Shown here: piece by piece, positions 1 to 64,000 of the stretch | Layout: each line of letters opens with the position of its first letter | Numbering within the stretch: position 1 is the first letter of the stretch | DNA from: a virus | IMG/VR virus record: IMGVR_UViG_3300042731_005759 | Coordinates: 1 to 64,000 of that record | DNA length: 64,000 bases | Direction: 5' to 3' (one strand) | Translations under genes and position numbers: made by a program | The notes under the pieces: model-generated | Told to the model about the DNA's origin: nothing | Seen by the model: the letters and a program-made list of their open reading frames with translations, nothing else | Databases searched by the model: none

Positions 1-316
1 CAGTCAACACTTGTTTAGATTTTACGGGTTCACACCCATCTTTATCGAGTTTAGTTATCCTATTCTCGAATTTATCAAACCTACTATCGATATGTCGATA
101 AAGGTCATCTACTCGGTCTTCAAGGTTTTTCACCTCTTGATCCAACCTTAACTGGATCTCTCTTTGATTATTCTCTAAATCTAATTGTGTTCCGTTTAGG
201 ACTTCCTCGAAATCATTGGAACGTTGTTTAACCTTAACTATACCTACTATAACGTACCCTAAACCGAATACACCAATTGTTGTAAGTACACCTAAAATGA
301 ATTCTAAATTTTCCAT
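1..316 (-). CDS. Membrane-anchored coiled-coil protein (partial)
   Basis: Reading leftward from an ATG at 316, an open frame runs off the left edge of the window, so the C-terminus is missing. About 105 residues are visible. Residues 5-28 form one hydrophobic segment (start MENLEFILGVLTTIGVFGLG), which looks like a membrane anchor. The rest is charged, with heptad-like spacing typical of a coiled coil (for example LDQEVKNLEDRVDDLY). This architecture is seen in spanin-like and other small phage membrane proteins, but no family is recognised. It lies downstream of the tRNA-Glu gene on the same strand and near the lysis genes. The open frame and the start are seen directly; a role in lysis would be speculation. 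Confidence 0.7.
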   Translation of the reverse strand, partial: MENLEFILGVLTTIGVFGLGYVIVGIVKVKQRSNDFEEVLNGTQLDLENNQREIQLRLDQEVKNLEDRVDDLYRHIDSRFDKFENRITKLDKDGCEPVKSKQVLT

Positions 317-359
317 AATTTTTAAATTTAATTTAGTTTATGTCAAAGAACGATAGTTG

Positions 360-431
360 TACTCGGTAGGGGAATCGAACCCCTCTTGCCAGGATGAAAA
401 CCTGAAGTCCTAACCGATAGACGAACCGAGC
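360..431 (-). tRNA. tRNA-Glu (anticodon UUC)
   Basis: The minus strand folds as a complete cloverleaf. The acceptor stem is GCTCGGT with ACCGAGT (including one G-U pair), the anticodon loop is TTTTCAT giving anticodon TTC, and the T arm contains GGTTCGATTCC. The discriminator base is A at 360. CCA is not encoded, because the next bases read CA instead, so a host nucleotidyltransferase must add it. The tRNA would read GAA/GAG, which are heavily used in this phage's very acidic virion proteins. Its 5' end overlaps the last 22 bases of the upstream membrane-protein gene on the same strand. Confidence 0.95.
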
Positions 432-904
432 ATTAGTCTTTTTTCTGAATATTTAAATGTCCTCTTAAGTAAATACCCAAAAAATAAATCACCCAAAAGT
501 GAATTAATTAAAAATGGTAGTGCTAAGGTGTAACAAAGAATAAAACCTTCTATTGTTTTTGGGTACCCTAACAACCAAACCCCAAAATTAGTTATGAAGA
601 AAAATAGTAGTGTTGATATAACTATACTCTTTAGATTCATTTTTTTCCAAAAAGTACCCATCAGACTAATTAAAAAAAACGATCCATAAACCCAATAGGA
701 TATCGTATAAAAACCCAAATAAATATCAGAAACAAACATAGTGATAAGTGGGATAGAAATTCCAACCCATCTATCTTTAAATGTTACACCACCAAATAAT
801 GCTAATGCGGTGATTGGTGTGAAGTTTGGTGGATGTGGTAATAATCTTAGAGTGATCGCTAAAATCACAAAGACAAAAACCAAAATTTCTCTTTTATTAT
901 ACAT
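410..904 (-). CDS. DUF6580-type multi-pass membrane protein (putative transport)
   Basis: A 164-residue, strongly hydrophobic protein with about five predicted membrane helices. The segment RLLPHPPNFTPITALALFGG (residues 20-39), followed by a PLITMFVSDIYLG-like stretch, matches what I know of the DUF6580 family, which is found in Bacteroidota and Cyanobacteria and annotated as putative transport proteins resembling ECF S-components. Its substrate is not established. In a phage this would be a host-derived auxiliary gene acting in the inner membrane. The stop codon lies inside the tRNA-Glu gene, and the last seven codons are made from the tRNA 5' half. A short reading frame overlapping the ATG lies just upstream. 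Family assignment is from memory of the motif; the function is unknown. Confidence 0.7.
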   Translation of the reverse strand: MYNKREILVFVFVILAITLRLLPHPPNFTPITALALFGGVTFKDRWVGISIPLITMFVSDIYLGFYTISYWVYGSFFLISLMGTFWKKMNLKSIVISTLLFFFITNFGVWLLGYPKTIEGFILCYTLALPFLINSLLGDLFFGYLLKRTFKYSEKRLMLGSSIG

Positions 905-954
905 TTAAGTTTTGATTCATATCATTCTCCATAATCTCACTTTTTTTATGTGAA

Positions 955-968
955 ACCACAAAGGTATG
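955..968 (-). promoter_or_regulatory. Possible host-type promoter element (TACCTTTG)
   Basis: Read on the minus strand this is CCATACCTTTGTGG, containing TACCTTTG, which fits the Bacteroidota TAnnTTTG -7 element. It lies about 55 bases before the ATG of the membrane-protein gene at 904. No clear -33 TTG was found at the right distance, so support is weak. The rest of the 905-1108 interval is AT-rich and holds only the plus-strand late-promoter motif. Confidence 0.3.
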
Positions 969-1059
969 GTTTTTATAATTAAGTGATCCTTAATTCTTTT
1001 AATCATACGATATAAATAATACAGAAAAATTTTAAAAGAATCAATCTGTGATTCGGAAC

Positions 1060-1066
1060 TATTTAT
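1060..1066 (+). promoter_or_regulatory. Late-promoter motif TATTTAT, lysis cassette
   Basis: TATTTAT lies 42 bases before the ATG of the holin-like gene and is followed by an A-rich leader without a Shine-Dalgarno sequence. The same 7-mer precedes most virion genes in this window and is the proposed site of the gp55-like late sigma factor. This would place the lysis genes under late control. Confidence 0.55.
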
Positions 1067-1108
1067 ATAAAAGATCGAGAGATCATTAAAAAAGTAAAAA
1101 TTAAAATT

Positions 1109-1342
1109 ATGGCATTTAAAGACTTATTTAAAGATGAAAACGACATTAACGAGAAATCGGTTGTTGGTTTCGCGTCATTTGCAATCATGACATTATTTGC
1201 ATTTGCAGATTTACTTACAGGGTACTTCGGAAAAGACTTAGTAATTAACGAGTTTATCTACAATTCTTTTGTAGTGATAACATTAGGTTCTTTTGGTATT
1301 GCTGAGGTTGGTAAAATCTTTGGTAAAAAAGGACAAGAGTAA
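1109..1342 (+). CDS. Holin-like small membrane protein
   Basis: A 77-residue protein with two hydrophobic segments, about residues 20-38 (FASFAIMTLFAFADLLTGYF) and 47-68 (a FIYNSFVVITLGSFGIAEVG-like stretch). It has a charged N-terminus and a short basic C-terminal tail (GKIFGKKGQE). Size, topology and position 12 bases before a peptidoglycan amidase gene fit a phage holin that makes membrane holes to release the endolysin. Holins share little sequence, so the call rests on topology and neighbourhood. The ATG at 1109 is the only start that includes both helices, and the leader carries no Shine-Dalgarno sequence. An antiholin or a plain accessory membrane protein is the alternative. Confidence 0.6.
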   Translation: MAFKDLFKDENDINEKSVVGFASFAIMTLFAFADLLTGYFGKDLVINEFIYNSFVVITLGSFGIAEVGKIFGKKGQE

Positions 1343-1354
1343 AAAAAATAAAGA

Positions 1355-2236
1355 ATGATTTTAAAAATTGGATCAAGAGGAAAGGAAGTTAAAGAACTTC
1401 AAGAATTTCTCGGTATCGGAGCTGATGGTATCTTCGGTTCGGGAACTTCGAACGCTGTTAAAAAATGGCAATCAGAAAATAATTTGGATTCTGACGGTAT
1501 TGTCGGTCCTGCCACTTGGGACGCTATGGGTCTCGCTACTACTGATAATTCGGAAAAGACGTATGAAACGGAAAACGGTTTAATCGTAAATAGACACTTT
1601 TTACCTGTGGGGGAATATAAACAAGGACCAACGAGTAAAGAATATGTTTTCTTACATCATACCGCAGGTTGGCATAACCCATATAGATGTGTTGATCATT
1701 GGGGTAGGGATGATAGAGGTGCGGTTGCTACTGAATTTGTTTTAGGTGGTCCTTCCGTAAAAGGAAATGATGATAGATACGATGGAGAAATGGTACAATG
1801 TATTCCCGAAGGTGGTTACGGTTGGCATTTAGGAAAAAATGGATCACAACATATGCACACACATTCAGTTGGTATTGAGGTTTGTAATTTTGGTTGGGTA
1901 AAGGACGGTAAAACATATGCGGGTACAAGAGTACACGAAAGTCAATTAGTAACTCTTGATCAAGAATTCAGAGGACATAAAACATGGCATCGTTATTCTG
2001 ATGCACAAATAGAATCTTTAAGAAAATGGATCCTTTGGATAGCGGAGAGAGACTCGATTGATGTTCGTAAAGGATTACCTGAAATGATTAAGAAAATCGG
2101 TGTATCTGCATTTGAATTTAATGAAGATGCATACTATGGTAAAGTGAAAGGTTTATGGACACATACAAATACAAGGAAAGATAAGGTTGATATGTTCCCA
2201 CAAAAAGAATTGGTGGACATGTTAGTCAGTTTGTAA
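1355..2236 (+). CDS. Endolysin: peptidoglycan-binding domain plus N-acetylmuramoyl-L-alanine amidase
   Basis: A 293-residue two-domain lysis enzyme. Residues 3-58 form a PG_binding_1 domain with its typical IGSRGKEVKELQEFLG and DSDGIVGPATWDAM motifs. Residues about 95-285 form an Amidase_2 (T7-lysozyme-like) domain that cleaves the bond between N-acetylmuramic acid and L-alanine. The first zinc ligand is expected at H101 (FLHHTAG); the other two are probably H270 and D279 in THTNTRKDKVDMFP, the family's usual C-terminal H...K.D arrangement. There is no signal peptide, so release through the adjacent holin is expected. The gene ends before a structured terminator region. The domain order, binding domain first, is seen in many phage endolysins. 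Confidence 0.9.
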   Translation: MILKIGSRGKEVKELQEFLGIGADGIFGSGTSNAVKKWQSENNLDSDGIVGPATWDAMGLATTDNSEKTYETENGLIVNRHFLPVGEYKQGPTSKEYVFLHHTAGWHNPYRCVDHWGRDDRGAVATEFVLGGPSVKGNDDRYDGEMVQCIPEGGYGWHLGKNGSQHMHTHSVGIEVCNFGWVKDGKTYAGTRVHESQLVTLDQEFRGHKTWHRYSDAQIESLRKWILWIAERDSIDVRKGLPEMIKKIGVSAFEFNEDAYYGKVKGLWTHTNTRKDKVDMFPQKELVDMLVSL

Positions 2237-2239
2237 AAA

Positions 2240-2351
2240 GTAGACAAAAAATAAACCCCAACAAGGATTGCTGGGGTTTTAGGTCTACAATGGTTTCAAC
2301 ACCATTGAATAACGAGAAAAACGAAAAGGTTTCGGCAAAGAGAACCTTCGA
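2240..2351. terminator. Terminator and consecutive hairpins between convergent genes
   Basis: The 156-base gap between the endolysin and the ClpC-like gene, which converge, holds several inverted repeats. AAACCCCA (2253-2260) pairs with TGGGGTTT (2272-2279) and can act as a terminator in either direction. GTAGAC (2240-2245) and GTCTAC (2283-2288) enclose it and lengthen the stem. CAATGGT (2288-2294) pairs with ACCATTG (2301-2307). AAGGTT (2326-2331) pairs with AACCTT (2343-2348). The first hairpin is a convincing terminator; the others may stabilise transcript ends. Confidence 0.75.
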
Positions 2352-2392
2352 TGTATAAATATATATAAAAATTAAAAAAGTTCCGTTTTCTT

Positions 2393-4411
2393 TTAAATCA
2401 GGGGTAAATTTTCAGAAAATTTCAATTCCCCTTCGGAAAATTTAATTTCTATAGGTTCTTTCTCGTTTATATTACCTAATAAAATCTGATCACTAATAAA
2501 ATCTTCACATAGATTTTGTATGATTCTTCTTATAGGTCTAGCACCATATTCTTCTTCAGAATTTCTATTTAAAATTTCTATTGAAACCGAAGAATGGAAT
2601 TTAATATTATAATTCTTTTCTTTTAGTCTTGATTTCAATTTATTCATTTCTATAGTCACAATTCTTTTCAGAGACTTTTCTTCTAATTTATTGAATACAA
2701 CGATATCATCAACTCTATTCAAAAACTCAGGACTAAATTGTTGTTTTAGTGATTTTTTAATAATTGAATCTTTAACCTTTTCTTGATTGGTTTCGTCTGA
2801 AAAACCTACTCCCGCACCAAAATCAGAAACTTTCTTAGCACCTATATTAGATGTCATGATAATAAGTGTATTGGAGAAGTTAACTTTTCTTCCGAATGAA
2901 TCGGTTAGGTGACCTTCATCTAATATTTGAAGTAGAAGATTAAATACATCCTTATGTGCCTTTTCTATCTCATCGAACAATACAACAGAAAAAGGATTAT
3001 TTTTAATTTTTTCAGTTAGTTGTCCACCCTCATCATATCCAACATATCCTGGTGGAGAACCAATTAGTTTGGAGACATTATGTTTTTCCATAAATTCACT
3101 CATATCAACACGAATGATTTTTTCAGGATCACCGAATAATGTGTCTGCAAGTGTTTTCGCTAAATAAGTTTTACCTACACCTGTTGACCCTAAAAACATA
3201 AAAGATCCGATAGGTTTGTTTGCACCACGTACTCCGACTCTATTTCTTCTAATGGCCTTTGCAATTTTACTAACCGCATCGTCTTGACCAATAACTCTTT
3301 TAGTAATATTCTTTTCTAAAGAGAGTAAGTTTTTAGACTCAGTCGAATCGAGTTTATTAATCGGTACACCAACGGTGTCACTGATCATCTCATAAACATC
3401 ATCAACGTGGATGGGTTTTTTATTTAATTTCTGTTCGTTATTCCACTTTATCTTTTCCTGATCAAGTTTCTTTAATACTGATTTTTCTTGGTCTCTTAAG
3501 TTCGCGGCTAACTCATAATTTTGATCTTTTACGACTGCCAATTTTTGGAGTTTAATATCGTCTGCCTCTTTTTTAAGTTCTTCAATCGATTCAGGTACTT
3601 TAATACTTATTTTCTTTTCAGAACCTAACTCATCCAATATGTCAATTGCCTTATCAGGAAATTGTTTATCTGTAATATATCTTTTTGACAACATTACAAT
3701 GGTTTCAATAACATCTTTTGTGTAATTAACCCTATGATAGTCCTCATAAGAAGGTCTTAAGTTTTTAAGAATCTCAATGGTTTCATCGTATGTTGGTTCT
3801 TGTAAAATAATTTTTTGGAATCTTCTTACCAAAGCACCATCTTTCTCAATGTTCTTTTTAAATTCATCAAAAGTTGTTGCTCCTATACATTGAATTTCTC
3901 CTCTTGCGAGTGCGGGTTTCAAAATATTCGCGGCATCCATAGAACCTGACGCGTTTCCTGCACCAACCATAGTATGTAGTTCATCAATAAAAACAATTAC
4001 ATTAGGTGCATCTTCTAACTCAGTTAATATCGCCTTAATTCTCTCTTCAAATTGTCCTCTATATTTTGTTCCTGCAACCAAAGCAGTCAAATCAAGAGCC
4101 ATGATTCTCTTATCAAGGAGATTGGTTGGGCATGTACCCTCAGTAATCATTAACGCTAGTTTTTCAACAAGTGCGGATTTACCAACACCCGCATCACCAA
4201 CTATAACCACATTATTTTTCTTTTTTCGAGACAAGATTCGTGATATTCTCATTACCTCTTTGTCTCTACCTATAATAGGGTCTATCCTACCTTCTTGGGC
4301 TAATCTTGTTAAATCTCTTGAAAAATTATCGAGAACGGGTGTATTACTATTCTTCTTACCTTTTCTCTGTGATTGTTTCTCTTCGTTATCTTCGTAAAAA
4401 TCTATTGGCAT
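2393..4411 (-). CDS. ClpC-like AAA+ protein unfoldase lacking the N domain
   Basis: A 672-residue protein from the chosen ATG at 4411; an upstream ATG at 4450 would add 13 unlikely residues. It has two AAA+ modules. D1 has Walker A GDAGVGKS (72-79), Walker B FIDELH (141-146) and an arginine finger near 197. D2 has Walker A GSTGVGKT (408-415), DEIEK (480-484) and the pore-loop signature GYVGY near 455-459. Between them lies a UVR-type coiled segment (about 295-315, KDQNYELAANLRDQEK), characteristic of ClpC rather than ClpB. A VGF tripeptide at 535-537 sits where ClpC/ClpA carry the ClpP-docking loop. The double Clp_N domain that normally binds adaptors is absent. It probably works with host ClpP, or remodels proteins alone. 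It is transcribed away from a small heat-shock gene. Confidence 0.9.
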   Translation of the reverse strand: MPIDFYEDNEEKQSQRKGKKNSNTPVLDNFSRDLTRLAQEGRIDPIIGRDKEVMRISRILSRKKKNNVVIVGDAGVGKSALVEKLALMITEGTCPTNLLDKRIMALDLTALVAGTKYRGQFEERIKAILTELEDAPNVIVFIDELHTMVGAGNASGSMDAANILKPALARGEIQCIGATTFDEFKKNIEKDGALVRRFQKIILQEPTYDETIEILKNLRPSYEDYHRVNYTKDVIETIVMLSKRYITDKQFPDKAIDILDELGSEKKISIKVPESIEELKKEADDIKLQKLAVVKDQNYELAANLRDQEKSVLKKLDQEKIKWNNEQKLNKKPIHVDDVYEMISDTVGVPINKLDSTESKNLLSLEKNITKRVIGQDDAVSKIAKAIRRNRVGVRGANKPIGSFMFLGSTGVGKTYLAKTLADTLFGDPEKIIRVDMSEFMEKHNVSKLIGSPPGYVGYDEGGQLTEKIKNNPFSVVLFDEIEKAHKDVFNLLLQILDEGHLTDSFGRKVNFSNTLIIMTSNIGAKKVSDFGAGVGFSDETNQEKVKDSIIKKSLKQQFSPEFLNRVDDIVVFNKLEEKSLKRIVTIEMNKLKSRLKEKNYNIKFHSSVSIEILNRNSEEEYGARPIRRIIQNLCEDFISDQILLGNINEKEPIEIKFSEGELKFSENLPLI

Positions 4412-4506
4412 AAAATCAATTTTTATAAAACATACACAAAATAATACCAAAAGTCAACCTCGACATAAGATAACACCTACAGTGTCAATATGTCACGTAT
4501 AAATGT

Positions 4507-4514
4507 TATATTTG
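4507..4514 (+). promoter_or_regulatory. Possible host-type promoter (TATATTTG) for hsp20
   Basis: TATATTTG matches the Bacteroidota -7 consensus TAnnTTTG and is identical to the element before the DNA polymerase gene. It lies 80 bases before the hsp20 ATG, in the 182-base divergent region between the clpC-like and hsp20 genes. No TTG is seen at the expected -33 distance. A second AT-rich stretch (TATATAAATAAAC, about 4562-4574) lies nearer the gene. The region also holds two TGTCA direct repeats near 4483-4495. Confidence 0.4.
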
Positions 4515-4593
4515 TGACAAAACTTCAGGTTTTTAATCTTGGTATTCATTTTGTCTATTACTATATAAATAAACTTATAAAAATTTAAAGAAA

Positions 4594-4962
4594 ATGTTTT
4601 TATTAAAAAGAGACCCATTTTTTAACTTGGTTGAGAATTTTTTCAATGACCATAAACAAAATTATTCAGGTTTTGTGAATACTATAAAGAACGAAACTGA
4701 TAATGAATATGAATTACAATTTGTATTACCTGGCTTAACAAAAGATGATGTATCTGTTACTGTCGAGGAAAACTTATTAAAAGTATCATATACTAACGAA
4801 GAAAACGAAAATTCATTTGTTCATACGTTTGAAAGATCCTATCAATTACCTGAGGATGTAACACAAAGTAAGATTAGTGCTAAATCTGAGAATGGTATTT
4901 TAAAGATCACAATACCGAAGAACAAAAAGGTCACAAAACAAAGAACCATCTCAATCAAATAA
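4594..4962 (+). CDS. Small heat-shock protein (Hsp20/alpha-crystallin)
   Basis: A 122-residue ATP-independent holdase chaperone. The alpha-crystallin domain covers about residues 35-115 and shows the family marks LPGLTKDDVSVTVEENLL, a FERSYQLPEDV segment, and NGILKITIPK, equivalent to the conserved (N)GxLxI/V motif. The C-terminus ends in TISIK, an I-x-I motif that in this family docks into neighbouring dimers. Hsp20 genes are known in T4-like cyanophages and other large myoviruses, where they are thought to protect capsid and replication proteins. Here it is divergent from a ClpC-like unfoldase, suggesting a joint protein quality-control role. It ends at a strong terminator. Confidence 0.95.
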   Translation: MFLLKRDPFFNLVENFFNDHKQNYSGFVNTIKNETDNEYELQFVLPGLTKDDVSVTVEENLLKVSYTNEENENSFVHTFERSYQLPEDVTQSKISAKSENGILKITIPKNKKVTKQRTISIK

Positions 4963-4994
4963 ATAAATCCCCCTTTATTGGGGGTTTATTTTTT
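4963..4994 (+). terminator. Rho-independent terminator after hsp20
   Basis: Five C residues (4969-4973) pair with five G residues (4980-4984) around the loop TTTATT, flanked by AAAT/TTT pairs and followed by TTTATTTTTT. It separates the chaperone gene from the late operon beginning at 5001. Confidence 0.85.
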
Positions 4995-5000
4995 CACAGA

Positions 5001-5010
5001 TATTTATTAG
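5001..5010 (+). promoter_or_regulatory. Late-promoter motif TATTTATTAG
   Basis: The motif follows directly after the hsp20 terminator and lies 66 bases before the KTSC-protein ATG. The extended form TATTTATTAG recurs before the portal, scaffold, gp26-like and adhesin genes. Confidence 0.55.
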
Positions 5011-5073
5011 GTACATCAGACGGACTTGATTTTGTCCCGATAAATTGTTACATTTTATATAAAACATAATATT

Positions 5074-5319
5074 ATGCCTATATCATCTGAAACAATTGAG
5101 GGTAAAAACATTCTTTGTGAGATAACATCATCAAATCTTAAGTCTGCGTCTTATAATACTGAAGACGGTACACTACAAATTACTTTTAAAAGTGGTGGTG
5201 TGTATGAGTATTATAAGGTTCCGTGGGAAAAGTTTACAAAACTTAGACTCGCAGAATCCACAGGTAGGTTCTTCAATTTGAATATATCGAAGACCTACGA
5301 GTACAAGAAACTGAAATGA
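5074..5319 (+). CDS. KTSC-domain protein
   Basis: An 81-residue protein. Residues about 19-75 match the KTSC domain: a SSNLKSASYNTEDGTLQITF strand pair, then YEYYKVPWEKFTKL and TGRFFNLNISKTYEY. The domain is small and of unknown biochemical role; it occurs alone or fused to lysyl-tRNA synthetase-type and other proteins and is frequent in phages. The TGA stop overlaps the next ATG by four bases (ATGA), so the protein is probably translationally coupled to the nucleotidyltransferase. The start at 5074 is the first ATG after a 66-base leader. Confidence 0.75.
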   Translation: MPISSETIEGKNILCEITSSNLKSASYNTEDGTLQITFKSGGVYEYYKVPWEKFTKLRLAESTGRFFNLNISKTYEYKKLK

Positions 5320-6086
5320 GTAACATCAAGATTGTTGATGAGTTAATTGAAGAAATTGGTAATAATCAAGAGATTGTAAAATCTTTTGAAATTAGGGATT
5401 CACTATCTGAAGATATTTTTGAAAATCAAGATGGTGAATTTTCTATGCACAAAGAGATAAGAGATCGACTTATCGAAGTCACAGAGAAATTTATGGATTT
5501 CATAGATATAGAATTTTTTATCCATGATATAATTCTAACAGGTTCTCTATCAAACTATAATTGGTCAAAATACTCCGATGTAGATTTACATATTCTGATA
5601 GACTATGATGAGACCGATTACAACTTAGACCTCTTAAAGGGTTTTTTTGATAGTAAGAGAAGTCTATGGAACAAACAACATGAAATCATGATCAAAGGTT
5701 TTGATTGTGAAATCTATGTTCAAGATGTAAAAGAAAAACATACCGCATCGGGTATATACTCAATTTTAAATGATAATTGGGTTGTTACTCCTCAGAAAAC
5801 AGTTCAGTCGATTGATAAAGATATGATCATTAAAAAGGCATCAATCTTTGAAGATATTATAGATCAGATAGACTCCGATTTTGATTCAGGGAAGGACGTA
5901 AGTGATGATATTTTAAAAACTAAACAAAAATTAAAAAAGTTTAGACAAAGTGGTTTAGATAAAGGTGGAGAATATTCTTACGAAAACTTAGCGTTTAAAT
6001 TATTGAGAAGAAACGGATATATAGGTAAGTTATTGGAGATCCAAACTAAAACCACAGACAAGAAATTATCTATAGCACAACAATAA
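5316..6086 (+). CDS. Nucleotidyltransferase-fold protein
   Basis: A 256-residue protein with the signature of the DNA polymerase-beta-like nucleotidyltransferase superfamily: LTGSLSNYNWSKYSDVDLHI gives the GS pair (G76, S77) and the D-x-D pair (D88, D90). A third carboxylate is likely at E132 in FDCEIYVQD. It would transfer a nucleotide to a protein, RNA or small molecule; the target cannot be told. The C-terminal half is helical (about 150-256). Similar proteins are common in large T4-like phages near virion genes, so it could also be packaged. It is coupled to the KTSC gene. Toxin-type MNT domains are shorter, so a toxin role is less likely. Confidence 0.7.
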   Translation: MSNIKIVDELIEEIGNNQEIVKSFEIRDSLSEDIFENQDGEFSMHKEIRDRLIEVTEKFMDFIDIEFFIHDIILTGSLSNYNWSKYSDVDLHILIDYDETDYNLDLLKGFFDSKRSLWNKQHEIMIKGFDCEIYVQDVKEKHTASGIYSILNDNWVVTPQKTVQSIDKDMIIKKASIFEDIIDQIDSDFDSGKDVSDDILKTKQKLKKFRQSGLDKGGEYSYENLAFKLLRRNGYIGKLLEIQTKTTDKKLSIAQQ

Positions 6087-6112
6087 ACGATATTTTTTTC
6101 TCGATATTGTTG

Positions 6113-6119
6113 TATTTAT
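6113..6119 (+). promoter_or_regulatory. Late-promoter motif TATTTAT
   Basis: TATTTAT lies 35 bases before the ATG at 6155. An inverted repeat (ACAACAATA 6077-6085 with TATTGTTGT 6105-6113) spans the end of the previous gene and abuts the motif; it may terminate the upstream transcript. Confidence 0.5.
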
Positions 6120-6154
6120 AGAATAAGAATAAGTTATAAACAAATATTTGTAAT

Positions 6155-7192
6155 ATGTCAGATCTTAAACCATTAGGTAGCGAAAGATTATCTGGTGACG
6201 ATAAAATTAAAAGAATTATGGAGATTGCCAATTATGGTAGATCCAATAATGTCGTTTCCGAAAATAAAAAAACTTCTGTAGAATATCTTAAAGAATCTAA
6301 AGTTGGTACTTACGGTATCGTAAAAGAAAAAGATGGATACTATGTGAAAAAAGGACTTAACGAAAGTACTTTAGACTATATTGGTGGTATCTTCATGAAA
6401 AATAAAAATAAATTTTCTTCATACTCTGAAGCACTAAAAAGACTTGAATTAATAAGTGGTCAAGAGGAATTGAATGAAGCTAAGAAATATGTTCTTAAAT
6501 CTAAATCAGAGAAACCTGCCGAGGCAGTTGCACCTGAAGCACCAATCGAAGATATTCCTGCACCTGTAGAAGACCCTATTGATGACGCACCTGTAGATGA
6601 TTTACCTCCTGCAGACGCTGGTATTGAAGGTGATGATGAAGGTGGTGAAGAAGAAGAGGTAGGTAAAAGATCAGACTATATGGCTGAGGTTCAAAAATTC
6701 TCAGGTAAATTAGGTCAGGCATTGAGAGATGTAAAAGAAAGAATGGAAAGTGATGACATCAAATATGTTATTAATATGGTTCTTTCAGCAGTAAACTTAG
6801 ATTCTCTTGATGAAGAAGATAGAGAAGAAATTGCAGAAAAATTCGAACCTAAAGACGATGATTTCAGTGGTGATGACGAAGGTCTACCAACAGATGATCT
6901 ACCTATGGACGATGAAGGTCCTTCTGATGATGAAGTAGATGGTGAGGTAGATGAGATAATGGATAAACTTGAGAGTTTTGTTAACGACACTCCGATTGTT
7001 CAAAAAGAAGAAGAACCTATTATAGAGAAATCTATCGAAGACTACGCAGACCTAAGTGTTAAACATGAAGGAGAAGTAGAGGAAGGTGACGATTCTAACG
7101 ATACTGAAGAAATAGGTGAAATCGATTTGGATCAGCTTAAGTCGGAAATCAACAAACACGTTGACGAGACTTTGAGCAAATATTTCCAATAA
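6155..7192 (+). CDS. Acidic virion-type protein of unknown function
   Basis: A 345-residue protein. The N-terminal 110 residues look folded, with a TYGIVKEKDGYYVKKG strand pair and a helical SYSEALKRLELISGQEELNE segment. The remainder is low-complexity and very acidic (Glu/Asp/Pro rich, for example DDEGLPTDDLPMDDEG). Two short ordered segments interrupt it at about 175-225 and at the C-terminus (DLDQLKSEINKHVDETLSKY). The composition resembles prohead-core and internal proteins of T4-like phages, but no family is recognised. It heads a run of four closely spaced genes (gaps of 1 base or overlaps) ending at 9495. A structural or core role is inferred from composition and position. Confidence 0.6.
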   Translation: MSDLKPLGSERLSGDDKIKRIMEIANYGRSNNVVSENKKTSVEYLKESKVGTYGIVKEKDGYYVKKGLNESTLDYIGGIFMKNKNKFSSYSEALKRLELISGQEELNEAKKYVLKSKSEKPAEAVAPEAPIEDIPAPVEDPIDDAPVDDLPPADAGIEGDDEGGEEEEVGKRSDYMAEVQKFSGKLGQALRDVKERMESDDIKYVINMVLSAVNLDSLDEEDREEIAEKFEPKDDDFSGDDEGLPTDDLPMDDEGPSDDEVDGEVDEIMDKLESFVNDTPIVQKEEEPIIEKSIEDYADLSVKHEGEVEEGDDSNDTEEIGEIDLDQLKSEINKHVDETLSKYFQ

Positions 7193-7193
7193 G

Positions 7194-7598
7194 ATGAAAC
7201 TAATCTATATCAATGAAATTGGTGCTGATTATAAAGGCCAGAAACAATATGAATTCATCTTCAGTAAACACACTGAGTTTGATATAGACGAATGGTATCA
7301 CATTCCCGCATCTACTTATACAGAATCACTATCCCCCGATTTAGAATACATTGATCTTGTTGGTGTTTTAAAAAACACTAATGTAGACTTAGACCTTGTA
7401 CAGAAGTCTGACTACTTTGGTATTATTGACGCTGTAGATGGTGTTATCTCATTAGGTTGGGAGAAATTTGACGAAGAGAGTGATGAGGAAAGACTTACAT
7501 TCTCATTCGGGGAAGATATAGAAAGTGTGAACTTTAAATTATCGAGTAGAGGATACGAACTTATAAACGAAGAACTAAAATATAATTTAGGGGTATGA
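7194..7598 (+). CDS. Conserved phage protein, unknown function
   Basis: A 134-residue acidic protein starting one base after the previous stop. It begins MKLIYINEIGADYKGQKQYE and appears alpha/beta with a C-terminal FKLSSRGYELINEELKYNLG stretch. No catalytic motif or membrane segment is visible and I do not recognise a family. Its stop overlaps the next ATG by four bases. Position within the operon before the terminase suggests a virion or assembly role. Confidence 0.6.
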   Translation: MKLIYINEIGADYKGQKQYEFIFSKHTEFDIDEWYHIPASTYTESLSPDLEYIDLVGVLKNTNVDLDLVQKSDYFGIIDAVDGVISLGWEKFDEESDEERLTFSFGEDIESVNFKLSSRGYELINEELKYNLGV

Positions 7599-8185
7599 AA
7601 AATAGAAAACAGATTATTAATAAACTCGTAAATGAGGGTTTATCAGAGAAATTTTTAAGTGGTTTAAATGATAAACAACTTACTGATTTATCAGAAAGAT
7701 TATTATCAGAACAAACTTTAAATATTCCTAAAGACGATAACCAAGCCATAGAGAAGGCAAAACAAGACAATAAAACTTTTGTAACTTATGAAGAAGATCA
7801 AACAGAAATTGATGAAGAAAGCGATTGCGATGAGTGCTCAGAAGTTAGTGAAGAAGATCAAGAAGAAATTAACGAATGGGTTGAAGGGTTAGTAAAAGAT
7901 AAATACTATCCTGGTGTTACAACCAAAGAAGAAATTTTTGAAATGATTGGTGCACTATCTGACACCGCGGATCGATTAGTTGCGGCTAAAGACATGTTCG
8001 ATGTTGATGAACAATCACCCGCACCTTCTAAACCTGACGTGGATACACCTACAAGGGAGAAACCAAGTAAACCAAGTAGGGAAAATCCTTTCAAACCAAA
8101 ACATAAACCAAAACCAAAAGCAAAATTACCTAAGGTTTTTTCTTTTGATTCTATTGGTATTGAATTGAAACAAGCGGCGGAGTAA
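7595..8185 (+). CDS. Hypothetical protein with acidic middle and basic Pro/Lys-rich tail
   Basis: A 196-residue protein in three parts. The N-terminus is helical (NEGLSEKFLSGLNDKQLTDL). The middle is acidic (about 60-95, containing CDECSEVSEEDQEEINEWVE). The Pro/Lys-rich tail (about 140-180, repeated KPK and KPS units) is followed by a hydrophobic end. The charge segregation resembles small DNA-contacting or scaffold-associated head proteins, but this is inference. Both ends overlap neighbours (four bases upstream, one base downstream), indicating coupling. Confidence 0.55.
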   Translation: MKNRKQIINKLVNEGLSEKFLSGLNDKQLTDLSERLLSEQTLNIPKDDNQAIEKAKQDNKTFVTYEEDQTEIDEESDCDECSEVSEEDQEEINEWVEGLVKDKYYPGVTTKEEIFEMIGALSDTADRLVAAKDMFDVDEQSPAPSKPDVDTPTREKPSKPSRENPFKPKHKPKPKAKLPKVFSFDSIGIELKQAAE

Positions 8186-9495
8186 TGATAACTAAGAAAA
8201 ATTTATTAGAGACAATTAAATCAATGAAGGAGGCACCGATAGATTACGGTGATTCTCCTGAAAGAATTAATAAGGATATCGAGGATAAACTTAGAGATAG
8301 AGAAACACCATTTAAAGATAACCCTGGTTTTCCTGAAGAAGAACCTGATGGACTACCATCCAATTGGGAGGAACTAATAGCATCAAAGAGATTCAAAGAT
8401 GTAGTAGAAAAGGTAAAAAGATATACAGGATTTGAAGGTGATGTTACTTCTCAAGCATCATTCATGTCATTACAACAAACATTGATGGGTACTCTAAGAT
8501 CCGTCATGTCATTCGAGAGTGAAAACAAAGAGTATTTAGAAAATTTAGCGGTACAGTTAGTTAAAAAAGAAATGGCATTACCTGAAGGTCAGTTACAGTT
8601 TGATGCCCAAATAGTACCGATGGGAGGTATAGATCCCGAAGGTTTCCAAATGCAGGGTGAAGATCCTGATGAGGAGGAAGTAGAACAACAGTTTGGTGTA
8701 AATCCTGAGGAGGCAGAAAATGACGTTGAACAGTTTATCACTGCAATGGAGAAGTTTGATGCTGAGACCGCAAAAAGAAGATTTATAAATGCGTTAATAC
8801 AAGGTGCATCTAAGAAAGGACATTTTATGTTTGAATTGGTTGCCAATGAATTAACTGAAAGAGACCCTAATATCGTAAACCAATATGGTGTTCTAATGTC
8901 CATAAATGATCTAATGTATTGGATATTACCTGATGGTGTTATCGAAGGACAGTTTGGTCAGGGTGGTTTTGCAGGTAAAGAAGAGGTTGATACAGAAACA
9001 GACCCACCTACGGTGAAAGCGAGAGCCGTATTCTTCCCCGCACTTGTCCACGAACTAATTAAAGGTGTTATGGAAATATTAGGTACTCAAGGTTTACCTG
9101 ACGACCCAAGAGCTGCGGAAATGGTAATGAGTAAAACAGATACTATACCTTCTGAAATTTGGGATTTAAGGTTAGGTCCCGTGATATGGGAAAAATTCTA
9201 CGAGTCGTATCCTAATAGACTGTTTGATGAGGATATCAAACATATACAGAATTATCTATTCTCAAGATTTTCCGCGTTAGACACTCAGGAATTTTTTAAA
9301 GTATCAAGAGAGATATTAAGAGGTAGTGAACTTGGTAAAGAAATAGTAAATAACATGGTCAACCAAATTATTGATGATCTTAAAAGAGAAGATTATGAAG
9401 AAGATCAATACAATAGAGAAATGGAAGACTCTGATGATGGATTAGATAGTTTCTTAGGTTCATTAGGTATATCCCTATCTGACGACGACGAGTAA
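8185..9495 (+). CDS. Large conserved virion-type protein, unknown function
   Basis: A 436-residue protein whose ATG shares its A with the preceding TAA. It begins MITKKNLLETIKSMKEAP, the helical basic start often seen in virion proteins of T4-like phages. It has an acidic stretch around 150-185 and a folded helical core (about 190-400) with segments such as RAVFFPALVHELIKGVMEIL, and ends in an acidic tail. No enzymatic motif is seen. It lies immediately before the terminator that separates this operon from the terminase gene. A structural or core role is inferred. Confidence 0.6.
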   Translation: MITKKNLLETIKSMKEAPIDYGDSPERINKDIEDKLRDRETPFKDNPGFPEEEPDGLPSNWEELIASKRFKDVVEKVKRYTGFEGDVTSQASFMSLQQTLMGTLRSVMSFESENKEYLENLAVQLVKKEMALPEGQLQFDAQIVPMGGIDPEGFQMQGEDPDEEEVEQQFGVNPEEAENDVEQFITAMEKFDAETAKRRFINALIQGASKKGHFMFELVANELTERDPNIVNQYGVLMSINDLMYWILPDGVIEGQFGQGGFAGKEEVDTETDPPTVKARAVFFPALVHELIKGVMEILGTQGLPDDPRAAEMVMSKTDTIPSEIWDLRLGPVIWEKFYESYPNRLFDEDIKHIQNYLFSRFSALDTQEFFKVSREILRGSELGKEIVNNMVNQIIDDLKREDYEEDQYNREMEDSDDGLDSFLGSLGISLSDDDE

Positions 9496-9513
9496 ACTTC
9501 ACAAGTCCTGATG

Positions 9514-9538
9514 AAAGTGGTTAGATACCACTTTTTTT
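9514..9538 (+). terminator. Rho-independent terminator before terminase
   Basis: AAAGTGG (9514-9520) pairs with CCACTTT (9528-9534) around the loop TTAGATA, followed by a T run. The next late-promoter motif begins two bases later. Confidence 0.85.
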
Positions 9539-9539
9539 G

Positions 9540-9546
9540 TATTTAT
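9540..9546 (+). promoter_or_regulatory. Late-promoter motif TATTTAT, 5 bases before terminase ATG
   Basis: TATTTAT is followed by AAGAT and then ATG at 9552. If the transcript starts a few bases after the motif, as for a -10/-7 element, the terminase mRNA is nearly leaderless. Confidence 0.6.
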
Positions 9547-9551
9547 AAGAT

Positions 9552-11339
9552 ATGGACAAAAACAAACTCATACAATTAAAGGAATACGCAAAGATCATGA
9601 AGGACACTCCTTATGCCCTTAAAACGTATTTGACAACGTATGATAATACACAAAAGAAATATGTTCCATTAGAGTTATTTCCTGATCAAGTACAGTTGAT
9701 CCAAGACTATGATAACTATAATGAAAATATAACACGTAAGTATAGACAGGCGGGTGTTTCTACAGTAACCGCTGCGTGGATATCAAAGAAGATACAAACT
9801 GCGAGTCCCGATAACCCTGAGAGGGTTCTAATTATTGCAAACAAAAGAGATACTGCAATAGAAATGGCGAATAAAATTCGTGGTTTCTTAGATCAATGGC
9901 CCGAATGGATCAATGTTGGGTTCTCTGTAGACAAAAACTCCGAAAGTAGATATAGGATGAATAATGGTTGTGAGGTTAAGGCCGTTGCAACTTCCGCAGA
10001 TGCACTTCGTGGTTATACACCTACGGTTCTTGTATTTGATGAGGCGGCATATATCGAAGCGGGTGAAGATTTTTGGGCTGCGTGTATGGCCTCCCTATCT
10101 ACAGGTGGTAAAGTTATTCTTATATCCACACCAAACGGGTATGACCCAATCTATTATGGTGTATATGATCAAGCTCTACGTGGTATGAATGATTTTCATA
10201 TTACCGACCTTAGGTGGTTTAAAGATCCAAGATACGCAAGTGACCTTAAATGGTTAAGGGTTGATGATATAATTCATTATATGTTGAACAGAGAACAATA
10301 TAATGATAAGGACATTACCTTGGAAGAAGGTTGGGAGAACTATGTAACATTGATGGATCAAGGTTATAAACCATATTCTACTTGGTTTGAGAATATGGCA
10401 AAGAAATTCAAATATGATAAAAGAAAAATCGCACAGGAATTGGAGTGTGACTTCCTCGGTTCTGGTGACGGTGTTATCCCTAACAGTGTACAAGATAGGA
10501 TAAGAAAGACCATGATTAAAGACCCGATTGAAAAATATATGCAGGGTACTATGTGGTTATGGAAAGAACCTGTTGAGGGTCATAGGTATATCATGGGAGT
10601 TGACGTTTCAAGAGGTGATAGTGCGGATGCGTCTTCGATATGTGTAATTGATTTTGATGAAAGGGAACAAGTTGCGGAATATGTCGGTAAGATACCACCC
10701 GACGATTTAGCATCAATAGTTTATAAATGGGGTGTTCTATATAAAGCATTTGTCGCAACAGATATTACGGGTGGTATGGGTATTGCCACTTCAAGAAAAT
10801 TACAAGAGATGGGATATAAAGATCAATATGTTGACGGTATAACATCCAATAATATGTGGCAATCATGGAAAAAATCACAAGAAAAAATACCAGGTATAAA
10901 TTTTAATAATAAAAGAACACAGATAGTCGCAAGTTTTGAGGAACAGTTAAGACATGGTTTTGTTGTTAGATCTTCAAGACTACTTAATGAACTAAACACT
11001 TTTGTTTATATAAATGGTAGACCTAATCACATGAAAGGTGCCCATGATGACGCTATTATGGCGATGGCAATTGCAATGTATGTTGGAGATATCTGTTTCA
11101 CTCAATTAAAAAGAAACGATAATGCCAACAAATCCATGTTAGATTCTTGGACTCTTTCAGAGAGAACTTACGATACTAATAAATCATTTTATTCCTATGG
11201 GACGGCATTTGATGCGGTTGGCTCTATGGCGATGGACAAAAATGCACCACCGTCTCATCCAACAACAAATCAAAATATGACCATGGAACAATATAAAGAA
11301 TATATGTGGTTATTTGGTAGTAGAACTAAACAGGTTTAA
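9552..11339 (+). CDS. 17: Large terminase subunit (gp17-like)
   Basis: A 595-residue DNA-packaging motor, close to T4 gp17 in length (610). The ATPase domain has a variant P-loop, RKYRQAGVST (62-71), in which the usual lysine before Ser/Thr is replaced by Val. Walker B is VLVFDEA (159-165) and the coupling motif is near ILISTPNG. The RNase-H-fold nuclease domain begins near 355 (GVDVSRGDSADASS), with further acidic residues in TDITGGMG and HDDAIMAMA. It cuts concatemeric DNA and pumps it through the portal encoded next. The small terminase was not found in the window. The first ATG fits the 5-base spacing from the promoter motif. Confidence 0.95.
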   Translation: MDKNKLIQLKEYAKIMKDTPYALKTYLTTYDNTQKKYVPLELFPDQVQLIQDYDNYNENITRKYRQAGVSTVTAAWISKKIQTASPDNPERVLIIANKRDTAIEMANKIRGFLDQWPEWINVGFSVDKNSESRYRMNNGCEVKAVATSADALRGYTPTVLVFDEAAYIEAGEDFWAACMASLSTGGKVILISTPNGYDPIYYGVYDQALRGMNDFHITDLRWFKDPRYASDLKWLRVDDIIHYMLNREQYNDKDITLEEGWENYVTLMDQGYKPYSTWFENMAKKFKYDKRKIAQELECDFLGSGDGVIPNSVQDRIRKTMIKDPIEKYMQGTMWLWKEPVEGHRYIMGVDVSRGDSADASSICVIDFDEREQVAEYVGKIPPDDLASIVYKWGVLYKAFVATDITGGMGIATSRKLQEMGYKDQYVDGITSNNMWQSWKKSQEKIPGINFNNKRTQIVASFEEQLRHGFVVRSSRLLNELNTFVYINGRPNHMKGAHDDAIMAMAIAMYVGDICFTQLKRNDNANKSMLDSWTLSERTYDTNKSFYSYGTAFDAVGSMAMDKNAPPSHPTTNQNMTMEQYKEYMWLFGSRTKQV

Positions 11340-11374
11340 AAATTGAAAAAAATTTCTTATATTATAATGTATAA

Positions 11375-11384
11375 TATTTATTAG
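11375..11384 (+). promoter_or_regulatory. Late-promoter motif TATTTATTAG, 4 bases before portal ATG
   Basis: TATTTAT (11375-11381) is followed by TAGT and then ATG at 11386. This is one of eight cases with exactly four bases between motif and start codon. Confidence 0.6.
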
Positions 11385-11385
11385 T

Positions 11386-13218
11386 ATGGCTAAACAAAAT
11401 CTAACAGTATATCAAAGACTTACAAAAGTATTCGGTTTTACGGCAGAAAGACCGACATCACCTCCTCAGTATAAATTTGATAGAGATAAACTTTTAAAAA
11501 CTGATAGTAGAGAGGACTACGAAAGAGAGATGTTGCAACAGCAACAGAGTCAGTATATTGCCGATAAGTGGACAAAATTAGATCAGTCTCTTTATAATCA
11601 ATCAGTTTATTATGAACCAAATAGATTAGCCGCATATTATGATTACGAATCAATGGAATTTACTCCTGAAATTTCTGCCGCATTAGACATATACTCAGAG
11701 GAATCAACAACTCTATCAGAGAAAGGAGAAATATTGACCATTTACTCAGAATCAAAAAGAGTAAAAAACATCTTATCTGATTTATTTTATAATATTCTTG
11801 ATATCAATACCAACTTACAAATGTGGTGTAGAGGTACGTCAAAGTATGGTGATAACTTTGTTTATTTGAAAATAGATCCAAGTAAGGGAGTTATTGGTTG
11901 TCAACAACTACCAAATATAGAAATCGAAAGACATGAAGGTGCGGCATCACAAGTACATAAGGCGGAAAACCCAAGTGGAGTAAAGTTACCAAGTAGAGAA
12001 CTTAGATTTACATGGAAAAATAAAGACATGGAGTTCCAAGCATGGGAGGTGGCACACTTTAGATTATTAGGTGACGATAGAAAATTACCATACGGTACAT
12101 CAATGTTAGATAAAGTTAGACGTATTTGGAAACAATTACTTCTTGCAGAAGACGCGATGTTAATATATAGAACGTCAAGAGCACCCGAAAGAAGAGTCTT
12201 TAAAGTATTCGTGGGTAACATGGATGATAAAGACATCGAATCATATGTACAACGTATCGCAAACAAATTTAAAAGAGATTCTATTGTAGACCCTAAAAAT
12301 GGTCAAGTAGATATGAGATACAATCAAATGGCGGTCGACCAGGATTATTTTATTCCTGTTAGAGATCCATCTCAAACTTCACCAATTGAAACTCTACCAG
12401 GGGCACAGAACTTAGGTGAGATTGCAGATATTGAATATATCCAAAAGAAATTATTAGCCGCACTTAGAATTCCAAAGGCGTTTTTAGGTTTTGAAGAAAT
12501 TGTGGGTGAAGGTAAGAGTTTGGCATTAATGGATATAAGATTTGCCAGAACAATTAATAGGATCCAAAAATCTCTAATACAAGAATTAAATAAAATTGCA
12601 TTAGTTCATTTATATCTTTTAGGTTTGGAGGATGAATTAGATAATTTCACATTATCACTAACTAATCCTTCCGCACAATCTGATCTTCTTAGAATTGAAC
12701 AATGGAAAGAAAAGATTACTCTTTATAAAGATGCTACTTCGGACCAATCACAGATTGGAATACAACCTGTATCACATACATGGGCTAAGAAAAATATACT
12801 TGGTATGAGTGATAATGATGTTGTACTTGATTTACAACAACAAAGACTTGAAAGAGCACTTGGTGCAGAATTAGGTATCACACAAAATATAATTAAAAGA
12901 ACAGGTGTATTTGATGAGGTCGATAAAAAGTATGGAATACCTGAAGAAGAAAGACAAGCGATGGATGATAACATGGCACCCGCAGAAGGAGGTGGAGGAG
13001 GAGACGACTTCTTAGGTGGAGGAGGTAGTGATAGTGCACCCCCACCACCACCCGCAGATGCAGAACCCTTAGCGGAAGGTAAAAAGAGTAAGAAAAGTAA
13101 AATATTGGGAGAGTTAGGTGATGAAAAACTCGAATTTGATGATCTTTTTGATGTCAATAAGGCCCAAGAGAATATTTATGAAATAGAGAATAAATTAAAA
13201 GACATTATAAATGAGTAG
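11386..13218 (+). CDS. 20: Portal protein (gp20-like)
   Basis: A 610-residue portal vertex subunit (T4 gp20 has 524). The motif MEFTPEISAALDIYSEES near residue 90 and the following region are typical of T4-type portals. The central part (about 100-500) shows the portal core, including a KIDPSKGVIGCQQLPN strand region. The C-terminus is a low-complexity Gly/Pro/Asp extension (about 525-580, for example GGGGGDDFLGGGGSD) and then a helical end. Twelve subunits would form the ring at one capsid vertex through which terminase packages DNA. The order terminase-portal-protease-scaffold-capsid follows T4. Confidence 0.95.
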   Translation: MAKQNLTVYQRLTKVFGFTAERPTSPPQYKFDRDKLLKTDSREDYEREMLQQQQSQYIADKWTKLDQSLYNQSVYYEPNRLAAYYDYESMEFTPEISAALDIYSEESTTLSEKGEILTIYSESKRVKNILSDLFYNILDINTNLQMWCRGTSKYGDNFVYLKIDPSKGVIGCQQLPNIEIERHEGAASQVHKAENPSGVKLPSRELRFTWKNKDMEFQAWEVAHFRLLGDDRKLPYGTSMLDKVRRIWKQLLLAEDAMLIYRTSRAPERRVFKVFVGNMDDKDIESYVQRIANKFKRDSIVDPKNGQVDMRYNQMAVDQDYFIPVRDPSQTSPIETLPGAQNLGEIADIEYIQKKLLAALRIPKAFLGFEEIVGEGKSLALMDIRFARTINRIQKSLIQELNKIALVHLYLLGLEDELDNFTLSLTNPSAQSDLLRIEQWKEKITLYKDATSDQSQIGIQPVSHTWAKKNILGMSDNDVVLDLQQQRLERALGAELGITQNIIKRTGVFDEVDKKYGIPEEERQAMDDNMAPAEGGGGGDDFLGGGGSDSAPPPPPADAEPLAEGKKSKKSKILGELGDEKLEFDDLFDVNKAQENIYEIENKLKDIINE

Positions 13219-13220
13219 AT

Positions 13221-13964
13221 ATGGCATCATTTGGAACAATAAAAAGTAAAATATTAGTTAAACTAACTGAGAGTTACGGTGGAGATAATTTTAAGGAGAA
13301 TTTGAATAATGTATTCAAACCTATAATGAATAACGATTCTTTAAAAGAACTATATTCTTTATATGAGGAAATCGAAACAATGACTTTTGAGGATAAAGAA
13401 ACCGCATCTATCTACGTAGATGAAATATCGAGTATATTAAAAACAAGATACGATCAAGTTAATGATACAATTCATGTGAGATTACTATCTGATATTAACG
13501 AACACCTAAAAGATGTTGAGTGTGAAACTAACGAATTATATGAGTGGTTAGATACACTTTCAAATCCTGATAAATTAGGTAATGTCTCTCACAAGGTAAA
13601 AGCAAAGAAAAAATTAGTTGAACACCTTACAACACCAAAGACCATTGAAAAACTCACATTTAAATCAGTAAATGAAAATTTATTGAATTCTGTGTTAGTA
13701 AATAACTTTAATGTGTCTTATGATGAAAAACTTACAGAAAATGAAAAAGAGAGGTTAAAGACATACATGTCTTTGGCTGGTGATGACTTGAGTACAAAAT
13801 TTTCTGAACTAAAGGAATCGGTTTATAATAAGTTAGATACGTTGGTCGAAAACGAAAAAGATTTCACCGAAAAATCTAAACAAGTCAAAAGTGAAGTAGA
13901 TCAAATGGAAGTTAATCGTTTTAATCTATTTAGATTAGAGGATTTATCCCAAGGTCTTTCCTAA
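13221..13964 (+). CDS. Prohead-core-position protein, unknown family
   Basis: A 247-residue charged, mostly helical protein beginning two bases after the portal stop and ending at a terminator. In T4 the small prohead-core proteins gp67 and gp68 lie between portal and protease, so this gene occupies that position. No sequence match to them can be shown by eye. It contains several long helices with Lys/Glu patterning (for example LKESVYNKLDTLVENEKDF). A prohead-core or scaffolding role is inferred from position only. Confidence 0.55.
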   Translation: MASFGTIKSKILVKLTESYGGDNFKENLNNVFKPIMNNDSLKELYSLYEEIETMTFEDKETASIYVDEISSILKTRYDQVNDTIHVRLLSDINEHLKDVECETNELYEWLDTLSNPDKLGNVSHKVKAKKKLVEHLTTPKTIEKLTFKSVNENLLNSVLVNNFNVSYDEKLTENEKERLKTYMSLAGDDLSTKFSELKESVYNKLDTLVENEKDFTEKSKQVKSEVDQMEVNRFNLFRLEDLSQGLS

Positions 13965-13970
13965 ATAAAT

Positions 13971-13998
13971 AAAGTGTCCAATCGGACACTTTTTTTTT
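13971..13998. terminator. Bidirectional terminator between head genes and rpsU
   Basis: AAAGTGTCC (13971-13979) pairs with GGACACTTT (13984-13992) around AATC, followed by a T run on the plus strand and an A run on the other side. The stop codon of the reverse-strand rpsU gene lies in the T run, so one hairpin serves both convergent genes. Confidence 0.9.
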
Positions 13999-14194
13999 AC
14001 TTTTCTTCTTCGGTTCTTATTCTTTGAATGTATATGGCTTTTTGTTTTTGTAGTCTTTTCTTTACTGAAGGTTTTGTGTATTGTTTTCTTTCCCTAAGTT
14101 GATTTAACTGTTTTGTGCGACGAACCTTACTACGGAGTTTTTTTATCGCCGCTTCTATTCCACCTTTATCTTTCTTAACCTTTATTATTAACAT
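13997..14194 (-). CDS. rpsU: Ribosomal protein bS21
   Basis: A 65-residue very basic protein beginning MLIIKVKKDKGGIEAAIKKL. It carries the family signature RERKQYTKPSVKKRLQKQKA, a one-to-one fit to bacterial S21 with its helical Lys/Arg-rich body and the conserved KPS segment. S21 binds the 30S platform near the 3' end of 16S rRNA and takes part in initiation. In Bacteroidota, bS21 is part of the pocket that sequesters the anti-Shine-Dalgarno tail (established knowledge). Phage-encoded S21 is known from pelagiphage HTVC008M and from huge phages. Here it is inserted in reverse within the head operon with its own TATTTAT motif, so late expression is likely. No Shine-Dalgarno sequence precedes it. 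Confidence 0.93.
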   Translation of the reverse strand: MLIIKVKKDKGGIEAAIKKLRSKVRRTKQLNQLRERKQYTKPSVKKRLQKQKAIYIQRIRTEEEK

Positions 14195-14206
14195 ACTAGA
14201 ATATTA

Positions 14207-14213
14207 ATAAATA
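14207..14213 (-). promoter_or_regulatory. Late-promoter motif for rpsU
   Basis: On the minus strand this reads TATTTAT and lies 12 bases before the rpsU ATG. It is flanked by ACTAGA-type repeats (14194-14220). Confidence 0.55.
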
Positions 14214-14292
14214 TACTAGAAAAATTTGATATAGTAAATTATTTTTCGTATTATTTTATTACACCATAAAAAGAATAATATGGACAATTATA

Positions 14293-14718
14293 ATGAAATT
14301 AGGGAGATTCATCCCATTAGGTAACTACAGGGACGTAAAAATAGGTTATGGAACAATTAACCACAAAGATCTTAAAACCATTTATTTGAAGCTTAATTCA
14401 TGGTTGGAACCTGAAGACAGTGATTTAGACTTCGATTCAATAGTAAGATCTACAAGAAATAAAATAAAAAAACTTATATACAATTTAGGGTTTGATATCT
14501 TCAGACCCGAGAGTATCGTTGACTTAGATATCCGAACAAAAGGAATTAGTAAAGATAAGAGATCTTTTATGGATCTTGAAATAACTTTATATGTCCTAAA
14601 AGATATCGATATTAAGAGTGACAAGTTAAAACAGGATATGAATTCTTTGATTAGAGTGATCATTGATGAGTGTTTGGACAACGATTTATTATTTAATTTT
14701 AATAAAAAGAAAAAATAA
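14293..14718 (+). CDS. Conserved phage protein, unknown function
   Basis: A 141-residue protein beginning MKLGRFIPLGNYRDVKIGYG. It alternates beta-type and charged helical segments and ends in a Lys run. No motif or family is recognised. It lies between the rpsU insertion and the prohead protease. No TATTTAT motif is seen directly upstream; a short frame (ATGGACAATTATAATG) precedes the chosen ATG. It may be a head-assembly protein by position. Confidence 0.55.
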   Translation: MKLGRFIPLGNYRDVKIGYGTINHKDLKTIYLKLNSWLEPEDSDLDFDSIVRSTRNKIKKLIYNLGFDIFRPESIVDLDIRTKGISKDKRSFMDLEITLYVLKDIDIKSDKLKQDMNSLIRVIIDECLDNDLLFNFNKKKK

Positions 14719-14732
14719 GTTAGATATTGATG

Positions 14733-14739
14733 TATTTAT
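14733..14739 (+). promoter_or_regulatory. Late-promoter motif TATTTAT before prohead protease
   Basis: The motif lies 20 bases before the gp21-like ATG at 14760, in a 41-base intergenic gap. Confidence 0.5.
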
Positions 14740-14759
14740 AGTAATAAAACTATTGATAC

Positions 14760-15443
14760 ATGAAAGTATTAGGTCCAAACGAAACAGGTAGAGGTATTCT
14801 TATTGAATATGATGCAGGTCATATATCACCTGAAGAGAATAAGAAAGTAATAAGAGAAATGAAAGGTATTGATTTCTCAGATGATATTGTACTTTACGCT
14901 GTTCTACAAAAATTCGATACTCCAAATAAAAACGGGAGAATATATCCTGAAAAACTTCTTAAAAGAGAAGTAGAAAAATATCAGACTGTTATTGGTAAAG
15001 GTTCTGCGTTAAATGAACTAAACCACCCTTCATCATCACTTATCGATTTAGATAGAGTATCTCACACAATAGAAGAAACTTGGTGGGACGGTAAGATATT
15101 AATGGGAAAAATTAAACTATTACTTTCACCAGGTTGGAAAAAATCAGGTATCGTTAGTACAAAGGGTGATCAGGCCGCGATGTTACTCATGAATGGGGTA
15201 ACATTAGGTATCTCTTCAAGAGGTGTAGGATCACTTAAATCAGAAAAAGGTCAAAACATAGTACAGGAAGACTTTGAATTAGTTTGTTTTGACTTAGTTT
15301 CTTCTCCTTCTACACCAGGAGCATACATATTTAAGGACATAGAAGATAGAGATCAGTATGAGGAATCTGTTGAAGAACAACCTGTTGTAGATGAAAAAAT
15401 CTCAAGACTTATGGGTAAGTTAGATAGTTTTCTATCTAGGTGA
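14760..15443 (+). CDS. 21: Prohead core protease (gp21-like, peptidase family S80)
   Basis: A 227-residue serine protease that matures the T4-type prohead by cleaving scaffold and capsid proteins; T4 gp21 has 212 residues. The likely catalytic residues are H89 in LNELNHPSSS, a serine in GISSRGVGS (S152 or S153) and an acidic partner near D178 (CFDLVSSPSTPGA). The FDTPNKNGRIYP segment (52-63) is also typical of this family. The gene stands directly before the scaffold gene, as in T4. The C-terminal 30 residues look like a flexible tail. Confidence 0.92.
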   Translation: MKVLGPNETGRGILIEYDAGHISPEENKKVIREMKGIDFSDDIVLYAVLQKFDTPNKNGRIYPEKLLKREVEKYQTVIGKGSALNELNHPSSSLIDLDRVSHTIEETWWDGKILMGKIKLLLSPGWKKSGIVSTKGDQAAMLLMNGVTLGISSRGVGSLKSEKGQNIVQEDFELVCFDLVSSPSTPGAYIFKDIEDRDQYEESVEEQPVVDEKISRLMGKLDSFLSR

Positions 15444-15497
15444 TAAATTTTTCTGTGATTCACATATCACGAAATGTAATTTTTCTGAAATACAAAG

Positions 15498-15507
15498 TAT
15501 TTATTAG
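15498..15507 (+). promoter_or_regulatory. Late-promoter motif TATTTATTAG before scaffold
   Basis: The motif lies 20 bases before the ATG at 15525 and would drive scaffold and major capsid genes together, since no further motif lies in the 30-base gap before the capsid gene. The leader TAAACATTTTATAACAA is A/T-rich and lacks a Shine-Dalgarno sequence. Confidence 0.55.
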
Positions 15508-15524
15508 TAAACATTTTATAACAA

Positions 15525-16943
15525 ATGAGTAAAAAATCCATTTTAGAACAAGCGTTGCTTCAGGTCCAAGACCTTGAAGAGGCAGTTAAGCAAAATGCAA
15601 AAGGTATACTTGCTTCAACAATGAAGGAAGAACTTAATGAAGTGCTTAAAGAAACCATGGAAGAAGAGGTAGTTGAGGGTAACGAAACTCCTATTACAGA
15701 AGACGAACAAGATATACCAATCTCGGAACAATTAGATGACGAGGAAGGGAATGATGACGAAGCTTCAATAAATGACGAACCATCTGACGAAGAAGATCCT
15801 GATTTAGATGATGAAGGTGTGGAAGGTGATCTTGACATCGATGATATCGATAGTGAAGGTGACATAGAAGAACCATCATTAGATGATGAAGGTGACGATG
15901 ATGTCTTAGATATGACCGATGCTTCTGACGAAGAAGTTCTTAAGGTATTCAAATCAATGAAACCTGAGGACGGAATTGTTGTTAAGAAGGACGGTGATAA
16001 CGTCGAATTAGAAGACGGAGACGACGAATATATCATTAAACTTGATAGTGAAGAAGGTGACATCGATGAAGAAACCAACGAAGGTGACACTCACGAGTAT
16101 GGTGAGGGTGACATGGAAGAAGAGGTTTCAGAAGAAACTAATGAAGAGGTCTCTGAAGAAACTAACGAAGAGGTAGCTGAAGAAGAAGTATCTGAGGAAG
16201 TATCCGAAGAAACTAACGAAGAAGTTGCTGAAGAGGAAGTATCTGAAGAAGAAGTTTCAGAAGGTGATGACACTGTATATGAAATCGAGTTAGATAATAT
16301 AGACGAAGAGGAAGTCTCAGAAGAAGAGGTTGCTGAAGAAGAAGTATCTGAGGAAGTATCCGAAGAAACTAACGAAGAGGTAGCTGAAGAAGTTTCCGAA
16401 GAAGAGGTATCTGAAGAAGAAGTCTCTGAAGAGGAAGAGTCTCATGAAGAAGAAGTAGGTGAGGCAGCAAGAACAAAATCTAACGTTCACGGTGATAAAG
16501 GTGGTGCCAACAGAGCGGGTATTAAAGGTAAAACTAAATACAAGGCAGGCGCTATCAACGAGGAAGTTGAAACTTTAAAGAAACAAAACGCAGAATATAA
16601 GAAAGCGTTAGTCCTATTTAAAGATAAACTAAACGAGGTCGCTGTATTCAACGCTAATTTAGCGTTCGCTACGAGATTGTTCACTGAACATTCTACTACT
16701 CGTCAAGAGAAATTAAACATTTTGAAGAGGTTTGACGCAGTAACATCTTTAACAGAATCGAAGAGTACATACAAAACAATTAAAACAGAATTGGATTCTT
16801 CGAAGAACGTTACAGAATCTGTGGTCGAGAAAATTTCTTCAACCCCGACAACGTCTTCATCTCAAGAAGTACTTTCAGAAACAAAGGCTTACGAAAGTCC
16901 TCAATTCAAGAGAATGAAAGATTTAATGTCAAAATTAAAATAA
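15525..16943 (+). CDS. 22: Prohead scaffold protein (gp22-like) with acidic repeats
   Basis: A 472-residue protein in the T4 gp22 position, between protease and major capsid protein; T4 gp22 has only 269 residues. The N-terminal 60 residues are helical. Residues about 60-200 are Asp/Glu-rich. About 200-310 consist of imperfect repeats built from EEVSEETNEEVAEE-type units. A coiled segment (about 345-400, EEVETLKKQNAEYKKALV) follows, and the protein ends in a short basic helix, FKRMKDLMSKLK. Acidic, helical and degradable composition is usual for scaffolds. The extra length comes from the repeats, so copy number may vary between relatives. Confidence 0.85.
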   Translation: MSKKSILEQALLQVQDLEEAVKQNAKGILASTMKEELNEVLKETMEEEVVEGNETPITEDEQDIPISEQLDDEEGNDDEASINDEPSDEEDPDLDDEGVEGDLDIDDIDSEGDIEEPSLDDEGDDDVLDMTDASDEEVLKVFKSMKPEDGIVVKKDGDNVELEDGDDEYIIKLDSEEGDIDEETNEGDTHEYGEGDMEEEVSEETNEEVSEETNEEVAEEEVSEEVSEETNEEVAEEEVSEEEVSEGDDTVYEIELDNIDEEEVSEEEVAEEEVSEEVSEETNEEVAEEVSEEEVSEEEVSEEEESHEEEVGEAARTKSNVHGDKGGANRAGIKGKTKYKAGAINEEVETLKKQNAEYKKALVLFKDKLNEVAVFNANLAFATRLFTEHSTTRQEKLNILKRFDAVTSLTESKSTYKTIKTELDSSKNVTESVVEKISSTPTTSSSQEVLSETKAYESPQFKRMKDLMSKLK

Positions 16944-16973
16944 TAAATAAAAACTAAAAAACTCAATTTAAAA

Positions 16974-18677
16974 ATGGGAGCATTATTAGAAAGTGGTATG
17001 GTTGGTAACATCGGGTTAAAACACCTTAGAGTTATCAAAGAAGATACCATCAAAAAATGGGATGACCTCGGGTTCTTGGAAGGACTTGAAGGACACCAAA
17101 AAGACAATATCGCTCAATTATATGAGAACCAAGCTTCACACTTGATTAACGAAGCTGCAGTATCTGACGCATCTGGGTCATTTGAAACTGTAGTATTCCC
17201 AATCATTAGAAGAGTATTCTCTAAATTGTTAGCGAACGACATTGTTTCTGTACAAGCTATGAACTTACCAATTGGTAAACTATTCTACTTTGTACCTAAA
17301 ATTCAGGATAGAAATTCTGGAGCACACAGAGAGCCATACGGGATGCCAGGTAACGCAGATGCGTCTGACGCAGGTTACGGAGCAAACCAAAGAAACCTTT
17401 ACGATAGATTCTACGAAGAAGGTGACGCGGCTTCTGAAGGATTATTTGACTACTCAAAAGGTGAATTCAGTGAAATTACTTTAACTGCACACGCGTTTGT
17501 TACATTCGCTGACGGTATCGCAACTGAATCAACTGTAGCATTAGCGGCTAACCAAGCAAGTGTAATTATCGTTGCAACTGGTTTCACTAAAGCAGGTCAA
17601 GGTAAAATCGCAGGTCCTAACGGTAACGAAATGGACTCTGAAGAATTCTTAGCTTCATTAGAAGTTAAAGACGGATCTGATTCATTACCTTTTAACATTG
17701 TAACTCAAAAATACGGTAAAGGTATCGTTGAGTACGGACAAAAAGGAACAGGTGTTACAGGTAAATTCCCTGACATCTGTGATGAAGAAGGTAAAATTTA
17801 TATTAACGTAGACTTACAGACTTATTCTGCAAGTTCAGGTTTCGCAGATGGTGGATCAGGTAAAACTCCTGGTGACTACGATTTAGTGTACAGACAGTAT
17901 AGTTCACTTGAATTCGAAGACGCTATCGGTGAGGTATCTTTTGATTTAGAGTCAGTAACAGTTTCTGTAACTGAAAGAAAATTAAGAGCTAGCTGGTCTC
18001 CTGAATTGGCACAAGACGTATCTGCTTTCCACAACATCGACGCTGAGGCTGAGTTAACTGCATTGTTATCTGAGCAAATCGCGGCTGAGGTTGATAGAGA
18101 GATCTTAAGAGACTTAAGAAAAGGTGCAGCTTGGAACTTGAAGTGGGACTACAATGAGTGGAAATATGGTGGAGCGAACAACGCTACATTACAAGGTTAC
18201 ACTCAAAAGGATTGGAACCAAACGTTAATCACTAAGATTAACCAATTATCGGCTCAAATCCATAAAACTACACTTAGAGGTGGTGCTAACTGGATCGTTG
18301 TTTCTTCAGAAGTTTCTGCAGTATTCGATGACTTAGAGTACTTCCACGTATCTAACGCAGGTGCAGAACAAGATCAGTACAACATGGGTATTGAGAAAGT
18401 TGGTACTTTAGCAGGTAGATATCAAGTGTATAGAGATCCTTACTTCCCAGCAGGGAAAGTTTTAGTAGGTCACAAAGGTAAGTCTTTATTAGACGCGGGT
18501 TACATTTACGCACCGTATGTACCTTTACAACTTACTCCAACTATGTATAACCCATTCAACTTTACACCAATCAAAGGTATCATGACCAGATACGCTAAGA
18601 AAATGGTTAACAACAGATACTTTGGTGTAATTAATGTACAAGGTTTACAAACATTCAACTTGGATACTTTAAGATAA
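16974..18677 (+). CDS. 23: Major capsid protein (gp23-like)
   Basis: A 567-residue HK97-fold capsid subunit (T4 gp23 has 521). It begins MGALLESGMVGNIGLKHLRV, followed by LYENQASHLINEA and a FETVVFPIIRRVFSKLLAND motif (about 65-84), all typical of T4-type capsid proteins. The C-terminal part (MTRYAKKMVNNRYFGVINVQ) is also conserved. The N-terminal 60-70 residues are probably removed by the gp21-like protease during maturation, as in T4. Its codon choice favours C-ending and other apparently optimal codons more than its neighbours, fitting high expression. The gene ends at a strong terminator. Confidence 0.96.
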   Translation: MGALLESGMVGNIGLKHLRVIKEDTIKKWDDLGFLEGLEGHQKDNIAQLYENQASHLINEAAVSDASGSFETVVFPIIRRVFSKLLANDIVSVQAMNLPIGKLFYFVPKIQDRNSGAHREPYGMPGNADASDAGYGANQRNLYDRFYEEGDAASEGLFDYSKGEFSEITLTAHAFVTFADGIATESTVALAANQASVIIVATGFTKAGQGKIAGPNGNEMDSEEFLASLEVKDGSDSLPFNIVTQKYGKGIVEYGQKGTGVTGKFPDICDEEGKIYINVDLQTYSASSGFADGGSGKTPGDYDLVYRQYSSLEFEDAIGEVSFDLESVTVSVTERKLRASWSPELAQDVSAFHNIDAEAELTALLSEQIAAEVDREILRDLRKGAAWNLKWDYNEWKYGGANNATLQGYTQKDWNQTLITKINQLSAQIHKTTLRGGANWIVVSSEVSAVFDDLEYFHVSNAGAEQDQYNMGIEKVGTLAGRYQVYRDPYFPAGKVLVGHKGKSLLDAGYIYAPYVPLQLTPTMYNPFNFTPIKGIMTRYAKKMVNNRYFGVINVQGLQTFNLDTLR

Positions 18678-18707
18678 TATTTCTTATATTATTCAATATA
18701 CACAGAG

Positions 18708-18733
18708 AAAGGGGACATTGTCCCCTTTTTTTT
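18708..18733 (+). terminator. Rho-independent terminator after major capsid gene
   Basis: AAAGGGGA (18708-18715) pairs with TCCCCTTT (18721-18728) around CATTG, followed by a T run. The hairpin lies directly before the dCMP deaminase gene. Confidence 0.9.
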
Positions 18734-18760
18734 ATGCCTTATTTTTCGTATACTTTATAC

Positions 18761-19201
18761 ATGTTGTGGAAAGAATATTTTATCAGTATTGCAGAACAAG
18801 TAAAGGAAAAGTCTAAAGACGTTAAAACACAAATAGGTTGTGTTATAGTGGGGGAAGACAAAGAAATCCTTACAACGGGTTATAATTCGTTTCCAAGAGG
18901 TTTAAATGATCATGATACAACAAGACAAGAAAGACCCGAGAAATATTATTGGTTTGAACATGCGGAGAGAAACGCAATCTATAACGCAGCAAGAATTGGG
19001 GTGTCTCTAAAAAGATCAACAGCATATCTCACATCAGGATTACCTTGTATGGATTGTGCACGTGCTTTAGTACAATCAGGGGTAACTAAAATAGTTTGTA
19101 AGGAATATTGTACCACTAAGAATCCTAGTAAGTGGAAAGAAAATCAAGAAAGGTCTCTTATTTTACTTTCGGAGTGTGGGGTAGAAGTCGAGTTTTATTA
19201 A
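18761..19201 (+). CDS. dCMP deaminase
   Basis: A 146-residue enzyme converting dCMP to dUMP, feeding dTTP synthesis. The zinc-binding motifs are EHAERNAI (His and catalytic Glu) and PCMDCARAL (two Cys), the standard cytidine/deoxycytidylate deaminase pair. An upstream in-frame ATG at 18734 would add nine residues but lies in the T run of the capsid-gene terminator; the ATG at 18761 gives the usual MLWKEYFISIAEQV start. It pairs metabolically with the dUTPase at 30961, both supplying dUMP. Its 3' end overlaps a convergent gene by 44 bases. Confidence 0.93.
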   Translation: MLWKEYFISIAEQVKEKSKDVKTQIGCVIVGEDKEILTTGYNSFPRGLNDHDTTRQERPEKYYWFEHAERNAIYNAARIGVSLKRSTAYLTSGLPCMDCARALVQSGVTKIVCKEYCTTKNPSKWKENQERSLILLSECGVEVEFY

Positions 19202-19475
19202 GTTTTCGTACTCTAACTTTCAAATCACCTGTTCCTTTGAGAATCCTATGGTATTCCCCTTCAGGGATAAATAACTTTAACCCTTTTGTAATTTCAATTG
19301 GTAAATCATTGTCCATTTGGAATTTCCAATCACTATCATGTAAGAAAGTTATTTCGCGGTCTTCATTATCGAAGTGCCACTTTAATTCAGTTTCTTTTGT
19401 GTTTTCTGAAAATATTCGTGTACTGTAGTTATCAGACAGTATTTCCCTAAATGGTAATTTTTTATTAAACCCCAT
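19158..19475 (-). CDS. Conserved phage protein, possibly cupin-like
   Basis: A 105-residue protein resembling a short conserved hypothetical of T4-like marine phages. Its features are WHFDNEDREITFLHDSDWKF, an ELP-like DNDLPIEI segment and IPEGEYHRILKGTGDLKVRV. The strand pattern with conserved W-H and Y-H-R residues suggests a small cupin-type beta barrel, but metal binding is not evident and function is unknown. Its 3' end overlaps the convergent dCMP deaminase gene by 44 bases. It is the last gene of the long minus-strand block. Confidence 0.6.
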   Translation of the reverse strand: MGFNKKLPFREILSDNYSTRIFSENTKETELKWHFDNEDREITFLHDSDWKFQMDNDLPIEITKGLKLFIPEGEYHRILKGTGDLKVRVRKLNKTRLLPHTPKVK

Positions 19476-19479
19476 AATT

Positions 19480-19944
19480 CTATTTTTTTATCTTCTTTGA
19501 ATTATAATCTTTTAATATTTTAATAACTCTCACATACATGTCTTTATCATATATGTACATTTCTCTCAGAGAGTTATTTGTTATCTCTAAGGGACCTTTA
19601 TCATCTTCGTAACTATCAATGTCTTTAGATATTTCCCCTGCTTGATATCTTACAGAACAGTACACTTCATAACTCATTTGAACCAATTCATCGTAATCAT
19701 CGTTGTAACCATCTGAATAATATTGACCGTAATAATAATCCTCATCTATTTCATCATCAATACAAAGAAACAACCTTTCAGTGTGATCAAGTTTTAAAAC
19801 TGTCCACCCCCATTGTTCATCTCTACCAAGAAAGGTAAAGATATTATCAACGTCATCCAAACTTGAGTCCCTGAATCCTTCTCTATCAGGATCGGGATAT
19901 TCAGGCGGATCATAATACTCTGATACTAAGTTAAATAATTTCAT
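19480..19944 (-). CDS. Hypothetical acidic, Tyr/Asp-rich protein
   Basis: A 154-residue protein beginning MKLFNLVSEYYDPPEYPDPD. It is rich in Asp, Glu and Tyr (for example DEDYYYGQYYSDGYNDDYDE). No family or motif is recognised. It starts one base after the preceding stop (19946) and lies four bases before the next gene, so it belongs to the same transcript. A virion-associated role is possible by context. Confidence 0.5.
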   Translation of the reverse strand: MKLFNLVSEYYDPPEYPDPDREGFRDSSLDDVDNIFTFLGRDEQWGWTVLKLDHTERLFLCIDDEIDEDYYYGQYYSDGYNDDYDELVQMSYEVYCSVRYQAGEISKDIDSYEDDKGPLEITNNSLREMYIYDKDMYVRVIKILKDYNSKKIKK

Positions 19945-19945
19945 A

Positions 19946-20929
19946 TTACCAAGGATTAGAAGATTTGATACCTAATGCTTTTCTGTATCTTGCGATATTA
20001 CAACTCCAATATCCCGCCTTGGTACGGTCTTTCTTGTCTTTACAGTTGTGTCTCGCTCTAAATGATTTTGCTGCGGCTTTATTATTGTTCCTAACTTTTA
20101 AGTTTGGATCACCAAAAGTCACCTTTTTAATAGTTCCTTTAGGTGTTTTAACATATACCGCAAATTTCTTAGGACCACCAGGTGTTCTGAACGGTTTATT
20201 TAATTTGACATTTCTACCTCTGTGTTTCGCCTCAAGTAAATGTTCATCCTGATCTTCAATAAATGGAATGTCTAAATAAACCTCTTCACCTTCATATAGA
20301 CCTGTCTTTCCGATATCAGTCTTAATTAAGTCTAAATCGATTCCTGAGACTTCTAAGACGTTATCTTCTACTAACTGACGTACTTCATTATAAATGTTAA
20401 AGAATTCGTTAGAATAGATCCTATACACGTTCTCGACGATTGGTAGGTTATTCTTTATGTGGTACTGTAAACCTTCACTTAATACTTTAGATTCGTTTAC
20501 TAAGTTTAATTTTGGTTGTTGTAAATCTAATTTTTGTTGGTCTAAGTTATTGAAAACCAATGAGATGATTCTATTCTCATCGAATCTTGCGAAGTTTGGT
20601 GTTCTACCTTTACCTCTTTTATTACTCTTTCTTTCTTTACGTCTTTTTTGACGTGTCATTGATTTCTTTTCTTTCTTTGTGTATGAACCTGATGTTTTAG
20701 GTGTTTTTTTACTTACTTTTTTAGAGGGTCTACATTTAGGATAACCCTTTCTTTTTTTATCTCCGTCCGCATCTTTACGACCACAAGGTGGGTGTTTACC
20801 ATCTACTTTTCGTGATACGTCTACCCACTTTTCTTTGAACCAACGCCCAAGATCTTCTTGAAGAACCTCACCACTGGCAAGGCACTCCTCCATATATTTT
20901 TTATCTTCTTCGTTGATATAAATTTTCAT
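19946..20929 (-). CDS. Basic protein with DUF5872-type and FRARHNC C-terminal domains
   Basis: A 327-residue protein. Residues about 27-85 contain GRWFKEKWVDVSRKVDGKHP, then PPCGR and YPKCRPS, which I recognise as the DUF5872 type with conserved cysteines. A very basic Lys/Arg stretch follows (about 86-115). The C-terminal domain (about 245-327) has KKFAVYVKTPKGTIKKVTFG, KSFRARHNC and GYWSCNIARYRK, a module repeatedly seen in virion-type proteins of marine T4-like phages. The Cys and basic residues suggest nucleic-acid or structural contacts, possibly in the packaged head; this is inference. Its ATG overlaps the upstream stop by one base. Confidence 0.65.
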   Translation of the reverse strand: MKIYINEEDKKYMEECLASGEVLQEDLGRWFKEKWVDVSRKVDGKHPPCGRKDADGDKKRKGYPKCRPSKKVSKKTPKTSGSYTKKEKKSMTRQKRRKERKSNKRGKGRTPNFARFDENRIISLVFNNLDQQKLDLQQPKLNLVNESKVLSEGLQYHIKNNLPIVENVYRIYSNEFFNIYNEVRQLVEDNVLEVSGIDLDLIKTDIGKTGLYEGEEVYLDIPFIEDQDEHLLEAKHRGRNVKLNKPFRTPGGPKKFAVYVKTPKGTIKKVTFGDPNLKVRNNNKAAAKSFRARHNCKDKKDRTKAGYWSCNIARYRKALGIKSSNPW

Positions 20930-21387
20930 TATTTCTTTTTCTTTCTACAGTAAGAACCTGAACATCTCTTTTTACCGTCTAAACCTGGCATTTTACCTTT
21001 ACATACTTGTACTGCGTATCCATTAGCGTACGCACTTGGGTATACATCGAATTTAGATTTAGCCGCGGATATCCCTCTTGAACATAATTTATTTGATTTC
21101 TTTTTCTTCTTTTTTCCTTCATTTAATTGTACATCATCCTCAGTCTTGTTCATAAAGAAATCTAACACTTGGTCCATATTTTCTTTAGCCACACTGATGT
21201 GGTCATCGGCCCAATCATGTCCATTTTGGATAATTGAGTCGACAATCTCTTTATCTAATTCAAGTAGAATTTCACATTGTCTGTGTATTTGTTTTAGATT
21301 ACTAAAAAACATGTAGTTTTCCGTATTCTTTAAGTGGTCTTCTTTAAGTTGGTTTAAATGTGTTTTTATAATATTTTTTAAGTCCAT
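20929..21387 (-). CDS. Protein with KFDVYPSAYAN-type Cys/Lys domain
   Basis: A 152-residue protein. The N-terminal 90 residues are helical. After a Lys run (EGKKKKKKSN), the C-terminal domain carries LCSRGISAAKSKFDVYPSAY, with four cysteines spread to the end (SGSYC). This small domain is common, alone or fused, in T4-like phages of aquatic bacteria and has no known function. It looks like a partner of the next gene, also basic and Cys-containing. A TATTTAT motif stands four bases before its ATG. Confidence 0.6.
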   Translation of the reverse strand: MDLKNIIKTHLNQLKEDHLKNTENYMFFSNLKQIHRQCEILLELDKEIVDSIIQNGHDWADDHISVAKENMDQVLDFFMNKTEDDVQLNEGKKKKKKSNKLCSRGISAAKSKFDVYPSAYANGYAVQVCKGKMPGLDGKKRCSGSYCRKKKK

Positions 21388-21391
21388 AACG

Positions 21392-21398
21392 ATAAATA
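21392..21398 (-). promoter_or_regulatory. Late-promoter motif, 4 bases before ATG at 21387
   Basis: Minus-strand TATTTAT followed by CGTT and ATG. It would start the operon running from 21387 to 19158. Confidence 0.55.
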
Positions 21399-21401
21399 TT
21401 T

Positions 21402-22775
21402 TTATTTCTCAGATAAGATTTCGAAAGTTATCTCATCATTATATGTTATTTCCTCATTGTGTCTTATACCTTTAATTTCAATAAAATATTCTCTTGGTAT
21501 TAAGATGGAGGTATCTACGGTAAAACTATTTTCATTTGTAACGTCTAAGTACGTCCAATCGAACACATTCACTGTGGTTCTTCCTTCTTTTATATAAATT
21601 CTATATTGAGCCTCATCAAAGAGTACATCATTAGATTCTGTAATCGTTCTAAATCTTACCGTAATTTTTCTCACTTCACCCGCTTTAATCTTTTCATTTT
21701 GTTGGATCCCTGAGTACTGAACAATGTATTTTTTTAATTCAGTTAAATTTTCACCTAAACTAAACTTAGAAGAATATGGTTTTGGGATAAACTTTTGTGT
21801 GATATCAGGGAATTGGTTGTTCTCAACACTAATTCCTTTCCATACATCATAGAAAAATCTTTTTCCATCACATACTAACCCATCAATACCAAACGTAACT
21901 TTGTATACGCCTTTTCTAACTTTATTCACCGTTAAACCTGTAAGTCCTGTTATCGGTGTTTGAGTTGAGTCAAGTATATCCACTGTTGGAATATTATCTA
22001 AGTCAAAGAAGTTAGTTTCTTTGTTTACATATAAAAATAAGTTTTGGTCTGTTTTTTCAATGAAGTTTTGTCTATCATCGATAATTCTATCTTCGAACTT
22101 TGTTTCAACAAATGGTTCAAAAAAGGTTTGTGTATATTTTGTAAAAAACGCAACCGATTGATCCACTTCTTGTTCTATGGTTTCATATAATGGATCAAAT
22201 GCAACCCCAAGACCATAATTTACTGTGTTCCCCGTTAAAATATCATTCACATAAGATGTAATATCCATTTCAAGGTTTTCATCACCATTATCAAATTGTT
22301 GTGATGTAACAATTGTAGGTGTTGTTGTATAAACACCGTCACTAGCCCAACCATCTAAAGTAGTTCTATTAAACCAGTTTGATGGTCTTATATCGAAAGT
22401 GTCATTTCCTGTGGTGTAGTCATAACCAGAGTCTTCATAGTCAAATCCAACGCCCTCATCCCAATACTCATTGATTTGGAATAATATTAATTTGAAGGAC
22501 GATGTTCTTTCTCTTCCCGTACCTCTCTTTGCACCAAGGAATGTTTCATCACCAAAAATGGTGTTTGTCATGTGTAGAGTATGTTTTGTGTTATTATCTA
22601 AAACATATGTACCATCAGTTATTTTAGATTTAAGATCATCTAAATCTACACGAAATAAGAATTTTGAAAAACTTGACCCGTAAAAAATCTCAGTGGTGGG
22701 ATTCTTCGCGGTATTAACCTTCTTATTCTTTATTATTGTATTATTCTTATCGAAATATGAACGAAAGTATGACAT
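21402..22775 (-). CDS. Virion structural protein, DNRLRE-like N-terminal domain
   Basis: A 457-residue beta-rich protein. The first 200 residues show a pattern reminiscent of DNRLRE/CBM96-type beta sandwiches: NEYWDEGVGFDYEDSGYDY, then LEMDITSYVNDILTGNTVNY and GLGVAF, matching the usual D-(V/I)-T-S...W/L..G..NYG run. The rest (about 230-457) looks like repeated immunoglobulin-type strands. There is no signal peptide. Its place before baseplate-type genes and its own late motif suggest a tail or baseplate accessory protein, perhaps binding carbohydrate. The family assignment is tentative. Confidence 0.5.
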   Translation of the reverse strand: MSYFRSYFDKNNTIIKNKKVNTAKNPTTEIFYGSSFSKFLFRVDLDDLKSKITDGTYVLDNNTKHTLHMTNTIFGDETFLGAKRGTGRERTSSFKLILFQINEYWDEGVGFDYEDSGYDYTTGNDTFDIRPSNWFNRTTLDGWASDGVYTTTPTIVTSQQFDNGDENLEMDITSYVNDILTGNTVNYGLGVAFDPLYETIEQEVDQSVAFFTKYTQTFFEPFVETKFEDRIIDDRQNFIEKTDQNLFLYVNKETNFFDLDNIPTVDILDSTQTPITGLTGLTVNKVRKGVYKVTFGIDGLVCDGKRFFYDVWKGISVENNQFPDITQKFIPKPYSSKFSLGENLTELKKYIVQYSGIQQNEKIKAGEVRKITVRFRTITESNDVLFDEAQYRIYIKEGRTTVNVFDWTYLDVTNENSFTVDTSILIPREYFIEIKGIRHNEEITYNDEITFEILSEK

Positions 22776-22795
22776 CTTTTAAAAGTATTTATTTT

Positions 22796-22802
22796 ATAAA
22801 TA
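22796..22802 (-). promoter_or_regulatory. Late-promoter motif before structural gene at 22775
   Basis: Minus-strand TATTTAT, 20 bases before the ATG at 22775. A plus-strand copy lies in the same 31-base gap but has no gene to serve. Confidence 0.5.
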
Positions 22803-22806
22803 TCGC

Positions 22807-24294
22807 TTAGTTTATTCTAATCGATTTATTTAGGATGTCATTTTCAAGTGTTTGGTAAAGATTCATTAATTTATCCCAATCGGGGTACCCATTTTTAACC
22901 ATTGGTTTGGTCGGATTATGGGCGTGTCCCGCAACCACTTTTACTAATTGATCAATAAACGCCAGTAATGTTTCTCCTCTCACTGTGGCATATGTATTAG
23001 GTTCAATCCTTGTTAAAAGGTCTTCTTGAGTATATTCGTACTTATCCAATTTATCAAATGGTACAGATTTGGTACCAACTTCATTGGTGTCGGTAGATAT
23101 TAGATATATCTTATCAGTCGATAAAGTACCAAAAGTTTGTTCTTGTCGAGAAGATATCGTTTTTAATCTCTTAACCTTTCTCTTTTTTTCTCTTTCTTTA
23201 GGTGTCGGTTCATTCAAGTCAAATATTAAACCTGACCCTTCAATAACATTATCGGTACACCCACCAGGAGTTACCTTCCCTAAGAATGTTTTATCTGTGA
23301 GACCTTCTTTAGGTCTAAAGTAAAATGGGTGTTTAATTTCAGGTAATCTGTTGTCAAAAATTTTTAAATTTTCTTTACTTAATCTACATATGGTATTTCT
23401 TATTGTTACATACGCTTCTTCATATGAACTAACACTCTGTGTAAATGTTGGTGAACTTGTGGTTCCATCGAGATTGAGTAGTTTAGTTGCTGTCGAATAA
23501 GTTGATATTGGTCTTGCTGTTTTTGAATTGAATACACTTGTAAGGAAAACATCACCATACGTGTCTTTGACTTCATAAACAAACCAATATACTGTAGATG
23601 GATTACTTACACTATCAACCATATATTCCACAACGTATTGTATTTTTTTAATTGGTAGTTCTTTTACTGTTTCTTCTATTTCCTCGAATATTTGTTTTCC
23701 ACCAAATTTTTTGAGAGAGAAAATACTACTCTTTTCAGACATGATAGGAAAGTTGACCATATCAACTTTCTCTTTATCACTTGCAGAATCTTTACTTAGT
23801 AATTTACCACCTCTAAGTACAATACCATCTTCAGTAAAAATAATATCAGAACCGTACTTACCATAGATTGCGTAATCTTTTACTTTAGCAATACTTCCTT
23901 CTGATTTATTAGTGGTATATACACCATCTTTATTAAAGATGTTTTTCATTTTTTTCACAACATTACCATACGATGTATTTTCTACTTGTCTCGAATTCGT
24001 TTGTGAATTGAAATCGTGTATTGTGGAGAATGGACCCGCAATGTATTCCCTATTAATTAAAGGATTTTCGGGATCATAAGTTAATACTTTTACTGTTTGA
24101 CCTAACTCTGGTACGAAGTTGATATTATTAGGTAGAAAAGGATTGGCAACAAAAGGATCTTTCTCACTCCATAAATCGTAATCTATGGCACGTTCTACAT
24201 CTCCTGTCATCATACCCATTGGTTTGATACGAATTCTACCAATACCCTTAGGATCAATATTTTCAGTTACTAATGCTAATGAAATAAATGACAT
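22807..24294 (-). CDS. Baseplate hub/spike protein with OB-fold start (gp5-like, tentative)
   Basis: A 495-residue protein. The N-terminal 95 residues (VTENIDPKGIGRIRIKPMG, then PELGQTVKVLTYDPENPLIN and REYIAGPF) resemble the OB-fold at the start of T4 gp5 and related spike proteins. The C-terminus (GETLLAFIDQLVKVVAGHAH, then NPTKPM) is a motif of baseplate proteins in marine T4-like phages. No lysozyme catalytic motif was seen, so it is not a full gp5 counterpart. It is coupled to the upstream small gene by a one-base overlap. Confidence 0.6.
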   Translation of the reverse strand: MSFISLALVTENIDPKGIGRIRIKPMGMMTGDVERAIDYDLWSEKDPFVANPFLPNNINFVPELGQTVKVLTYDPENPLINREYIAGPFSTIHDFNSQTNSRQVENTSYGNVVKKMKNIFNKDGVYTTNKSEGSIAKVKDYAIYGKYGSDIIFTEDGIVLRGGKLLSKDSASDKEKVDMVNFPIMSEKSSIFSLKKFGGKQIFEEIEETVKELPIKKIQYVVEYMVDSVSNPSTVYWFVYEVKDTYGDVFLTSVFNSKTARPISTYSTATKLLNLDGTTSSPTFTQSVSSYEEAYVTIRNTICRLSKENLKIFDNRLPEIKHPFYFRPKEGLTDKTFLGKVTPGGCTDNVIEGSGLIFDLNEPTPKEREKKRKVKRLKTISSRQEQTFGTLSTDKIYLISTDTNEVGTKSVPFDKLDKYEYTQEDLLTRIEPNTYATVRGETLLAFIDQLVKVVAGHAHNPTKPMVKNGYPDWDKLMNLYQTLENDILNKSIRIN

Positions 24295-24491
24295 TATTTA
24301 TATCTTTTACCTAATTCTTCGTTTATTCTTTTATATGATGTTTCCACTTTGTCTAAATACCTTGTAAGAGTTACAATTTGTTCTTTGGTTTTTTCAAACT
24401 CATTATATAAAAATTGTTCACACTCACCTAAATCTTTATTAGATTTTTCTTCAGGTTTGTTTACTATTTCTAATATTTTGTTTGGATCCAT
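24294..24491 (-). CDS. Small coiled-coil protein
   Basis: A 65-residue charged helical protein, MDPNKILEIVNKPEEKSNKD at its start. The ATG at 24491 is chosen because it lies one base after the preceding stop; an upstream start (24512) would overlap that gene by 20 bases. Heptad-like spacing of hydrophobic residues runs through residues 25-60. It sits between two baseplate-type genes and may be a small baseplate or chaperone component. Confidence 0.55.
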   Translation of the reverse strand: MDPNKILEIVNKPEEKSNKDLGECEQFLYNEFEKTKEQIVTLTRYLDKVETSYKRINEELGKRYK

Positions 24492-24492
24492 A

Positions 24493-26400
24493 TTATAATA
24501 TTTTACCCGCACTGTTTAATATACCTGGTGGAATAACTATCGGACCAACAGGTGTTGGTATTGTCATCATTTTATTGCCTACTTTAACATATGAATTTGT
24601 ATCTAATTCCGCAGTGTGTCCGTCTATTATATTTTTTACCATAGTTACCATTTCATTAGACTCACCATATACAGGACCTGTATTAAGACCTGCGGCGGCC
24701 ATTCTTTCTGTCGCGTTCATAAATGCTCTATCAGAACTGAAACCAGGTAAAAGATCAGATAGACCTAATAATACACCTGGTACGTTTATAGATGGACCAC
24801 CAACCCTCAGGGCATTGTTTATTAGATCTATAATTGCACTGAATAAGTCGGTACAACTCTTTATACCCAAAGCGAGTATTCTTCGGATTAAACTTATTAA
24901 TGAAGTTAAAATAGTCACATATCTTTTATATTTGTTTGTTAGAATTCTTGTTACAATACTAACAACAAACGACAATAAATCTCTTTTAATTAATTGCCAA
25001 AATTCTTCTATAAATTTCCAAAATACATTTTTAATTATTTTATAGAATAATTTATAGAATTGTTTTAATAGATCTTTTACATCACCCGCAAAACTTGTGA
25101 GTTGTTTCCATGATATTACTAACGGTAAAAAAACTTTAGGTCCTAAATAAGAACTTACTATTGCTTTTGGTACGTTTAGAATGAAGAGGTTAATTAACTC
25201 AAGATTTATATTGTCAATTAGTTTTGGGTCACTACCCGAATTGATCATCGCATTTCTCGCGGCATTTTCCAATGTGTTATCTACCAAGTTTCCTAAATCT
25301 CCATTTTGTGATAAGATCACAAAGTCTTCGAAGTTAGATTCCGATGAAGGGACTTCAAAGTTTCCACAATCAACAAATCTTAATACTTTTCTAAATCTTG
25401 CGTCTTCATCATCTAAATCAATCCCCTCAACATCATTAAAATCAAAATATGATTCTACATCTAAGTCATTTTCTGAAAACTGTTGACTTGTGGTTTGAAT
25501 TAAATTACTCCCTTCGTCAGGCGGATTACAAATTTTAAAAAGTTTATTACACAACCTATTTAAATCATTAATCGCCTTATCAAAAACTTCGGGGTTTTCA
25601 CCATCACCTTGTAATGTCATTAACATACTTGTTTTGATGATATAGTTCAGATCAGGTGATTCCATATTACCATAATAGTCATTAATAAATTGACCCACCT
25701 TAGGTATGTTTCCACCACCCCCTTGTTGAAGACCCGTAACATTCCATTCTTGTAATGGTGAGTTCCATGTCAAATCAAACATAGATTGTCCCTGTTTATT
25801 AGAGAAAGTATATGGGGTTGAAAAAGAATTGTATAGTTCTCTATTTACCTTCTCTTCACCTACACTTGGAGATTGTGCCTCGTACATGATCTGTCCGATC
25901 TTTGAGGGGGGTTCATTTTGTAACAGTTCAAGAAAATCAATCTCTTTTGGACTAATTGTCATCGTATCATTTGGCATTAATGTTTCAACACCACAAATAC
26001 TTGTATCAGAGTCAACAAATAAAACTTCCTTTACACTATCCATCACAATCTGTTTTCCTGACTTAAGGGTTTTGTCCGCAGATTGTAATGCATACTTTTT
26101 TATTTTATTTCCTGTGATTAGTTTGTCATTTACCTGAATGTCATTTGATTTTGAATTAAGAAAACCTGATGCGGTATCTATAAGACTTCCAAATATATCC
26201 TGTTTGTTTTCATTATTTTTCTTTGACAACTTTGATGTTAAGCCATCTATCTTAGATGAAAGTAATTTATCAACTTTTGTTACACCCTCACCATAAAGAT
26301 CATATAGATTATCGGAGGTTAATTTAGGATTATCATTAATCTTTTTAATTACCTCGATCTTTGACCTGATTTTATTTCTAAGGGTACTAACTTTGCTCAT
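24493..26400 (-). CDS. Large tail/baseplate-associated protein, unknown family
   Basis: A 635-residue protein. The N-terminal 130 residues are charged and helical. The middle contains acidic and Gly-rich loops (LQQGGGGNIPKVGQFINDYY). Residues about 400-530 are strongly hydrophobic and amphipathic (for example FYKLFYKIIKNVFWKFIEEF), suggesting membrane contact or a buried helical bundle. The C-terminus (IPTPVGPIVIPPGILNSAGK) resembles ends of baseplate proteins. I do not recognise a named family. Baseplate or injection-related membrane interaction is an inference from hydrophobicity and neighbours. Confidence 0.55.
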   Translation of the reverse strand: MSKVSTLRNKIRSKIEVIKKINDNPKLTSDNLYDLYGEGVTKVDKLLSSKIDGLTSKLSKKNNENKQDIFGSLIDTASGFLNSKSNDIQVNDKLITGNKIKKYALQSADKTLKSGKQIVMDSVKEVLFVDSDTSICGVETLMPNDTMTISPKEIDFLELLQNEPPSKIGQIMYEAQSPSVGEEKVNRELYNSFSTPYTFSNKQGQSMFDLTWNSPLQEWNVTGLQQGGGGNIPKVGQFINDYYGNMESPDLNYIIKTSMLMTLQGDGENPEVFDKAINDLNRLCNKLFKICNPPDEGSNLIQTTSQQFSENDLDVESYFDFNDVEGIDLDDEDARFRKVLRFVDCGNFEVPSSESNFEDFVILSQNGDLGNLVDNTLENAARNAMINSGSDPKLIDNINLELINLFILNVPKAIVSSYLGPKVFLPLVISWKQLTSFAGDVKDLLKQFYKLFYKIIKNVFWKFIEEFWQLIKRDLLSFVVSIVTRILTNKYKRYVTILTSLISLIRRILALGIKSCTDLFSAIIDLINNALRVGGPSINVPGVLLGLSDLLPGFSSDRAFMNATERMAAAGLNTGPVYGESNEMVTMVKNIIDGHTAELDTNSYVKVGNKMMTIPTPVGPIVIPPGILNSAGKIL

Positions 26401-26780
26401 TACATTTCGTAATTTTTCGAATCACCAGATGCGGGTTCATCGTCCTCTTTCATTAATTTTTCTAATAGTGCTCTATCTTCATCAGTAAGATCTAATTTAC
26501 CTCCTTGTTGAGTTGTTCCTCCACCAGTTTGTTTCAATAACGCACTTTGTAGTTTTACTAATGAAATTTTCTTCTCAGTACAATCATTTAATATTTTCTG
26601 TTGTTCTTTGATAACAGGTCCGATTACACTCATATCTTCTGCCTCTTTCATGAAACTTAACATCTTTTTAGTAATCATACTTGCGGTTTGTTTTTGTTCC
26701 ACAATATCATTGTAAATTTCTTGCATAAGAGATAGTGCCGAATCTGTATCTAAAGACAGTATATTCTTTTTTCTTCTCAT
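26400..26780 (-). CDS. Small helical protein, unknown function
   Basis: A 126-residue protein beginning MRRKKNILSLDTDSALSLMQ, helical to about residue 90, then a Gly/Thr/Gln loop (GGGTTQQGGK) and an acidic tail. It is coupled to the next gene (one-base overlap) and has a TATTTAT motif four bases before its ATG. It probably belongs to the tail/baseplate operon 26780-22807. Confidence 0.5.
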   Translation of the reverse strand: MRRKKNILSLDTDSALSLMQEIYNDIVEQKQTASMITKKMLSFMKEAEDMSVIGPVIKEQQKILNDCTEKKISLVKLQSALLKQTGGGTTQQGGKLDLTDEDRALLEKLMKEDDEPASGDSKNYEM

Positions 26781-26784
26781 ATCT

Positions 26785-26791
26785 ATAAATA
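26785..26791 (-). promoter_or_regulatory. Late-promoter motif, 4 bases before ATG at 26780
   Basis: Minus-strand TATTTAT followed by AGAT and ATG. It lies between the gp55-like gene and the baseplate-type operon, separating regulatory from structural genes. Confidence 0.6.
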
Positions 26792-26798
26792 TGAATAT

Positions 26799-27500
26799 TT
26801 AGTATTCTATGAATTGAACTTTTAGTGCTTCATATAGTTTCTTGTATTTTTTCATTGCCACCCTTATTTCTTTAGTTGTTAAGGATGTCATTTCCCTAAG
26901 TGAAAGTAAAATGAGGTTTTTGTTAAACTTATTTCCCTCACCTATTTGGAAAACTTTCTCAAAGTTTGAAAATACTTCTATAAGAGCGTAACCTAACTTT
27001 TTTTCATTCTCGTTAAGTTCAGTTTCTTCAACAAAGACTTCTAATTCAGTCGTTAATTTATTAACCACATCTTTGTAGTCAATTATTTCTTCGTCTATAA
27101 TGTAAGAGAGGTCCGCCCTATCTTCTATCCTTGAGGATATATCTTCATAGGAGACAGACCTATTCTGTTCTTTTTGGTCTTTCTGTATTGCACCCATAAG
27201 GTAATTTTTACAGATTGTACCAAAATATGAATACGCTTTGTAATTTTTAGTTGTATCGAATTTACTGATCTTAGTCATCAAAAATGACATAGTATCAGTA
27301 TGAATTTCATTAAATTCTAAATCTTTTCTATATAATTTATAACGACGGATTATACTTTCCACCATTATTCTGAGAGGTTCTCTTAAATATTCGTTGAATA
27401 TCTTATTCTTTTCTTCTTCGTTTTCGGATTCTAAATATCGTACTACCGCTTGTTCTTGCTCCTCCCCAAAGTACATTTTTTGGGTTCGCTTTCTCGGCAT
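26799..27500 (-). CDS. 55: Late-transcription sigma factor (gp55-like)
   Basis: A 233-residue sigma-70-related protein (T4 gp55 has 185). Region 2 is visible at about 64-110: EIHTDTMSFLMTKISKFDTT, then KNYKAYSYFGTICKNYLMGA, the helix that binds the RNA polymerase clamp and reads the promoter -10 element. Only a short helical C-terminal part follows, without an obvious region 4, as in T4 gp55, which relies on gp33/gp45 instead. It is the likely reader of the TATTTAT motif found before virion genes here. It is coupled to the glycosyltransferase gene by a one-base overlap. Confidence 0.85.
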   Translation of the reverse strand: MPRKRTQKMYFGEEQEQAVVRYLESENEEEKNKIFNEYLREPLRIMVESIIRRYKLYRKDLEFNEIHTDTMSFLMTKISKFDTTKNYKAYSYFGTICKNYLMGAIQKDQKEQNRSVSYEDISSRIEDRADLSYIIDEEIIDYKDVVNKLTTELEVFVEETELNENEKKLGYALIEVFSNFEKVFQIGEGNKFNKNLILLSLREMTSLTTKEIRVAMKKYKKLYEALKVQFIEY

Positions 27501-28288
27501 TAATTTTCTACATACTCTACATCTCGTTTATCTTTGAAGAAGAATTCTTTCTTAGCCGTTTCCAACCAAAATTTTGCTTCATTTGTTTTTAGTTTTGAAT
27601 CATCATCATTTTTATAATTCCAAAACAAAGAACCTTCTCTAAAATTAACGTGTTTATATCCCGTTTGTGGGATCACCGCAATCTTAACTCCATTGTGAGT
27701 TAATCTCAATAGAAATTCGTAACTAAATGTGAGTTTAATATTGTCTTTGAAGGAACCATTTTCTTTTATCACTTCCGTTCTATAAAAACCACCACTTGTC
27801 TGATAGTTTTGGAAGTCTAATAAAACTTCATTATTTAAGATCCCCTGTGTTTCTGTAAAACCATACGCCCATACAGACTCATTTGTAAAGTTTAACATTT
27901 TACCTTCTGTGTTGATGTCCTTAACTATTGTCAAGTATACATCAATATCATCACCGAAACTACTTCTATATGTTTCAAAAGATGGTAACCAATTTCTCGT
28001 GTACACATCGTCAACTTCGAGGATCGAGAACCACTCAGTGGTACATTGTTCAATTCCTAAGTTTACCTGTGAACAAAAATCTGTATTACCTTCATTTGTT
28101 ATTAGGTTAATATCTAATTTATCTGATAAACCTTTACTTGTTAAAGTACCAACAACACTCTCAGGACCAACAATACTTAGAGATACGTCATCATGAAACT
28201 GTTCTACTGATTCAACTGCCTTCGATAACATTTCTCCGTATTCACCTTCGATAGAGTGTATTGGTAATATTACTGTTATATTTTTCAT
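27500..28288 (-). CDS. Glycosyltransferase, GT-A fold (GT2-like)
   Basis: A 262-residue sugar transferase. It begins MKNITVILPIHSIEGEYGEM, a typical GT2 nucleotide-binding strand. The donor/metal motif is in FSILEVDDVYTRNW (V-D-D), and a later SGGFYRTEVI segment matches the acceptor side. No membrane helices are seen, so it is cytoplasmic. It overlaps the next glycosyltransferase gene by four bases, suggesting they act in sequence. Acceptors could be virion proteins or host glycans; phage DNA is also possible. Confidence 0.8.
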   Translation of the reverse strand: MKNITVILPIHSIEGEYGEMLSKAVESVEQFHDDVSLSIVGPESVVGTLTSKGLSDKLDINLITNEGNTDFCSQVNLGIEQCTTEWFSILEVDDVYTRNWLPSFETYRSSFGDDIDVYLTIVKDINTEGKMLNFTNESVWAYGFTETQGILNNEVLLDFQNYQTSGGFYRTEVIKENGSFKDNIKLTFSYEFLLRLTHNGVKIAVIPQTGYKHVNFREGSLFWNYKNDDDSKLKTNEAKFWLETAKKEFFFKDKRDVEYVEN

Positions 28289-29355
28289 GTTGTTACTTCT
28301 TGTTCTTTAAATTTATCTAACGCGTCTTGGATAGTTTTAACTCTACTTGTATTCAGTGAGTTAAATATTGATACCACGTTATTGTCTATAATGTCATCAC
28401 TATATGGTAGTAATGTTTCTTTCATTTTGTCTCTGACTTCGTCAGTAATTCCTGCACCATCTAACCACGCTAAAACGTAAGTACCGATTAGTTCTACAAT
28501 CTTAGATAGTTCATACGTCCATATACCGTTTTCACCGATCCATTCAGGTTCTGTTGTAGGTACTTTACCAATAACGGGTACGTTTGATTTCATCGATTCT
28601 AACGGGAATGTCCCAAAAGTAGAATCATCATCTAACCATACTGAACAAATACATTCACTTAATTGATCAGAAAATTCGTCATATGTCATTTGAACCATAT
28701 CTTTAAATGTGATCCATCTTAATTGAGGGTATTTTAGATAAAACTCAGAAATAACTCTTCTGTGGTGTCCTCTATCTCTCGCACTAATAGCAACAAAAGG
28801 TTTAGTTGGTGATTCAGAAGGTTTAAAGTTTTCTCCTATTTTAGGTGGATTCACATAGATCAGAGATTCAGGAAAAATAGTTTTTATATATTCCTTTGAT
28901 TTTTCTGTTGTGGTAATAACCTTATCGAAACCATAGTCTCTCCATCTTGATCCCACAGGTAATGTTTCAAACATGTACTCTGTTTGTTGTACTAACATTA
29001 CTTTATTACACTTAATTGAAGACAATTGTTGTAAGACATTTGAATAGAATTCAGGAACAACAATTATATCATCAATTCCTAATGCTACTTTATCTTCTTT
29101 TATGGATACTATTGGTATATCAGAGTACCTATCACCCAACCAAGATTTAATTCCCACATATTTTTCATCTTCTACTAAGATATATGAGTCATAACCTTCG
29201 TTTTTAAGTGTTTGTGCGGTGTCGTAAATATATTTTACCGCCGCTCTTGCGTTATTTTTTGTATCGTATGTGAGAAAGAATATTCTGTTTTCCTTTTTCT
29301 CTATACGATCAAGTGCTTTTTGTAATAATTCTAAATTTTCTATCGATTCACTCAT
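28285..29355 (-). CDS. Glycosyltransferase, GT-B fold (GT4-like)
   Basis: A 356-residue protein with a GT-B outline. An N-terminal Rossmann-like domain (FFLTYDTKNNARAAVKYIYD) precedes a C-terminal donor domain with STFGTFPLESMKSNVPVIG (about 245-265), the E-containing glycine-rich loop of GT4-type enzymes. No membrane segments are seen. It is translationally coupled to the GT2-like gene downstream and overlaps the small gene upstream by eight bases. The acceptor is unknown. Confidence 0.75.
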   Translation of the reverse strand: MSESIENLELLQKALDRIEKKENRIFFLTYDTKNNARAAVKYIYDTAQTLKNEGYDSYILVEDEKYVGIKSWLGDRYSDIPIVSIKEDKVALGIDDIIVVPEFYSNVLQQLSSIKCNKVMLVQQTEYMFETLPVGSRWRDYGFDKVITTTEKSKEYIKTIFPESLIYVNPPKIGENFKPSESPTKPFVAISARDRGHHRRVISEFYLKYPQLRWITFKDMVQMTYDEFSDQLSECICSVWLDDDSTFGTFPLESMKSNVPVIGKVPTTEPEWIGENGIWTYELSKIVELIGTYVLAWLDGAGITDEVRDKMKETLLPYSDDIIDNNVVSIFNSLNTSRVKTIQDALDKFKEQEVTT

Positions 29356-29641
29356 CGTATTTTCTTAAAATATTGTAATTTATTAGGGTGTTATATGCTA
29401 CTTTGAACGGTAGTGAGAGGTTATTCCCGTAGAGACCTAATGCCTCGTCTTCAGGACCATTTTCAGTTAATAGTGTATCGATACACTGTTTCACTGTATC
29501 ATATTTGAAAACATTGATAGTTTGTTCTACCTCTAATTTTCCTTCTTCACCTACTTTTTCTTTGGGTGTAAGTTTTATCTCACACTCTTCATTAATTTTG
29601 TCCAAGTCGATGTAATAATATTCTCCGAAGATTTCAACCAT
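29348..29641 (-). CDS. Small conserved phage protein, unknown function
   Basis: A 97-residue acidic protein beginning MVEIFGEYYYIDLDKINEEC. The ATG at 29641 is the only methionine, so the long 67-base overlap with the upstream HAD-like gene is unavoidable if the gene is translated. It ends in NTLINYNILRKYDE and overlaps the next gene by eight bases. No motif is recognised; similar short proteins accompany HAD-like genes in marine T4-like phages. Confidence 0.55.
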   Translation of the reverse strand: MVEIFGEYYYIDLDKINEECEIKLTPKEKVGEEGKLEVEQTINVFKYDTVKQCIDTLLTENGPEDEALGLYGNNLSLPFKVAYNTLINYNILRKYDE

Positions 29642-30225
29642 TTTTTATCTATTTCTGTTAATTTATGAATTTCGTGTTTATTTGTAAAGTATTGGTTATA
29701 GTCATTATTGAACTTTATAGATTTCTTAAATCTTGGAGTTCTTTCAATTACACTATTACTATCTGTAATCCACAAATCACATTCTTTCCATAGGTTATCA
29801 ATTTCTGATGAAATACTAAACCTAACATTATTTCCCATATATCCGTTCTTTGAAAGAAAGAATAGGGTTGATGGTTTTGATTTCCCCAATTCATCTAATC
29901 CTATGACAGTAAACTTATGTTCTTTATTAGTATAAATTAAATTATTCAGGTCATGGAAGACGTTTTTATAAGATGGATTAGCGTGTCCGAATATTTCTAC
30001 TGAGTAGTCTAAAAAAAGAAAGTTATTGAACTCATCTTTTGATTGGAATCGATAACTATCCATTAAGAACTCATTTTTAATTGGTTCAATAACACCATAG
30101 TCAAAAGAGTTCTCTTCTTCTGTTTTTTCGTCTTCTTCACTATCTAAGTAATAGTCTTTATAGTGATAATCAAATTTTGCGATAGTATTACGTAAAACAC
30201 CATCGATACTAATAAAAATTCTCAT
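29575..30225 (-). CDS. HAD-like protein lacking the nucleophile Asp
   Basis: A 216-residue protein beginning MRIFISIDGVLRNTIAKFDY. This matches the first HAD motif (D-x-D-G-V-L) except that the first Asp, the catalytic nucleophile, is Ser (S6); D8 is kept. Later, WITDSNSVIERTPRFKKSIK resembles the final HAD motif region. Phosphatase activity is therefore unlikely and a binding or structural role more likely. Its last 67 bases overlap the next gene in another frame. The upstream sequence has a variant motif, AATTTATCT, directly before the ATG. Confidence 0.6.
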   Translation of the reverse strand: MRIFISIDGVLRNTIAKFDYHYKDYYLDSEEDEKTEEENSFDYGVIEPIKNEFLMDSYRFQSKDEFNNFLFLDYSVEIFGHANPSYKNVFHDLNNLIYTNKEHKFTVIGLDELGKSKPSTLFFLSKNGYMGNNVRFSISSEIDNLWKECDLWITDSNSVIERTPRFKKSIKFNNDYNQYFTNKHEIHKLTEIDKKWLKSSENIITSTWTKLMKSVR

Positions 30226-30267
30226 AGATAAATTATAATGAAAAATTTATTATAAGTAAATCCTATA

Positions 30268-30960
30268 TTAATCGTATCTTTTTAGGATCTGACTTATTAG
30301 GGGGTTTCTTACGATGTCGTTACTGTCAAATTCATGTATCCCAATATTCTTAAGACCATCTAATCTTACTTTTGCGTCGTATAACCCACTTCTTGTTATG
30401 TCTTTGAATTTATCGGATTGTTCTAAATCACCCGAAATAAAGAATTTAGAGTTAAACCCTATACGTGTCAATAGAAGTTTAATTTGTGCTGGAGTTGCGT
30501 TTTGGGCTTCTTCGAAAACTAAAATAGTGTTATCTACATTCCATCCTCTCATGTAAGCCAACGCAGCCACTTCAATGAACCCTTCATCTTTTAATTTTTC
30601 CCTACAATCCTTACCTATAATTTTATTTAAAAGGTAATACGATGGGAATATATAAGGATCTAATTTCTCCTCTAACCCACCAGGTAATGAACCTAATTTT
30701 TCTTCGGCTTCAACAGCAGGTCTAACGATTATAATTTTTTCATATTTGTTATCTTCTTCCCATAATAAATCTATCGCCTTTTTCATTGCGATGTATGATT
30801 TACCTACACCTGCAGGACCAAAACATAAAGTGATTTCATTTTTATCAAGAGTTTCCCAATAGTCTCTTTGGGATTCTGTAAGGAATTTCTCTCTCGGTCT
30901 TTTGAATATTGCTTTTATTCTTTGTTTATGGGTCAATCTACTTGTTACTCTTTTAGCCAT
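30268..30960 (-). CDS. phoH: PhoH-like P-loop ATPase
   Basis: A 230-residue protein of the PhoH family. Walker A is GPAGVGKS (48-55) and Walker B is ILVFEEAQN (146-154), with the conserved RPAVEAEEKLGSLPGGLEEK between them and SGDLEQSDKF after. PhoH is widespread in marine phages and has been linked to phosphate stress and RNA metabolism, but its phage function is not established. It lies one base before the dUTPase stop in a nucleotide-metabolism cluster. Confidence 0.93.
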   Translation of the reverse strand: MAKRVTSRLTHKQRIKAIFKRPREKFLTESQRDYWETLDKNEITLCFGPAGVGKSYIAMKKAIDLLWEEDNKYEKIIIVRPAVEAEEKLGSLPGGLEEKLDPYIFPSYYLLNKIIGKDCREKLKDEGFIEVAALAYMRGWNVDNTILVFEEAQNATPAQIKLLLTRIGFNSKFFISGDLEQSDKFKDITRSGLYDAKVRLDGLKNIGIHEFDSNDIVRNPLISQILKRYD

Positions 30961-31620
30961 TTACTTACCTGTTGATCCGAAACCTCCATCACCTCTATCG
31001 GAATCGGATAATTCATCTACTTCGATGAAATTAATTTTAGGGTTAGGAATTATCATTAATTGACAAATTCTGTCACCAGTTTCATATATTTCAGTACTTG
31101 TTGAGTTATTATAATTAAAGGTCGCCATTATTTCACCTCTATAACCACTATCTATAACCCCAACAGAATTACTTAGTGTTAGTTTTGTTCTTCTAATTGA
31201 AGATCTTGGGAAAACTAAACCTACATGTGTGTCAGGTATTTCTATTGCGATACCCGTACTGTAGGTTACTTGATTTTTAGTATCATCAAAAACATGGCCG
31301 ATTGAATATAAATCAACACAACCATCACCCTCTTTACTATAAGTCGGGATGATTGCGTCTTTGTGTAATTTTTTAATTTTACAATTAACACTAAAATCTA
31401 CTTTTGGAAGATTTACGTTTTGTGGTTTACCCCCATTCATTTGGTTTACCGCATTAATAGAATCATTTGACAGTGCTTGAAGGGTGTTTTCGATTTCATC
31501 CATAAAGGATTGATCAACCTCACCACCTTTACTCAATTGGGTCTCAAATGACTCTAACTTTCTTAAATATTCTTCTAATTCTCCCTTATCCATTCTTTTG
31601 TTCGAAAATTGCAAGGTCAA
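30961..31620 (-). CDS. dut: dUTPase with N-terminal extension
   Basis: A 219-residue enzyme hydrolysing dUTP to dUMP and pyrophosphate, keeping uracil out of DNA. All five trimeric dUTPase motifs are present: DGCVDLYS (99-106), PRSSI (138-142), VIDSGYRGE (155-163), GDRICQLMI (182-190) and RGDGGFGSTG (209-218). The catalytic Asp is D157. About 75 extra N-terminal residues form a charged helix not found in the basic family. An internal ATG (31593) would shorten it by nine residues and reduce the overlap with the upstream gene from 35 to 8 bases. Confidence 0.95.
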   Translation of the reverse strand: MTLQFSNKRMDKGELEEYLRKLESFETQLSKGGEVDQSFMDEIENTLQALSNDSINAVNQMNGGKPQNVNLPKVDFSVNCKIKKLHKDAIIPTYSKEGDGCVDLYSIGHVFDDTKNQVTYSTGIAIEIPDTHVGLVFPRSSIRRTKLTLSNSVGVIDSGYRGEIMATFNYNNSTSTEIYETGDRICQLMIIPNPKINFIEVDELSDSDRGDGGFGSTGK

Positions 31621-32146
31621 AACCCTGTTTCACAATTTGTGCTAATGGTGTTGAGTGGTATTTTGCTTGTAGGTCGTCGTCACCTTTGTCAGAATTAACG
31701 ATTGTTTGGTATTCTTCCTCAGATAAACTTACACCGTACTTAGAACAGTAATAGGCGGATCTTTCTCCAACTCTCATAGAAACTAATTCGTCATTAAATT
31801 CATACATTTTACCTAATTTATTTCTATGCCACTCACTTTCGTTTGGTTTAAATAGAAAAGTTTTTCCTATTTGGGATAGGATGGTACAAGTTAAAATACT
31901 TGAGACATCTTGTTGCAGATTTTCAGGTAGTATACTATTGACTTTTACCGCATATTTTGATGCGATAAACATGTGTTCTACTAAACCACCAGGATATGCA
32001 CCATACATATCTAAACTTGTTGATGCGGGTGCAGTGAATATATCCTCACCTAAAAATTTAATTAAATCTTCGGTGAAAATATCATACTTCTCAGAAGTCT
32101 CGAGTAACTTCTTTTTGTTATTTTCTATTTGTTCTTTGTTTAACAT
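31586..32146 (-). CDS. HD-domain-like protein with degenerate metal site
   Basis: A 186-residue helical protein of a type conserved in T4-like aquatic phages. GAYPGGLVEHMFIASKYAVK supplies the first His (H58) of an HD phosphohydrolase. The following LLHDIGK-type motif reads TILSQIGK, with Ser-Gln (91-92) in place of His-Asp. ESEWHRNKLGKMYEFNDELV is another conserved stretch. The missing His-Asp pair suggests loss of metal-dependent hydrolysis. Its 3' end overlaps the dUTPase start by up to 35 bases. Confidence 0.6.
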   Translation of the reverse strand: MLNKEQIENNKKKLLETSEKYDIFTEDLIKFLGEDIFTAPASTSLDMYGAYPGGLVEHMFIASKYAVKVNSILPENLQQDVSSILTCTILSQIGKTFLFKPNESEWHRNKLGKMYEFNDELVSMRVGERSAYYCSKYGVSLSEEEYQTIVNSDKGDDDLQAKYHSTPLAQIVKQGFDLAIFEQKNG

Positions 32147-32151
32147 GATTC

Positions 32152-32385
32152 TTATGATTTATAATATTCAGGTGTGATTTTAGAATCAATGACACACTCG
32201 ATCTGCATCTTAGCGATCGAAATACTCTCACTTGATCTCATATCTTCTGAACGGTATTTTGATAAAACTATTGTTGCCTCTTCAACAGATTCTGCTTCGA
32301 CAACATACTTAACTTTTTGAATTCTTGGATTTCCGTTTCTATCCAATTGCTCCATTTCGTAACCTACGGTTGCTAAATAATACAT
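32152..32385 (-). CDS. Small protein, possibly DUF4494-like
   Basis: A 77-residue protein: MYYLATVGYEMEQLDRNGNP, then QKVKYVVEAESVEEATIVLS. The layout (beta hairpin, then a VEAESVEEA helix) resembles the DUF4494 family of Bacteroidota, but the match is by memory and weak. It lies between a glycosyltransferase and the HD-like gene, five bases before the latter. Function is unknown. Confidence 0.5.
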   Translation of the reverse strand: MYYLATVGYEMEQLDRNGNPRIQKVKYVVEAESVEEATIVLSKYRSEDMRSSESISIAKMQIECVIDSKITPEYYKS

Positions 32386-32395
32386 ATATTAAAAT

Positions 32396-33625
32396 TTAAT
32401 TGTTCTTTATTGTTTTTAAAAATTCAACTCGGTCTTTACACACTTTCTTTAAAGAGTAAGTGTCTTTGACTGTTTCATATAATTTTTCACCTAAATCTTC
32501 CCTAAGTGAAGGGTTTTCGATTAGTCTTTTCATTTGTTGGAACCATTGTTTATGATTCTTTCTTGTTTGAACTAATAATGAGTTTCCATTTTCTACTCTA
32601 TTACCATACTCGAAACTATCAACTAAATCAATTAGATAAGGATTTTCTGCCGTTGCAATAAGAGGTTTTTTATGGAAACCCGCTTCGATAACTTTGAGTT
32701 GGGACTTATACCCATTGAAGTCACTTTTTACAAGTGGTGCCAATGATACATCAAAGTAATTGTAATTTGTTGCGTATTTGTTCAAATCTAAAGTCCATCT
32801 TCTAACATATGGTTGATTAAATTCACCGTCGTAGGATTCTCTTTTCCATGTCTTTAAAAAGTTTACATACTCAGGTTGTAGTGATTTATAATCGTTAGTG
32901 AAAATACTTTCATATTTCGACCACACAGTTTCTTCAGGTCTAATAGGTCTTTCTCTTACTTCCCCCGTTGTTTTGTTATATTCTCTCATATTACCTCTCA
33001 GATCGAAACCACACAAAACAAACTGTACTTTGTCTTTATATTGTTGGTGTATTTGACTAATACCACCTTTCATTAATTCAATATCATATAAATGAGATGA
33101 ACCTCCTAACCAACCAAATCTAACTTTATCAGATTCTATGGTGTTTGGTTTGAATTGACTTTCTTCTTCGTTTACGGCATTAGGGAATACATGAATTCTA
33201 TCATGATTGACTAATTTTTTTAGTGCATCTCTATAAAGTGAAGTTGTACAAGTAATATAATCTGCCAATTTCAACATTTCCGTTCTCTTACCAGCAAGAT
33301 TCTTCTGTTTAAAGGTCTCGTACATAGGATGTCTATGATCTACCCTCCAATAATCATCGGTATCCATGATAACAGTAATACCATTTGATTTTAACCATTT
33401 GATTCTTTTTATATTATCCTCGTGAGATGACTTATGAATAAAAGTGTGGAAGATTACCACGTCATATGTAGAAAAGTATTCATCCTCGTTTGGTACGTTC
33501 AGGTTCAAATCAACATGTACATCAGATGAATGTTTATCACCAATAAATGTAAATGGATCTATGATTCTGAATTTACCTACACCATGTGTGTCCGAGGGTA
33601 TAGCTAATACTTTTACTTTTGACAT
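32396..33625 (-). CDS. Glycosyltransferase, GT-B fold
   Basis: A 409-residue protein. The N-terminal part has IPSDTHGVGKFRIIDPFTFI, and VIMDTDDYWRVDHRHP (a DTDDYW motif common in phage GT-B enzymes). VRFGWLGGSSHLYDIELMKG starts the donor domain, and YKSQLKVIEAGFHKKPLIAT holds the Glu of the EX7E-type motif. It is cytoplasmic and likely adds a sugar from an activated donor. With the genes at 27500 and 28285 it makes three glycosyltransferases in a 6-kb span. Confidence 0.85.
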   Translation of the reverse strand: MSKVKVLAIPSDTHGVGKFRIIDPFTFIGDKHSSDVHVDLNLNVPNEDEYFSTYDVVIFHTFIHKSSHEDNIKRIKWLKSNGITVIMDTDDYWRVDHRHPMYETFKQKNLAGKRTEMLKLADYITCTTSLYRDALKKLVNHDRIHVFPNAVNEEESQFKPNTIESDKVRFGWLGGSSHLYDIELMKGGISQIHQQYKDKVQFVLCGFDLRGNMREYNKTTGEVRERPIRPEETVWSKYESIFTNDYKSLQPEYVNFLKTWKRESYDGEFNQPYVRRWTLDLNKYATNYNYFDVSLAPLVKSDFNGYKSQLKVIEAGFHKKPLIATAENPYLIDLVDSFEYGNRVENGNSLLVQTRKNHKQWFQQMKRLIENPSLREDLGEKLYETVKDTYSLKKVCKDRVEFLKTIKNN

Positions 33626-33670
33626 ATATTACTTGTATATATCAAAAAGTAAGAAAAAAAAGGGAGGAAA

Positions 33671-34267
33671 TCAATCCTTTTTCTTTGCTTTATTAACTCC
33701 TGTAATTTTTCCTTTGAATATCGAGTCTCCGACTTTGAGAACTAAATTCTCGTTAATTGACGCGGTTTGAGATGCGGTCAATATTAATTCTAATTTCCTA
33801 TCAACAATTTCCTCTAAGGTTTCTTTGATAGTTTCCTTTATAATAGATTTTATGTCTCCACCTACGTTAGGGGTAGGTTGTGTTTGAAGTGTGGGTACTT
33901 TTTGCGTCGTCGAGGATAATCCTTCTTTTTCCATAAGTTTTTTTGCCCCTTCCACAATTGAAAGATCTAAATTATCACTTAGTGAAATATTATCCACGGT
34001 AGGTATTGGGTTGTCAATCATGGCTTGTTTGATTGCGTCAGGTAATTTAGAATTTCTAATCTTATCTTCATTAACAACATTACTAGCCACATTTCTTACA
34101 TTTTGTTTGGGTACATCAGATACCAAGTCACTTTGGTTTTGTTGTAGAGCGGTAGGATCAATATTACCTTTAGTAAAATCTCCTCCGTCGACTTTATTCA
34201 TAACTTTTTTTGCATTTACCAATCTCCTCATGAGATCTTCTTTTGGTACTGGTACAGGTTCTTGCAT
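33671..34267 (-). CDS. Virion-type protein, unknown family
   Basis: A 198-residue protein with a mostly disordered, Asn/Pro/Gln-rich N-terminal two-thirds and a helical end (SIIKETIKETLEEIVDRKLE). A short beta motif, LVLKVGDSIFKGKITGV, finishes it. Such a layout is common in head or core proteins of T4-like marine phages. No function is recognised. A 39-base gap separates it from the next upstream gene. No TATTTAT motif was found before it. Confidence 0.5.
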   Translation of the reverse strand: MQEPVPVPKEDLMRRLVNAKKVMNKVDGGDFTKGNIDPTALQQNQSDLVSDVPKQNVRNVASNVVNEDKIRNSKLPDAIKQAMIDNPIPTVDNISLSDNLDLSIVEGAKKLMEKEGLSSTTQKVPTLQTQPTPNVGGDIKSIIKETIKETLEEIVDRKLELILTASQTASINENLVLKVGDSIFKGKITGVNKAKKKD

Positions 34268-34306
34268 GTTTTTTAAATTTATATTTTAAGTATAAGTATT
34301 TTATTT

Positions 34307-35005
34307 TTAATTATAAAGTAAACTTTTAATTCTCTTAATATTTTCATTCAAACCATCATAGTTGTTATCATCTTCCTCATCGTCGTCGTCGTCGTTATCA
34401 ATAACAGGTGGTTCAGCAGGAGGTCTATTTTCAGGTTCTGGTTCAGGTAGTTCATCTCTTTGTGGTTCTACTTGATCGGTATTTTGATCATCTGGTCTGT
34501 CAACAGGTTCTGGTTGTGGTTCAGGTTGCGGTTCAGGTTGCGGTTGTGGTTCAGGTTGTGGATCTCTATCTGCGGGTATATCAGGTGTAGTCGACCAATC
34601 TGAAGTAACATAGGTTACACTCATAGAATTATCATCCCCTTCTTTATAACCTGGTCTTTTAACATCAAAAGTCTCATCATCGAAGATTTCTATTTGGTTC
34701 ATCCTTGCCACAATAAAAGTTCTCCAATTACCTTTCTCAAATCCTGTTTTAGATCTTGACGGAGGTTCAACCCATGCCCTTACAATCATATTACCTTTCT
34801 TTGATAAACCAAGTGCAACTAACTCCGCTTTTACTCTTCTACCTGGTTGTACTTTACCTCGGGGACCATTATAAAAAAAACTAACAGGGTGTCTATTTCT
34901 AACAGCGTTAGATAGTGTACCAGGTCTATTTCTTTTTGACCTTAAGTACGCGGGAACTTTTTGTTCACCAATTAAAAATTTGTATATATCCTCGAATAGT
35001 TTCAT
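34307..35005 (-). CDS. WYL-like beta-barrel protein with Pro/Glu/Gln tail
   Basis: A 232-residue protein. Residues about 35-115 (HPVSFFYNGPRGKVQPGRRV, then AELVALGLSKKGNMIVRAWV and WRTFIVARMNQIEIFDDETF) follow the strand pattern of a WYL-type ligand-binding domain. A PQPEPQPEPQ-type tract and acidic stretch follow (about 145-215), and a C-terminal helix ends in NENIKRIKSLLYN. That terminal motif resembles the ends of two other virion-type proteins in this window. Packaging in the head is a possibility. Confidence 0.55.
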   Translation of the reverse strand: MKLFEDIYKFLIGEQKVPAYLRSKRNRPGTLSNAVRNRHPVSFFYNGPRGKVQPGRRVKAELVALGLSKKGNMIVRAWVEPPSRSKTGFEKGNWRTFIVARMNQIEIFDDETFDVKRPGYKEGDDNSMSVTYVTSDWSTTPDIPADRDPQPEPQPQPEPQPEPQPEPVDRPDDQNTDQVEPQRDELPEPEPENRPPAEPPVIDNDDDDDEEDDNNYDGLNENIKRIKSLLYN

Positions 35006-35949
35006 TAGAAATCAGGGTATCCGTTTGAGTTACTGTAATTGTTCCTCGCAACGTGTTGTGTTCTTTCGTTAATATCTGTTAATGTACCTACACTTGTGTT
35101 ATTTTCGGCACGTCCTTTTTCATCACCATCTGAGATTGCATTAGGATGAACTAAACCATAACCATTCTGATCATTGTAAATGTTTCTATTTTGATTATCT
35201 GTTCTTGTGTTAATATCTGTAAGACCCCCGACATTACCACTATTTTCACCTTTTCCTAATTCATCACCATCGGATATTGCGTTTGGATGGTTTACACTAT
35301 ATCCATTAGTGTCTGTGTTATATTGGTTTCTATTTAATAAATCCGTTCTTGTATTGATGTCAGTAAGACTACCAATGTTAGAATTGTTTTCACCTTTACC
35401 TCTTTCATCTCCATCTGAAAGAGCGTTTGGATGATTAACACTATATCCGTTTTGATCGTTGTAAAAGTTTCTTGTAACATTATCTAATCTCGTTTGATTG
35501 TCTGTTAAACCCCCAACCTTACCGTTGTTTTCACCTTTACCTAACTCGTCACCATCAGATATCGCGTTCGGATGGTTGGAACTGTAACCATCATTTGAAT
35601 TATATGTGTTTCTTTTTATGTGTTCTTGTCTTTGATTGATATCAGTAACAGTACCTATTTGTCCGTTGTTCTCACCTCTACCGAATTCATCACCATCTGA
35701 AATCGCGTTTGGATTTTCTAACCCGTAACCATTATTTGGTCCGTATTTATTTCTCCCCAAACTGTCATTTCTATTTGTAATGTCTGTATTACTACCGATT
35801 CTACCATTATTTTCACCTTTTCCTAATTCATCACCATCAGAAATGGCATTAGGATGGTTTGAATCATAGTTTTTAGTACCCTGATAATCATTTCGGGATA
35901 AATGTTCTTTTCTAAACTGTGGTGATATTTTATCTAATTGACTTGGCAT
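35005..35949 (-). CDS. Repeat protein with six 47-residue units
   Basis: A 314-residue hydrophilic protein made almost wholly of repeats. After a 31-residue start containing a partial unit, six consecutive units of about 47 residues run to the end. Each has the core HPNAISDGDELGKGENNG, then IG..TDI..R and RN.Y...NGY. The units are rich in Asn, Gly and Asp with no cysteine, as in extended fibrous or decoration proteins. Similar repeat units occur in T4-like aquatic phages. It is coupled by one-base overlaps on both sides to virion-type genes. Head decoration or a tail-surface role is inferred. Confidence 0.65.
   Translation of the reverse strand: MPSQLDKISPQFRKEHLSRNDYQGTKNYDSNHPNAISDGDELGKGENNGRIGSNTDITNRNDSLGRNKYGPNNGYGLENPNAISDGDEFGRGENNGQIGTVTDINQRQEHIKRNTYNSNDGYSSNHPNAISDGDELGKGENNGKVGGLTDNQTRLDNVTRNFYNDQNGYSVNHPNALSDGDERGKGENNSNIGSLTDINTRTDLLNRNQYNTDTNGYSVNHPNAISDGDELGKGENSGNVGGLTDINTRTDNQNRNIYNDQNGYGLVHPNAISDGDEKGRAENNTSVGTLTDINERTQHVARNNYSNSNGYPDF
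35008..35856 (-). repeat. Six tandem 141-144-bp coding repeats
   Basis: DNA coding for the 47-residue units (one unit has 48). The strongest DNA-level conservation covers the HPNAISDGDE and GKGENN codons; synonymous differences between units show that the array is old rather than a recent duplication. Confidence 0.8.
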
Positions 35950-36437
35950 TATAATAATTCTTTAATTCTATTAACTTCTTCAAATACACCCAACGATGAG
36001 ATTGGAGTGACGGAAGTTTTATCTGAATTAGACTTCATCATATTTCTTGGAATAGAATAATTCGTCTTTTTACTGTGTTTAGATAGAAAGGGATTTTTAC
36101 GGATATCGTCTATTTGTGCGATATTGTCCGCCCTTTGTTTAGACTTTTTATTGTTCTTAATTAAGTCTCTTTCTCCATTTAAAAATCCTTTGGCCCACTT
36201 TAACATAAGATCCCCTCCTGCGAGTTTATATTGTATTAAAGAAAGGTCACCACTTTCTAAGTCATGTATAATTCTTTTAATTTGAGCATAACTCAAATTT
36301 CGAGTTCTTAAAAGGTTTTTGGCTCTTTGAGTACCATCCACAGATTTATCCTCTAAAGATGTGAACACTTTATGGATATAATCAAATATATTATCGGGTA
36401 ATCTAAAAACCCTACCTCTTAATTTAGTATTACTCAT
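35949..36437 (-). CDS. Conserved virion-type protein, unknown function
   Basis: A 162-residue basic helical protein: MSNTKLRGRVFRLPDNIFDY, then RTRNLSYAQIKRIIHDLESG. Its C-terminus, GVFEEVNRIKELL, resembles the C-terminal helix of the WYL-like protein. The gene overlaps the upstream one by eight bases and the repeat-protein gene by one base. No catalytic motif is seen. A head or core role is plausible by company. Confidence 0.55.
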   Translation of the reverse strand: MSNTKLRGRVFRLPDNIFDYIHKVFTSLEDKSVDGTQRAKNLLRTRNLSYAQIKRIIHDLESGDLSLIQYKLAGGDLMLKWAKGFLNGERDLIKNNKKSKQRADNIAQIDDIRKNPFLSKHSKKTNYSIPRNMMKSNSDKTSVTPISSLGVFEEVNRIKELL

Positions 36438-37173
36438 CTGATTCTAAATGGTCTTTGATGTCACTAATTGAAAGATTGTTATTCTTCAATGTGTTCTTCA
36501 AAGAATGTATTTGTCTTTTTATGATCGGATTTAATTCTTTTTTAGAATCATTTACAATCTCTTGACTTTTATTTTTCTTAGTTAGAACAGTTTCAACATA
36601 GTCTCTCATAAATTTTTTGGGGTTCTCGACTAATCTAACTTTGTCATCAGGTAATTTTTCATCATACCCCATGGCTTCTAATCTTTTTATTGCATCGTCA
36701 TGAGTTAATCCTAACTCCTTAGTGAAATGTTTATACGCCTTTTTAAAGTTTTCATCATCACCTAGGGTATCATCATATCCTAAAGATTTACTCATGTCAC
36801 TCTCAGCCCAATATCTTAAAGATGTGTGAGTACCATGTACACCATGTGTACCTTGTGATCCACCGATGGCTTTAACAGTTTTATCTGTAGTTTTCTTAGA
36901 GGTTATTCCTTTCGCATGAAAATCGGTTGCTTTCTTACCCCTTTTTATATTTCCTTTTGAATCGACAATTTCATCGACTTCCTCTTCTTCTTGGGAAACT
37001 TTATCGGGTATTTCATCAAAGTCGGTTTCCTTGGAAAGTTCGTCTGCATATTTTTTCCATTTCTTTTTTTCCTTCTTTGAAGTCCCTTCTTCGTTCGCTT
37101 TTGCATAGAAGAATCTCTGTTGCGCTTTTGACGCAAATTTCTCTTCTATAACCTGTTTTAAAAAATTATTCAT
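36430..37173 (-). CDS. ASKAQQRFFYA-motif phage protein
   Basis: A 247-residue charged protein. The start at 37173 (MNNFLKQVIEEKFASKAQQR) is preferred over one nine codons upstream because it follows the late motif at a normal distance. The first 55 residues (ASKAQQRFFYAKANEEGTSK, then KKWKKYADELSKETDFDEIP) are a short domain common in phage proteins of unknown function. A Gly/His-rich loop (GSQGTHGVHGTHTS) lies near residue 105, and helices follow. It is the first gene of the minus-strand virion block ending at 33671. Confidence 0.6.
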   Translation of the reverse strand: MNNFLKQVIEEKFASKAQQRFFYAKANEEGTSKKEKKKWKKYADELSKETDFDEIPDKVSQEEEEVDEIVDSKGNIKRGKKATDFHAKGITSKKTTDKTVKAIGGSQGTHGVHGTHTSLRYWAESDMSKSLGYDDTLGDDENFKKAYKHFTKELGLTHDDAIKRLEAMGYDEKLPDDKVRLVENPKKFMRDYVETVLTKKNKSQEIVNDSKKELNPIIKRQIHSLKNTLKNNNLSISDIKDHLESDE

Positions 37174-37189
37174 AGAAACTAGTTTAATT

Positions 37190-37196
37190 ATAAATA
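37190..37196 (-). promoter_or_regulatory. Late-promoter motif, minus side of divergent region
   Basis: Minus-strand TATTTAT, 16 bases before the ATG at 37173. It is one half of a divergent pair with the plus-strand motif at 37214. Confidence 0.55.
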
Positions 37197-37213
37197 TCAA
37201 ATGTTATGAAAGA

Positions 37214-37223
37214 TATTTATTAG
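37214..37223 (+). promoter_or_regulatory. Late-promoter motif TATTTATTAG, plus side of divergent region
   Basis: TATTTAT ends six bases before the adhesin ATG at 37227. Confidence 0.55.
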
Positions 37224-37226
37224 AAT

Positions 37227-39950
37227 ATGAATAGTCAGGATATTTTACGAATTTTAGGGTTCAGTTTGGATATTAAGTTGGATAATTCCGAAACTTTTGA
37301 TTACACAATTGCGGAATTTGACACTGATTATGACCAAAAAACCCTTTCTAATACACAACCGTTCAATATCAACAGTTCGGTTGAAAATTATATGGGTGAC
37401 ACCACAAATCAAATTGACACAATTAAACTTTGTGAGATAGATACTGGTTTGGAGAGTTATTCAGGTATAACTTATGTGGTTTCTTTTGAGGATTTTGTTT
37501 CACATTTTAATACTGAAAACTATGATTATGAAAATATTTTATTAAATAATGATGTTTTTACATATACAGGTTTAACACACCCAAACGGTGAACAAGAAAC
37601 TCATTATTTTAAAATATGTGGTTATAATGAACCTATTCCGCCCACACCAACACCTACTGTAACATTAGATCCTGATTTACCAACACCAACTCCATGGCCG
37701 ACATCGACACCTGAGATAAGTCCAAGTCCTACCCCGACATCGACCACGGTACCAAATCCTTTTGGTCCTACACCTACACCAACTTCGACTTTTGACCCTA
37801 ACGCAACACCAAACCCAACTGCAACCTCAACACCTACTCCAACACCTAGTTATGGGTTTAAGGGTCAACAACCGACACCTACACCCACACAAACACAGGA
37901 ATTAGAACCAAGTCCAACCCCAACCATAATACCATCTTCTACACCACTACCCACAGGTACTGCAACACCAACCCCTACTATTATACCTTCGTCTACACCT
38001 TTACCTACTAACACACAAACACCTGAACCTACTAACACACAAACACCTGAACCTACATCCACAGTTGAGTTAACTCCTAATCCAACCAATACAGAAACAC
38101 CAGTACCTACAAGTACGGGAACACCAGAACCTACTAACACAGAGACCCCAATTCCTACTAATACAGAAACACCAGAACCTACTAGTACCGAGACTCCAAT
38201 TCCTACTAACACAGAGACCCCAATTCCTACTAATACAGAAACACCAGAACCTACTAGTACCGAGACTCCAATTCCTACTAACACACAAACACCTGAACCT
38301 ACTAACACACAAACACCTGAACCTACTAACACAGAAACTCCAATACCTACTAGTACGGAAACTCCAATCCCCACTAATACAGAAACACCAGTACCTACAA
38401 GTACGGAAACACCAATTCCAACAAATACGGAAACACCAATACCTACTAACACAGAAACTCCAATACCTACTGATAACCCGACCGCCACTCCGCAGGAAAC
38501 CCCTGTACCGACATCAACACCATTACCAAGTGCAACTCCTCAGTCAACACCTGACCCTACGATAACACCGAACCCAACAGCAACTCCGATACCTACTGAA
38601 ACACAAGAACCTACTGCAACCCCGACGGGAACACCATTACCAACAAGTACTCAAACGCCCGAACCAACTACCACACCGAATCCAACCGCGACAGAAGTAC
38701 CAACGGCAACACCAATGCCAACTTCTACACAAATGCCAACACCCGAACCTACGTCAACAATACCACCAACTTCAACACCACAGGCAACTCCAAATCCTAC
38801 CGCGACTTCAACATATCACCACTGGTTTGTGAAATGTGACGTTGGGGGACCTGGTGATTTTGATATTGTCTTTGATAGATATGAATTTGAAAACTTACAT
38901 GGTATACCAACAGTTTTAGGAACAACACTTACTTTACAAAGTGACCCAACAACATGTTACGTTTATTCAGGTACTACAACATTTATGAATATAACTCACA
39001 CAGTGAATGATATAAACGATGTTGATGTATGTGGATGTCCTACACCTGTTCCGACACAAACACAACAACCGACACCTGAACCAACTGCAACTATACCACC
39101 ACCAACACCACAACCCACAAGTACACCATTACCAACTTCAACACCACAACCTGCGTGGTCACCAAACAATGACATCTTACCTGTCGCGTGGATTGATGCG
39201 TCAGACTCTTCGAATTACCAAAGAAGTGGAACAAGTTTACTTGGGGTGACTGATAAGGCGGGGACATATACAATGACGGTGGGTGGTAATCCACTCACTA
39301 ACTCATCCACTCAAAATGGATTGAATGTATTCGATTTTGATGGTAATAGTGATTTCCTACAAAGTACAACTTATAGGTCGCAAGTATCAAGCGGTAACCA
39401 TTTTGCATTAGGTGTGTTTAGGTTTGAATCAACGAACAACACAAAAAATTCTTTATGGAGTTATGAATACAGTAGTACTACTAATAAAAGGGACTATGCA
39501 ATTAGTGCGGGTGCCACTAATAACACATGGCCAGGTGAGTTGGATTTAGACGGGTTATCTACTAATAGAATTAGTTCTACAATTGGTAACCTACGAACTT
39601 GGGATTTAAAAAGTCTAACAAGAAATCAATATCACATCGTCTCTTGTTGGTTTAACAAAACAGGAAACCAAATAGGTGTTAGGGTAGATGGTTCAAACGC
39701 GTTTACACCTGTTAATGATTACGATAATTCATTACAAACAACCCAAGAATTAAGATTGATGAGAAATAGATCATCCGTGGAGTTAGATGGTAAGATGGGT
39801 GAATTTATAGCTTACGCATCAATGCCAGGTACAAGCGGTACAGATATGACGTATTTAGAGAAGGCAGAGGGGTACTTAGCACACAAATGGGGATTAACAA
39901 GTAGTCTCCCAAGTTCACACCCATATAAGAACATAGAACCAACATTATAA
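37227..39950 (+). CDS. Giant Thr/Pro-rich adhesin with LamG-like C-terminal domain
   Basis: A 907-residue protein. The first 135 residues are folded and beta-rich. From about 139 to 530 it is a mucin-like tract of 6-residue units such as [18 protein letters not shown] small beta domain follows (about 532-605, [20 protein letters not shown]), then a short second tract. A concanavalin/LamG-type domain (about 645-907) ends in [20 protein letters not shown], a motif typical of LamG-like domains in aquatic bacteria and phages. It is probably a tail-fibre or capsid adhesin, with the Thr/Pro tract as an extended stalk. There is no signal peptide, as expected for a virion protein. Confidence 0.8.
37641..38810 (+). 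repeat. Thr/Pro-coding low-complexity tract with 72-bp tandem duplication
   Basis: The tract is built from 18-bp units encoding PTNTET/P-type hexapeptides. One 72-bp block (four units) is repeated exactly in tandem: the stretch beginning ACAGAGACCCCAATTCCTAC at 38139 recurs at 38211. Copy number is therefore likely to vary by slippage or recombination. Confidence 0.85.
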
Positions 39951-39987
39951 AATTTACTTTCAGACTAACAATAACTGATGTTTTTAC

Positions 39988-39994
39988 TATTTAT
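39988..39994 (+). promoter_or_regulatory. Late-promoter motif TATTTAT
   Basis: The motif lies 14 bases before the ATG at 40009. Confidence 0.5.
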
Positions 39995-40008
39995 AGTTAA
40001 AAGTAAAA

Positions 40009-41037
40009 ATGTCATTAGAGATCTCAGGTTTTTCAACCAATTTAATTGATTGTCAAGGAACATTGTTTGACTCATGTTGTGGGTTCAGTTCAACGTTAGG
40101 AATAAAACCATGGGCATATCGAATTGATGGTCACACAAATGATGATTGTGATTTTTTACTTAAAAGACGAACAGAGAAGGGGTGGACCTTAGATTTTGTT
40201 TTTAACAAAGAAGATAAGGAATGGTCAGAAGGTGGTCCTTTTTATTTTTGGGGTGTTAGAGAGGAAGATGATGAAAGATTATATGCGGATAACAATTTAT
40301 CATTCCGATTTACTGATGATGGTAGAATTCAGTGGAGAGCTCACAGGTATTCGGGATCATGTGTAAATGAAGTTTATTCAGAAGATTTTTATGTCTCATC
40401 AGGTCAAACACCTGTTTTATGTTCAGAGGGTACATCTAAAGATTTTAATATTACAATTGTATTTGATAGAAATCTAAGACTTACTGATTGTAATATTGAG
40501 AATGATGGTAGTTGGAACGATTTAATTACTGGTGAAACTATTACTAACGCGTCTGATGTTGTCCTATCTGGTTCAACAGAATCCTACCAATATATTGAAG
40601 TACTAAATAAAGATTGGAACGATGAAAGATATTCAAGGTTAGGTACATTAAAAATCTATTTAAATGGTTGGCCAATCTACAAATTAGAAGATTGGGAGGA
40701 AGTAATTCCTTCAAGTAGGGGACAACAACCCTTTATCCAATTATGGGGTGGGGGTGCAAGTGGATCTGGTGGTATTCATGTGGGTGATCATAATTTCACT
40801 TTGAAAAGAGTTAAGTATTTTGAACAACCCATGAACGCTTTACAAGTCAAAGACCATTATTTAACACTATCATCACCATATTTTGAGATTGTTGAGTGTG
40901 TTGAACCATGTGAAGAAACATCAATTACTCCGTATAGTGATAACACAATAATTTATGAACAGGATGTTGATGGTGATAACCAAACAACAAATACTGACGC
41001 AGTCCACACAGAAAATGAGGACATATTAATTTTCTAA
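40009..41037 (+). CDS. LamG-like virion protein of the adhesin module
   Basis: A 342-residue beta-rich protein without low-complexity tracts. Its first 60 residues contain several Cys (LIDCQGTLFDSCCGF). The body looks like a concanavalin-type jelly roll, with KGWTLDFVFNKEDKEW, FRFTDDGRIQWRAHRYSGSC and LGTLKIYLNGWPIYKLEDWE. It stands between two Thr/Pro-rich adhesin genes, each with its own TATTTAT motif, and probably forms part of the same fibre assembly. No catalytic residues are apparent. Confidence 0.6.
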   Translation: MSLEISGFSTNLIDCQGTLFDSCCGFSSTLGIKPWAYRIDGHTNDDCDFLLKRRTEKGWTLDFVFNKEDKEWSEGGPFYFWGVREEDDERLYADNNLSFRFTDDGRIQWRAHRYSGSCVNEVYSEDFYVSSGQTPVLCSEGTSKDFNITIVFDRNLRLTDCNIENDGSWNDLITGETITNASDVVLSGSTESYQYIEVLNKDWNDERYSRLGTLKIYLNGWPIYKLEDWEEVIPSSRGQQPFIQLWGGGASGSGGIHVGDHNFTLKRVKYFEQPMNALQVKDHYLTLSSPYFEIVECVEPCEETSITPYSDNTIIYEQDVDGDNQTTNTDAVHTENEDILIF

Positions 41038-41039
41038 AA

Positions 41040-41046
41040 TATTTAT
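41040..41046 (+). promoter_or_regulatory. Late-promoter motif, 4 bases before ATG at 41051
   Basis: TATTTAT followed by AAGA and ATG; it overlaps the end of the previous gene's 3' flank by being only three bases past its stop. Confidence 0.6.
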
Positions 41047-41050
41047 AAGA

Positions 41051-43105
41051 ATGGCGTTTAAAAAGATATCGGATTTAAATTCAAATTTAACACCAAGTGG
41101 GAGTGGATTAATCCCTATTTCACAAAATGGTGAGACTTTCAGTACAACATTAGACACAATAAAAGGTCAGATTGAAGGTGGTTTAACGGGTTCCTTTGCA
41201 ACAACGTCATCTCTTAATGATTTAGAGTTGGTTGTAAATAGTACAACCTCGTCAGTAGATGAGTTAAATACGTTCACTTCGTCAGTTGGTGGTCGAGTAG
41301 ATTCTCTCGAAACTTTTACAGGTTCTTTAGATGATAGTTTTGCGTCTGATATTGAATTAAGTGATTTACGTGATTATTTTAACAGTTATACATCATCTAA
41401 TAATAATGTAAATACACAACAAAATACAAGATTAGATTCTATTGAGGAAAGACTTAATAACATAGAGACTATATTAAATGAGTGTTGTTTAGGTCCAACT
41501 TCTACTCCACAACCTACTTTTATTCCTACGTCCACACCCGCACCAACACAAAACCCAACATCAACCCCTGCACCAACATTTGAACCGACACCTAACCCTA
41601 CATCTACTCCTATACCAACACAAACACAACAACCGACACCTAACCCGACCGCCACTCCACCACCAAGTGCAACACCACAAGCAACACCCGAACCTACAGC
41701 AACAATATTACCAACATCAACACCTCAGGCAACACCTAATCCAACCGCTACGGAGGCACCAACGAGTACACCTGCACCAACAGCAACTGTAGAACCAACT
41801 CCTAATCCTACTCCAAACCCAACACCTAACCCAACACCTAACCCGACCGCAGAACCAACCCCTAATCCCACACCTATACCAAGTGCAACACCACAAGCAA
41901 CTCCAAATCCAACTGCAACGGAAGGACCAACAAGTACACCAGCACCAAGTGCAACACCTCAGGCAACACCTGAACCTACCGCAACAGAAGATTTACCGCC
42001 CGCAACTCCACAACCAACCGCAACTGTAGAACCAACACCAGTGCCGACATCAACTGTGGGTCCAACGAGTACACCTATACCTACTGCAACACCACAGGCA
42101 ACACCCGAACCTACGTCAACAATACCACCAACTTCAACACCACAGGCAACTCCAAATCCTACTCCGACGAGTACATCTACATTATCCGCAATTAATTTAG
42201 TTTCGAGATTAAATTTGGGGACTTATGAAACAAGAAATTCAACTCTTTCAAACGCAAATTCATTTATTTGTAATAATAACATTTATAACACAACAGTACC
42301 TAACGATTTATATACTTCAGGTAGTCCAACAAATCCACAAACAGGCGATATACTCTATTTAGACGATCAAACCTTAGGTATAAATTATTACGTCAATGAA
42401 GAGTTTTTACATATTAATTTAGATCCAAATAACAACAATTGGAATGTTGTTACTGATTGGAGATGGATTACTACTGACGCAAACGGAATTATGACCGTAA
42501 CACAACTAAGTGCGTGTCCAACACCTAACCCAACAAGTACTTCTATACCAACCGCAACACCACAGGAAACACCAGTACCAACGAGTACACCAGTACCAAC
42601 TGCAACACCAGGATCAACTCCTGTACCGACAGCCACACCAGCACCAAGTGCGACACCTCAGGCAACACCTAATCCTACGGCAACTGAGGGTCCAACATCG
42701 ACTCCTAACCCCACAAATACACCACCTGCAACTCCACAACCAACCGCAACTGTAGAACCAACAAGTACTCCTATACCAACATCAACACCTCAGGCAACAC
42801 CTAATCCTACTGCAACTATACCACCACCGACACCTAACCCAACAATTGCACCCACATCAACACCAGTACCAACTGCAACACCAGGATCAACTCCTGCACC
42901 GACACCAACAGGCACTCCTTCACCAAGTCCAACTGGTACACCTAATGCAACTCCTGAACCAACTGCAACCACACCACCTGCAACTCCACAACCAACAGCA
43001 ACTGTAGGTCCAACGAGTACACCATCACCAACTTCAACACCTGGTTCACCAACACCAACACCTACGTTTGATCAACCTAACACAATATACGTACATGTAC
43101 CTTAA
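41051..43105 (+). CDS. Thr/Pro-rich fibre protein with coiled-coil N-terminus
   Basis: A 684-residue protein. Residues 1-25 (MAFKKISDLNSNLTPSGSGL) are a fibre-type start known from phage tail-fibre proteins. Residues about 50-145 form a coiled coil (RLDSIEERLNNIETILNECC), suggesting trimerisation. Two long Thr/Pro tracts (about 150-375 and 490-675) flank a compact domain (about 376-488) and the protein ends FDQPNTIYVHVP. It lacks the LamG-like domain of the first adhesin. It shares a 64-bp identical DNA segment with that gene. It is probably a long fibre stalk. Confidence 0.75.
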   Translation: MAFKKISDLNSNLTPSGSGLIPISQNGETFSTTLDTIKGQIEGGLTGSFATTSSLNDLELVVNSTTSSVDELNTFTSSVGGRVDSLETFTGSLDDSFASDIELSDLRDYFNSYTSSNNNVNTQQNTRLDSIEERLNNIETILNECCLGPTSTPQPTFIPTSTPAPTQNPTSTPAPTFEPTPNPTSTPIPTQTQQPTPNPTATPPPSATPQATPEPTATILPTSTPQATPNPTATEAPTSTPAPTATVEPTPNPTPNPTPNPTPNPTAEPTPNPTPIPSATPQATPNPTATEGPTSTPAPSATPQATPEPTATEDLPPATPQPTATVEPTPVPTSTVGPTSTPIPTATPQATPEPTSTIPPTSTPQATPNPTPTSTSTLSAINLVSRLNLGTYETRNSTLSNANSFICNNNIYNTTVPNDLYTSGSPTNPQTGDILYLDDQTLGINYYVNEEFLHINLDPNNNNWNVVTDWRWITTDANGIMTVTQLSACPTPNPTSTSIPTATPQETPVPTSTPVPTATPGSTPVPTATPAPSATPQATPNPTATEGPTSTPNPTNTPPATPQPTATVEPTSTPIPTSTPQATPNPTATIPPPTPNPTIAPTSTPVPTATPGSTPAPTPTGTPSPSPTGTPNATPEPTATTPPATPQPTATVGPTSTPSPTSTPGSPTPTPTFDQPNTIYVHVP
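41494..43070 (+). repeat. Thr/Pro-coding low-complexity tracts
   Basis: Two tracts, about 41494-42177 and 42518-43070, encode [21 protein letters not shown] units. The segment 42099-42162 is identical over 64 bases to 38737-38800 in the first adhesin gene, and internal blocks (for example CCAACTGCAACACCAGGATC) recur within this gene. Confidence 0.85.
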
Positions 43106-43117
43106 ACGATTTGAGAT

Positions 43118-45325
43118 ATGAATAACAATAGATTAAAACAAATAACTCAAGAACTTAACGAAAACACGTCTAATGACATTGTGAGTGTTTCTTATGGATT
43201 TAAAACCGTTAATGGTAAATTAACAAACGAGAAGTCTATAATTTTTACCGTCAAAGAGAAAAAACCGATTGAAGATATACCACAAGATGAACTCTTACCT
43301 TCTTCTGTGGATGTTGATGGTGAAAATGTTAATACCGATGTTATTCAAGGGGAAATAAGAGCACAGGGTTTTGGTAATTTTTGTGTTCCTGAATGGACTA
43401 ATTGGCTTTCAACCCCACCTCAAAATAGAAACGTACATAGACCACTGATGGGTGGTGTATCCACAACAAATTATTCTAAATTACAAAACTATGTAGGTAC
43501 CTTAGGATTTTTCGCTGTAGATAATGAAGATAATAGTTTGGTTGGTGTTTCAAATAACCACGTATTAATAGACGATGCGTTTTTGGCCACAGAAAGAGAC
43601 CCTTTAAATAGTGAAATAACAAACACGCTTTTACATGAGATTACACAACCGAATGAAGTTGGAAATTCAGGGTCCCAATATAAAGTAGGTATTGTAAAAA
43701 AATACCAACCTCTTGTTGGTGCAAACACTGTTGATGCGGCCTTAGTTGCGATTGATGACTTGAGTTTAGTGGATCCTGCGGTATCGTGGCAACAATTTGG
43801 TATAACGGGAATGACCCAAGCACCGAGATTTGCAACAACTTCAGAGATCAACACTTTATTGGAGAATCCGTCAACGGAGTATTACGTATCAAGTAGAACT
43901 ACAGGACCAAAGGGACAACAAGACACAAAACTTTTGAACTTCGCAAGTGCAAGTTCAATTTATATTAATTACACTAAACAAGGTGCAGATCAGGCGGTTT
44001 ACATGAACGATACCTTTGAATTGGTTGCAAGTGGTTCCACAACTCCAACGGGCGATTATTGTTTTTACCCGTCAACGGGTGGAGATTCAGGTTCCGCGAT
44101 ACTTGCTCAAATAGAGAGTCAATTTGTGATTGTTGGTTTATTATATGGTGGAAGATACACACAGGTAGGTGATGATAGTTACCCAACACATACATTATGT
44201 AATAGGATTGATAACGTAGCATCAGCATTAAACATAAGTGCTTGGGACGGATCACTAAATGGTATTATCCCTGATAATACGTCGGGTCCGATAACACATG
44301 TTGTCGGTGGTTTGAGTAGTCAAAAAACAATTACAGTTAATGGTTTAGAATATTGGCAACATGGGTTAGTTTTAAATTCGTCAATGCAACCCGATCCGAC
44401 ACCTCAACCATCACCAACCGCAACTATCGGTCCAACACCTACAAGTACACCTGACGCAACACCTCAACCAACTCCCGAACCAACAGGGGTAGTTGATCCA
44501 ACACCAACCCCTAACCCCACAAATACACCTGCACCTACAGCTACGGTAGTACCACAAACACTTTATTTGGATTATGACCATTTAAATTCGTGTAGTACGG
44601 CCAACTTAATATTGTCTGTTAATGGTGTTCAACAAGGTGGAAATATAAACCTAACTCAAGGTAGTACAGGATCAGGAACGATAAGAGGACCAATTTACAC
44701 GTATCCTGGCGATGTGGTTTCATTACAATTTAAACCTTTCAACCTGATTTCACCATGTACATTATCATACCAAAATCCAACAGTGGAGGTATTTAATAAC
44801 ACTGTGTCAGTGGCAACGAACTCAAATGATGGTGTTTATAGTACCTACCAATACACAGTAGGGTCGGGCCCATTTGCAGAAGATGGTAGTACTGATGTAA
44901 CATTATTAGTTGAGATGAACAGTTCCCCCGTACCAACAGCAACACCTGTTCCAACATATACACTTACATTAGAAAACGTAACATCATCCACATATGCTGA
45001 ACAATGTGCAAAAGGTTACATTACGGTTGAGAAGAACGGATCGGTGGTTGCAACACTCACCAAAACCCAAGGAAATACATACGCGAATTGGGACACATCT
45101 TCAGTCTCATTTACTGCTGCAGATGTAGTTACAATGAAATCATACTCACAAGGTGGAGGAGGTTCAGGTTGTACGGCTCTTGAAGACACCACTGTTAGAT
45201 GTGTATATAACGGTTCAGCAAGAACATTATCACAAGCTAATGCGGGAACAAATGGTCAATCATACACAGTGACCAACCAAAATGGCACGGCTTTCGGTTG
45301 GTTCTTTGAAGTGGGTATAGTTTAA
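43118..45325 (+). CDS. Adhesin with trypsin-like serine protease domain
   Basis: A 735-residue protein. The N-terminal 50 residues (VSYGFKTVNGKLTNEKSIIF) resemble the leader region of some bacterial trypsin-like peptidases. The protease domain (about 90-375) has an intact-looking chymotrypsin-fold triad: H148 in VSNNHVL, D206 in NTVDAALVAI, and S324 in STGGDSGSAIL. A short Thr/Pro tract (about 426-485) links it to two similar beta domains (about 487-605 and 615-735; for example LTLENVTSSTYAEQCAKGYI). It is the last adhesin gene of the module, starting 12 bases after the previous stop. A virion-borne protease could cut host surface proteins or mature the fibres; activity is not shown. Confidence 0.82.
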   Translation: MNNNRLKQITQELNENTSNDIVSVSYGFKTVNGKLTNEKSIIFTVKEKKPIEDIPQDELLPSSVDVDGENVNTDVIQGEIRAQGFGNFCVPEWTNWLSTPPQNRNVHRPLMGGVSTTNYSKLQNYVGTLGFFAVDNEDNSLVGVSNNHVLIDDAFLATERDPLNSEITNTLLHEITQPNEVGNSGSQYKVGIVKKYQPLVGANTVDAALVAIDDLSLVDPAVSWQQFGITGMTQAPRFATTSEINTLLENPSTEYYVSSRTTGPKGQQDTKLLNFASASSIYINYTKQGADQAVYMNDTFELVASGSTTPTGDYCFYPSTGGDSGSAILAQIESQFVIVGLLYGGRYTQVGDDSYPTHTLCNRIDNVASALNISAWDGSLNGIIPDNTSGPITHVVGGLSSQKTITVNGLEYWQHGLVLNSSMQPDPTPQPSPTATIGPTPTSTPDATPQPTPEPTGVVDPTPTPNPTNTPAPTATVVPQTLYLDYDHLNSCSTANLILSVNGVQQGGNINLTQGSTGSGTIRGPIYTYPGDVVSLQFKPFNLISPCTLSYQNPTVEVFNNTVSVATNSNDGVYSTYQYTVGSGPFAEDGSTDVTLLVEMNSSPVPTATPVPTYTLTLENVTSSTYAEQCAKGYITVEKNGSVVATLTKTQGNTYANWDTSSVSFTAADVVTMKSYSQGGGGSGCTALEDTTVRCVYNGSARTLSQANAGTNGQSYTVTNQNGTAFGWFFEVGIV

Positions 45326-45335
45326 ATAAATTAAG

Positions 45336-45342
45336 TATTTAT
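45336..45342 (+). promoter_or_regulatory. Late-promoter motif, 4 bases before ATG at 45347
   Basis: TATTTAT followed by TGAT and ATG. Confidence 0.6.
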
Positions 45343-45346
45343 TGAT

Positions 45347-45715
45347 ATGGAATTTTTTATAAGAAAAGGGGCAACAGACCCAATTTTAAAATTACAATTA
45401 TTAGATGATGGTAAAAACGATAAATCATCTTTAAATGATTTATTAGAAAATGCGGACATTACCTTTGATATGATAGATATTGATACTGATGTTCCTGAGA
45501 TTTTAGGTTCTCCCTGTAAACTTGCATATAGAACAAAAAAATACGATCAAACAACTGACGAGTATTATATAACTTATAGATTTACTGAATCACAAACAAA
45601 AAAGTCTGGTAAATTTGAGGGTATTGTCAATATTCAATTTAGAGATACTGATCTACAACCAACCAACAAACTTATAGTTCCAATCAAAGAAAAACTATTT
45701 ATCAATATTATTTAA
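45347..45715 (+). CDS. Virion protein with Ig-like (BppU-N-like) fold
   Basis: A 122-residue beta-rich protein: MEFFIRKGATDPILKLQLLD, then LENADITFDMID, YYITYRFTESQTKKSGKFEG and PIKEKLFINII. The pattern (an input line, then a strand with F-x-M, then a T..SG.(Y/F) turn) resembles the N-terminal domain of baseplate upper proteins and a small virion protein common in marine T4-like phages. It probably attaches fibres or belongs to the baseplate. It closes the adhesin module. Confidence 0.6.
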   Translation: MEFFIRKGATDPILKLQLLDDGKNDKSSLNDLLENADITFDMIDIDTDVPEILGSPCKLAYRTKKYDQTTDEYYITYRFTESQTKKSGKFEGIVNIQFRDTDLQPTNKLIVPIKEKLFINII

Positions 45716-45768
45716 GATTTTTTCATTTATCATTAATCTCTTTACTATTATCGGGTTTTTTGGGTTCT

Positions 45769-45798
45769 TGATATTCTAATTAATATTTCGTATATTTG
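45769..45798 (+). promoter_or_regulatory. Host-type promoter before DNA polymerase
   Basis: TTG at 45769-45771 and TATATTTG at 45791-45798 are separated by 19 bases, fitting the Bacteroidota -33/-7 arrangement (TTTG, 19-21 bases, TAnnTTTG). The element lies 64 bases before the polymerase ATG. No TATTTAT motif is present, so the gene is probably transcribed early or middle by host RNA polymerase. Confidence 0.6.
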
Positions 45799-45862
45799 TA
45801 GTGAAGACTAACTACGCTACACAGTAGTGTAAGATAATATGTCAAACTAATTTATACTATTA

Positions 45863-48721
45863 ATGAAAGATATCATCTCACAAGAGGTAATCGAAGAGTT
45901 CCTCAATGGATCAGACCCTGAAGAATATATTGTAGGGTTAGAATACGAATACAGATCCAACATCATCTACAAAATTATTCAACACCCTGAAAAAGGTAAA
46001 GTAATTAGACAAGATAAGTTAACCCCTTTTCTTTGGGTTGACGATATTACTTGTCTAAACTTCTATAATGGAAGTAAAGCCATGCAAAGGAAGAAAATGA
46101 TGGAGTATGGTATTACCATCGAAAAACTCGATGATGGTGGTAATGAAAGATTAAGTAATGGTTTTAATTTTCTTGTTAAGAGTAGTAAAGGATATCGAGA
46201 ACTATTAAGTTTTTTTAGACAAGGAGGTATTAATCCGTGGGATGATAAATTGGGTCCTGATGGTAAAAAAATAAAAGATCATTTTATTCTACTAAACCCA
46301 AAAGAACAATATCTAATACAGAAAGAAAAAAGACTTTTTAAAGGTATCGAAGAGTATGATGATGTTCATAGATTAGTATTCGATATTGAGACAACGGGTC
46401 TTGATCCTGAAACAGATAAAATCATTCTAATCGGAATGAAGGATAATCGTGGTTTTGTCAAGATCATCAGCGCATTTGGTGAAGATGGTGAGAAAGATTG
46501 TATTATTGAGTTTTTCAAATATGTCAAAGAATTAAAACCCACAATTTTTGCGGGATATAACTCAGCGTTTTTCGATTTCCCTTTTATTCTTAGACGAGCG
46601 GAGATCTTGGGTATCAATATCGAAGATCACACACAAATATTCACCACACAGGGGATGAAAGAGAAAACAGGTATTTTAAAACTTGCAAATGAAATAGAAG
46701 AGTATACGCAACACCTGATATGGGGTATGAATATATTAGATATTGCACATGCAGTAAGACGTGCACAGGCGATTAATTCTGATATTAAATCATGGGGTTT
46801 GAAGTATATAACAACGTATCTCGGTGCTGAAAAAGAAAACAGGGTATACGTTGATGGTGCTTGGATATCTAAAACATACTTAGATAATGAAAGTCATTAT
46901 ATGAACCCAAAGACAGGTAAATATAAAAAGATAGGTGACCCTGGTACTGAAAATTTATTACAAAGATTCCCTAATAGTTACGAGGTATGGACGGGTAGAA
47001 AGATAGTTGAACAGTATCTCGATGATGACCTTTATGAAACTATGGTTGTTGATGATTCATTTAGTCAATCAACATTCTTACTTTCTAAATTAGTACCTAC
47101 AACTTATGAGAGGGTCTCTACTATGGGTACTGCAACTCTATGGAAACTTATAATGTTGGCGTGGTCATATAAACATAAATTATCAATTCCTGAAAAACAA
47201 GAAAGAAGGGCAATTACAGGTGGACTTTCACGACTTCTAACTTGTGGGTATTCTGAACAGGTAGTTAAATTTGACTACTCATCTCTTTATCCGTCGATTC
47301 AACTTGTTTATGATGTATTTCCTGATTGTGATGTTATGGGGGTACAAAAATCGATGTTAAAATATTTTAGGGATGTTCGTATTAAGTATAAAAAACTTGC
47401 GGCACAACACTCTAAATCAGATCCTGAATTATCTAAAAAGTTTGATAGAAAACAATTACCGATTAAAATATTCATTAATGCTTATTTCGGTTCTCTTTCA
47501 GCACCACAAGTTTTTCCTTGGGGCGATATGGATATGGGAGAAACAATCACGTGTGTTGGTAGACAAAGTTTACGTATGATGATTATGTTCTTTAAAAAGA
47601 AAGGATATACTGCACTTGTGATGGACACGGATGGTGTTAACTTTTCTTGTCCTGATGATGTAGAGAGTAGAGAATATGTGGGGAAAGGTAAGAATGAATT
47701 GGTAGAAGAAGGTAAACTATATAAAGGTGCTGAAGCCGATACTGCGGAGTTTAATGATATATTCATGAGGGGTGAGATGGGATTAGACATCGACTATGTC
47801 GCACCATCGACAGTTAATATTGCAAGAAAAAATTATGTACTTAAAAAACCAAGTGGTGGTCTAAAATTAACAGGTAACACAATCAAATCAAAAAACTTAC
47901 ATGGTTACATTGTAGATTTCTTAGATGAAGGACTTAAACTAATGTTAGATGGTAAAGGACACGAATTTTTAGAACTGTATTATTCATATATCGAAAAGAT
48001 TTATAATAAAGATATTCCACTTGCGAAGATTGCAAATAAATCAAGGGTTAAACAATCCGTAGATGACTATAAGAAACACATCACAAAAAGAACTAAAAGT
48101 GGTTCTCTTATGGCAAGACAAGCACATATGGAATTGATTATACAAAACAATTATCTACCAAGTATGGGTGAGACTATTTTTTATGTAAACAATGGTACTG
48201 CGAAATCTCATGGTGATGTACAAAAAATTGCAAAGACTAACGATGTCAAAATCAACAGTTATATGATCACCGAAAAAGAGATGGCTGAGAACCCTGATAT
48301 GAAAGGTGAATATAATGTTGCGAGATATATTAATACATTTAATAAAAGAATCGAACCTCTTATGGTAGTATTCGATCCTGAGATTAGAAACGACATTTTG
48401 GTTGATAATCCTGAGAAACGACCATACTTCACACCAAAACAATGTGAATTAGTTTCAGGTCATCCAATGAAAGAGGGTGGTCAAGATAGTTTTGAAGAGG
48501 TGATGACTTTATCAGATAGTGAAGTTTTATTTTGGAATAAAGTTAAGAGAGACCCATTTTTCTTGTATCTCGAGAACAGTATTGATTATGTTGATCCTTT
48601 TTGGGTAAATAAGAATAGATCAGTACTAAACTTTAAATTAGATAGTTCACCATCACAAGATTCAGATATAATTGAGAGGAATGGTCATGATTATGCAACC
48701 CACACAGACGATAGGGTTTAA
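45863..48721 (+). CDS. 43: Family B DNA polymerase (gp43-like)
   Basis: A 952-residue replicative polymerase with proofreading exonuclease (T4 gp43 has 898). Exo I is VFDIETTG (D174, E176), Exo II is GYNSAFFDFP (N233, D238) and Exo III is YLDDD (385-389). Polymerase motif A is DYSSLYPS (D471), motif B is KIFINAYFG (535-543) and motif C is MDTDG (D588, D590), in which the usual YGDTDS is varied. All catalytic acids are present, so both activities are expected. It is transcribed from a host-type promoter and its TAA overlaps the stop of the convergent neck gene by three bases. Confidence 0.97.
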   Translation: MKDIISQEVIEEFLNGSDPEEYIVGLEYEYRSNIIYKIIQHPEKGKVIRQDKLTPFLWVDDITCLNFYNGSKAMQRKKMMEYGITIEKLDDGGNERLSNGFNFLVKSSKGYRELLSFFRQGGINPWDDKLGPDGKKIKDHFILLNPKEQYLIQKEKRLFKGIEEYDDVHRLVFDIETTGLDPETDKIILIGMKDNRGFVKIISAFGEDGEKDCIIEFFKYVKELKPTIFAGYNSAFFDFPFILRRAEILGINIEDHTQIFTTQGMKEKTGILKLANEIEEYTQHLIWGMNILDIAHAVRRAQAINSDIKSWGLKYITTYLGAEKENRVYVDGAWISKTYLDNESHYMNPKTGKYKKIGDPGTENLLQRFPNSYEVWTGRKIVEQYLDDDLYETMVVDDSFSQSTFLLSKLVPTTYERVSTMGTATLWKLIMLAWSYKHKLSIPEKQERRAITGGLSRLLTCGYSEQVVKFDYSSLYPSIQLVYDVFPDCDVMGVQKSMLKYFRDVRIKYKKLAAQHSKSDPELSKKFDRKQLPIKIFINAYFGSLSAPQVFPWGDMDMGETITCVGRQSLRMMIMFFKKKGYTALVMDTDGVNFSCPDDVESREYVGKGKNELVEEGKLYKGAEADTAEFNDIFMRGEMGLDIDYVAPSTVNIARKNYVLKKPSGGLKLTGNTIKSKNLHGYIVDFLDEGLKLMLDGKGHEFLELYYSYIEKIYNKDIPLAKIANKSRVKQSVDDYKKHITKRTKSGSLMARQAHMELIIQNNYLPSMGETIFYVNNGTAKSHGDVQKIAKTNDVKINSYMITEKEMAENPDMKGEYNVARYINTFNKRIEPLMVVFDPEIRNDILVDNPEKRPYFTPKQCELVSGHPMKEGGQDSFEEVMTLSDSEVLFWNKVKRDPFFLYLENSIDYVDPFWVNKNRSVLNFKLDSSPSQDSDIIERNGHDYATHTDDRV

Positions 48722-49836
48722 ATCATATTAAACGGTGATTGTATAGGTCGATATTTTAGGGATTTATTAAGATTCTCCGCTTCGTTACCTTTTCTTTCTA
48801 ACATTTTGTCAGGACGTAATCTCTCTAATCGGTTCATCAATTCCTCGAGAAGTTTTAATTTCTCATCCTTACCTTCTGTAAGTAAAGAGGTATAATCCAA
48901 TTTGATTTGACTATCGGGTACTTGTAAGTCCCCTGAGAATTTAGAATATATTCTACCTAAACCTTCTTTTGAGTATGCGATTAAGTATTTACGAACCCAA
49001 TTCTGTGCGGGTCTGTTTAATGTTTCCCAAGTTAGTTCTTCAGTGGCGATGTCAGAAGGTAATTTAACTACGTCTTTGTTTTTTTCCAAACAATCGTCTC
49101 TATCGAATGTATCGTAATACCAATACCACACATAGAAATTGTGTTGTTGGATAGATCCGAAGTCAAACCTACCACCTGGTACATTTGCTAAGTGAACATA
49201 TTTTTTACCTTCAGGACCTGCAGTGATTCTATAAGTAAGTTCACCACCAATCAAACGGTTCTTAATGTTTCTATCTTGCATACGTGATAATAGGTCATAT
49301 GCGGGTAACATAAAGTAAGAACCTGAGGTTCCCATTTGTGCAAATCCACCAACCCCACCAAAACCTACACCACCGAGACCACCAAAACCACCTAAAAATG
49401 GATCCACAATAGAGTCGGTTAGTTCCGCCCTTGTGAACCAAAGTAGTTCATTTATCTCTCTACCAGCAGGTATTTCATAAACTTGTTGATTTGCGACAAG
49501 TTCTATCTTGTCTTTTTTAAGTACATAATCTCCCCCAGCTTGGAGACCAACAATTTTTGAATATGCGTAAGTGTATTGAGTCTCATAATCAACGGACCTC
49601 GTCGTAAACGCTCTCGTCAGTGATTGTGTGTCAACATCTAACCCCGCAAGAGCAGACCATTGTGATTCGATTAACCAATCGCTCACATATTGTTCATACT
49701 CATCGAGAGATAATTCGAGGAATGTATCCATTTGTTCCTCTGTTAACTCGATGGATCTAACAGGCATCCCTAAAAGGTGTAGGACCTGTGAGAAAAGTTT
49801 ATCCCTATTGTCTGGTGTAATGATTGTACTTGCCAT
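48718..49836 (-). CDS. Neck protein (gp13-like)
   Basis: A 372-residue protein (T4 gp13 has 309). Its start, NRDKLFSQVLHLLGMPVRSI, then ELTEEQMDTFLELSLDEYEQ, follows the gp13 pattern of a helical opening with LG.P...(V/I)ELT.(E/D)Q. A Gly-rich loop (GGFGGLGGVGFGGVGGF, about 152-170) and a C-terminal helix (KLKLLEELMNRLERL) follow. gp13 with gp14 forms the collar that closes the filled head and accepts the tail. The gene stands alone on the minus strand between the polymerase gene and a divergent gene. Confidence 0.65.
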   Translation of the reverse strand: MASTIITPDNRDKLFSQVLHLLGMPVRSIELTEEQMDTFLELSLDEYEQYVSDWLIESQWSALAGLDVDTQSLTRAFTTRSVDYETQYTYAYSKIVGLQAGGDYVLKKDKIELVANQQVYEIPAGREINELLWFTRAELTDSIVDPFLGGFGGLGGVGFGGVGGFAQMGTSGSYFMLPAYDLLSRMQDRNIKNRLIGGELTYRITAGPEGKKYVHLANVPGGRFDFGSIQQHNFYVWYWYYDTFDRDDCLEKNKDVVKLPSDIATEELTWETLNRPAQNWVRKYLIAYSKEGLGRIYSKFSGDLQVPDSQIKLDYTSLLTEGKDEKLKLLEELMNRLERLRPDKMLERKGNEAENLNKSLKYRPIQSPFNMI

Positions 49837-49851
49837 ACTTGATTTATTACA

Positions 49852-49858
49852 ATAAATA
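49852..49858 (-). promoter_or_regulatory. Late-promoter motif before neck gene
   Basis: Minus-strand TATTTAT, 15 bases before the ATG at 49836. The plus-strand gene at 49915 shares this 78-base interval but has only a weak TATATTTAG sequence upstream. Confidence 0.5.
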
Positions 49859-49914
49859 GTTTATATTTAGAAAAACAGACTCAATCAAAGGAATCATTTA
49901 ATAAAAATAAAGAC

Positions 49915-50796
49915 ATGGGGAATAATTTTGTAACAGATGAAATTTTAAATAAAATTAGATCAAAAAGAAAAGAGTTATTCCCATATGAAAGAATAAATCG
50001 ATTTGGAGTTATCCTTCAGGATGATAGGGCGAAAAAAAGATTAATTTACGGTTGTAGTCAAATACTAAAAGAATTATATTCTGAAATGGATGGAAGATGG
50101 GGTGAGGATCCTTCTCCAAGTACAAATAGAAAGGGTGTGGGGGTATTAGAGATTCATGAGAAAACGGGGGTTCCTTATTGGAGTCACCTAAACTTTTTGA
50201 ATACGAATTGGAGTATGTTAGACAGAACTCTCATGTATTTTGAGTATGTACAGGGCCACAAAATTGTTTGGGAAAGTGACCCATATAAGTACGTAAATGA
50301 TTTCTTGAAACTTTTATATAAATTTAAAGAGGAGGTCCTATTAGATTCCTCCGAACTTAAATGGGGTGACCTAAAGAAGATTCACTCAAAAACATGGGCT
50401 AGTGGAGAAAAACACAATAATTTTGTTGTGGAAAACTACCAAACTCTTTTTCCTAATTCTGTAGATGTCGTTAATGGTAGTAGTGAGAAAGGATTAGTGG
50501 ACGACTTTAAGGGTATTGATTGTACTATCATTGGTACAGACGGAGACAAATATTACGTTCAAGTCAAAGGTTGTAATTCGGTTTATTTAGATGAGGGTGT
50601 ATATACCGTACATGTATCGATGAATCTAAATTCATATAAAAACATACATTATTTTGTTTTTTGTCCGTCTGATGAAACTAAAGTATATGTTTTTAAAAAC
50701 GATCCTGAAAGTATATGTAATTGTGATTCTGAGATTGAACCGTGTGTTAAAATACCTGAAAATTTAGTTTTAACGATATCAAATAGATCTTACTAA
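49915..50796 (+). CDS. Possible PD-(D/E)XK-type nuclease, otherwise unknown
   Basis: A 293-residue protein. The N-terminal 160 residues are helical and unfamiliar. The C-terminal part has LVDDFKGIDCTIIGTDGDKY followed by YVQVKG. This fits the restriction-endonuclease core in which an Asp (D202) is followed by a strand with (E/Q)-x-K (Q216-V-K218), as in several nucleases that use Q instead of E. A strand/helix pattern and a VFCPSDETKVYVFKND segment follow. No other family is evident. Its 3' end overlaps the convergent SNF2 helicase gene by 18 bases. Nuclease activity is an inference from a weak motif. Confidence 0.5.
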   Translation: MGNNFVTDEILNKIRSKRKELFPYERINRFGVILQDDRAKKRLIYGCSQILKELYSEMDGRWGEDPSPSTNRKGVGVLEIHEKTGVPYWSHLNFLNTNWSMLDRTLMYFEYVQGHKIVWESDPYKYVNDFLKLLYKFKEEVLLDSSELKWGDLKKIHSKTWASGEKHNNFVVENYQTLFPNSVDVVNGSSEKGLVDDFKGIDCTIIGTDGDKYYVQVKGCNSVYLDEGVYTVHVSMNLNSYKNIHYFVFCPSDETKVYVFKNDPESICNCDSEIEPCVKIPENLVLTISNRSY

Positions 50797-52527
50797 TTCC
50801 TTACCGAAACTTTCTGAATATTCACCATCACCCATAACCTGATCGATTATATCCTTTTTCTTTTGTAGGATATTATAAATTGTTTTTTCAATGGTGTTTT
50901 CAAATACAGGGTAGTAAACAAGAACACTATTCTTTTGTCCGTAACGGTATGCTCTATCTTCTGCTTGTGAGTGGTCTGCAGGAACAAAAGACAAATCATT
51001 CATTATAACCGTATCTGCGGAAGTTAATGTAATTCCGACACCCGCCGCTTTAATATTACCAATAAAGATCTTTATTTTACTATCATTTTGAAATCTATCT
51101 ACGGACTGTTGTCTTCTGTCTTTACTCATTCTACCATCTAAGACAACTGATTTCTTCTTGTACTTTTCATGTAACATGTCTAATGACATTGTAAAATTTG
51201 TAAACACAATAACTTTTTTATCTTGTTCTAAAACTCTATCTATAAGTTCACAAGTATGTTCGACTTTTTCTATTGCAATAAGTTGACGTAATTTCATTAA
51301 CCTATTTAGTGTAACGGTAATACTTTCTTTTTCTTTGTTTTCCTCACTAATCCTAAGGAATTCACTTAATTCGTCATCATAGAAAGTATTTTTAAGTTCT
51401 AACCATATCGGTGATACAATTTTCTCAGGTAAATCAAGAATGTCTGTTTTCATTCTTCTTAAGACCACCGCTTTTGTTTGGTCTCTTAATTCATCAAGAT
51501 TACTTGCACCACTTGTGTTCCAAACTTTTCTACCACCAACTCTAAATTGATAACCCTTACAGTATCTCATCACATAACTTTTCCAATTCAATGTAAGTGG
51601 TGAATTTACTATTTTAAGTAAATTATAGTAATTGATTGGTCTTGAGGTCATTGGTGTACCTGTTAGTAACCAAACTTTAGGTATTTTCGCGAGTATATCA
51701 TTTAAAAGTTTAGTTCTCTGTGCTTGTGGATTGGATATATAATGTGCCTCATCAATTATTGCAAGATCGAATCCTTCTTTCATTATAATTTTATATGCGT
51801 CACTCTCTTCAGTTTTTTCTGTGGTATGGAAATTCTTTAAAATGTCATAATTGATTATGTAATACTTAAATGTCGACCCCCATTTTTTCCCTTCAACAAT
51901 TAGTGTATAATCATCAGAGTAAAGTTCTATTTCTCTCTGCCAATTAATTTTGAGTGATGCAGGACAGACGATCAATACTTTCTTTGCTTTACTCTCTATA
52001 GATGCAATCACAGTACTTGTTGTTTTACCTAACCCCATGTCGTCGGCTAAAATGTACCTGTCGTTTGCTAATAATTTTTCTATCGCCTCTTTTTGGTGAC
52101 TCATAGGTGGTCTATGATCGTAAGGACTATAATCTATTTCCCTATCTAAAGTTTTTTCCTCTTGTATAATAGATGCTTTAGGTATCCACATCGCAATCGG
52201 TGCCATGTCTTGAGTTAGATTACCCCATATATGAAACGCTTTATCACTCTCACAAAGTAATTTTTCTACCCATAGAGATTCTACAGGTTCCATAAGAAGA
52301 CGATCTTCTTGTATTTTGGAACCAAAAGATTTTGCTATACTAACATTTTTTCTTGCAACCTTAGGTTCAATTTTGTGGTATTTTAAAATATAATCGCATT
52401 GGGCCCTTGACATCTTATAATGTCTGTCTTTGGATTGTCTTTTCTTCCAATCTAAGATTTGATTATTATAACCTTCGTATTCGGTTAAAATCTCTCTTGC
52501 CTCTATTTCGGGTATCTTCTTATCCAT
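50779..52527 (-). CDS. SNF2-family DNA helicase/translocase
   Basis: A 582-residue superfamily 2 ATPase. Motif I is ADDMGLGKTT (161-170), motif Ia lies at LIVCPASLKINWQREI, motif II is DEAH (259-262), motif III is LLTGTPMTSRP, and the second RecA domain has VIFTNFTMSL-like and GVGITLTSADTVI segments plus RAYRYGQKNSV (motif VI). It is of the SNF2/SMARCAL1-like type rather than the RecQ or UvsW type, and may remodel forks or recombination intermediates, as UvsW does for T4. The first 140 residues are an extra domain. It is divergent from the neck/tail-completion operon, sharing a back-to-back late-promoter pair. Confidence 0.92.
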   Translation of the reverse strand: MDKKIPEIEAREILTEYEGYNNQILDWKKRQSKDRHYKMSRAQCDYILKYHKIEPKVARKNVSIAKSFGSKIQEDRLLMEPVESLWVEKLLCESDKAFHIWGNLTQDMAPIAMWIPKASIIQEEKTLDREIDYSPYDHRPPMSHQKEAIEKLLANDRYILADDMGLGKTTSTVIASIESKAKKVLIVCPASLKINWQREIELYSDDYTLIVEGKKWGSTFKYYIINYDILKNFHTTEKTEESDAYKIIMKEGFDLAIIDEAHYISNPQAQRTKLLNDILAKIPKVWLLTGTPMTSRPINYYNLLKIVNSPLTLNWKSYVMRYCKGYQFRVGGRKVWNTSGASNLDELRDQTKAVVLRRMKTDILDLPEKIVSPIWLELKNTFYDDELSEFLRISEENKEKESITVTLNRLMKLRQLIAIEKVEHTCELIDRVLEQDKKVIVFTNFTMSLDMLHEKYKKKSVVLDGRMSKDRRQQSVDRFQNDSKIKIFIGNIKAAGVGITLTSADTVIMNDLSFVPADHSQAEDRAYRYGQKNSVLVYYPVFENTIEKTIYNILQKKKDIIDQVMGDGEYSESFGKELVRSI

Positions 52528-52563
52528 TATACCTATTATTTTAAATATAAGTAATTCAAACCA

Positions 52564-52570
52564 ATAAATA
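52564..52570 (-). promoter_or_regulatory. Late-promoter motif for SNF2 helicase (divergent pair)
   Basis: Minus-strand TATTTAT, 37 bases before the ATG at 52527, separated by only three bases (AAC) from the plus-strand motif at 52574. Confidence 0.5.
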
Positions 52571-52573
52571 AAC

Positions 52574-52580
52574 TATTTAT
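52574..52580 (+). promoter_or_regulatory. Late-promoter motif, 4 bases before ATG at 52585
   Basis: TATTTAT followed by GTAT and ATG. The in-frame ATG at 52579 lies inside the motif itself and is unlikely to be the start. Confidence 0.6.
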
Positions 52581-52584
52581 GTAT

Positions 52585-53100
52585 ATGAACAAAAAGGTCC
52601 CAATTACAAGAATAAATAAGTTCTTCTCAGGTGATGACTTTGATTTTAATGTATCGGTAGGTCAAGAATACTTACATGGTGATTTAAATATGAAGTTGGT
52701 TCTGTATCGTGTTGATACAGAAAGTACAGATACTGATGCTGTGTATGCCGAGGTTGGGAAAGATCAGATAAAGTTTTATCCACCTATTGAATTTAATGCT
52801 TTAGTAAAAATAGAAGAACCAAAAAACAGTTCATACAATAGTAAGGGACTTGTAAGGTATTTGGAACCAGGTAATTTGACACTACAGGTGTACATAAAAC
52901 ATCTTAGTGATTTAAAAATAGATATAAAATATGGTGATTTTATAGGATATCCTGAGACTGAAGAAAAAACAAGGTACTATACTGTATCGAATGATGGTAA
53001 AGTTACATCAGACAATAAACATAATATGTTTGGGTTTAAACCATATTATAGAACCATAACTTGTGTACCCGCACAAGAAGCGGAATTTAGAGGAATATAA
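52585..53100 (+). CDS. Neck/connector protein (gp14-position)
   Basis: A 171-residue beta-rich protein, MNKKVPITRINKFFSGDDFD at its start. Conserved-looking segments are LKIDIKYGDFIGYPETEEKT and FKPYYRTITCVPAQEAEFRG, seen in neck-type proteins of aquatic T4-like phages. It lies directly before the gp15-like gene (one-base overlap), where T4 has gp14. The start at 52585 is chosen because the ATG two codons upstream lies within the promoter motif. Identity with gp14 is not established. Confidence 0.5.
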   Translation: MNKKVPITRINKFFSGDDFDFNVSVGQEYLHGDLNMKLVLYRVDTESTDTDAVYAEVGKDQIKFYPPIEFNALVKIEEPKNSSYNSKGLVRYLEPGNLTLQVYIKHLSDLKIDIKYGDFIGYPETEEKTRYYTVSNDGKVTSDNKHNMFGFKPYYRTITCVPAQEAEFRGI

Positions 53101-54335
53101 TGGCAATACCGAAAAGAAAAAATGATATCAGTGTTTATCAAGGAAAAGAATTGGTAGAAAGAAGACAGGAGTTATTGGACAAGATAACAAAGTCAGATTC
53201 TTTTTTACCCGATTCCGTTTTACATGATGATTTGGATTTGGGTATGTTAGATTTTGTAAAAGATAATTTCAAAATAAATTCTGACGGTTCGGTTGTCCCT
53301 ATTATCCCAAAAATTTTAACCATTCAGAGATGGGGTGAGTTCACAAATACGTGGAATTTTGCGGATTTAGATGGTAACCCAAGTTTACCTTTCATCGCAG
53401 TGATTAGAAGACCCGATGTTCAACCAGGTACTAATCCAAGTTTACAGAGAACCATACCCGATCGTCAACAATTTTACTACGCTTCAGTACCAAAATGGGA
53501 TGGGACACAAATGGGTGCTGATGTATATAAAATACCACAACCTGTTGCCGTTGATATTACTTATGAAGTTACTATTGTTTGTACAAAATTTAGAGATCTT
53601 AATAAATTTAATAAAATTGTTCTACAAAAATTCTCTTCTCGTCAGGCTTACACTACAGTAAAAGGACATTACGTACCAATTGTTTTAGACACCATCGCAG
53701 ATAATACTCCTGTTGAGTTAGATTCGAGAAGGTTCTATCTACAAAACTACACTTTCACCCTACTTGGGTATATCATAGACGATGAAGAGTTTGAAGTTAA
53801 ACCCGCACTTAGTAGATTGTTCTTAATGAATGAATTTATACAAAGTAATAACTTTGAAAAGAAGTACATTAATAAAAATTTAGATATTACCGTTGCAACC
53901 TTTACCGCGGACGGTTTACAGACCGCATTTAGTGTAGGGGAAACTATTGGTATTTTATTTACTGTTGCGGTTAATGGTTTATTACAGGTCAAAGACGAAG
54001 ACTTTTATCACGTCGCTCTTACATCCAAAATTACATTTGTCGAACCTCCTCGTGAGGGTGCACAAATAACCATCACATATTATAGAGGAAAAAATAATAT
54101 CTTCATTGATGGGTCAGGAAATGCAAAACAAGTAACTACAGAATACTTTAATTACACTGTGGGTGGAACATTAAGTTTTACCACACTAAATAATATAGAC
54201 AGTGTTATAAGTTTAGATGTGAACGGTCTTCAACAAGAGGAAGGACAAGGTTTTAATATTACAGATTCCACAACAGTTACATTATCGGGCGCACCACTCT
54301 ATGATTCTACTGTTGGTGTAACTTATCTTTTTTAA
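53100..54335 (+). CDS. Tail completion/sheath stabiliser (gp15-like) with two added modules
   Basis: A 411-residue protein; T4 gp15 has 272. The core (about 70-260) matches gp15 in outline: VDITYEVTIVCTKFRDLNKF, then QKFSSRQAYTTVKGHYVPIV and SRRFYLQNYTFTLLGYIID. gp15 forms the ring at the head end of the tail and joins it to the neck. From about 265 to the end lie two similar modules, with AVNGLLQVKDEDFYHV and DVNGLQQEEGQGFNIT respectively, each a small beta domain with a shared VNG.(L)Q pattern. The modules are absent from T4 gp15. Confidence 0.7.
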   Translation: MAIPKRKNDISVYQGKELVERRQELLDKITKSDSFLPDSVLHDDLDLGMLDFVKDNFKINSDGSVVPIIPKILTIQRWGEFTNTWNFADLDGNPSLPFIAVIRRPDVQPGTNPSLQRTIPDRQQFYYASVPKWDGTQMGADVYKIPQPVAVDITYEVTIVCTKFRDLNKFNKIVLQKFSSRQAYTTVKGHYVPIVLDTIADNTPVELDSRRFYLQNYTFTLLGYIIDDEEFEVKPALSRLFLMNEFIQSNNFEKKYINKNLDITVATFTADGLQTAFSVGETIGILFTVAVNGLLQVKDEDFYHVALTSKITFVEPPREGAQITITYYRGKNNIFIDGSGNAKQVTTEYFNYTVGGTLSFTTLNNIDSVISLDVNGLQQEEGQGFNITDSTTVTLSGAPLYDSTVGVTYLF

Positions 54336-54337
54336 AA

Positions 54338-54496
54338 TTATTCCGAGTAGAGACCTTTTTCACGGTCTTTACAGTACTGATCGATCCATTTTTCAACTAC
54401 ACGGTAGATTTTTAGACCGTTCTTATCACAGTACTTTTTGAGTCTATCGTGGTGTACATCACTTATTTTAAGGTTTTTTGTTTTTCTGACACTCAT
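54338..54496 (-). CDS. Small ribbon-helix-helix-type protein
   Basis: A 52-residue basic frame: MSVRKTKNLKISDVHHDRLK, then KYCDKNGLKIYRVVEKWIDQ. It fits the Arc/MetJ pattern: a short strand (KNLKISD), helix A (VHHDRLKKYCDKNG), a turn and helix B (KIYRVVEKWIDQYCK). Such proteins bind DNA as dimers. The gene is tucked between convergent and divergent virion genes, ending two bases from the gp15-like stop, and has a TATTTAT motif four bases before its ATG. Function as a late regulator or a host-gene repressor is a guess. Confidence 0.7.
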   Translation of the reverse strand: MSVRKTKNLKISDVHHDRLKKYCDKNGLKIYRVVEKWIDQYCKDREKGLYSE

Positions 54497-54500
54497 AAAG

Positions 54501-54507
54501 ATAAATA
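54501..54507 (-). promoter_or_regulatory. Late-promoter motif, 4 bases before ATG at 54496
   Basis: Minus-strand TATTTAT followed by CTTT and ATG. Confidence 0.55.
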
Positions 54508-54574
54508 TAGATAAAAAAATATCTTTAAATATCCCAAAATAGAAAACTTGGTAAATCTTTCAGAAAATTAAAGA

Positions 54575-54581
54575 TATTTAT
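54575..54581 (+). promoter_or_regulatory. Late-promoter motif before tail sheath
   Basis: TATTTAT lies 36 bases before the ATG at 54618. As for other highly expressed virion genes, the leader is longer and A-rich, ending TTATAACAAAGTAATCA. Confidence 0.6.
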
Positions 54582-54617
54582 AGTAAGAACAATAAAAAAT
54601 TTATAACAAAGTAATCA

Positions 54618-57437
54618 ATGGCAAATTCAAACAGAGTATTCGTTTCTCCAGGTGTTTATACATCGGAGAAGGATTTAACGTTCGTAGCTCAGAGTGTGGG
54701 TGTAACCACATTGGGTTTAGCGGGTGAGACAATACAAGGTCCCGCGTTTGAACCTATACTAATAAGAAATTTCGATGAATTCAAAACATATTTTGGACCT
54801 ACTTCCCCGACTAAGTTTTCAGATGGTAATCCAAAATACGAATTAGGTTATGTGGCAAAATCATACCTACAAGAATCAAATCAACTTTTCGTTACGAGGG
54901 TTTTAGGTAAAACGGGATACAAGACAACAAAAACATTCGCAATAAAAACATTGGGTGGTGTCACTGTCGATACATCTTCTTCAAATTCAACAGTAGATAG
55001 TTTATCAGGTACAACCACTTCAATCGCAACATCAGCGTTTATTGCAGACTTATCAGGTAAAACAGCAACTGACGGAAGTTCTGTTCCTGATTTCATTAAT
55101 GATATTACAACGGCGGTAGATGGAACTTGGTGTACTTTAGGTCATGTAGACTCGGGTAACACGGCAAGTTTAGACAGTTCACTTGAGGTGGCAGGTCCTA
55201 TTGGTACTAATAGTAATAATAATTGGTATAACGTTTATCACAAGGTAAATGGTTTAGGTGAGATTGATGGTGTTTACTCATATCTATTTGTTTATAGTGG
55301 GGCAAACACAGGATGGACAATCACACAATTTGAATATAGTGCATCAGTTAACAGTGATTACGATGGTATTGTAGCGGCGGCATTTAGATCAAGAGGTGGT
55401 TATGACGGTGAGTCTTTAGAATTAGAGATTACTGCGAACACAGGTTTTACAGTTGCATCTACAGAAGCACAGACAGATCCATTAGGTGAATTTAGAATCA
55501 CTGCGGTTGGATCTACAAGTGGGTCTAAGACATTTGACTGTAATTTAGATACTGCTTCAACAAAATATATTGATAAAGTATTGGGTAGAGGTGTCTTTGA
55601 TAAAAATAGACAAGATTTCCCTGTATACGTTTTTGAAAGTTACCCTAACTTAATTAAGACTTTAAAATCAAAAGGTCTTATCAGAGGTTTAGACATTGAT
55701 AATGTTGTTTATCACAACGTATCAAATGATTTCGTTACACAATGGGATACCCCTTCTTCACCAACAGTAGTTTCTGAGGTTCGAGGTGGATCAGTATCTG
55801 ACTTATTTAGTGTAATCAGTATTTCTGATGGTAACATGGCAAACAAACAAATTAAAGTTCAAATTCAAAATATTGATATTGATAGTGGAGAATTTGATTT
55901 AATTATTAGAGATTTCAATGACACTGACGACAATGTAAGTGTATTAGAGAAATTCTCAAGATGTTCTATGAACCCTGATTTACCAGGTTATATTGGTAGA
56001 AAAGTAGGTACATCAGACGGTGAATATGAATTAAGATCTAAATACATAATGTTAAACTTAGCGGAGGATCATCCTGTAGATGCGTTCCCTGCAGGTTTCA
56101 AAGGTTTTGTATCTGATGTACTTGGATCAAGTAATTCTAAAATTGGTAATGTAATATTCAAAACACAATATTACGATGCGGGAGATACCATCGGTTATAC
56201 TGCAACAGGTGAACCTGAATTAACAAATGGAGACAAAGTTCGTAAAGTAACTTTAGGTTTATCAAGTCAAGCGGGTATCGATGCGGATTTATTCTCATAT
56301 AAAGGTACAGGGGCGGCAACCACTACACATGGTTTCCACTTATCAACCAACGCATCAGGAATCTCAGGTTATAAGACAACATCTTATGATTTAGAAGGTG
56401 TTAATAAAGGAAAATTAGAAAGTAAAACATTTAGAAAATTCACTTTCACGGTTTGTGGTGGATTTGATGGATGGGATATCTATAGAGGAACAAGAACTAA
56501 TGGAGATGGATATATCTTCGGTAAGAACACTTATGTAAGTGGACACACAACAAATGGTGGTGTATTCAGTTCTTCAGTAGGAAATTCTGATTACTACGCA
56601 TACTTAGAGGGTATTGAGACATTCTCTAACCCTGAGTCAGTAGACATTAACATTTTCGCAACACCAGGTATCAACTTCTATGGACACAGTTCATTAACTA
56701 ATCAGGCGATCGATATGATTGAGGACAATAGAGCGGATTCATTATATATCGTAAACGCACCTAACACTGATAATGTTGATGAAATCATTGACCAATTAGA
56801 CACAGTTGATTTAGATACTAACTATACGGCAACTTATTGGCCATGGATTCAGGTAAGAGACGGAGACAATGCAACACAATTATTTATTCCACCAACAGGT
56901 GAGGTAGTTAAGAATATTGCGTTGACAGATAACGTATCTTATCCATGGTTCGCAGTAGCGGGTTACCAAAGAGGTTTAGTAAACGCAATCAAAGCGAGAA
57001 AGAAATTAACTTTAGATAACAGAGACGACTTGTACAAAGCAAGAATTAACCCAATCGCAACATTCTCAGATACGGGAACTATTATTTGGGGTAACAAAAC
57101 TTTACAAGTTAGAGAATCTGCACTTGATAGAATCAACGTAAGAAGATTATTATTAAGAGCGAGAAAATTAATCTCGGCAGTCGCAGTAAGATTGTTATTT
57201 GAACAAAATGACGAACAAGTAAGAAATGAGTTCTTAAGATTAGTTAATCCTATTCTTGAATCAATTAAGAAAGAAAGAGGATTATATGAATTTAGAGTTG
57301 TTGTGTCAAACGACCCTGAAGACATTGATGCTAACACACTTAGAGGTAAGATTTATATCAAACCAACAAGATCGTTAGAATTCATTGACGTAGAATTCTT
57401 GATTACTCCAACAGGGGCATCATTCGAGAATATCTAA
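54618..57437 (+). CDS. 18: Tail sheath protein (gp18-like)
   Basis: A 939-residue contractile sheath subunit, considerably longer than T4 gp18 (659). The start SNRVFVSPGVYTSEKDLTFV, then RNFDEFKTYFGPTSP, is characteristic of phage sheaths. The C-terminal third holds the conserved core: NIFATPGINFYGHSSLTNQA, YPWFAVAGYQRGLVNAIKAR and VRRLLLRARKLISAVAVRLL. The extra length falls in the middle (about 100-600), probably inserted surface domains. It is followed by a structured intergenic region and the tube gene, the standard order. Confidence 0.95.
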   Translation: MANSNRVFVSPGVYTSEKDLTFVAQSVGVTTLGLAGETIQGPAFEPILIRNFDEFKTYFGPTSPTKFSDGNPKYELGYVAKSYLQESNQLFVTRVLGKTGYKTTKTFAIKTLGGVTVDTSSSNSTVDSLSGTTTSIATSAFIADLSGKTATDGSSVPDFINDITTAVDGTWCTLGHVDSGNTASLDSSLEVAGPIGTNSNNNWYNVYHKVNGLGEIDGVYSYLFVYSGANTGWTITQFEYSASVNSDYDGIVAAAFRSRGGYDGESLELEITANTGFTVASTEAQTDPLGEFRITAVGSTSGSKTFDCNLDTASTKYIDKVLGRGVFDKNRQDFPVYVFESYPNLIKTLKSKGLIRGLDIDNVVYHNVSNDFVTQWDTPSSPTVVSEVRGGSVSDLFSVISISDGNMANKQIKVQIQNIDIDSGEFDLIIRDFNDTDDNVSVLEKFSRCSMNPDLPGYIGRKVGTSDGEYELRSKYIMLNLAEDHPVDAFPAGFKGFVSDVLGSSNSKIGNVIFKTQYYDAGDTIGYTATGEPELTNGDKVRKVTLGLSSQAGIDADLFSYKGTGAATTTHGFHLSTNASGISGYKTTSYDLEGVNKGKLESKTFRKFTFTVCGGFDGWDIYRGTRTNGDGYIFGKNTYVSGHTTNGGVFSSSVGNSDYYAYLEGIETFSNPESVDINIFATPGINFYGHSSLTNQAIDMIEDNRADSLYIVNAPNTDNVDEIIDQLDTVDLDTNYTATYWPWIQVRDGDNATQLFIPPTGEVVKNIALTDNVSYPWFAVAGYQRGLVNAIKARKKLTLDNRDDLYKARINPIATFSDTGTIIWGNKTLQVRESALDRINVRRLLLRARKLISAVAVRLLFEQNDEQVRNEFLRLVNPILESIKKERGLYEFRVVVSNDPEDIDANTLRGKIYIKPTRSLEFIDVEFLITPTGASFENI

Positions 57438-57665
57438 TAGGAAATAAAAAAGGAAAGGGAGAGTCAAACGACCCTCCCCTACCTTAAAGTAAAAATTGAG
57501 ATGACACCCAGTATTATACTGGTTATTTTTACTAGTTTTAATTATTATCTAAATATTAGTTATTAATCTTTACTAGTATTTACTGGGTAATAAAAAAATA
57601 AGTAAAAAATTTGACATTGTCAACCCAATTGGAACTAAAAACAAAAAATATTTCGAGAAGAGATA
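57438..57665 (+). other. Structured sheath-tube intergenic region
   Basis: The 275-base gap between sheath and tube contains no plausible gene but several inverted repeats. GGGAGAGTC (57457-57465) pairs with GACCCTCCC (57470-57478) with one mismatch. CCAGTA (57508-57513) pairs with TACTGG (57517-57522). ACCCAGTA (57506-57513) can instead pair with TACTGGGT (57581-57588), enclosing two ACTAGT palindromes (57531, 57572). The two pairings exclude each other. No U-rich tract follows the first hairpin, so simple termination is not certain. Confidence 0.6.
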
Positions 57666-57672
57666 TATTTAT
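57666..57672 (+). promoter_or_regulatory. Late-promoter motif before tail tube
   Basis: TATTTAT (within TATATTTATAA) lies 40 bases before the ATG at 57713, with an A-rich leader. Confidence 0.55.
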
Positions 57673-57712
57673 AATAAAGATAATAAAAGAAAACTAATTT
57701 AAAGACACAGAT

Positions 57713-58201
57713 ATGGCGGATTTATTAATGAAAATGCCCGTTCCTTATGAACCAAAAAGAGTTAACCGATTTATCGTTAGGTTTCCTTCTTCATTAGGTA
57801 TTAACGAATGGTTTGTTACTTCGGCGGCAAGACCAAGTGCAAAAATCAACTCGACTGAGATTCCGTTCCTCAATACTTCAACTTATGTTGCAGGTAGATT
57901 CGTATGGAATGAATTAAGAGTCACATTTAAGGACCCAATTGGACCTTCAGCGTCACAAGCATTGATGGAATGGTTCAGATTACACGCAGAGTCAGTAACA
58001 GGTAGAATGGGTTACGCTGCAGGATATAAGAAAGATATCGAATTAGAGATGTTAGACCCAACAGGAGTTGTGGTAGAGAAATGGATCCTACAAGGTACAT
58101 TTATCACAGACCTTAACTTCAATGAGTTAGACTACAACAACGATGCACTAGCCACTATCACATGTTCATTGAGAATGGATAGATGTATCCAAGTATATTA
58201 A
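57713..58201 (+). CDS. 19: Tail tube protein (gp19-like)
   Basis: A 162-residue protein, the length of T4 gp19 (163). The motifs PYEPKRVNRFIVRFPSSLGI, WNELRVTFKDPIGPSASQAL and GYKKDIELEMLDPTGVVVEK are typical of T4-type tube subunits, as is the ending FNELDYNNDALATITCSLRM. It polymerises into the inner tube through which DNA passes. It follows the sheath gene and ends at a terminator. High expression is expected. Confidence 0.95.
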   Translation: MADLLMKMPVPYEPKRVNRFIVRFPSSLGINEWFVTSAARPSAKINSTEIPFLNTSTYVAGRFVWNELRVTFKDPIGPSASQALMEWFRLHAESVTGRMGYAAGYKKDIELEMLDPTGVVVEKWILQGTFITDLNFNELDYNNDALATITCSLRMDRCIQVY

Positions 58202-58226
58202 TAAAATCTGTCGAAATATTAGAAAA

Positions 58227-58256
58227 GAGGGGAATTTGTATAGTTTCCCTTTTTTT
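58227..58256 (+). terminator. Terminator after tail tube gene
   Basis: GAGGGGAA (about 58227-58234) pairs with TTTCCCT (58244-58250) around a TTTGTATAG loop, followed by a T run. Confidence 0.75.
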
Positions 58257-58278
58257 ATGCAAAAACTTTACTTTCAGT

Positions 58279-58288
58279 TATTTATTAG
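58279..58288 (+). promoter_or_regulatory. Late-promoter motif TATTTATTAG before gp26-like gene
   Basis: TATTTAT (58279-58285) lies 29 bases before the ATG at 58315. Confidence 0.55.
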
Positions 58289-58314
58289 TTACATTTTAAT
58301 AGAATAATATACGT

Positions 58315-59073
58315 ATGGAAAATCAAAGTAATATTGCAATAGACCCAACAATATCTTATGATGTAGTTGAATTACCAAGTAGAGGTATCTATTACCCTAA
58401 TGGTACAAAATCAGTAAAAGTCGCATACCTAACTGCGGCGGATGAGAATATACTATCATCTGCAAACTTAGTTGCGTCGGGTAAAGTTATTACAGAACTA
58501 CTAAGAAGAAAGGTACTTACAAAAGATATTGCACCTGAGGATTTGGTTCTTGAGGACCAACAAGCAATCCTTATCTTTTTAAGAAACACTGCATTTGGGA
58601 GTGAATTAAAACTTAAACTAAAAGACCCACAAACAAATGAAGACTTTGAACATACTGTCGATCTATCTGAACTAAGTTATAAAGAGTTCGATCTAAAACC
58701 TGATGAGAATGGTGAATATCCATATCACATGGAAAAATCGAATGTAGACATTACATTTACCTTTCTTACTAAATCTGACGAAGAAGAGTTATCTAACATC
58801 GAAAAAAGTTGGAACGGTATTGGAACCGCACCTATTATCACAAAACGATTAGAAAAAACAATCCAATCGATTGCAGGTAATAAAGACCCAATGAATAAAA
58901 GAAACTTCATAGAAAGATTACCTATTATAGATTCACAAAAATTTAGGAAATATTATAATGAAGTCAAACCAGGTGTCGACTTAAGACACCAAGTAATCGC
59001 CCCATCAGGAGAAAAAGTCAGGTTTAGTATCGACTTTGGGGTGGAGTTTTTTCGTCCTTTCTACGGAATATAG
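58315..59073 (+). CDS. Baseplate hub protein (gp26-like, T4 baseplate family)
   Basis: A 252-residue protein (T4 gp26 has 208) of the type known as T4 baseplate protein. Its start, YDVVELPSRGIYYPNG, then KSVKVAYLTAADENIL, is the family's signature; the C-terminus has LRHQVIAPSGEKVRFSIDFG and ends EFFRPFYGI. It takes part in assembly of the baseplate hub. A second frame opening inside its 3' end encodes the small protein at 59036. The codon pair TTT TTT followed by C (59047-59053) near its end would permit +1 slippage into that frame. Confidence 0.75.
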   Translation: MENQSNIAIDPTISYDVVELPSRGIYYPNGTKSVKVAYLTAADENILSSANLVASGKVITELLRRKVLTKDIAPEDLVLEDQQAILIFLRNTAFGSELKLKLKDPQTNEDFEHTVDLSELSYKEFDLKPDENGEYPYHMEKSNVDITFTFLTKSDEEELSNIEKSWNGIGTAPIITKRLEKTIQSIAGNKDPMNKRNFIERLPIIDSQKFRKYYNEVKPGVDLRHQVIAPSGEKVRFSIDFGVEFFRPFYGI

Positions 59074-59206
59074 ACAAAATCAACTAACAGAAATACTTTT
59101 CCTTATCAGAAGAGGGTTCACTCATCGTGATATTCTCGAAATGCCCATTTATTTGAGAAAATACTACGTCGAACGACTTGTAGAAGTCGAAAAAAAGAAC
59201 GACTAA
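59036..59206 (+). CDS. gp51-like small baseplate assembly protein, no ATG start
   Basis: A 56-residue frame, +1 relative to gp26, opening with TTG at 59036 (would read MGWSFFVLSTEYRQNQLTEI) and continuing LFLIRRGFTHRDILEMPIYL, then RKYYVERLVEVEKKND. The GFTH...MP.(Y/N)LRK(F/Y)Y pattern is conserved in a small protein that follows gp26-like genes in aquatic T4-like phages, in the position of T4 gp51. The only ATG is at residue 36 (59141), after the conserved part starts. Translation must begin at TTG or by +1 frameshift from gp26. The stop lies one base before the next late motif. Confidence 0.7.
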   Translation: MGWSFFVLSTEYRQNQLTEILFLIRRGFTHRDILEMPIYLRKYYVERLVEVEKKND

Positions 59207-59207
59207 G

Positions 59208-59214
59208 TATTTAT
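59208..59214 (+). promoter_or_regulatory. Late-promoter motif, 4 bases before ATG at 59219
   Basis: TATTTAT followed by CAGT and ATG. Confidence 0.6.
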
Positions 59215-59218
59215 CAGT

Positions 59219-61006
59219 ATGGATGAAAAGAAGATTCAAGATTTATATAAACAGGTCGCGGATGGTGATATGTCTCAAAGAGACTTCGAGCGTGCTATTG
59301 GGAAAATAAGACAAGAAATGCAAGGTACACCCACAAATAAAAATAGTGGGACTACGACAGGTGGAACAGAGAAATCGGCCGAGGGTATATTTGCAAAACT
59401 TCTTAAAGGTTCTTTAGAACAATCCGCATCACCTGAGTCACAAATTGACTTAGGTACAATCCTTTCAGAATATAAAAATATAAGAAGTCAACAAGGTGAT
59501 GATGGTGATATTATAACCGCACTTGGAAAAACCATAGGTAATGTTGCTGCAAACAGTATAGAGGAGTACGCGAAACAATCAAGTTTCTTATTAGGTGAAT
59601 TAAATGCGTCTGTTGGACTAACAGGACAATTATCCAAAGACTTTAGAGATGCAGTAAGAGAGGGTCAACCTGATTTAGAAAGATTAGGTTTAACTTTTAA
59701 AGATATTAGTGATGCAGCGGGTCAATTAGTTGAGAGTACAGGTAGGTTCACACTTGTAGGTACTGATATGTTAGTAAGGGCTGGTGAGATTGCAAAGGCA
59801 TACGGTATGAACATGTCTGATGTAACTGAGGCGTACTTTGACTTTGAAAAAGTAGGTATTGGTGCAGCTGAGGCACAGGAATCAATTGCAGATGCGGGGG
59901 CAAGATCGTTAGAATTAGGTCTACAATCTCGACAAACAATTGAAGGTATGATCGACAACATATCTAAACTAAATGAATACGGTTTTAAAGATGGTCAAGA
60001 CGGATTGGCGGAAATGGTTAGAACCGCAACAAGATTAAGATTTAGTCTCGAAAGTACGTTCCGTGTTGCAGATCAAGTATTTGAACCTGAAGGTGCGTTA
60101 GACTTAGCAGCGAACTTACAAGTATTAGGTGCTGCGTTTGGGGATTTCAATGATCCACTAAGACTTATGTATATGGCAACAAACGAAGTTGAAGGACTAC
60201 AAGAAGCGTTAGCGGGAGTTTCACAAAACTTAGCGGTTTATAACCAAGAAACAGGAAACTTCGAGGTTACAGGCACTAACCTTAGGATGGCACGAGACAT
60301 CGCAAAACAATTTGGTATTGACATTAAAGAGGTCACAAACTCGGCAATCGCAGCACAAGAGAGAGCACAAGCGGCACTTGCGTTAGACGGATTAAACATA
60401 GATGACGATAACAAAGAATTCTTGACAAACCTCTCAAGAATGAAAGACGGGGAGATGCAAATCGAACTACTGACACCTGAGTTACAAAGGGAGTTTAAGG
60501 GGACAACGATAAAATTGTCTGAATTAAACAATGAACAAGCACTTAAATTAAAAGAATATCAGGATGAGTTTACACAAATGTCCGAATCTGATATTGTTAG
60601 ACAACAAGCAACCACTGTAGAAAACATATCAAGAGATTTAAAATATATGATTGCACTTACAAGATTAGAAGTTGCTAATGTAGGTGATACGGCGTTGCAA
60701 CAATTTGTAGGTATGGACTTCAAAGACCTTGGTACGTACTTAAGTGGAGAAGAAGGTGCACAAGGTGTTACCGATAAGGTCGCAGAAATTATCAAGACAC
60801 AAGGACAAAATTTAAAAGATTTAATTAATTCGGTTAATCCAACAAATGATGGACAAACAAATAACTCGTCAACACAAACTGTAAATGTAACTCATACACA
60901 TACAGCGTCTAATAATACAGTTATGAAAATGGGACAAATGTTTGGAAAAATTAAGGACGCGACTATGACCGATCGAGATTTAAACAGAACCCAAGTAGTT
61001 AGATAG
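59219..61006 (+). CDS. Tail length tape measure protein (gp29-position)
   Basis: A 595-residue helical protein; T4 gp29 has 590. It starts MDEKKIQDLYKQVADGDMSQ, then a Gly/Thr-rich linker (about 38-55) and a long helical, Ala/Gln-rich body with no cysteine (for example GIGAAEAQESIADAGARSLE). The C-terminus ends in a Thr/Asn stretch (NNSSTQTVNVTHTHTASNNT). Length, helicity, position after gp26/gp51-like genes and before a giant baseplate gene all fit a tape measure that sets tail length. No transmembrane segment is prominent, so support comes mainly from context. Confidence 0.7.
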   Translation: MDEKKIQDLYKQVADGDMSQRDFERAIGKIRQEMQGTPTNKNSGTTTGGTEKSAEGIFAKLLKGSLEQSASPESQIDLGTILSEYKNIRSQQGDDGDIITALGKTIGNVAANSIEEYAKQSSFLLGELNASVGLTGQLSKDFRDAVREGQPDLERLGLTFKDISDAAGQLVESTGRFTLVGTDMLVRAGEIAKAYGMNMSDVTEAYFDFEKVGIGAAEAQESIADAGARSLELGLQSRQTIEGMIDNISKLNEYGFKDGQDGLAEMVRTATRLRFSLESTFRVADQVFEPEGALDLAANLQVLGAAFGDFNDPLRLMYMATNEVEGLQEALAGVSQNLAVYNQETGNFEVTGTNLRMARDIAKQFGIDIKEVTNSAIAAQERAQAALALDGLNIDDDNKEFLTNLSRMKDGEMQIELLTPELQREFKGTTIKLSELNNEQALKLKEYQDEFTQMSESDIVRQQATTVENISRDLKYMIALTRLEVANVGDTALQQFVGMDFKDLGTYLSGEEGAQGVTDKVAEIIKTQGQNLKDLINSVNPTNDGQTNNSSTQTVNVTHTHTASNNTVMKMGQMFGKIKDATMTDRDLNRTQVVR

Positions 61007-61045
61007 AATTTAACTCCAATCAAGTATATATTTTCGTTTTAAATC

Positions 61046-61052
61046 TATTTAT
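61046..61052 (+). promoter_or_regulatory. Late-promoter motif before giant baseplate gene
   Basis: TATTTAT lies 18 bases before the ATG at 61071, within a 64-base gap. Confidence 0.55.
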
Positions 61053-61070
61053 CTTAATAAAGATAGTTAT

Positions 61071-64000
61071 ATGCCGAGTTATTTAGATTTTGATTCAACC
61101 GCTCAATTCAGAGATAGTATTTTAGCGAGGACCCTACAACAACCAAATGGTCCTCAAACATTTACTAATTCCTCTTATGCAGTTGAAACACTAAATGATT
61201 TTGCAAATACTGACCCAGGTGAGGTTGATACAAATTTAACTACTCTACTTCAAACACCTTCAACAAGAAACACATTTACGGTTGATGCATATGATGAAGT
61301 CAATCAACTAAGAGACATACCACGTCTAACCAACGACGGTCTTTATCCCTATTTCACAAATTCAGATTATAGTTTAGTTGGTATCATGGCGACTGAGAAC
61401 TATGATAATGAATCACGTTTGATGCAATTTGCGGCACGTAATATCAGGGAAAACTCACAAGGACCTGTACTGGCAAGAATAACTCAAAATTTAGTTGCCG
61501 CGACGTATGGTAGAGTAAGATTAATCGATGCATTAGAAGGAAACCTTGCAACCGCAACTAATATTGTTACAGGTAGAGAAGACTTAATAGAAAAAAATTA
61601 TAAGATTACCGTCGCTAAAACATTGGCGGGTAAGGCGATAGACTTTATACAAACGGTAGCGGGAGTTGAATTCCCTTGGAGTGAAATACCAGGTGATTAT
61701 TTAACTGACCCAAGAAACCCAATTAACAACAGACCCGAACCACAAACAGGTTTAGGTGCAATCATACAAGATGTTACAGGTGTTTTAGGTTCTTTAATTG
61801 GTATACAAAGAAGACCAAAACTAAGTAGAAAACCATCTGACCTGATGATTGAATATATGGGTAGTGGACAGAAAGATGTTCTATTTGATAACCTTAGATA
61901 TTCTACATATGCACCAAACTATACAAAAACCGCAAGATCACAACAATCGTCAAAACTCTTCAACTTCGTAAACCAAGTTGGGGATGCAATAAACGATGTC
62001 TTAGGTACAGGTGCACCAAGAGGACTTGCATATATTGGGGATGATAGAGGAGAAGATGTTAAATATGCTATGGGCGACTTCAATGATAATATTGTCAGAA
62101 GTAGTTACTATCTAAGTTTAATGTTTGATCAAGTACAAACAGAATTATTTAGGAGACAGGTTGGTATCCCTGAAGGAGGACCAATTGGTGGTAACTTAAC
62201 ATGGTATAGTAGTAACTCACAAAATAAATTAGGTGAGAACAATGATGAGTATAATTTAGAAAGATCACAATTAGAACAAAGTTTATCAAACACATATTCA
62301 TTTAGATCTGATTCTATATTAGGTAAAACACAAGAACTTTTAAATACAATGCCTTCTGATGGAGGGGCGGCAAGATCACACGTCGCAAATGCGATTGACC
62401 AAACAAGTAGAATTTTCAGAGAAGGAGACAAAATGATATCAAGAGGTTCCGCAATACAATATGTAGATAAGTTTGGTGGTGAAAGTGGTGTTGAATATTG
62501 TAGAGTGTGGACTAAAGACAATCCATATATGAATATGTCTGATACCATGAAGAGGACAGGTAACGTAAGAAAGTTTGATGATAGTGTAATGACAACACCA
62601 TGGAACTTAAACTACGGACCAATGTCAAACGGACAAGGAAGTTTCGAAGGTTCGTCTAACATTGTAAAAGGTGGTGATGGTTACTACGCAAAAAAATATA
62701 TGTTCTCCATAGAAAATTTGGCGTGGAAAACATCTAATCTACCTGGTTTCACATACAGTGACTTACCTTTCTGTGAAAGAGGTAATAATGGTGGTAGAGT
62801 AATGTGGTTTCCGCCATATGATTTAAAAGTTTCAGAACAAAACAATGCAAGATGGGAAAGTAATAACTTCTTAGGAAGACCTGAACCAATCTACACATAT
62901 CAAAATACAGAGAGATCGGGACAAATACAATTCAAAGTAATTGTTGACCACCCAAGTATTCTAAATCTTATGGTAAGTAAGGTCTTTAAAGATATGTCAG
63001 ATGAAGAAGCGGATAACTACATAAACGCTTTCTTCGCAGGATGTGAGGAAATTGATTTCTATAGTCTTATTAGAACATATACAACACTCACTAATGAAGA
63101 TATTAATAACATTAAAAAATATTTAGAAGCGGGTACAGATCCCGAAGTAATCAAAAAGATTAAGGTAGAACAAGGTGAAGCGGAGGATATAGAACCGATT
63201 GAACAAGAACCAATTGAACAAACAGCCGAAGAATTTAAAGTAACTTTGTTTTTCCCTAACGACATTCCGAAGATGGGGTCTAATCAAGTATCCGCTAAAG
63301 ATGACTACTCGACAGTAAAATCTATGTATGACACAATGTACGGTGGTGGTACAGGAGATTATATGCAAAAACTTGAAAACGGTCTAATATTATTATCAAA
63401 TAGTAATATAACGTCGGCAGTTAAAAACGATAAAAGAGTCATTTTTGGTAATGAAGACCAAGTAATAGACTCAACAAAAATCGATTTAATAAAAAATAAA
63501 ATTACATCCGCGTTTACTAAACTAAATTCAAATTACTCCGCATATGAAGATCAAATAACGAGTATAAAGACAAGAATAGAAAACAAAGAAATAAAAGAAG
63601 TCAAACTAACCGCAATAACAAGTACTTCTTCCATTGCGGGGGATGACTACAACATCAAACTATCTTTAAGAAGATCTCACAGTATACTTAAGGATGTTGT
63701 AAAAAGAATATCTAAAAATAACAAAGAAATTGAATGGACATCAACAGTACCCACTTCAGGATCAGAGGAAATCGATATCAATAGAGAGTACACTTTCAAA
63801 GAGCTAGGTTTTGAAGACGTTGAAGGTAAATTAATTATTGAGTCCACATCAGAAGGTGAAACCACGTCAGTAGACGCATCTGAATTTGGTGGTGGTGATA
63901 CTAACGTAGATTGTCACAACGACGAAATACAATCCAACACAAACCTTAAAAAGACGGCACCTGTCACTTTTTATTGTAGACAAGGAACTATTGACTTTAC
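61071..64000 (+). CDS. Giant baseplate/tail protein (partial, runs off right edge)
   Basis: The frame opens at ATG 61071 (MPSYLDFDSTAQFRDSILAR) and stays open to the window end: at least 976 residues. A region near 580-640, VMWFPPYDLKVSEQNNARWE then RPEPIYTYQNTERSGQIQFK, is typical of large baseplate proteins of T4-like aquatic phages. Near 855-880, DYNIKLSLRRSHSILKDVVK resembles the N..LS.RRA..V signature of OmpA-type peptidoglycan-binding domains. Glu/Ile-rich repeats (EDIEPIEQEPIEQ) occur near 705-720. It is probably a baseplate hub or wedge component; full length and ending are unknown. Confidence 0.75.
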   Translation, partial: MPSYLDFDSTAQFRDSILARTLQQPNGPQTFTNSSYAVETLNDFANTDPGEVDTNLTTLLQTPSTRNTFTVDAYDEVNQLRDIPRLTNDGLYPYFTNSDYSLVGIMATENYDNESRLMQFAARNIRENSQGPVLARITQNLVAATYGRVRLIDALEGNLATATNIVTGREDLIEKNYKITVAKTLAGKAIDFIQTVAGVEFPWSEIPGDYLTDPRNPINNRPEPQTGLGAIIQDVTGVLGSLIGIQRRPKLSRKPSDLMIEYMGSGQKDVLFDNLRYSTYAPNYTKTARSQQSSKLFNFVNQVGDAINDVLGTGAPRGLAYIGDDRGEDVKYAMGDFNDNIVRSSYYLSLMFDQVQTELFRRQVGIPEGGPIGGNLTWYSSNSQNKLGENNDEYNLERSQLEQSLSNTYSFRSDSILGKTQELLNTMPSDGGAARSHVANAIDQTSRIFREGDKMISRGSAIQYVDKFGGESGVEYCRVWTKDNPYMNMSDTMKRTGNVRKFDDSVMTTPWNLNYGPMSNGQGSFEGSSNIVKGGDGYYAKKYMFSIENLAWKTSNLPGFTYSDLPFCERGNNGGRVMWFPPYDLKVSEQNNARWESNNFLGRPEPIYTYQNTERSGQIQFKVIVDHPSILNLMVSKVFKDMSDEEADNYINAFFAGCEEIDFYSLIRTYTTLTNEDINNIKKYLEAGTDPEVIKKIKVEQGEAEDIEPIEQEPIEQTAEEFKVTLFFPNDIPKMGSNQVSAKDDYSTVKSMYDTMYGGGTGDYMQKLENGLILLSNSNITSAVKNDKRVIFGNEDQVIDSTKIDLIKNKITSAFTKLNSNYSAYEDQITSIKTRIENKEIKEVKLTAITSTSSIAGDDYNIKLSLRRSHSILKDVVKRISKNNKEIEWTSTVPTSGSEEIDINREYTFKELGFEDVEGKLIIESTSEGETTSVDASEFGGGDTNVDCHNDEIQSNTNLKKTAPVTFYCRQGTIDF

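Follow-up and report, generated by a model that had tools for sequence, protein, structure and literature searches.

A bS21 gene lying on the reverse strand among the head genes was described in myophages of Bacteroidetes by Chen et al. (2022, ISME Commun; PMC9723584). In these phages, the bS21 homologues are highly transcribed late in infection, together with the capsid genes, and the head region that contains bS21 is not a single transcript. These authors pointed out the conservation of Tyr54 and the presence of a Clp protease, placed the changed N-terminal part of the protein over the mRNA, and proposed that the phage protein substitutes for its host counterpart in the ribosome. Their main text makes no mention of promoters, leaderless genes or autoregulation. 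The bS21 carried by the Pelagibacter phage HTVC008M is likewise expected in host ribosomes (Mizuno et al. 2019; PMC6375957), and the same work, as relayed by Chen et al., had a different phage bS21 incorporated into E. coli ribosomes.

On the host side, bS21 is essential in F. johnsoniae and required for efficient initiation on mRNAs without a Shine-Dalgarno (SD) sequence (McNutt et al. 2023; PMC9976891). Most mRNAs of Flavobacteriaceae are SD-less, and rpsU is the main known exception. Its SD works as a sensor, in that ribosomes lacking bS21 make more bS21. When F. johnsoniae bS21 loses its C-terminus or Tyr54, fewer initiation complexes form on SD-less mRNA and rpsU is translated more. McNutt et al. 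also raised, as a speculation, a protease against host bS21 encoded by phages of this kind. Among open-licence papers, theirs was the sole direct treatment we found that joins rpsU, phage, Bacteroidota and Shine-Dalgarno.

A reversed bS21 gene in a T4-type head cluster

The window, that is the whole stretch of 64,000 nucleotides analysed here, covers positions 1 to 64,000 of an IMG/VR record of 176,087 bases (IMGVR_UViG_3300042731_005759), which is perhaps partial. The features that matter for the argument are the following; the ClpP gene of the phage is given by its place in G000.

2393–4411, minus strand: ClpC-like double-AAA+ unfoldase (Pfam AAA_2, AAA_lid_9 and ClpB_D2-small)
9552–11339, plus strand: large terminase, TerL (PHROG 2, E 1e-38)
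11386–13218, plus strand: T4-type portal protein (Pfam PF07230, E 2e-77)
13221–13964, plus strand: uncharacterised 247-aa gene, convergent neighbour straight after the portal gene, in a conserved position
13971–13992, both strands: hairpin between the two convergent genes (plus-strand form -12.3 kcal/mol, z -5.7)
13997–14194, minus strand: phage bS21 gene, 65 aa
14207–14213, minus strand: TATTTAT promoter-like element, an enriched motif, inside the conserved block CAAATTTTTCTAGTATATTTATTA and ending 12 nt before the bS21 ATG
14293–14718, plus strand: uncharacterised 141-aa gene, divergent neighbour of bS21, present wherever a reversed bS21 and its flank are complete
14760–15443, plus strand: prohead protease, S77 family (Pfam PF03420, E 2e-23)
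from 15525, plus strand: 472-aa acidic protein, in the scaffold position by its place in the head cluster
16974–18677, plus strand: major capsid protein, gp23 family (Pfam PF07068, E 5e-75)
G000, 131717–132244, plus strand: ClpP protease (AASMG serine motif and candidate His and Asp motifs)

The minus-strand frame at 13997–14194 starts with ATG, stops with TAA and is translated as MLIIKVKKDKGGIEAAIKKLRSKVRRTKQLNQLRERKQYTKPSVKKRLQKQKAIYIQRIRTEEEK. It scores above the cut-offs of both Pfam PF01165 (40.9 bits, E 1.7e-10; cut-off 27) and NCBIfam TIGR00030 (30.6 bits; cut-off 28.95), and its PHROG match is PHROG 21469, 'ribosomal protein S21'. The nearest solved chains by sequence are 7jil_z (E 3e-9), which is the bS21 of F. 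johnsoniae, and 9i5v_9 (E 5e-9), while E. coli bS21 is reached at E 0.24. A reading made from the sequence only had called the 65-residue product bS21, and the Pfam, NCBIfam, PHROG and PDB-chain matches agree on this. The 176,087-base record holds one bS21 only. Its tRNA genes come down to one tRNA-Glu, and a search of it for a ribosome hibernation factor found none.

The plus-strand genes on either side of bS21 form a T4-type head cluster. bS21 converges on the 13221 gene across the hairpin, which has the form of a strong intrinsic terminator when read on the plus strand (with a T run) and of a weaker one on the minus strand, and it is separated by 98 bp from the divergent 14293 gene; its promoter-like element lies inside those 98 bp. 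The reverse placement between portal and protease genes, as given in the sequence-only reading, is correct; bS21 adjoins neither of them, being separated from each by an uncharacterised gene. The novelty claimed for this placement did not hold up, since Chen et al. had published it, and the idea that the phage protein replaces host bS21 and biases initiation was not new either, both having been proposed in the same paper.

Pfam and PHROG searches returned no family for 13221–13964 or for 14293–14718. For the latter, the phage record collection contains no homologue, and the AlphaFold model (pLDDT 68.5, modest confidence) has no significant match in the PDB and a single significant viral match, A0A8S5L9A5, an uncharacterised protein. 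From its position and co-occurrence, 14293–14718 is likely the counterpart of 'bS21_CN' (fam498) of Chen et al. Elsewhere in the window, a dCMP deaminase gene (18734–19201) directly follows the capsid gene, with a terminator-like stem before it, and 32396–33625, within a block of minus-strand genes, has a glycosyltransferase-family match (PHROG 7162).

By gene order and protein sequence, the window phage is a member of the reverse-strand bS21 phages of Chen et al. It has in common with them a reversed bS21 between two hypothetical genes in a terminase-portal-protease-capsid cluster, an aromatic residue at the Tyr54 site, a Clp protease in the genome and a Flavobacteriia-like bS21. The phages of Chen et al. 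are from freshwater and measure 293–331 kb when complete, whereas the present record, perhaps partial, has 176 kb.

Conservation of the locus and divergence of the protein

IMG/VR was probed separately with bS21, with the 14293 neighbour and with the protease, giving 160 viral hits, some on shared contigs. In the protease-anchored set, bS21 is found in 77 loci overall and missing from 3, two of which are at contig ends; the reversed gene is kept in 76 of the 77 loci whose flanking genes are present. All 24 loci found via the neighbour gene have a reversed bS21, and the bS21 probe likewise shows a conserved locus and orientation. These phages are not all close to one another: the TerL of the window phage and the TerL of one other reversed-bS21 group share only 56–58% identity. 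Compared with the homologue in L003, the bS21 gene has a dN of 0.095 and a dS of 1.49, hence a dN/dS of ~0.06, an approximate value for a single short gene with dS near saturation. The gene is under strong purifying selection. One relative, L234, has kept both flanking genes, with 112 bp between them (1920–2032), no bS21 frame and a terminator-like hairpin still in place. This is a natural loss of bS21, which means that the gene is not strictly required.

In a second arrangement (L039, L042–L057), bS21 is on the head-gene strand, after the prohead protease, and in all 12 distinct proteins of this type an Arg replaces the aromatic residue that stacks on the anti-SD. Within one subgroup of relatives (L149–L165), the stretch between the homologue of the 13221 gene and bS21 contains, before a terminator-like stem, a conserved TTCCTTTACGGC(G/A)GCTACCTTAGAGGT or close variants of it.

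The C-terminal part of the protein is of the host type. Tyr55 of the window bS21, within a C-terminus of the Bacteroidota type, is the equivalent of F. johnsoniae Tyr54, and the anti-SD-stacking position is aromatic in all 73 distinct proteins of the reversed type (Tyr in 72, His in 1), compared with Tyr in 79/79 Bacteroidota hosts. As in F. johnsoniae (PMC9976891; 7JIL), a C-terminal helix carries the stacking Tyr, and the same site on the ribosome is predicted. The N-terminal half is consistently different. Host Pro5, Gly-Glu-Asn 10–12 and Phe24 are lost in reversed-type phage bS21, and Val24 (70/73), Lys28 (66/73) and Gln29 (70/73) are typical of the phage proteins. The sites at which the phages of Chen et al. 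diverge from host bS21 (Arg21, Phe23, Asp25 and Thr28) diverge here as well: the columns of F. johnsoniae Arg21, Phe23 and Thr28 hold Ser22, Val24 and Gln29 in the window protein, and the acidic residue after Phe23 (Asp25 in Chen et al., Asp24 by our count) is Arg25.

In a tree of 168 rows and 64 columns, with many forks unresolved, deeper ones included, a branch with 98/93 support separates the hosts and four huge-phage proteins from every phage protein of the reversed type, and the bS21 of the window phage makes up a small group of its own with its nearest relatives. A recent capture of bS21 from a host is rejected on account of this branch, across which the hosts lie from all reversed-type phage proteins. 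The host rows of the tree were collected with a seed alignment containing Bacteroidota sequences, which sets its scope to this phylum; the phylum is therefore read from the ranking of PDB chains and from the C-terminal residues rather than from the tree. The best 80 cellular relatives of the window bS21 are all from Bacteroidota, with Flavobacteriaceae at the top (53–58% identity), so that no clustering with an unrelated phylum was seen. From two features, this bS21 similarity and the SD-less genes, the host is probably a Flavobacteriaceae-like member of the Bacteroidota, and probably a marine one.

Start-site signals in the phage and in its putative hosts

SD strength was computed as the energy of the duplex that the 29 nt before a gene form with the 16S 3' tail GGAUCACCUCCUUUCU. 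By this measure, all 44 Flavobacteriaceae rpsU genes examined have an extended SD, none of them weaker than -17.5 kcal/mol (median -19.3), whereas the upstreams of 84 distinct phage bS21 genes have a median of -1.0 and a strongest value of -7.4, with none below -8 kcal/mol. The window gene, at -1.0 kcal/mol, has no host-type extended SD. This sets it apart from F. johnsoniae rpsU, with its extended autoregulatory SD, as does its different N-terminal helix. None of 19 Prevotellaceae rpsU genes is below -13 kcal/mol. In L248, a 735-kb huge phage outside the reversed group, a AAAGGAGG SD (-12.1 kcal/mol) precedes bS21, around 2501.

The phage genes as a whole had been read as devoid of SD sequences, and indeed their median pairing with the anti-SD (-3.2 kcal/mol) equals that of shuffled upstreams (-3.1). 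Twenty-one genes are below -8 kcal/mol versus 7 in shuffles, so a minority may have some SD-like pairing; the strongest pairing in the window phage, at gene 18734, comes from a terminator-like stem. To judge from these upstream sequences, the absence of an SD at phage bS21 would follow from a general SD-less habit, with no need for special selection and with the same consequence. Phage bS21 genes that have no SD are predicted to be uncoupled from the autoregulatory control of the host.

What the upstream regions do contain is an AT-rich motif. TATTTAT occurs within 60 nt upstream of 40 of 141 window-phage genes, against 1.8 expected from its frequency in the genome; of 41 copies, 15 stop 4–5 nt short of an ATG. 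Among the genes that carry it are terminase, portal, protease, scaffold-position and tail genes. Copies ending 4–5 nt before starts are seen, for instance, at 11369–11385, 45330–45346 and 59200–59218. The spacing of the motif makes it look like a phage promoter that would give leaderless or near-leaderless mRNAs. The 'late motif' noticed at bS21 is this element, present 12 nt upstream, common to structural genes and promoter-like in sequence. TATATTT precedes 59 of the 72 distinct reversed bS21 genes (8.0 in shuffles), and TAnnTTTG, the -7 promoter consensus of Bacteroidota, precedes 29 of them (2.3 in shuffles). The AT-rich element is thus probably bS21's own promoter, and the leader would be just a few nucleotides long. 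An individual bS21 promoter agrees with the finding of Chen et al. that the head region is not one transcript.

Role of the phage protein and competing explanations

We consider it probable, with some reserve, that the phage gene is functional and long resident, that it acts late in infection, and that its product serves as bS21 in host ribosomes. Most likely, the phage protein would enter the host 30S in place of host bS21, or besides it. Tyr55 would keep the 3' tail of 16S rRNA, with its anti-SD, tucked away, and ribosomes would thereby stay able to translate the SD-less structural mRNAs of the phage when protein output peaks; that the protein is made late here, and that it would favour phage mRNAs at all, are extrapolations. 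As a whole, replacement is partly supported, by the protein family, the C-terminal residues, the locus, the selection on the gene, the promoter-like element and the absent SD. A preference for SD-less mRNA would give no selectivity between phage and host, because the mRNAs of a Flavobacteriaceae host are mostly SD-less too. Since rpsU is the main known SD-bearing exception, host rpsU is the more specific predicted target. In addition, the strong divergence of the N-terminal helix means that the protein perhaps does not act exactly as host bS21 does.

This last point also bears on a simpler explanation, which is possible if somewhat unlikely: late in infection, or under ribosome stress, bS21 would run short and the phage copy would top it up, leaving the choice of mRNAs unchanged. 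The resemblance of its C-terminal residues to those of host bS21 fits such a supplement, as does the fact that F. johnsoniae cannot do without bS21 for growth or for efficient SD-less initiation. On the other hand, N-terminal changes as consistent as those at Val24, Lys28 and Gln29 (66–70 of 73 proteins) suggest an altered function.

Replacement by the phage protein could also reinforce itself, which would extend the preferred explanation rather than oppose it. By hiding the anti-SD, phage bS21 would leave host rpsU poorly translated and host bS21 would fall; rpsU translation is expected to drop on phage-loaded ribosomes because it relies on ribosomes without bS21. The SD-less, short-leader phage gene would escape this control, and phage ClpCP would perhaps degrade host bS21. 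We hold this for unlikely and propose it tentatively. The autoregulatory mechanism is established in F. johnsoniae (McNutt et al. 2023), and the contrast between rpsU (44/44 with an extended SD) and phage bS21 (0/84 below -8 kcal/mol) is what it calls for, but phage genes are generally SD-less, so the missing SD requires no special selection, and the host is perhaps from a family that, like Prevotellaceae, has no rpsU SD. McNutt et al. themselves suggest another outcome, in which autoregulation is a counter-defence of the host.

The proteolytic part of this proposal draws on the phage-encoded ClpC-like unfoldase and ClpP. The unfoldase starts at its first AAA module, and a candidate ClpP-docking loop, VGF, was read in it by eye. 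It lies about 10 kb from bS21 in the window phage and several relatives, and was found in all 10 related reversed-bS21 contigs tested; it is absent from the one same-strand-bS21 contig tested, which is possibly partial. The two largest of the related reversed-bS21 contigs also have ClpP; the remaining ones are fragments. A part for the unfoldase in the removal of host bS21 is speculative, the role of Clp being putative as to its substrates. In its full form, the proposal would amount to a one-way switch to phage-marked ribosomes by way of host bS21 autoregulation, with phage ClpCP possibly clearing host bS21, and in that form we find it doubtful.

A role away from the ribosome seems very improbable. 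The strict linkage of bS21 with the 14293–14718 gene and its position among head genes would suit a protein packaged in the head, as was also raised by Chen et al., or an assembly partner of this neighbour. The phage protein has nevertheless kept its ribosome-contact residues, the neighbour persists in L234 although bS21 is gone, and its predicted fold offers no more of a lead than one significant match to an uncharacterised viral protein. That the gene is a neutral, recently acquired host gene without a role can practically be dismissed: we found no evidence in favour, and its place is conserved across highly diverged phages, its dN/dS is ~0.06 and it is split from cellular Bacteroidota with 98/93 support.

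Relative to the searchable open-licence papers, replacement by the phage protein is here complemented with the SD contrast between host and phage, with bS21's own promoter-like element, and with the ClpC-like unfoldase and ClpP of this phage. No viral ribosomal protein is commoner than phage bS21, which may give rise to specialised ribosomes. Bacteroidota are among the few systems where it is understood how bS21 affects the choice of mRNA. The strong SD of host rpsU, set against the SD-less phage bS21, leads to a concrete prediction that would be testable with existing F. johnsoniae reporters.
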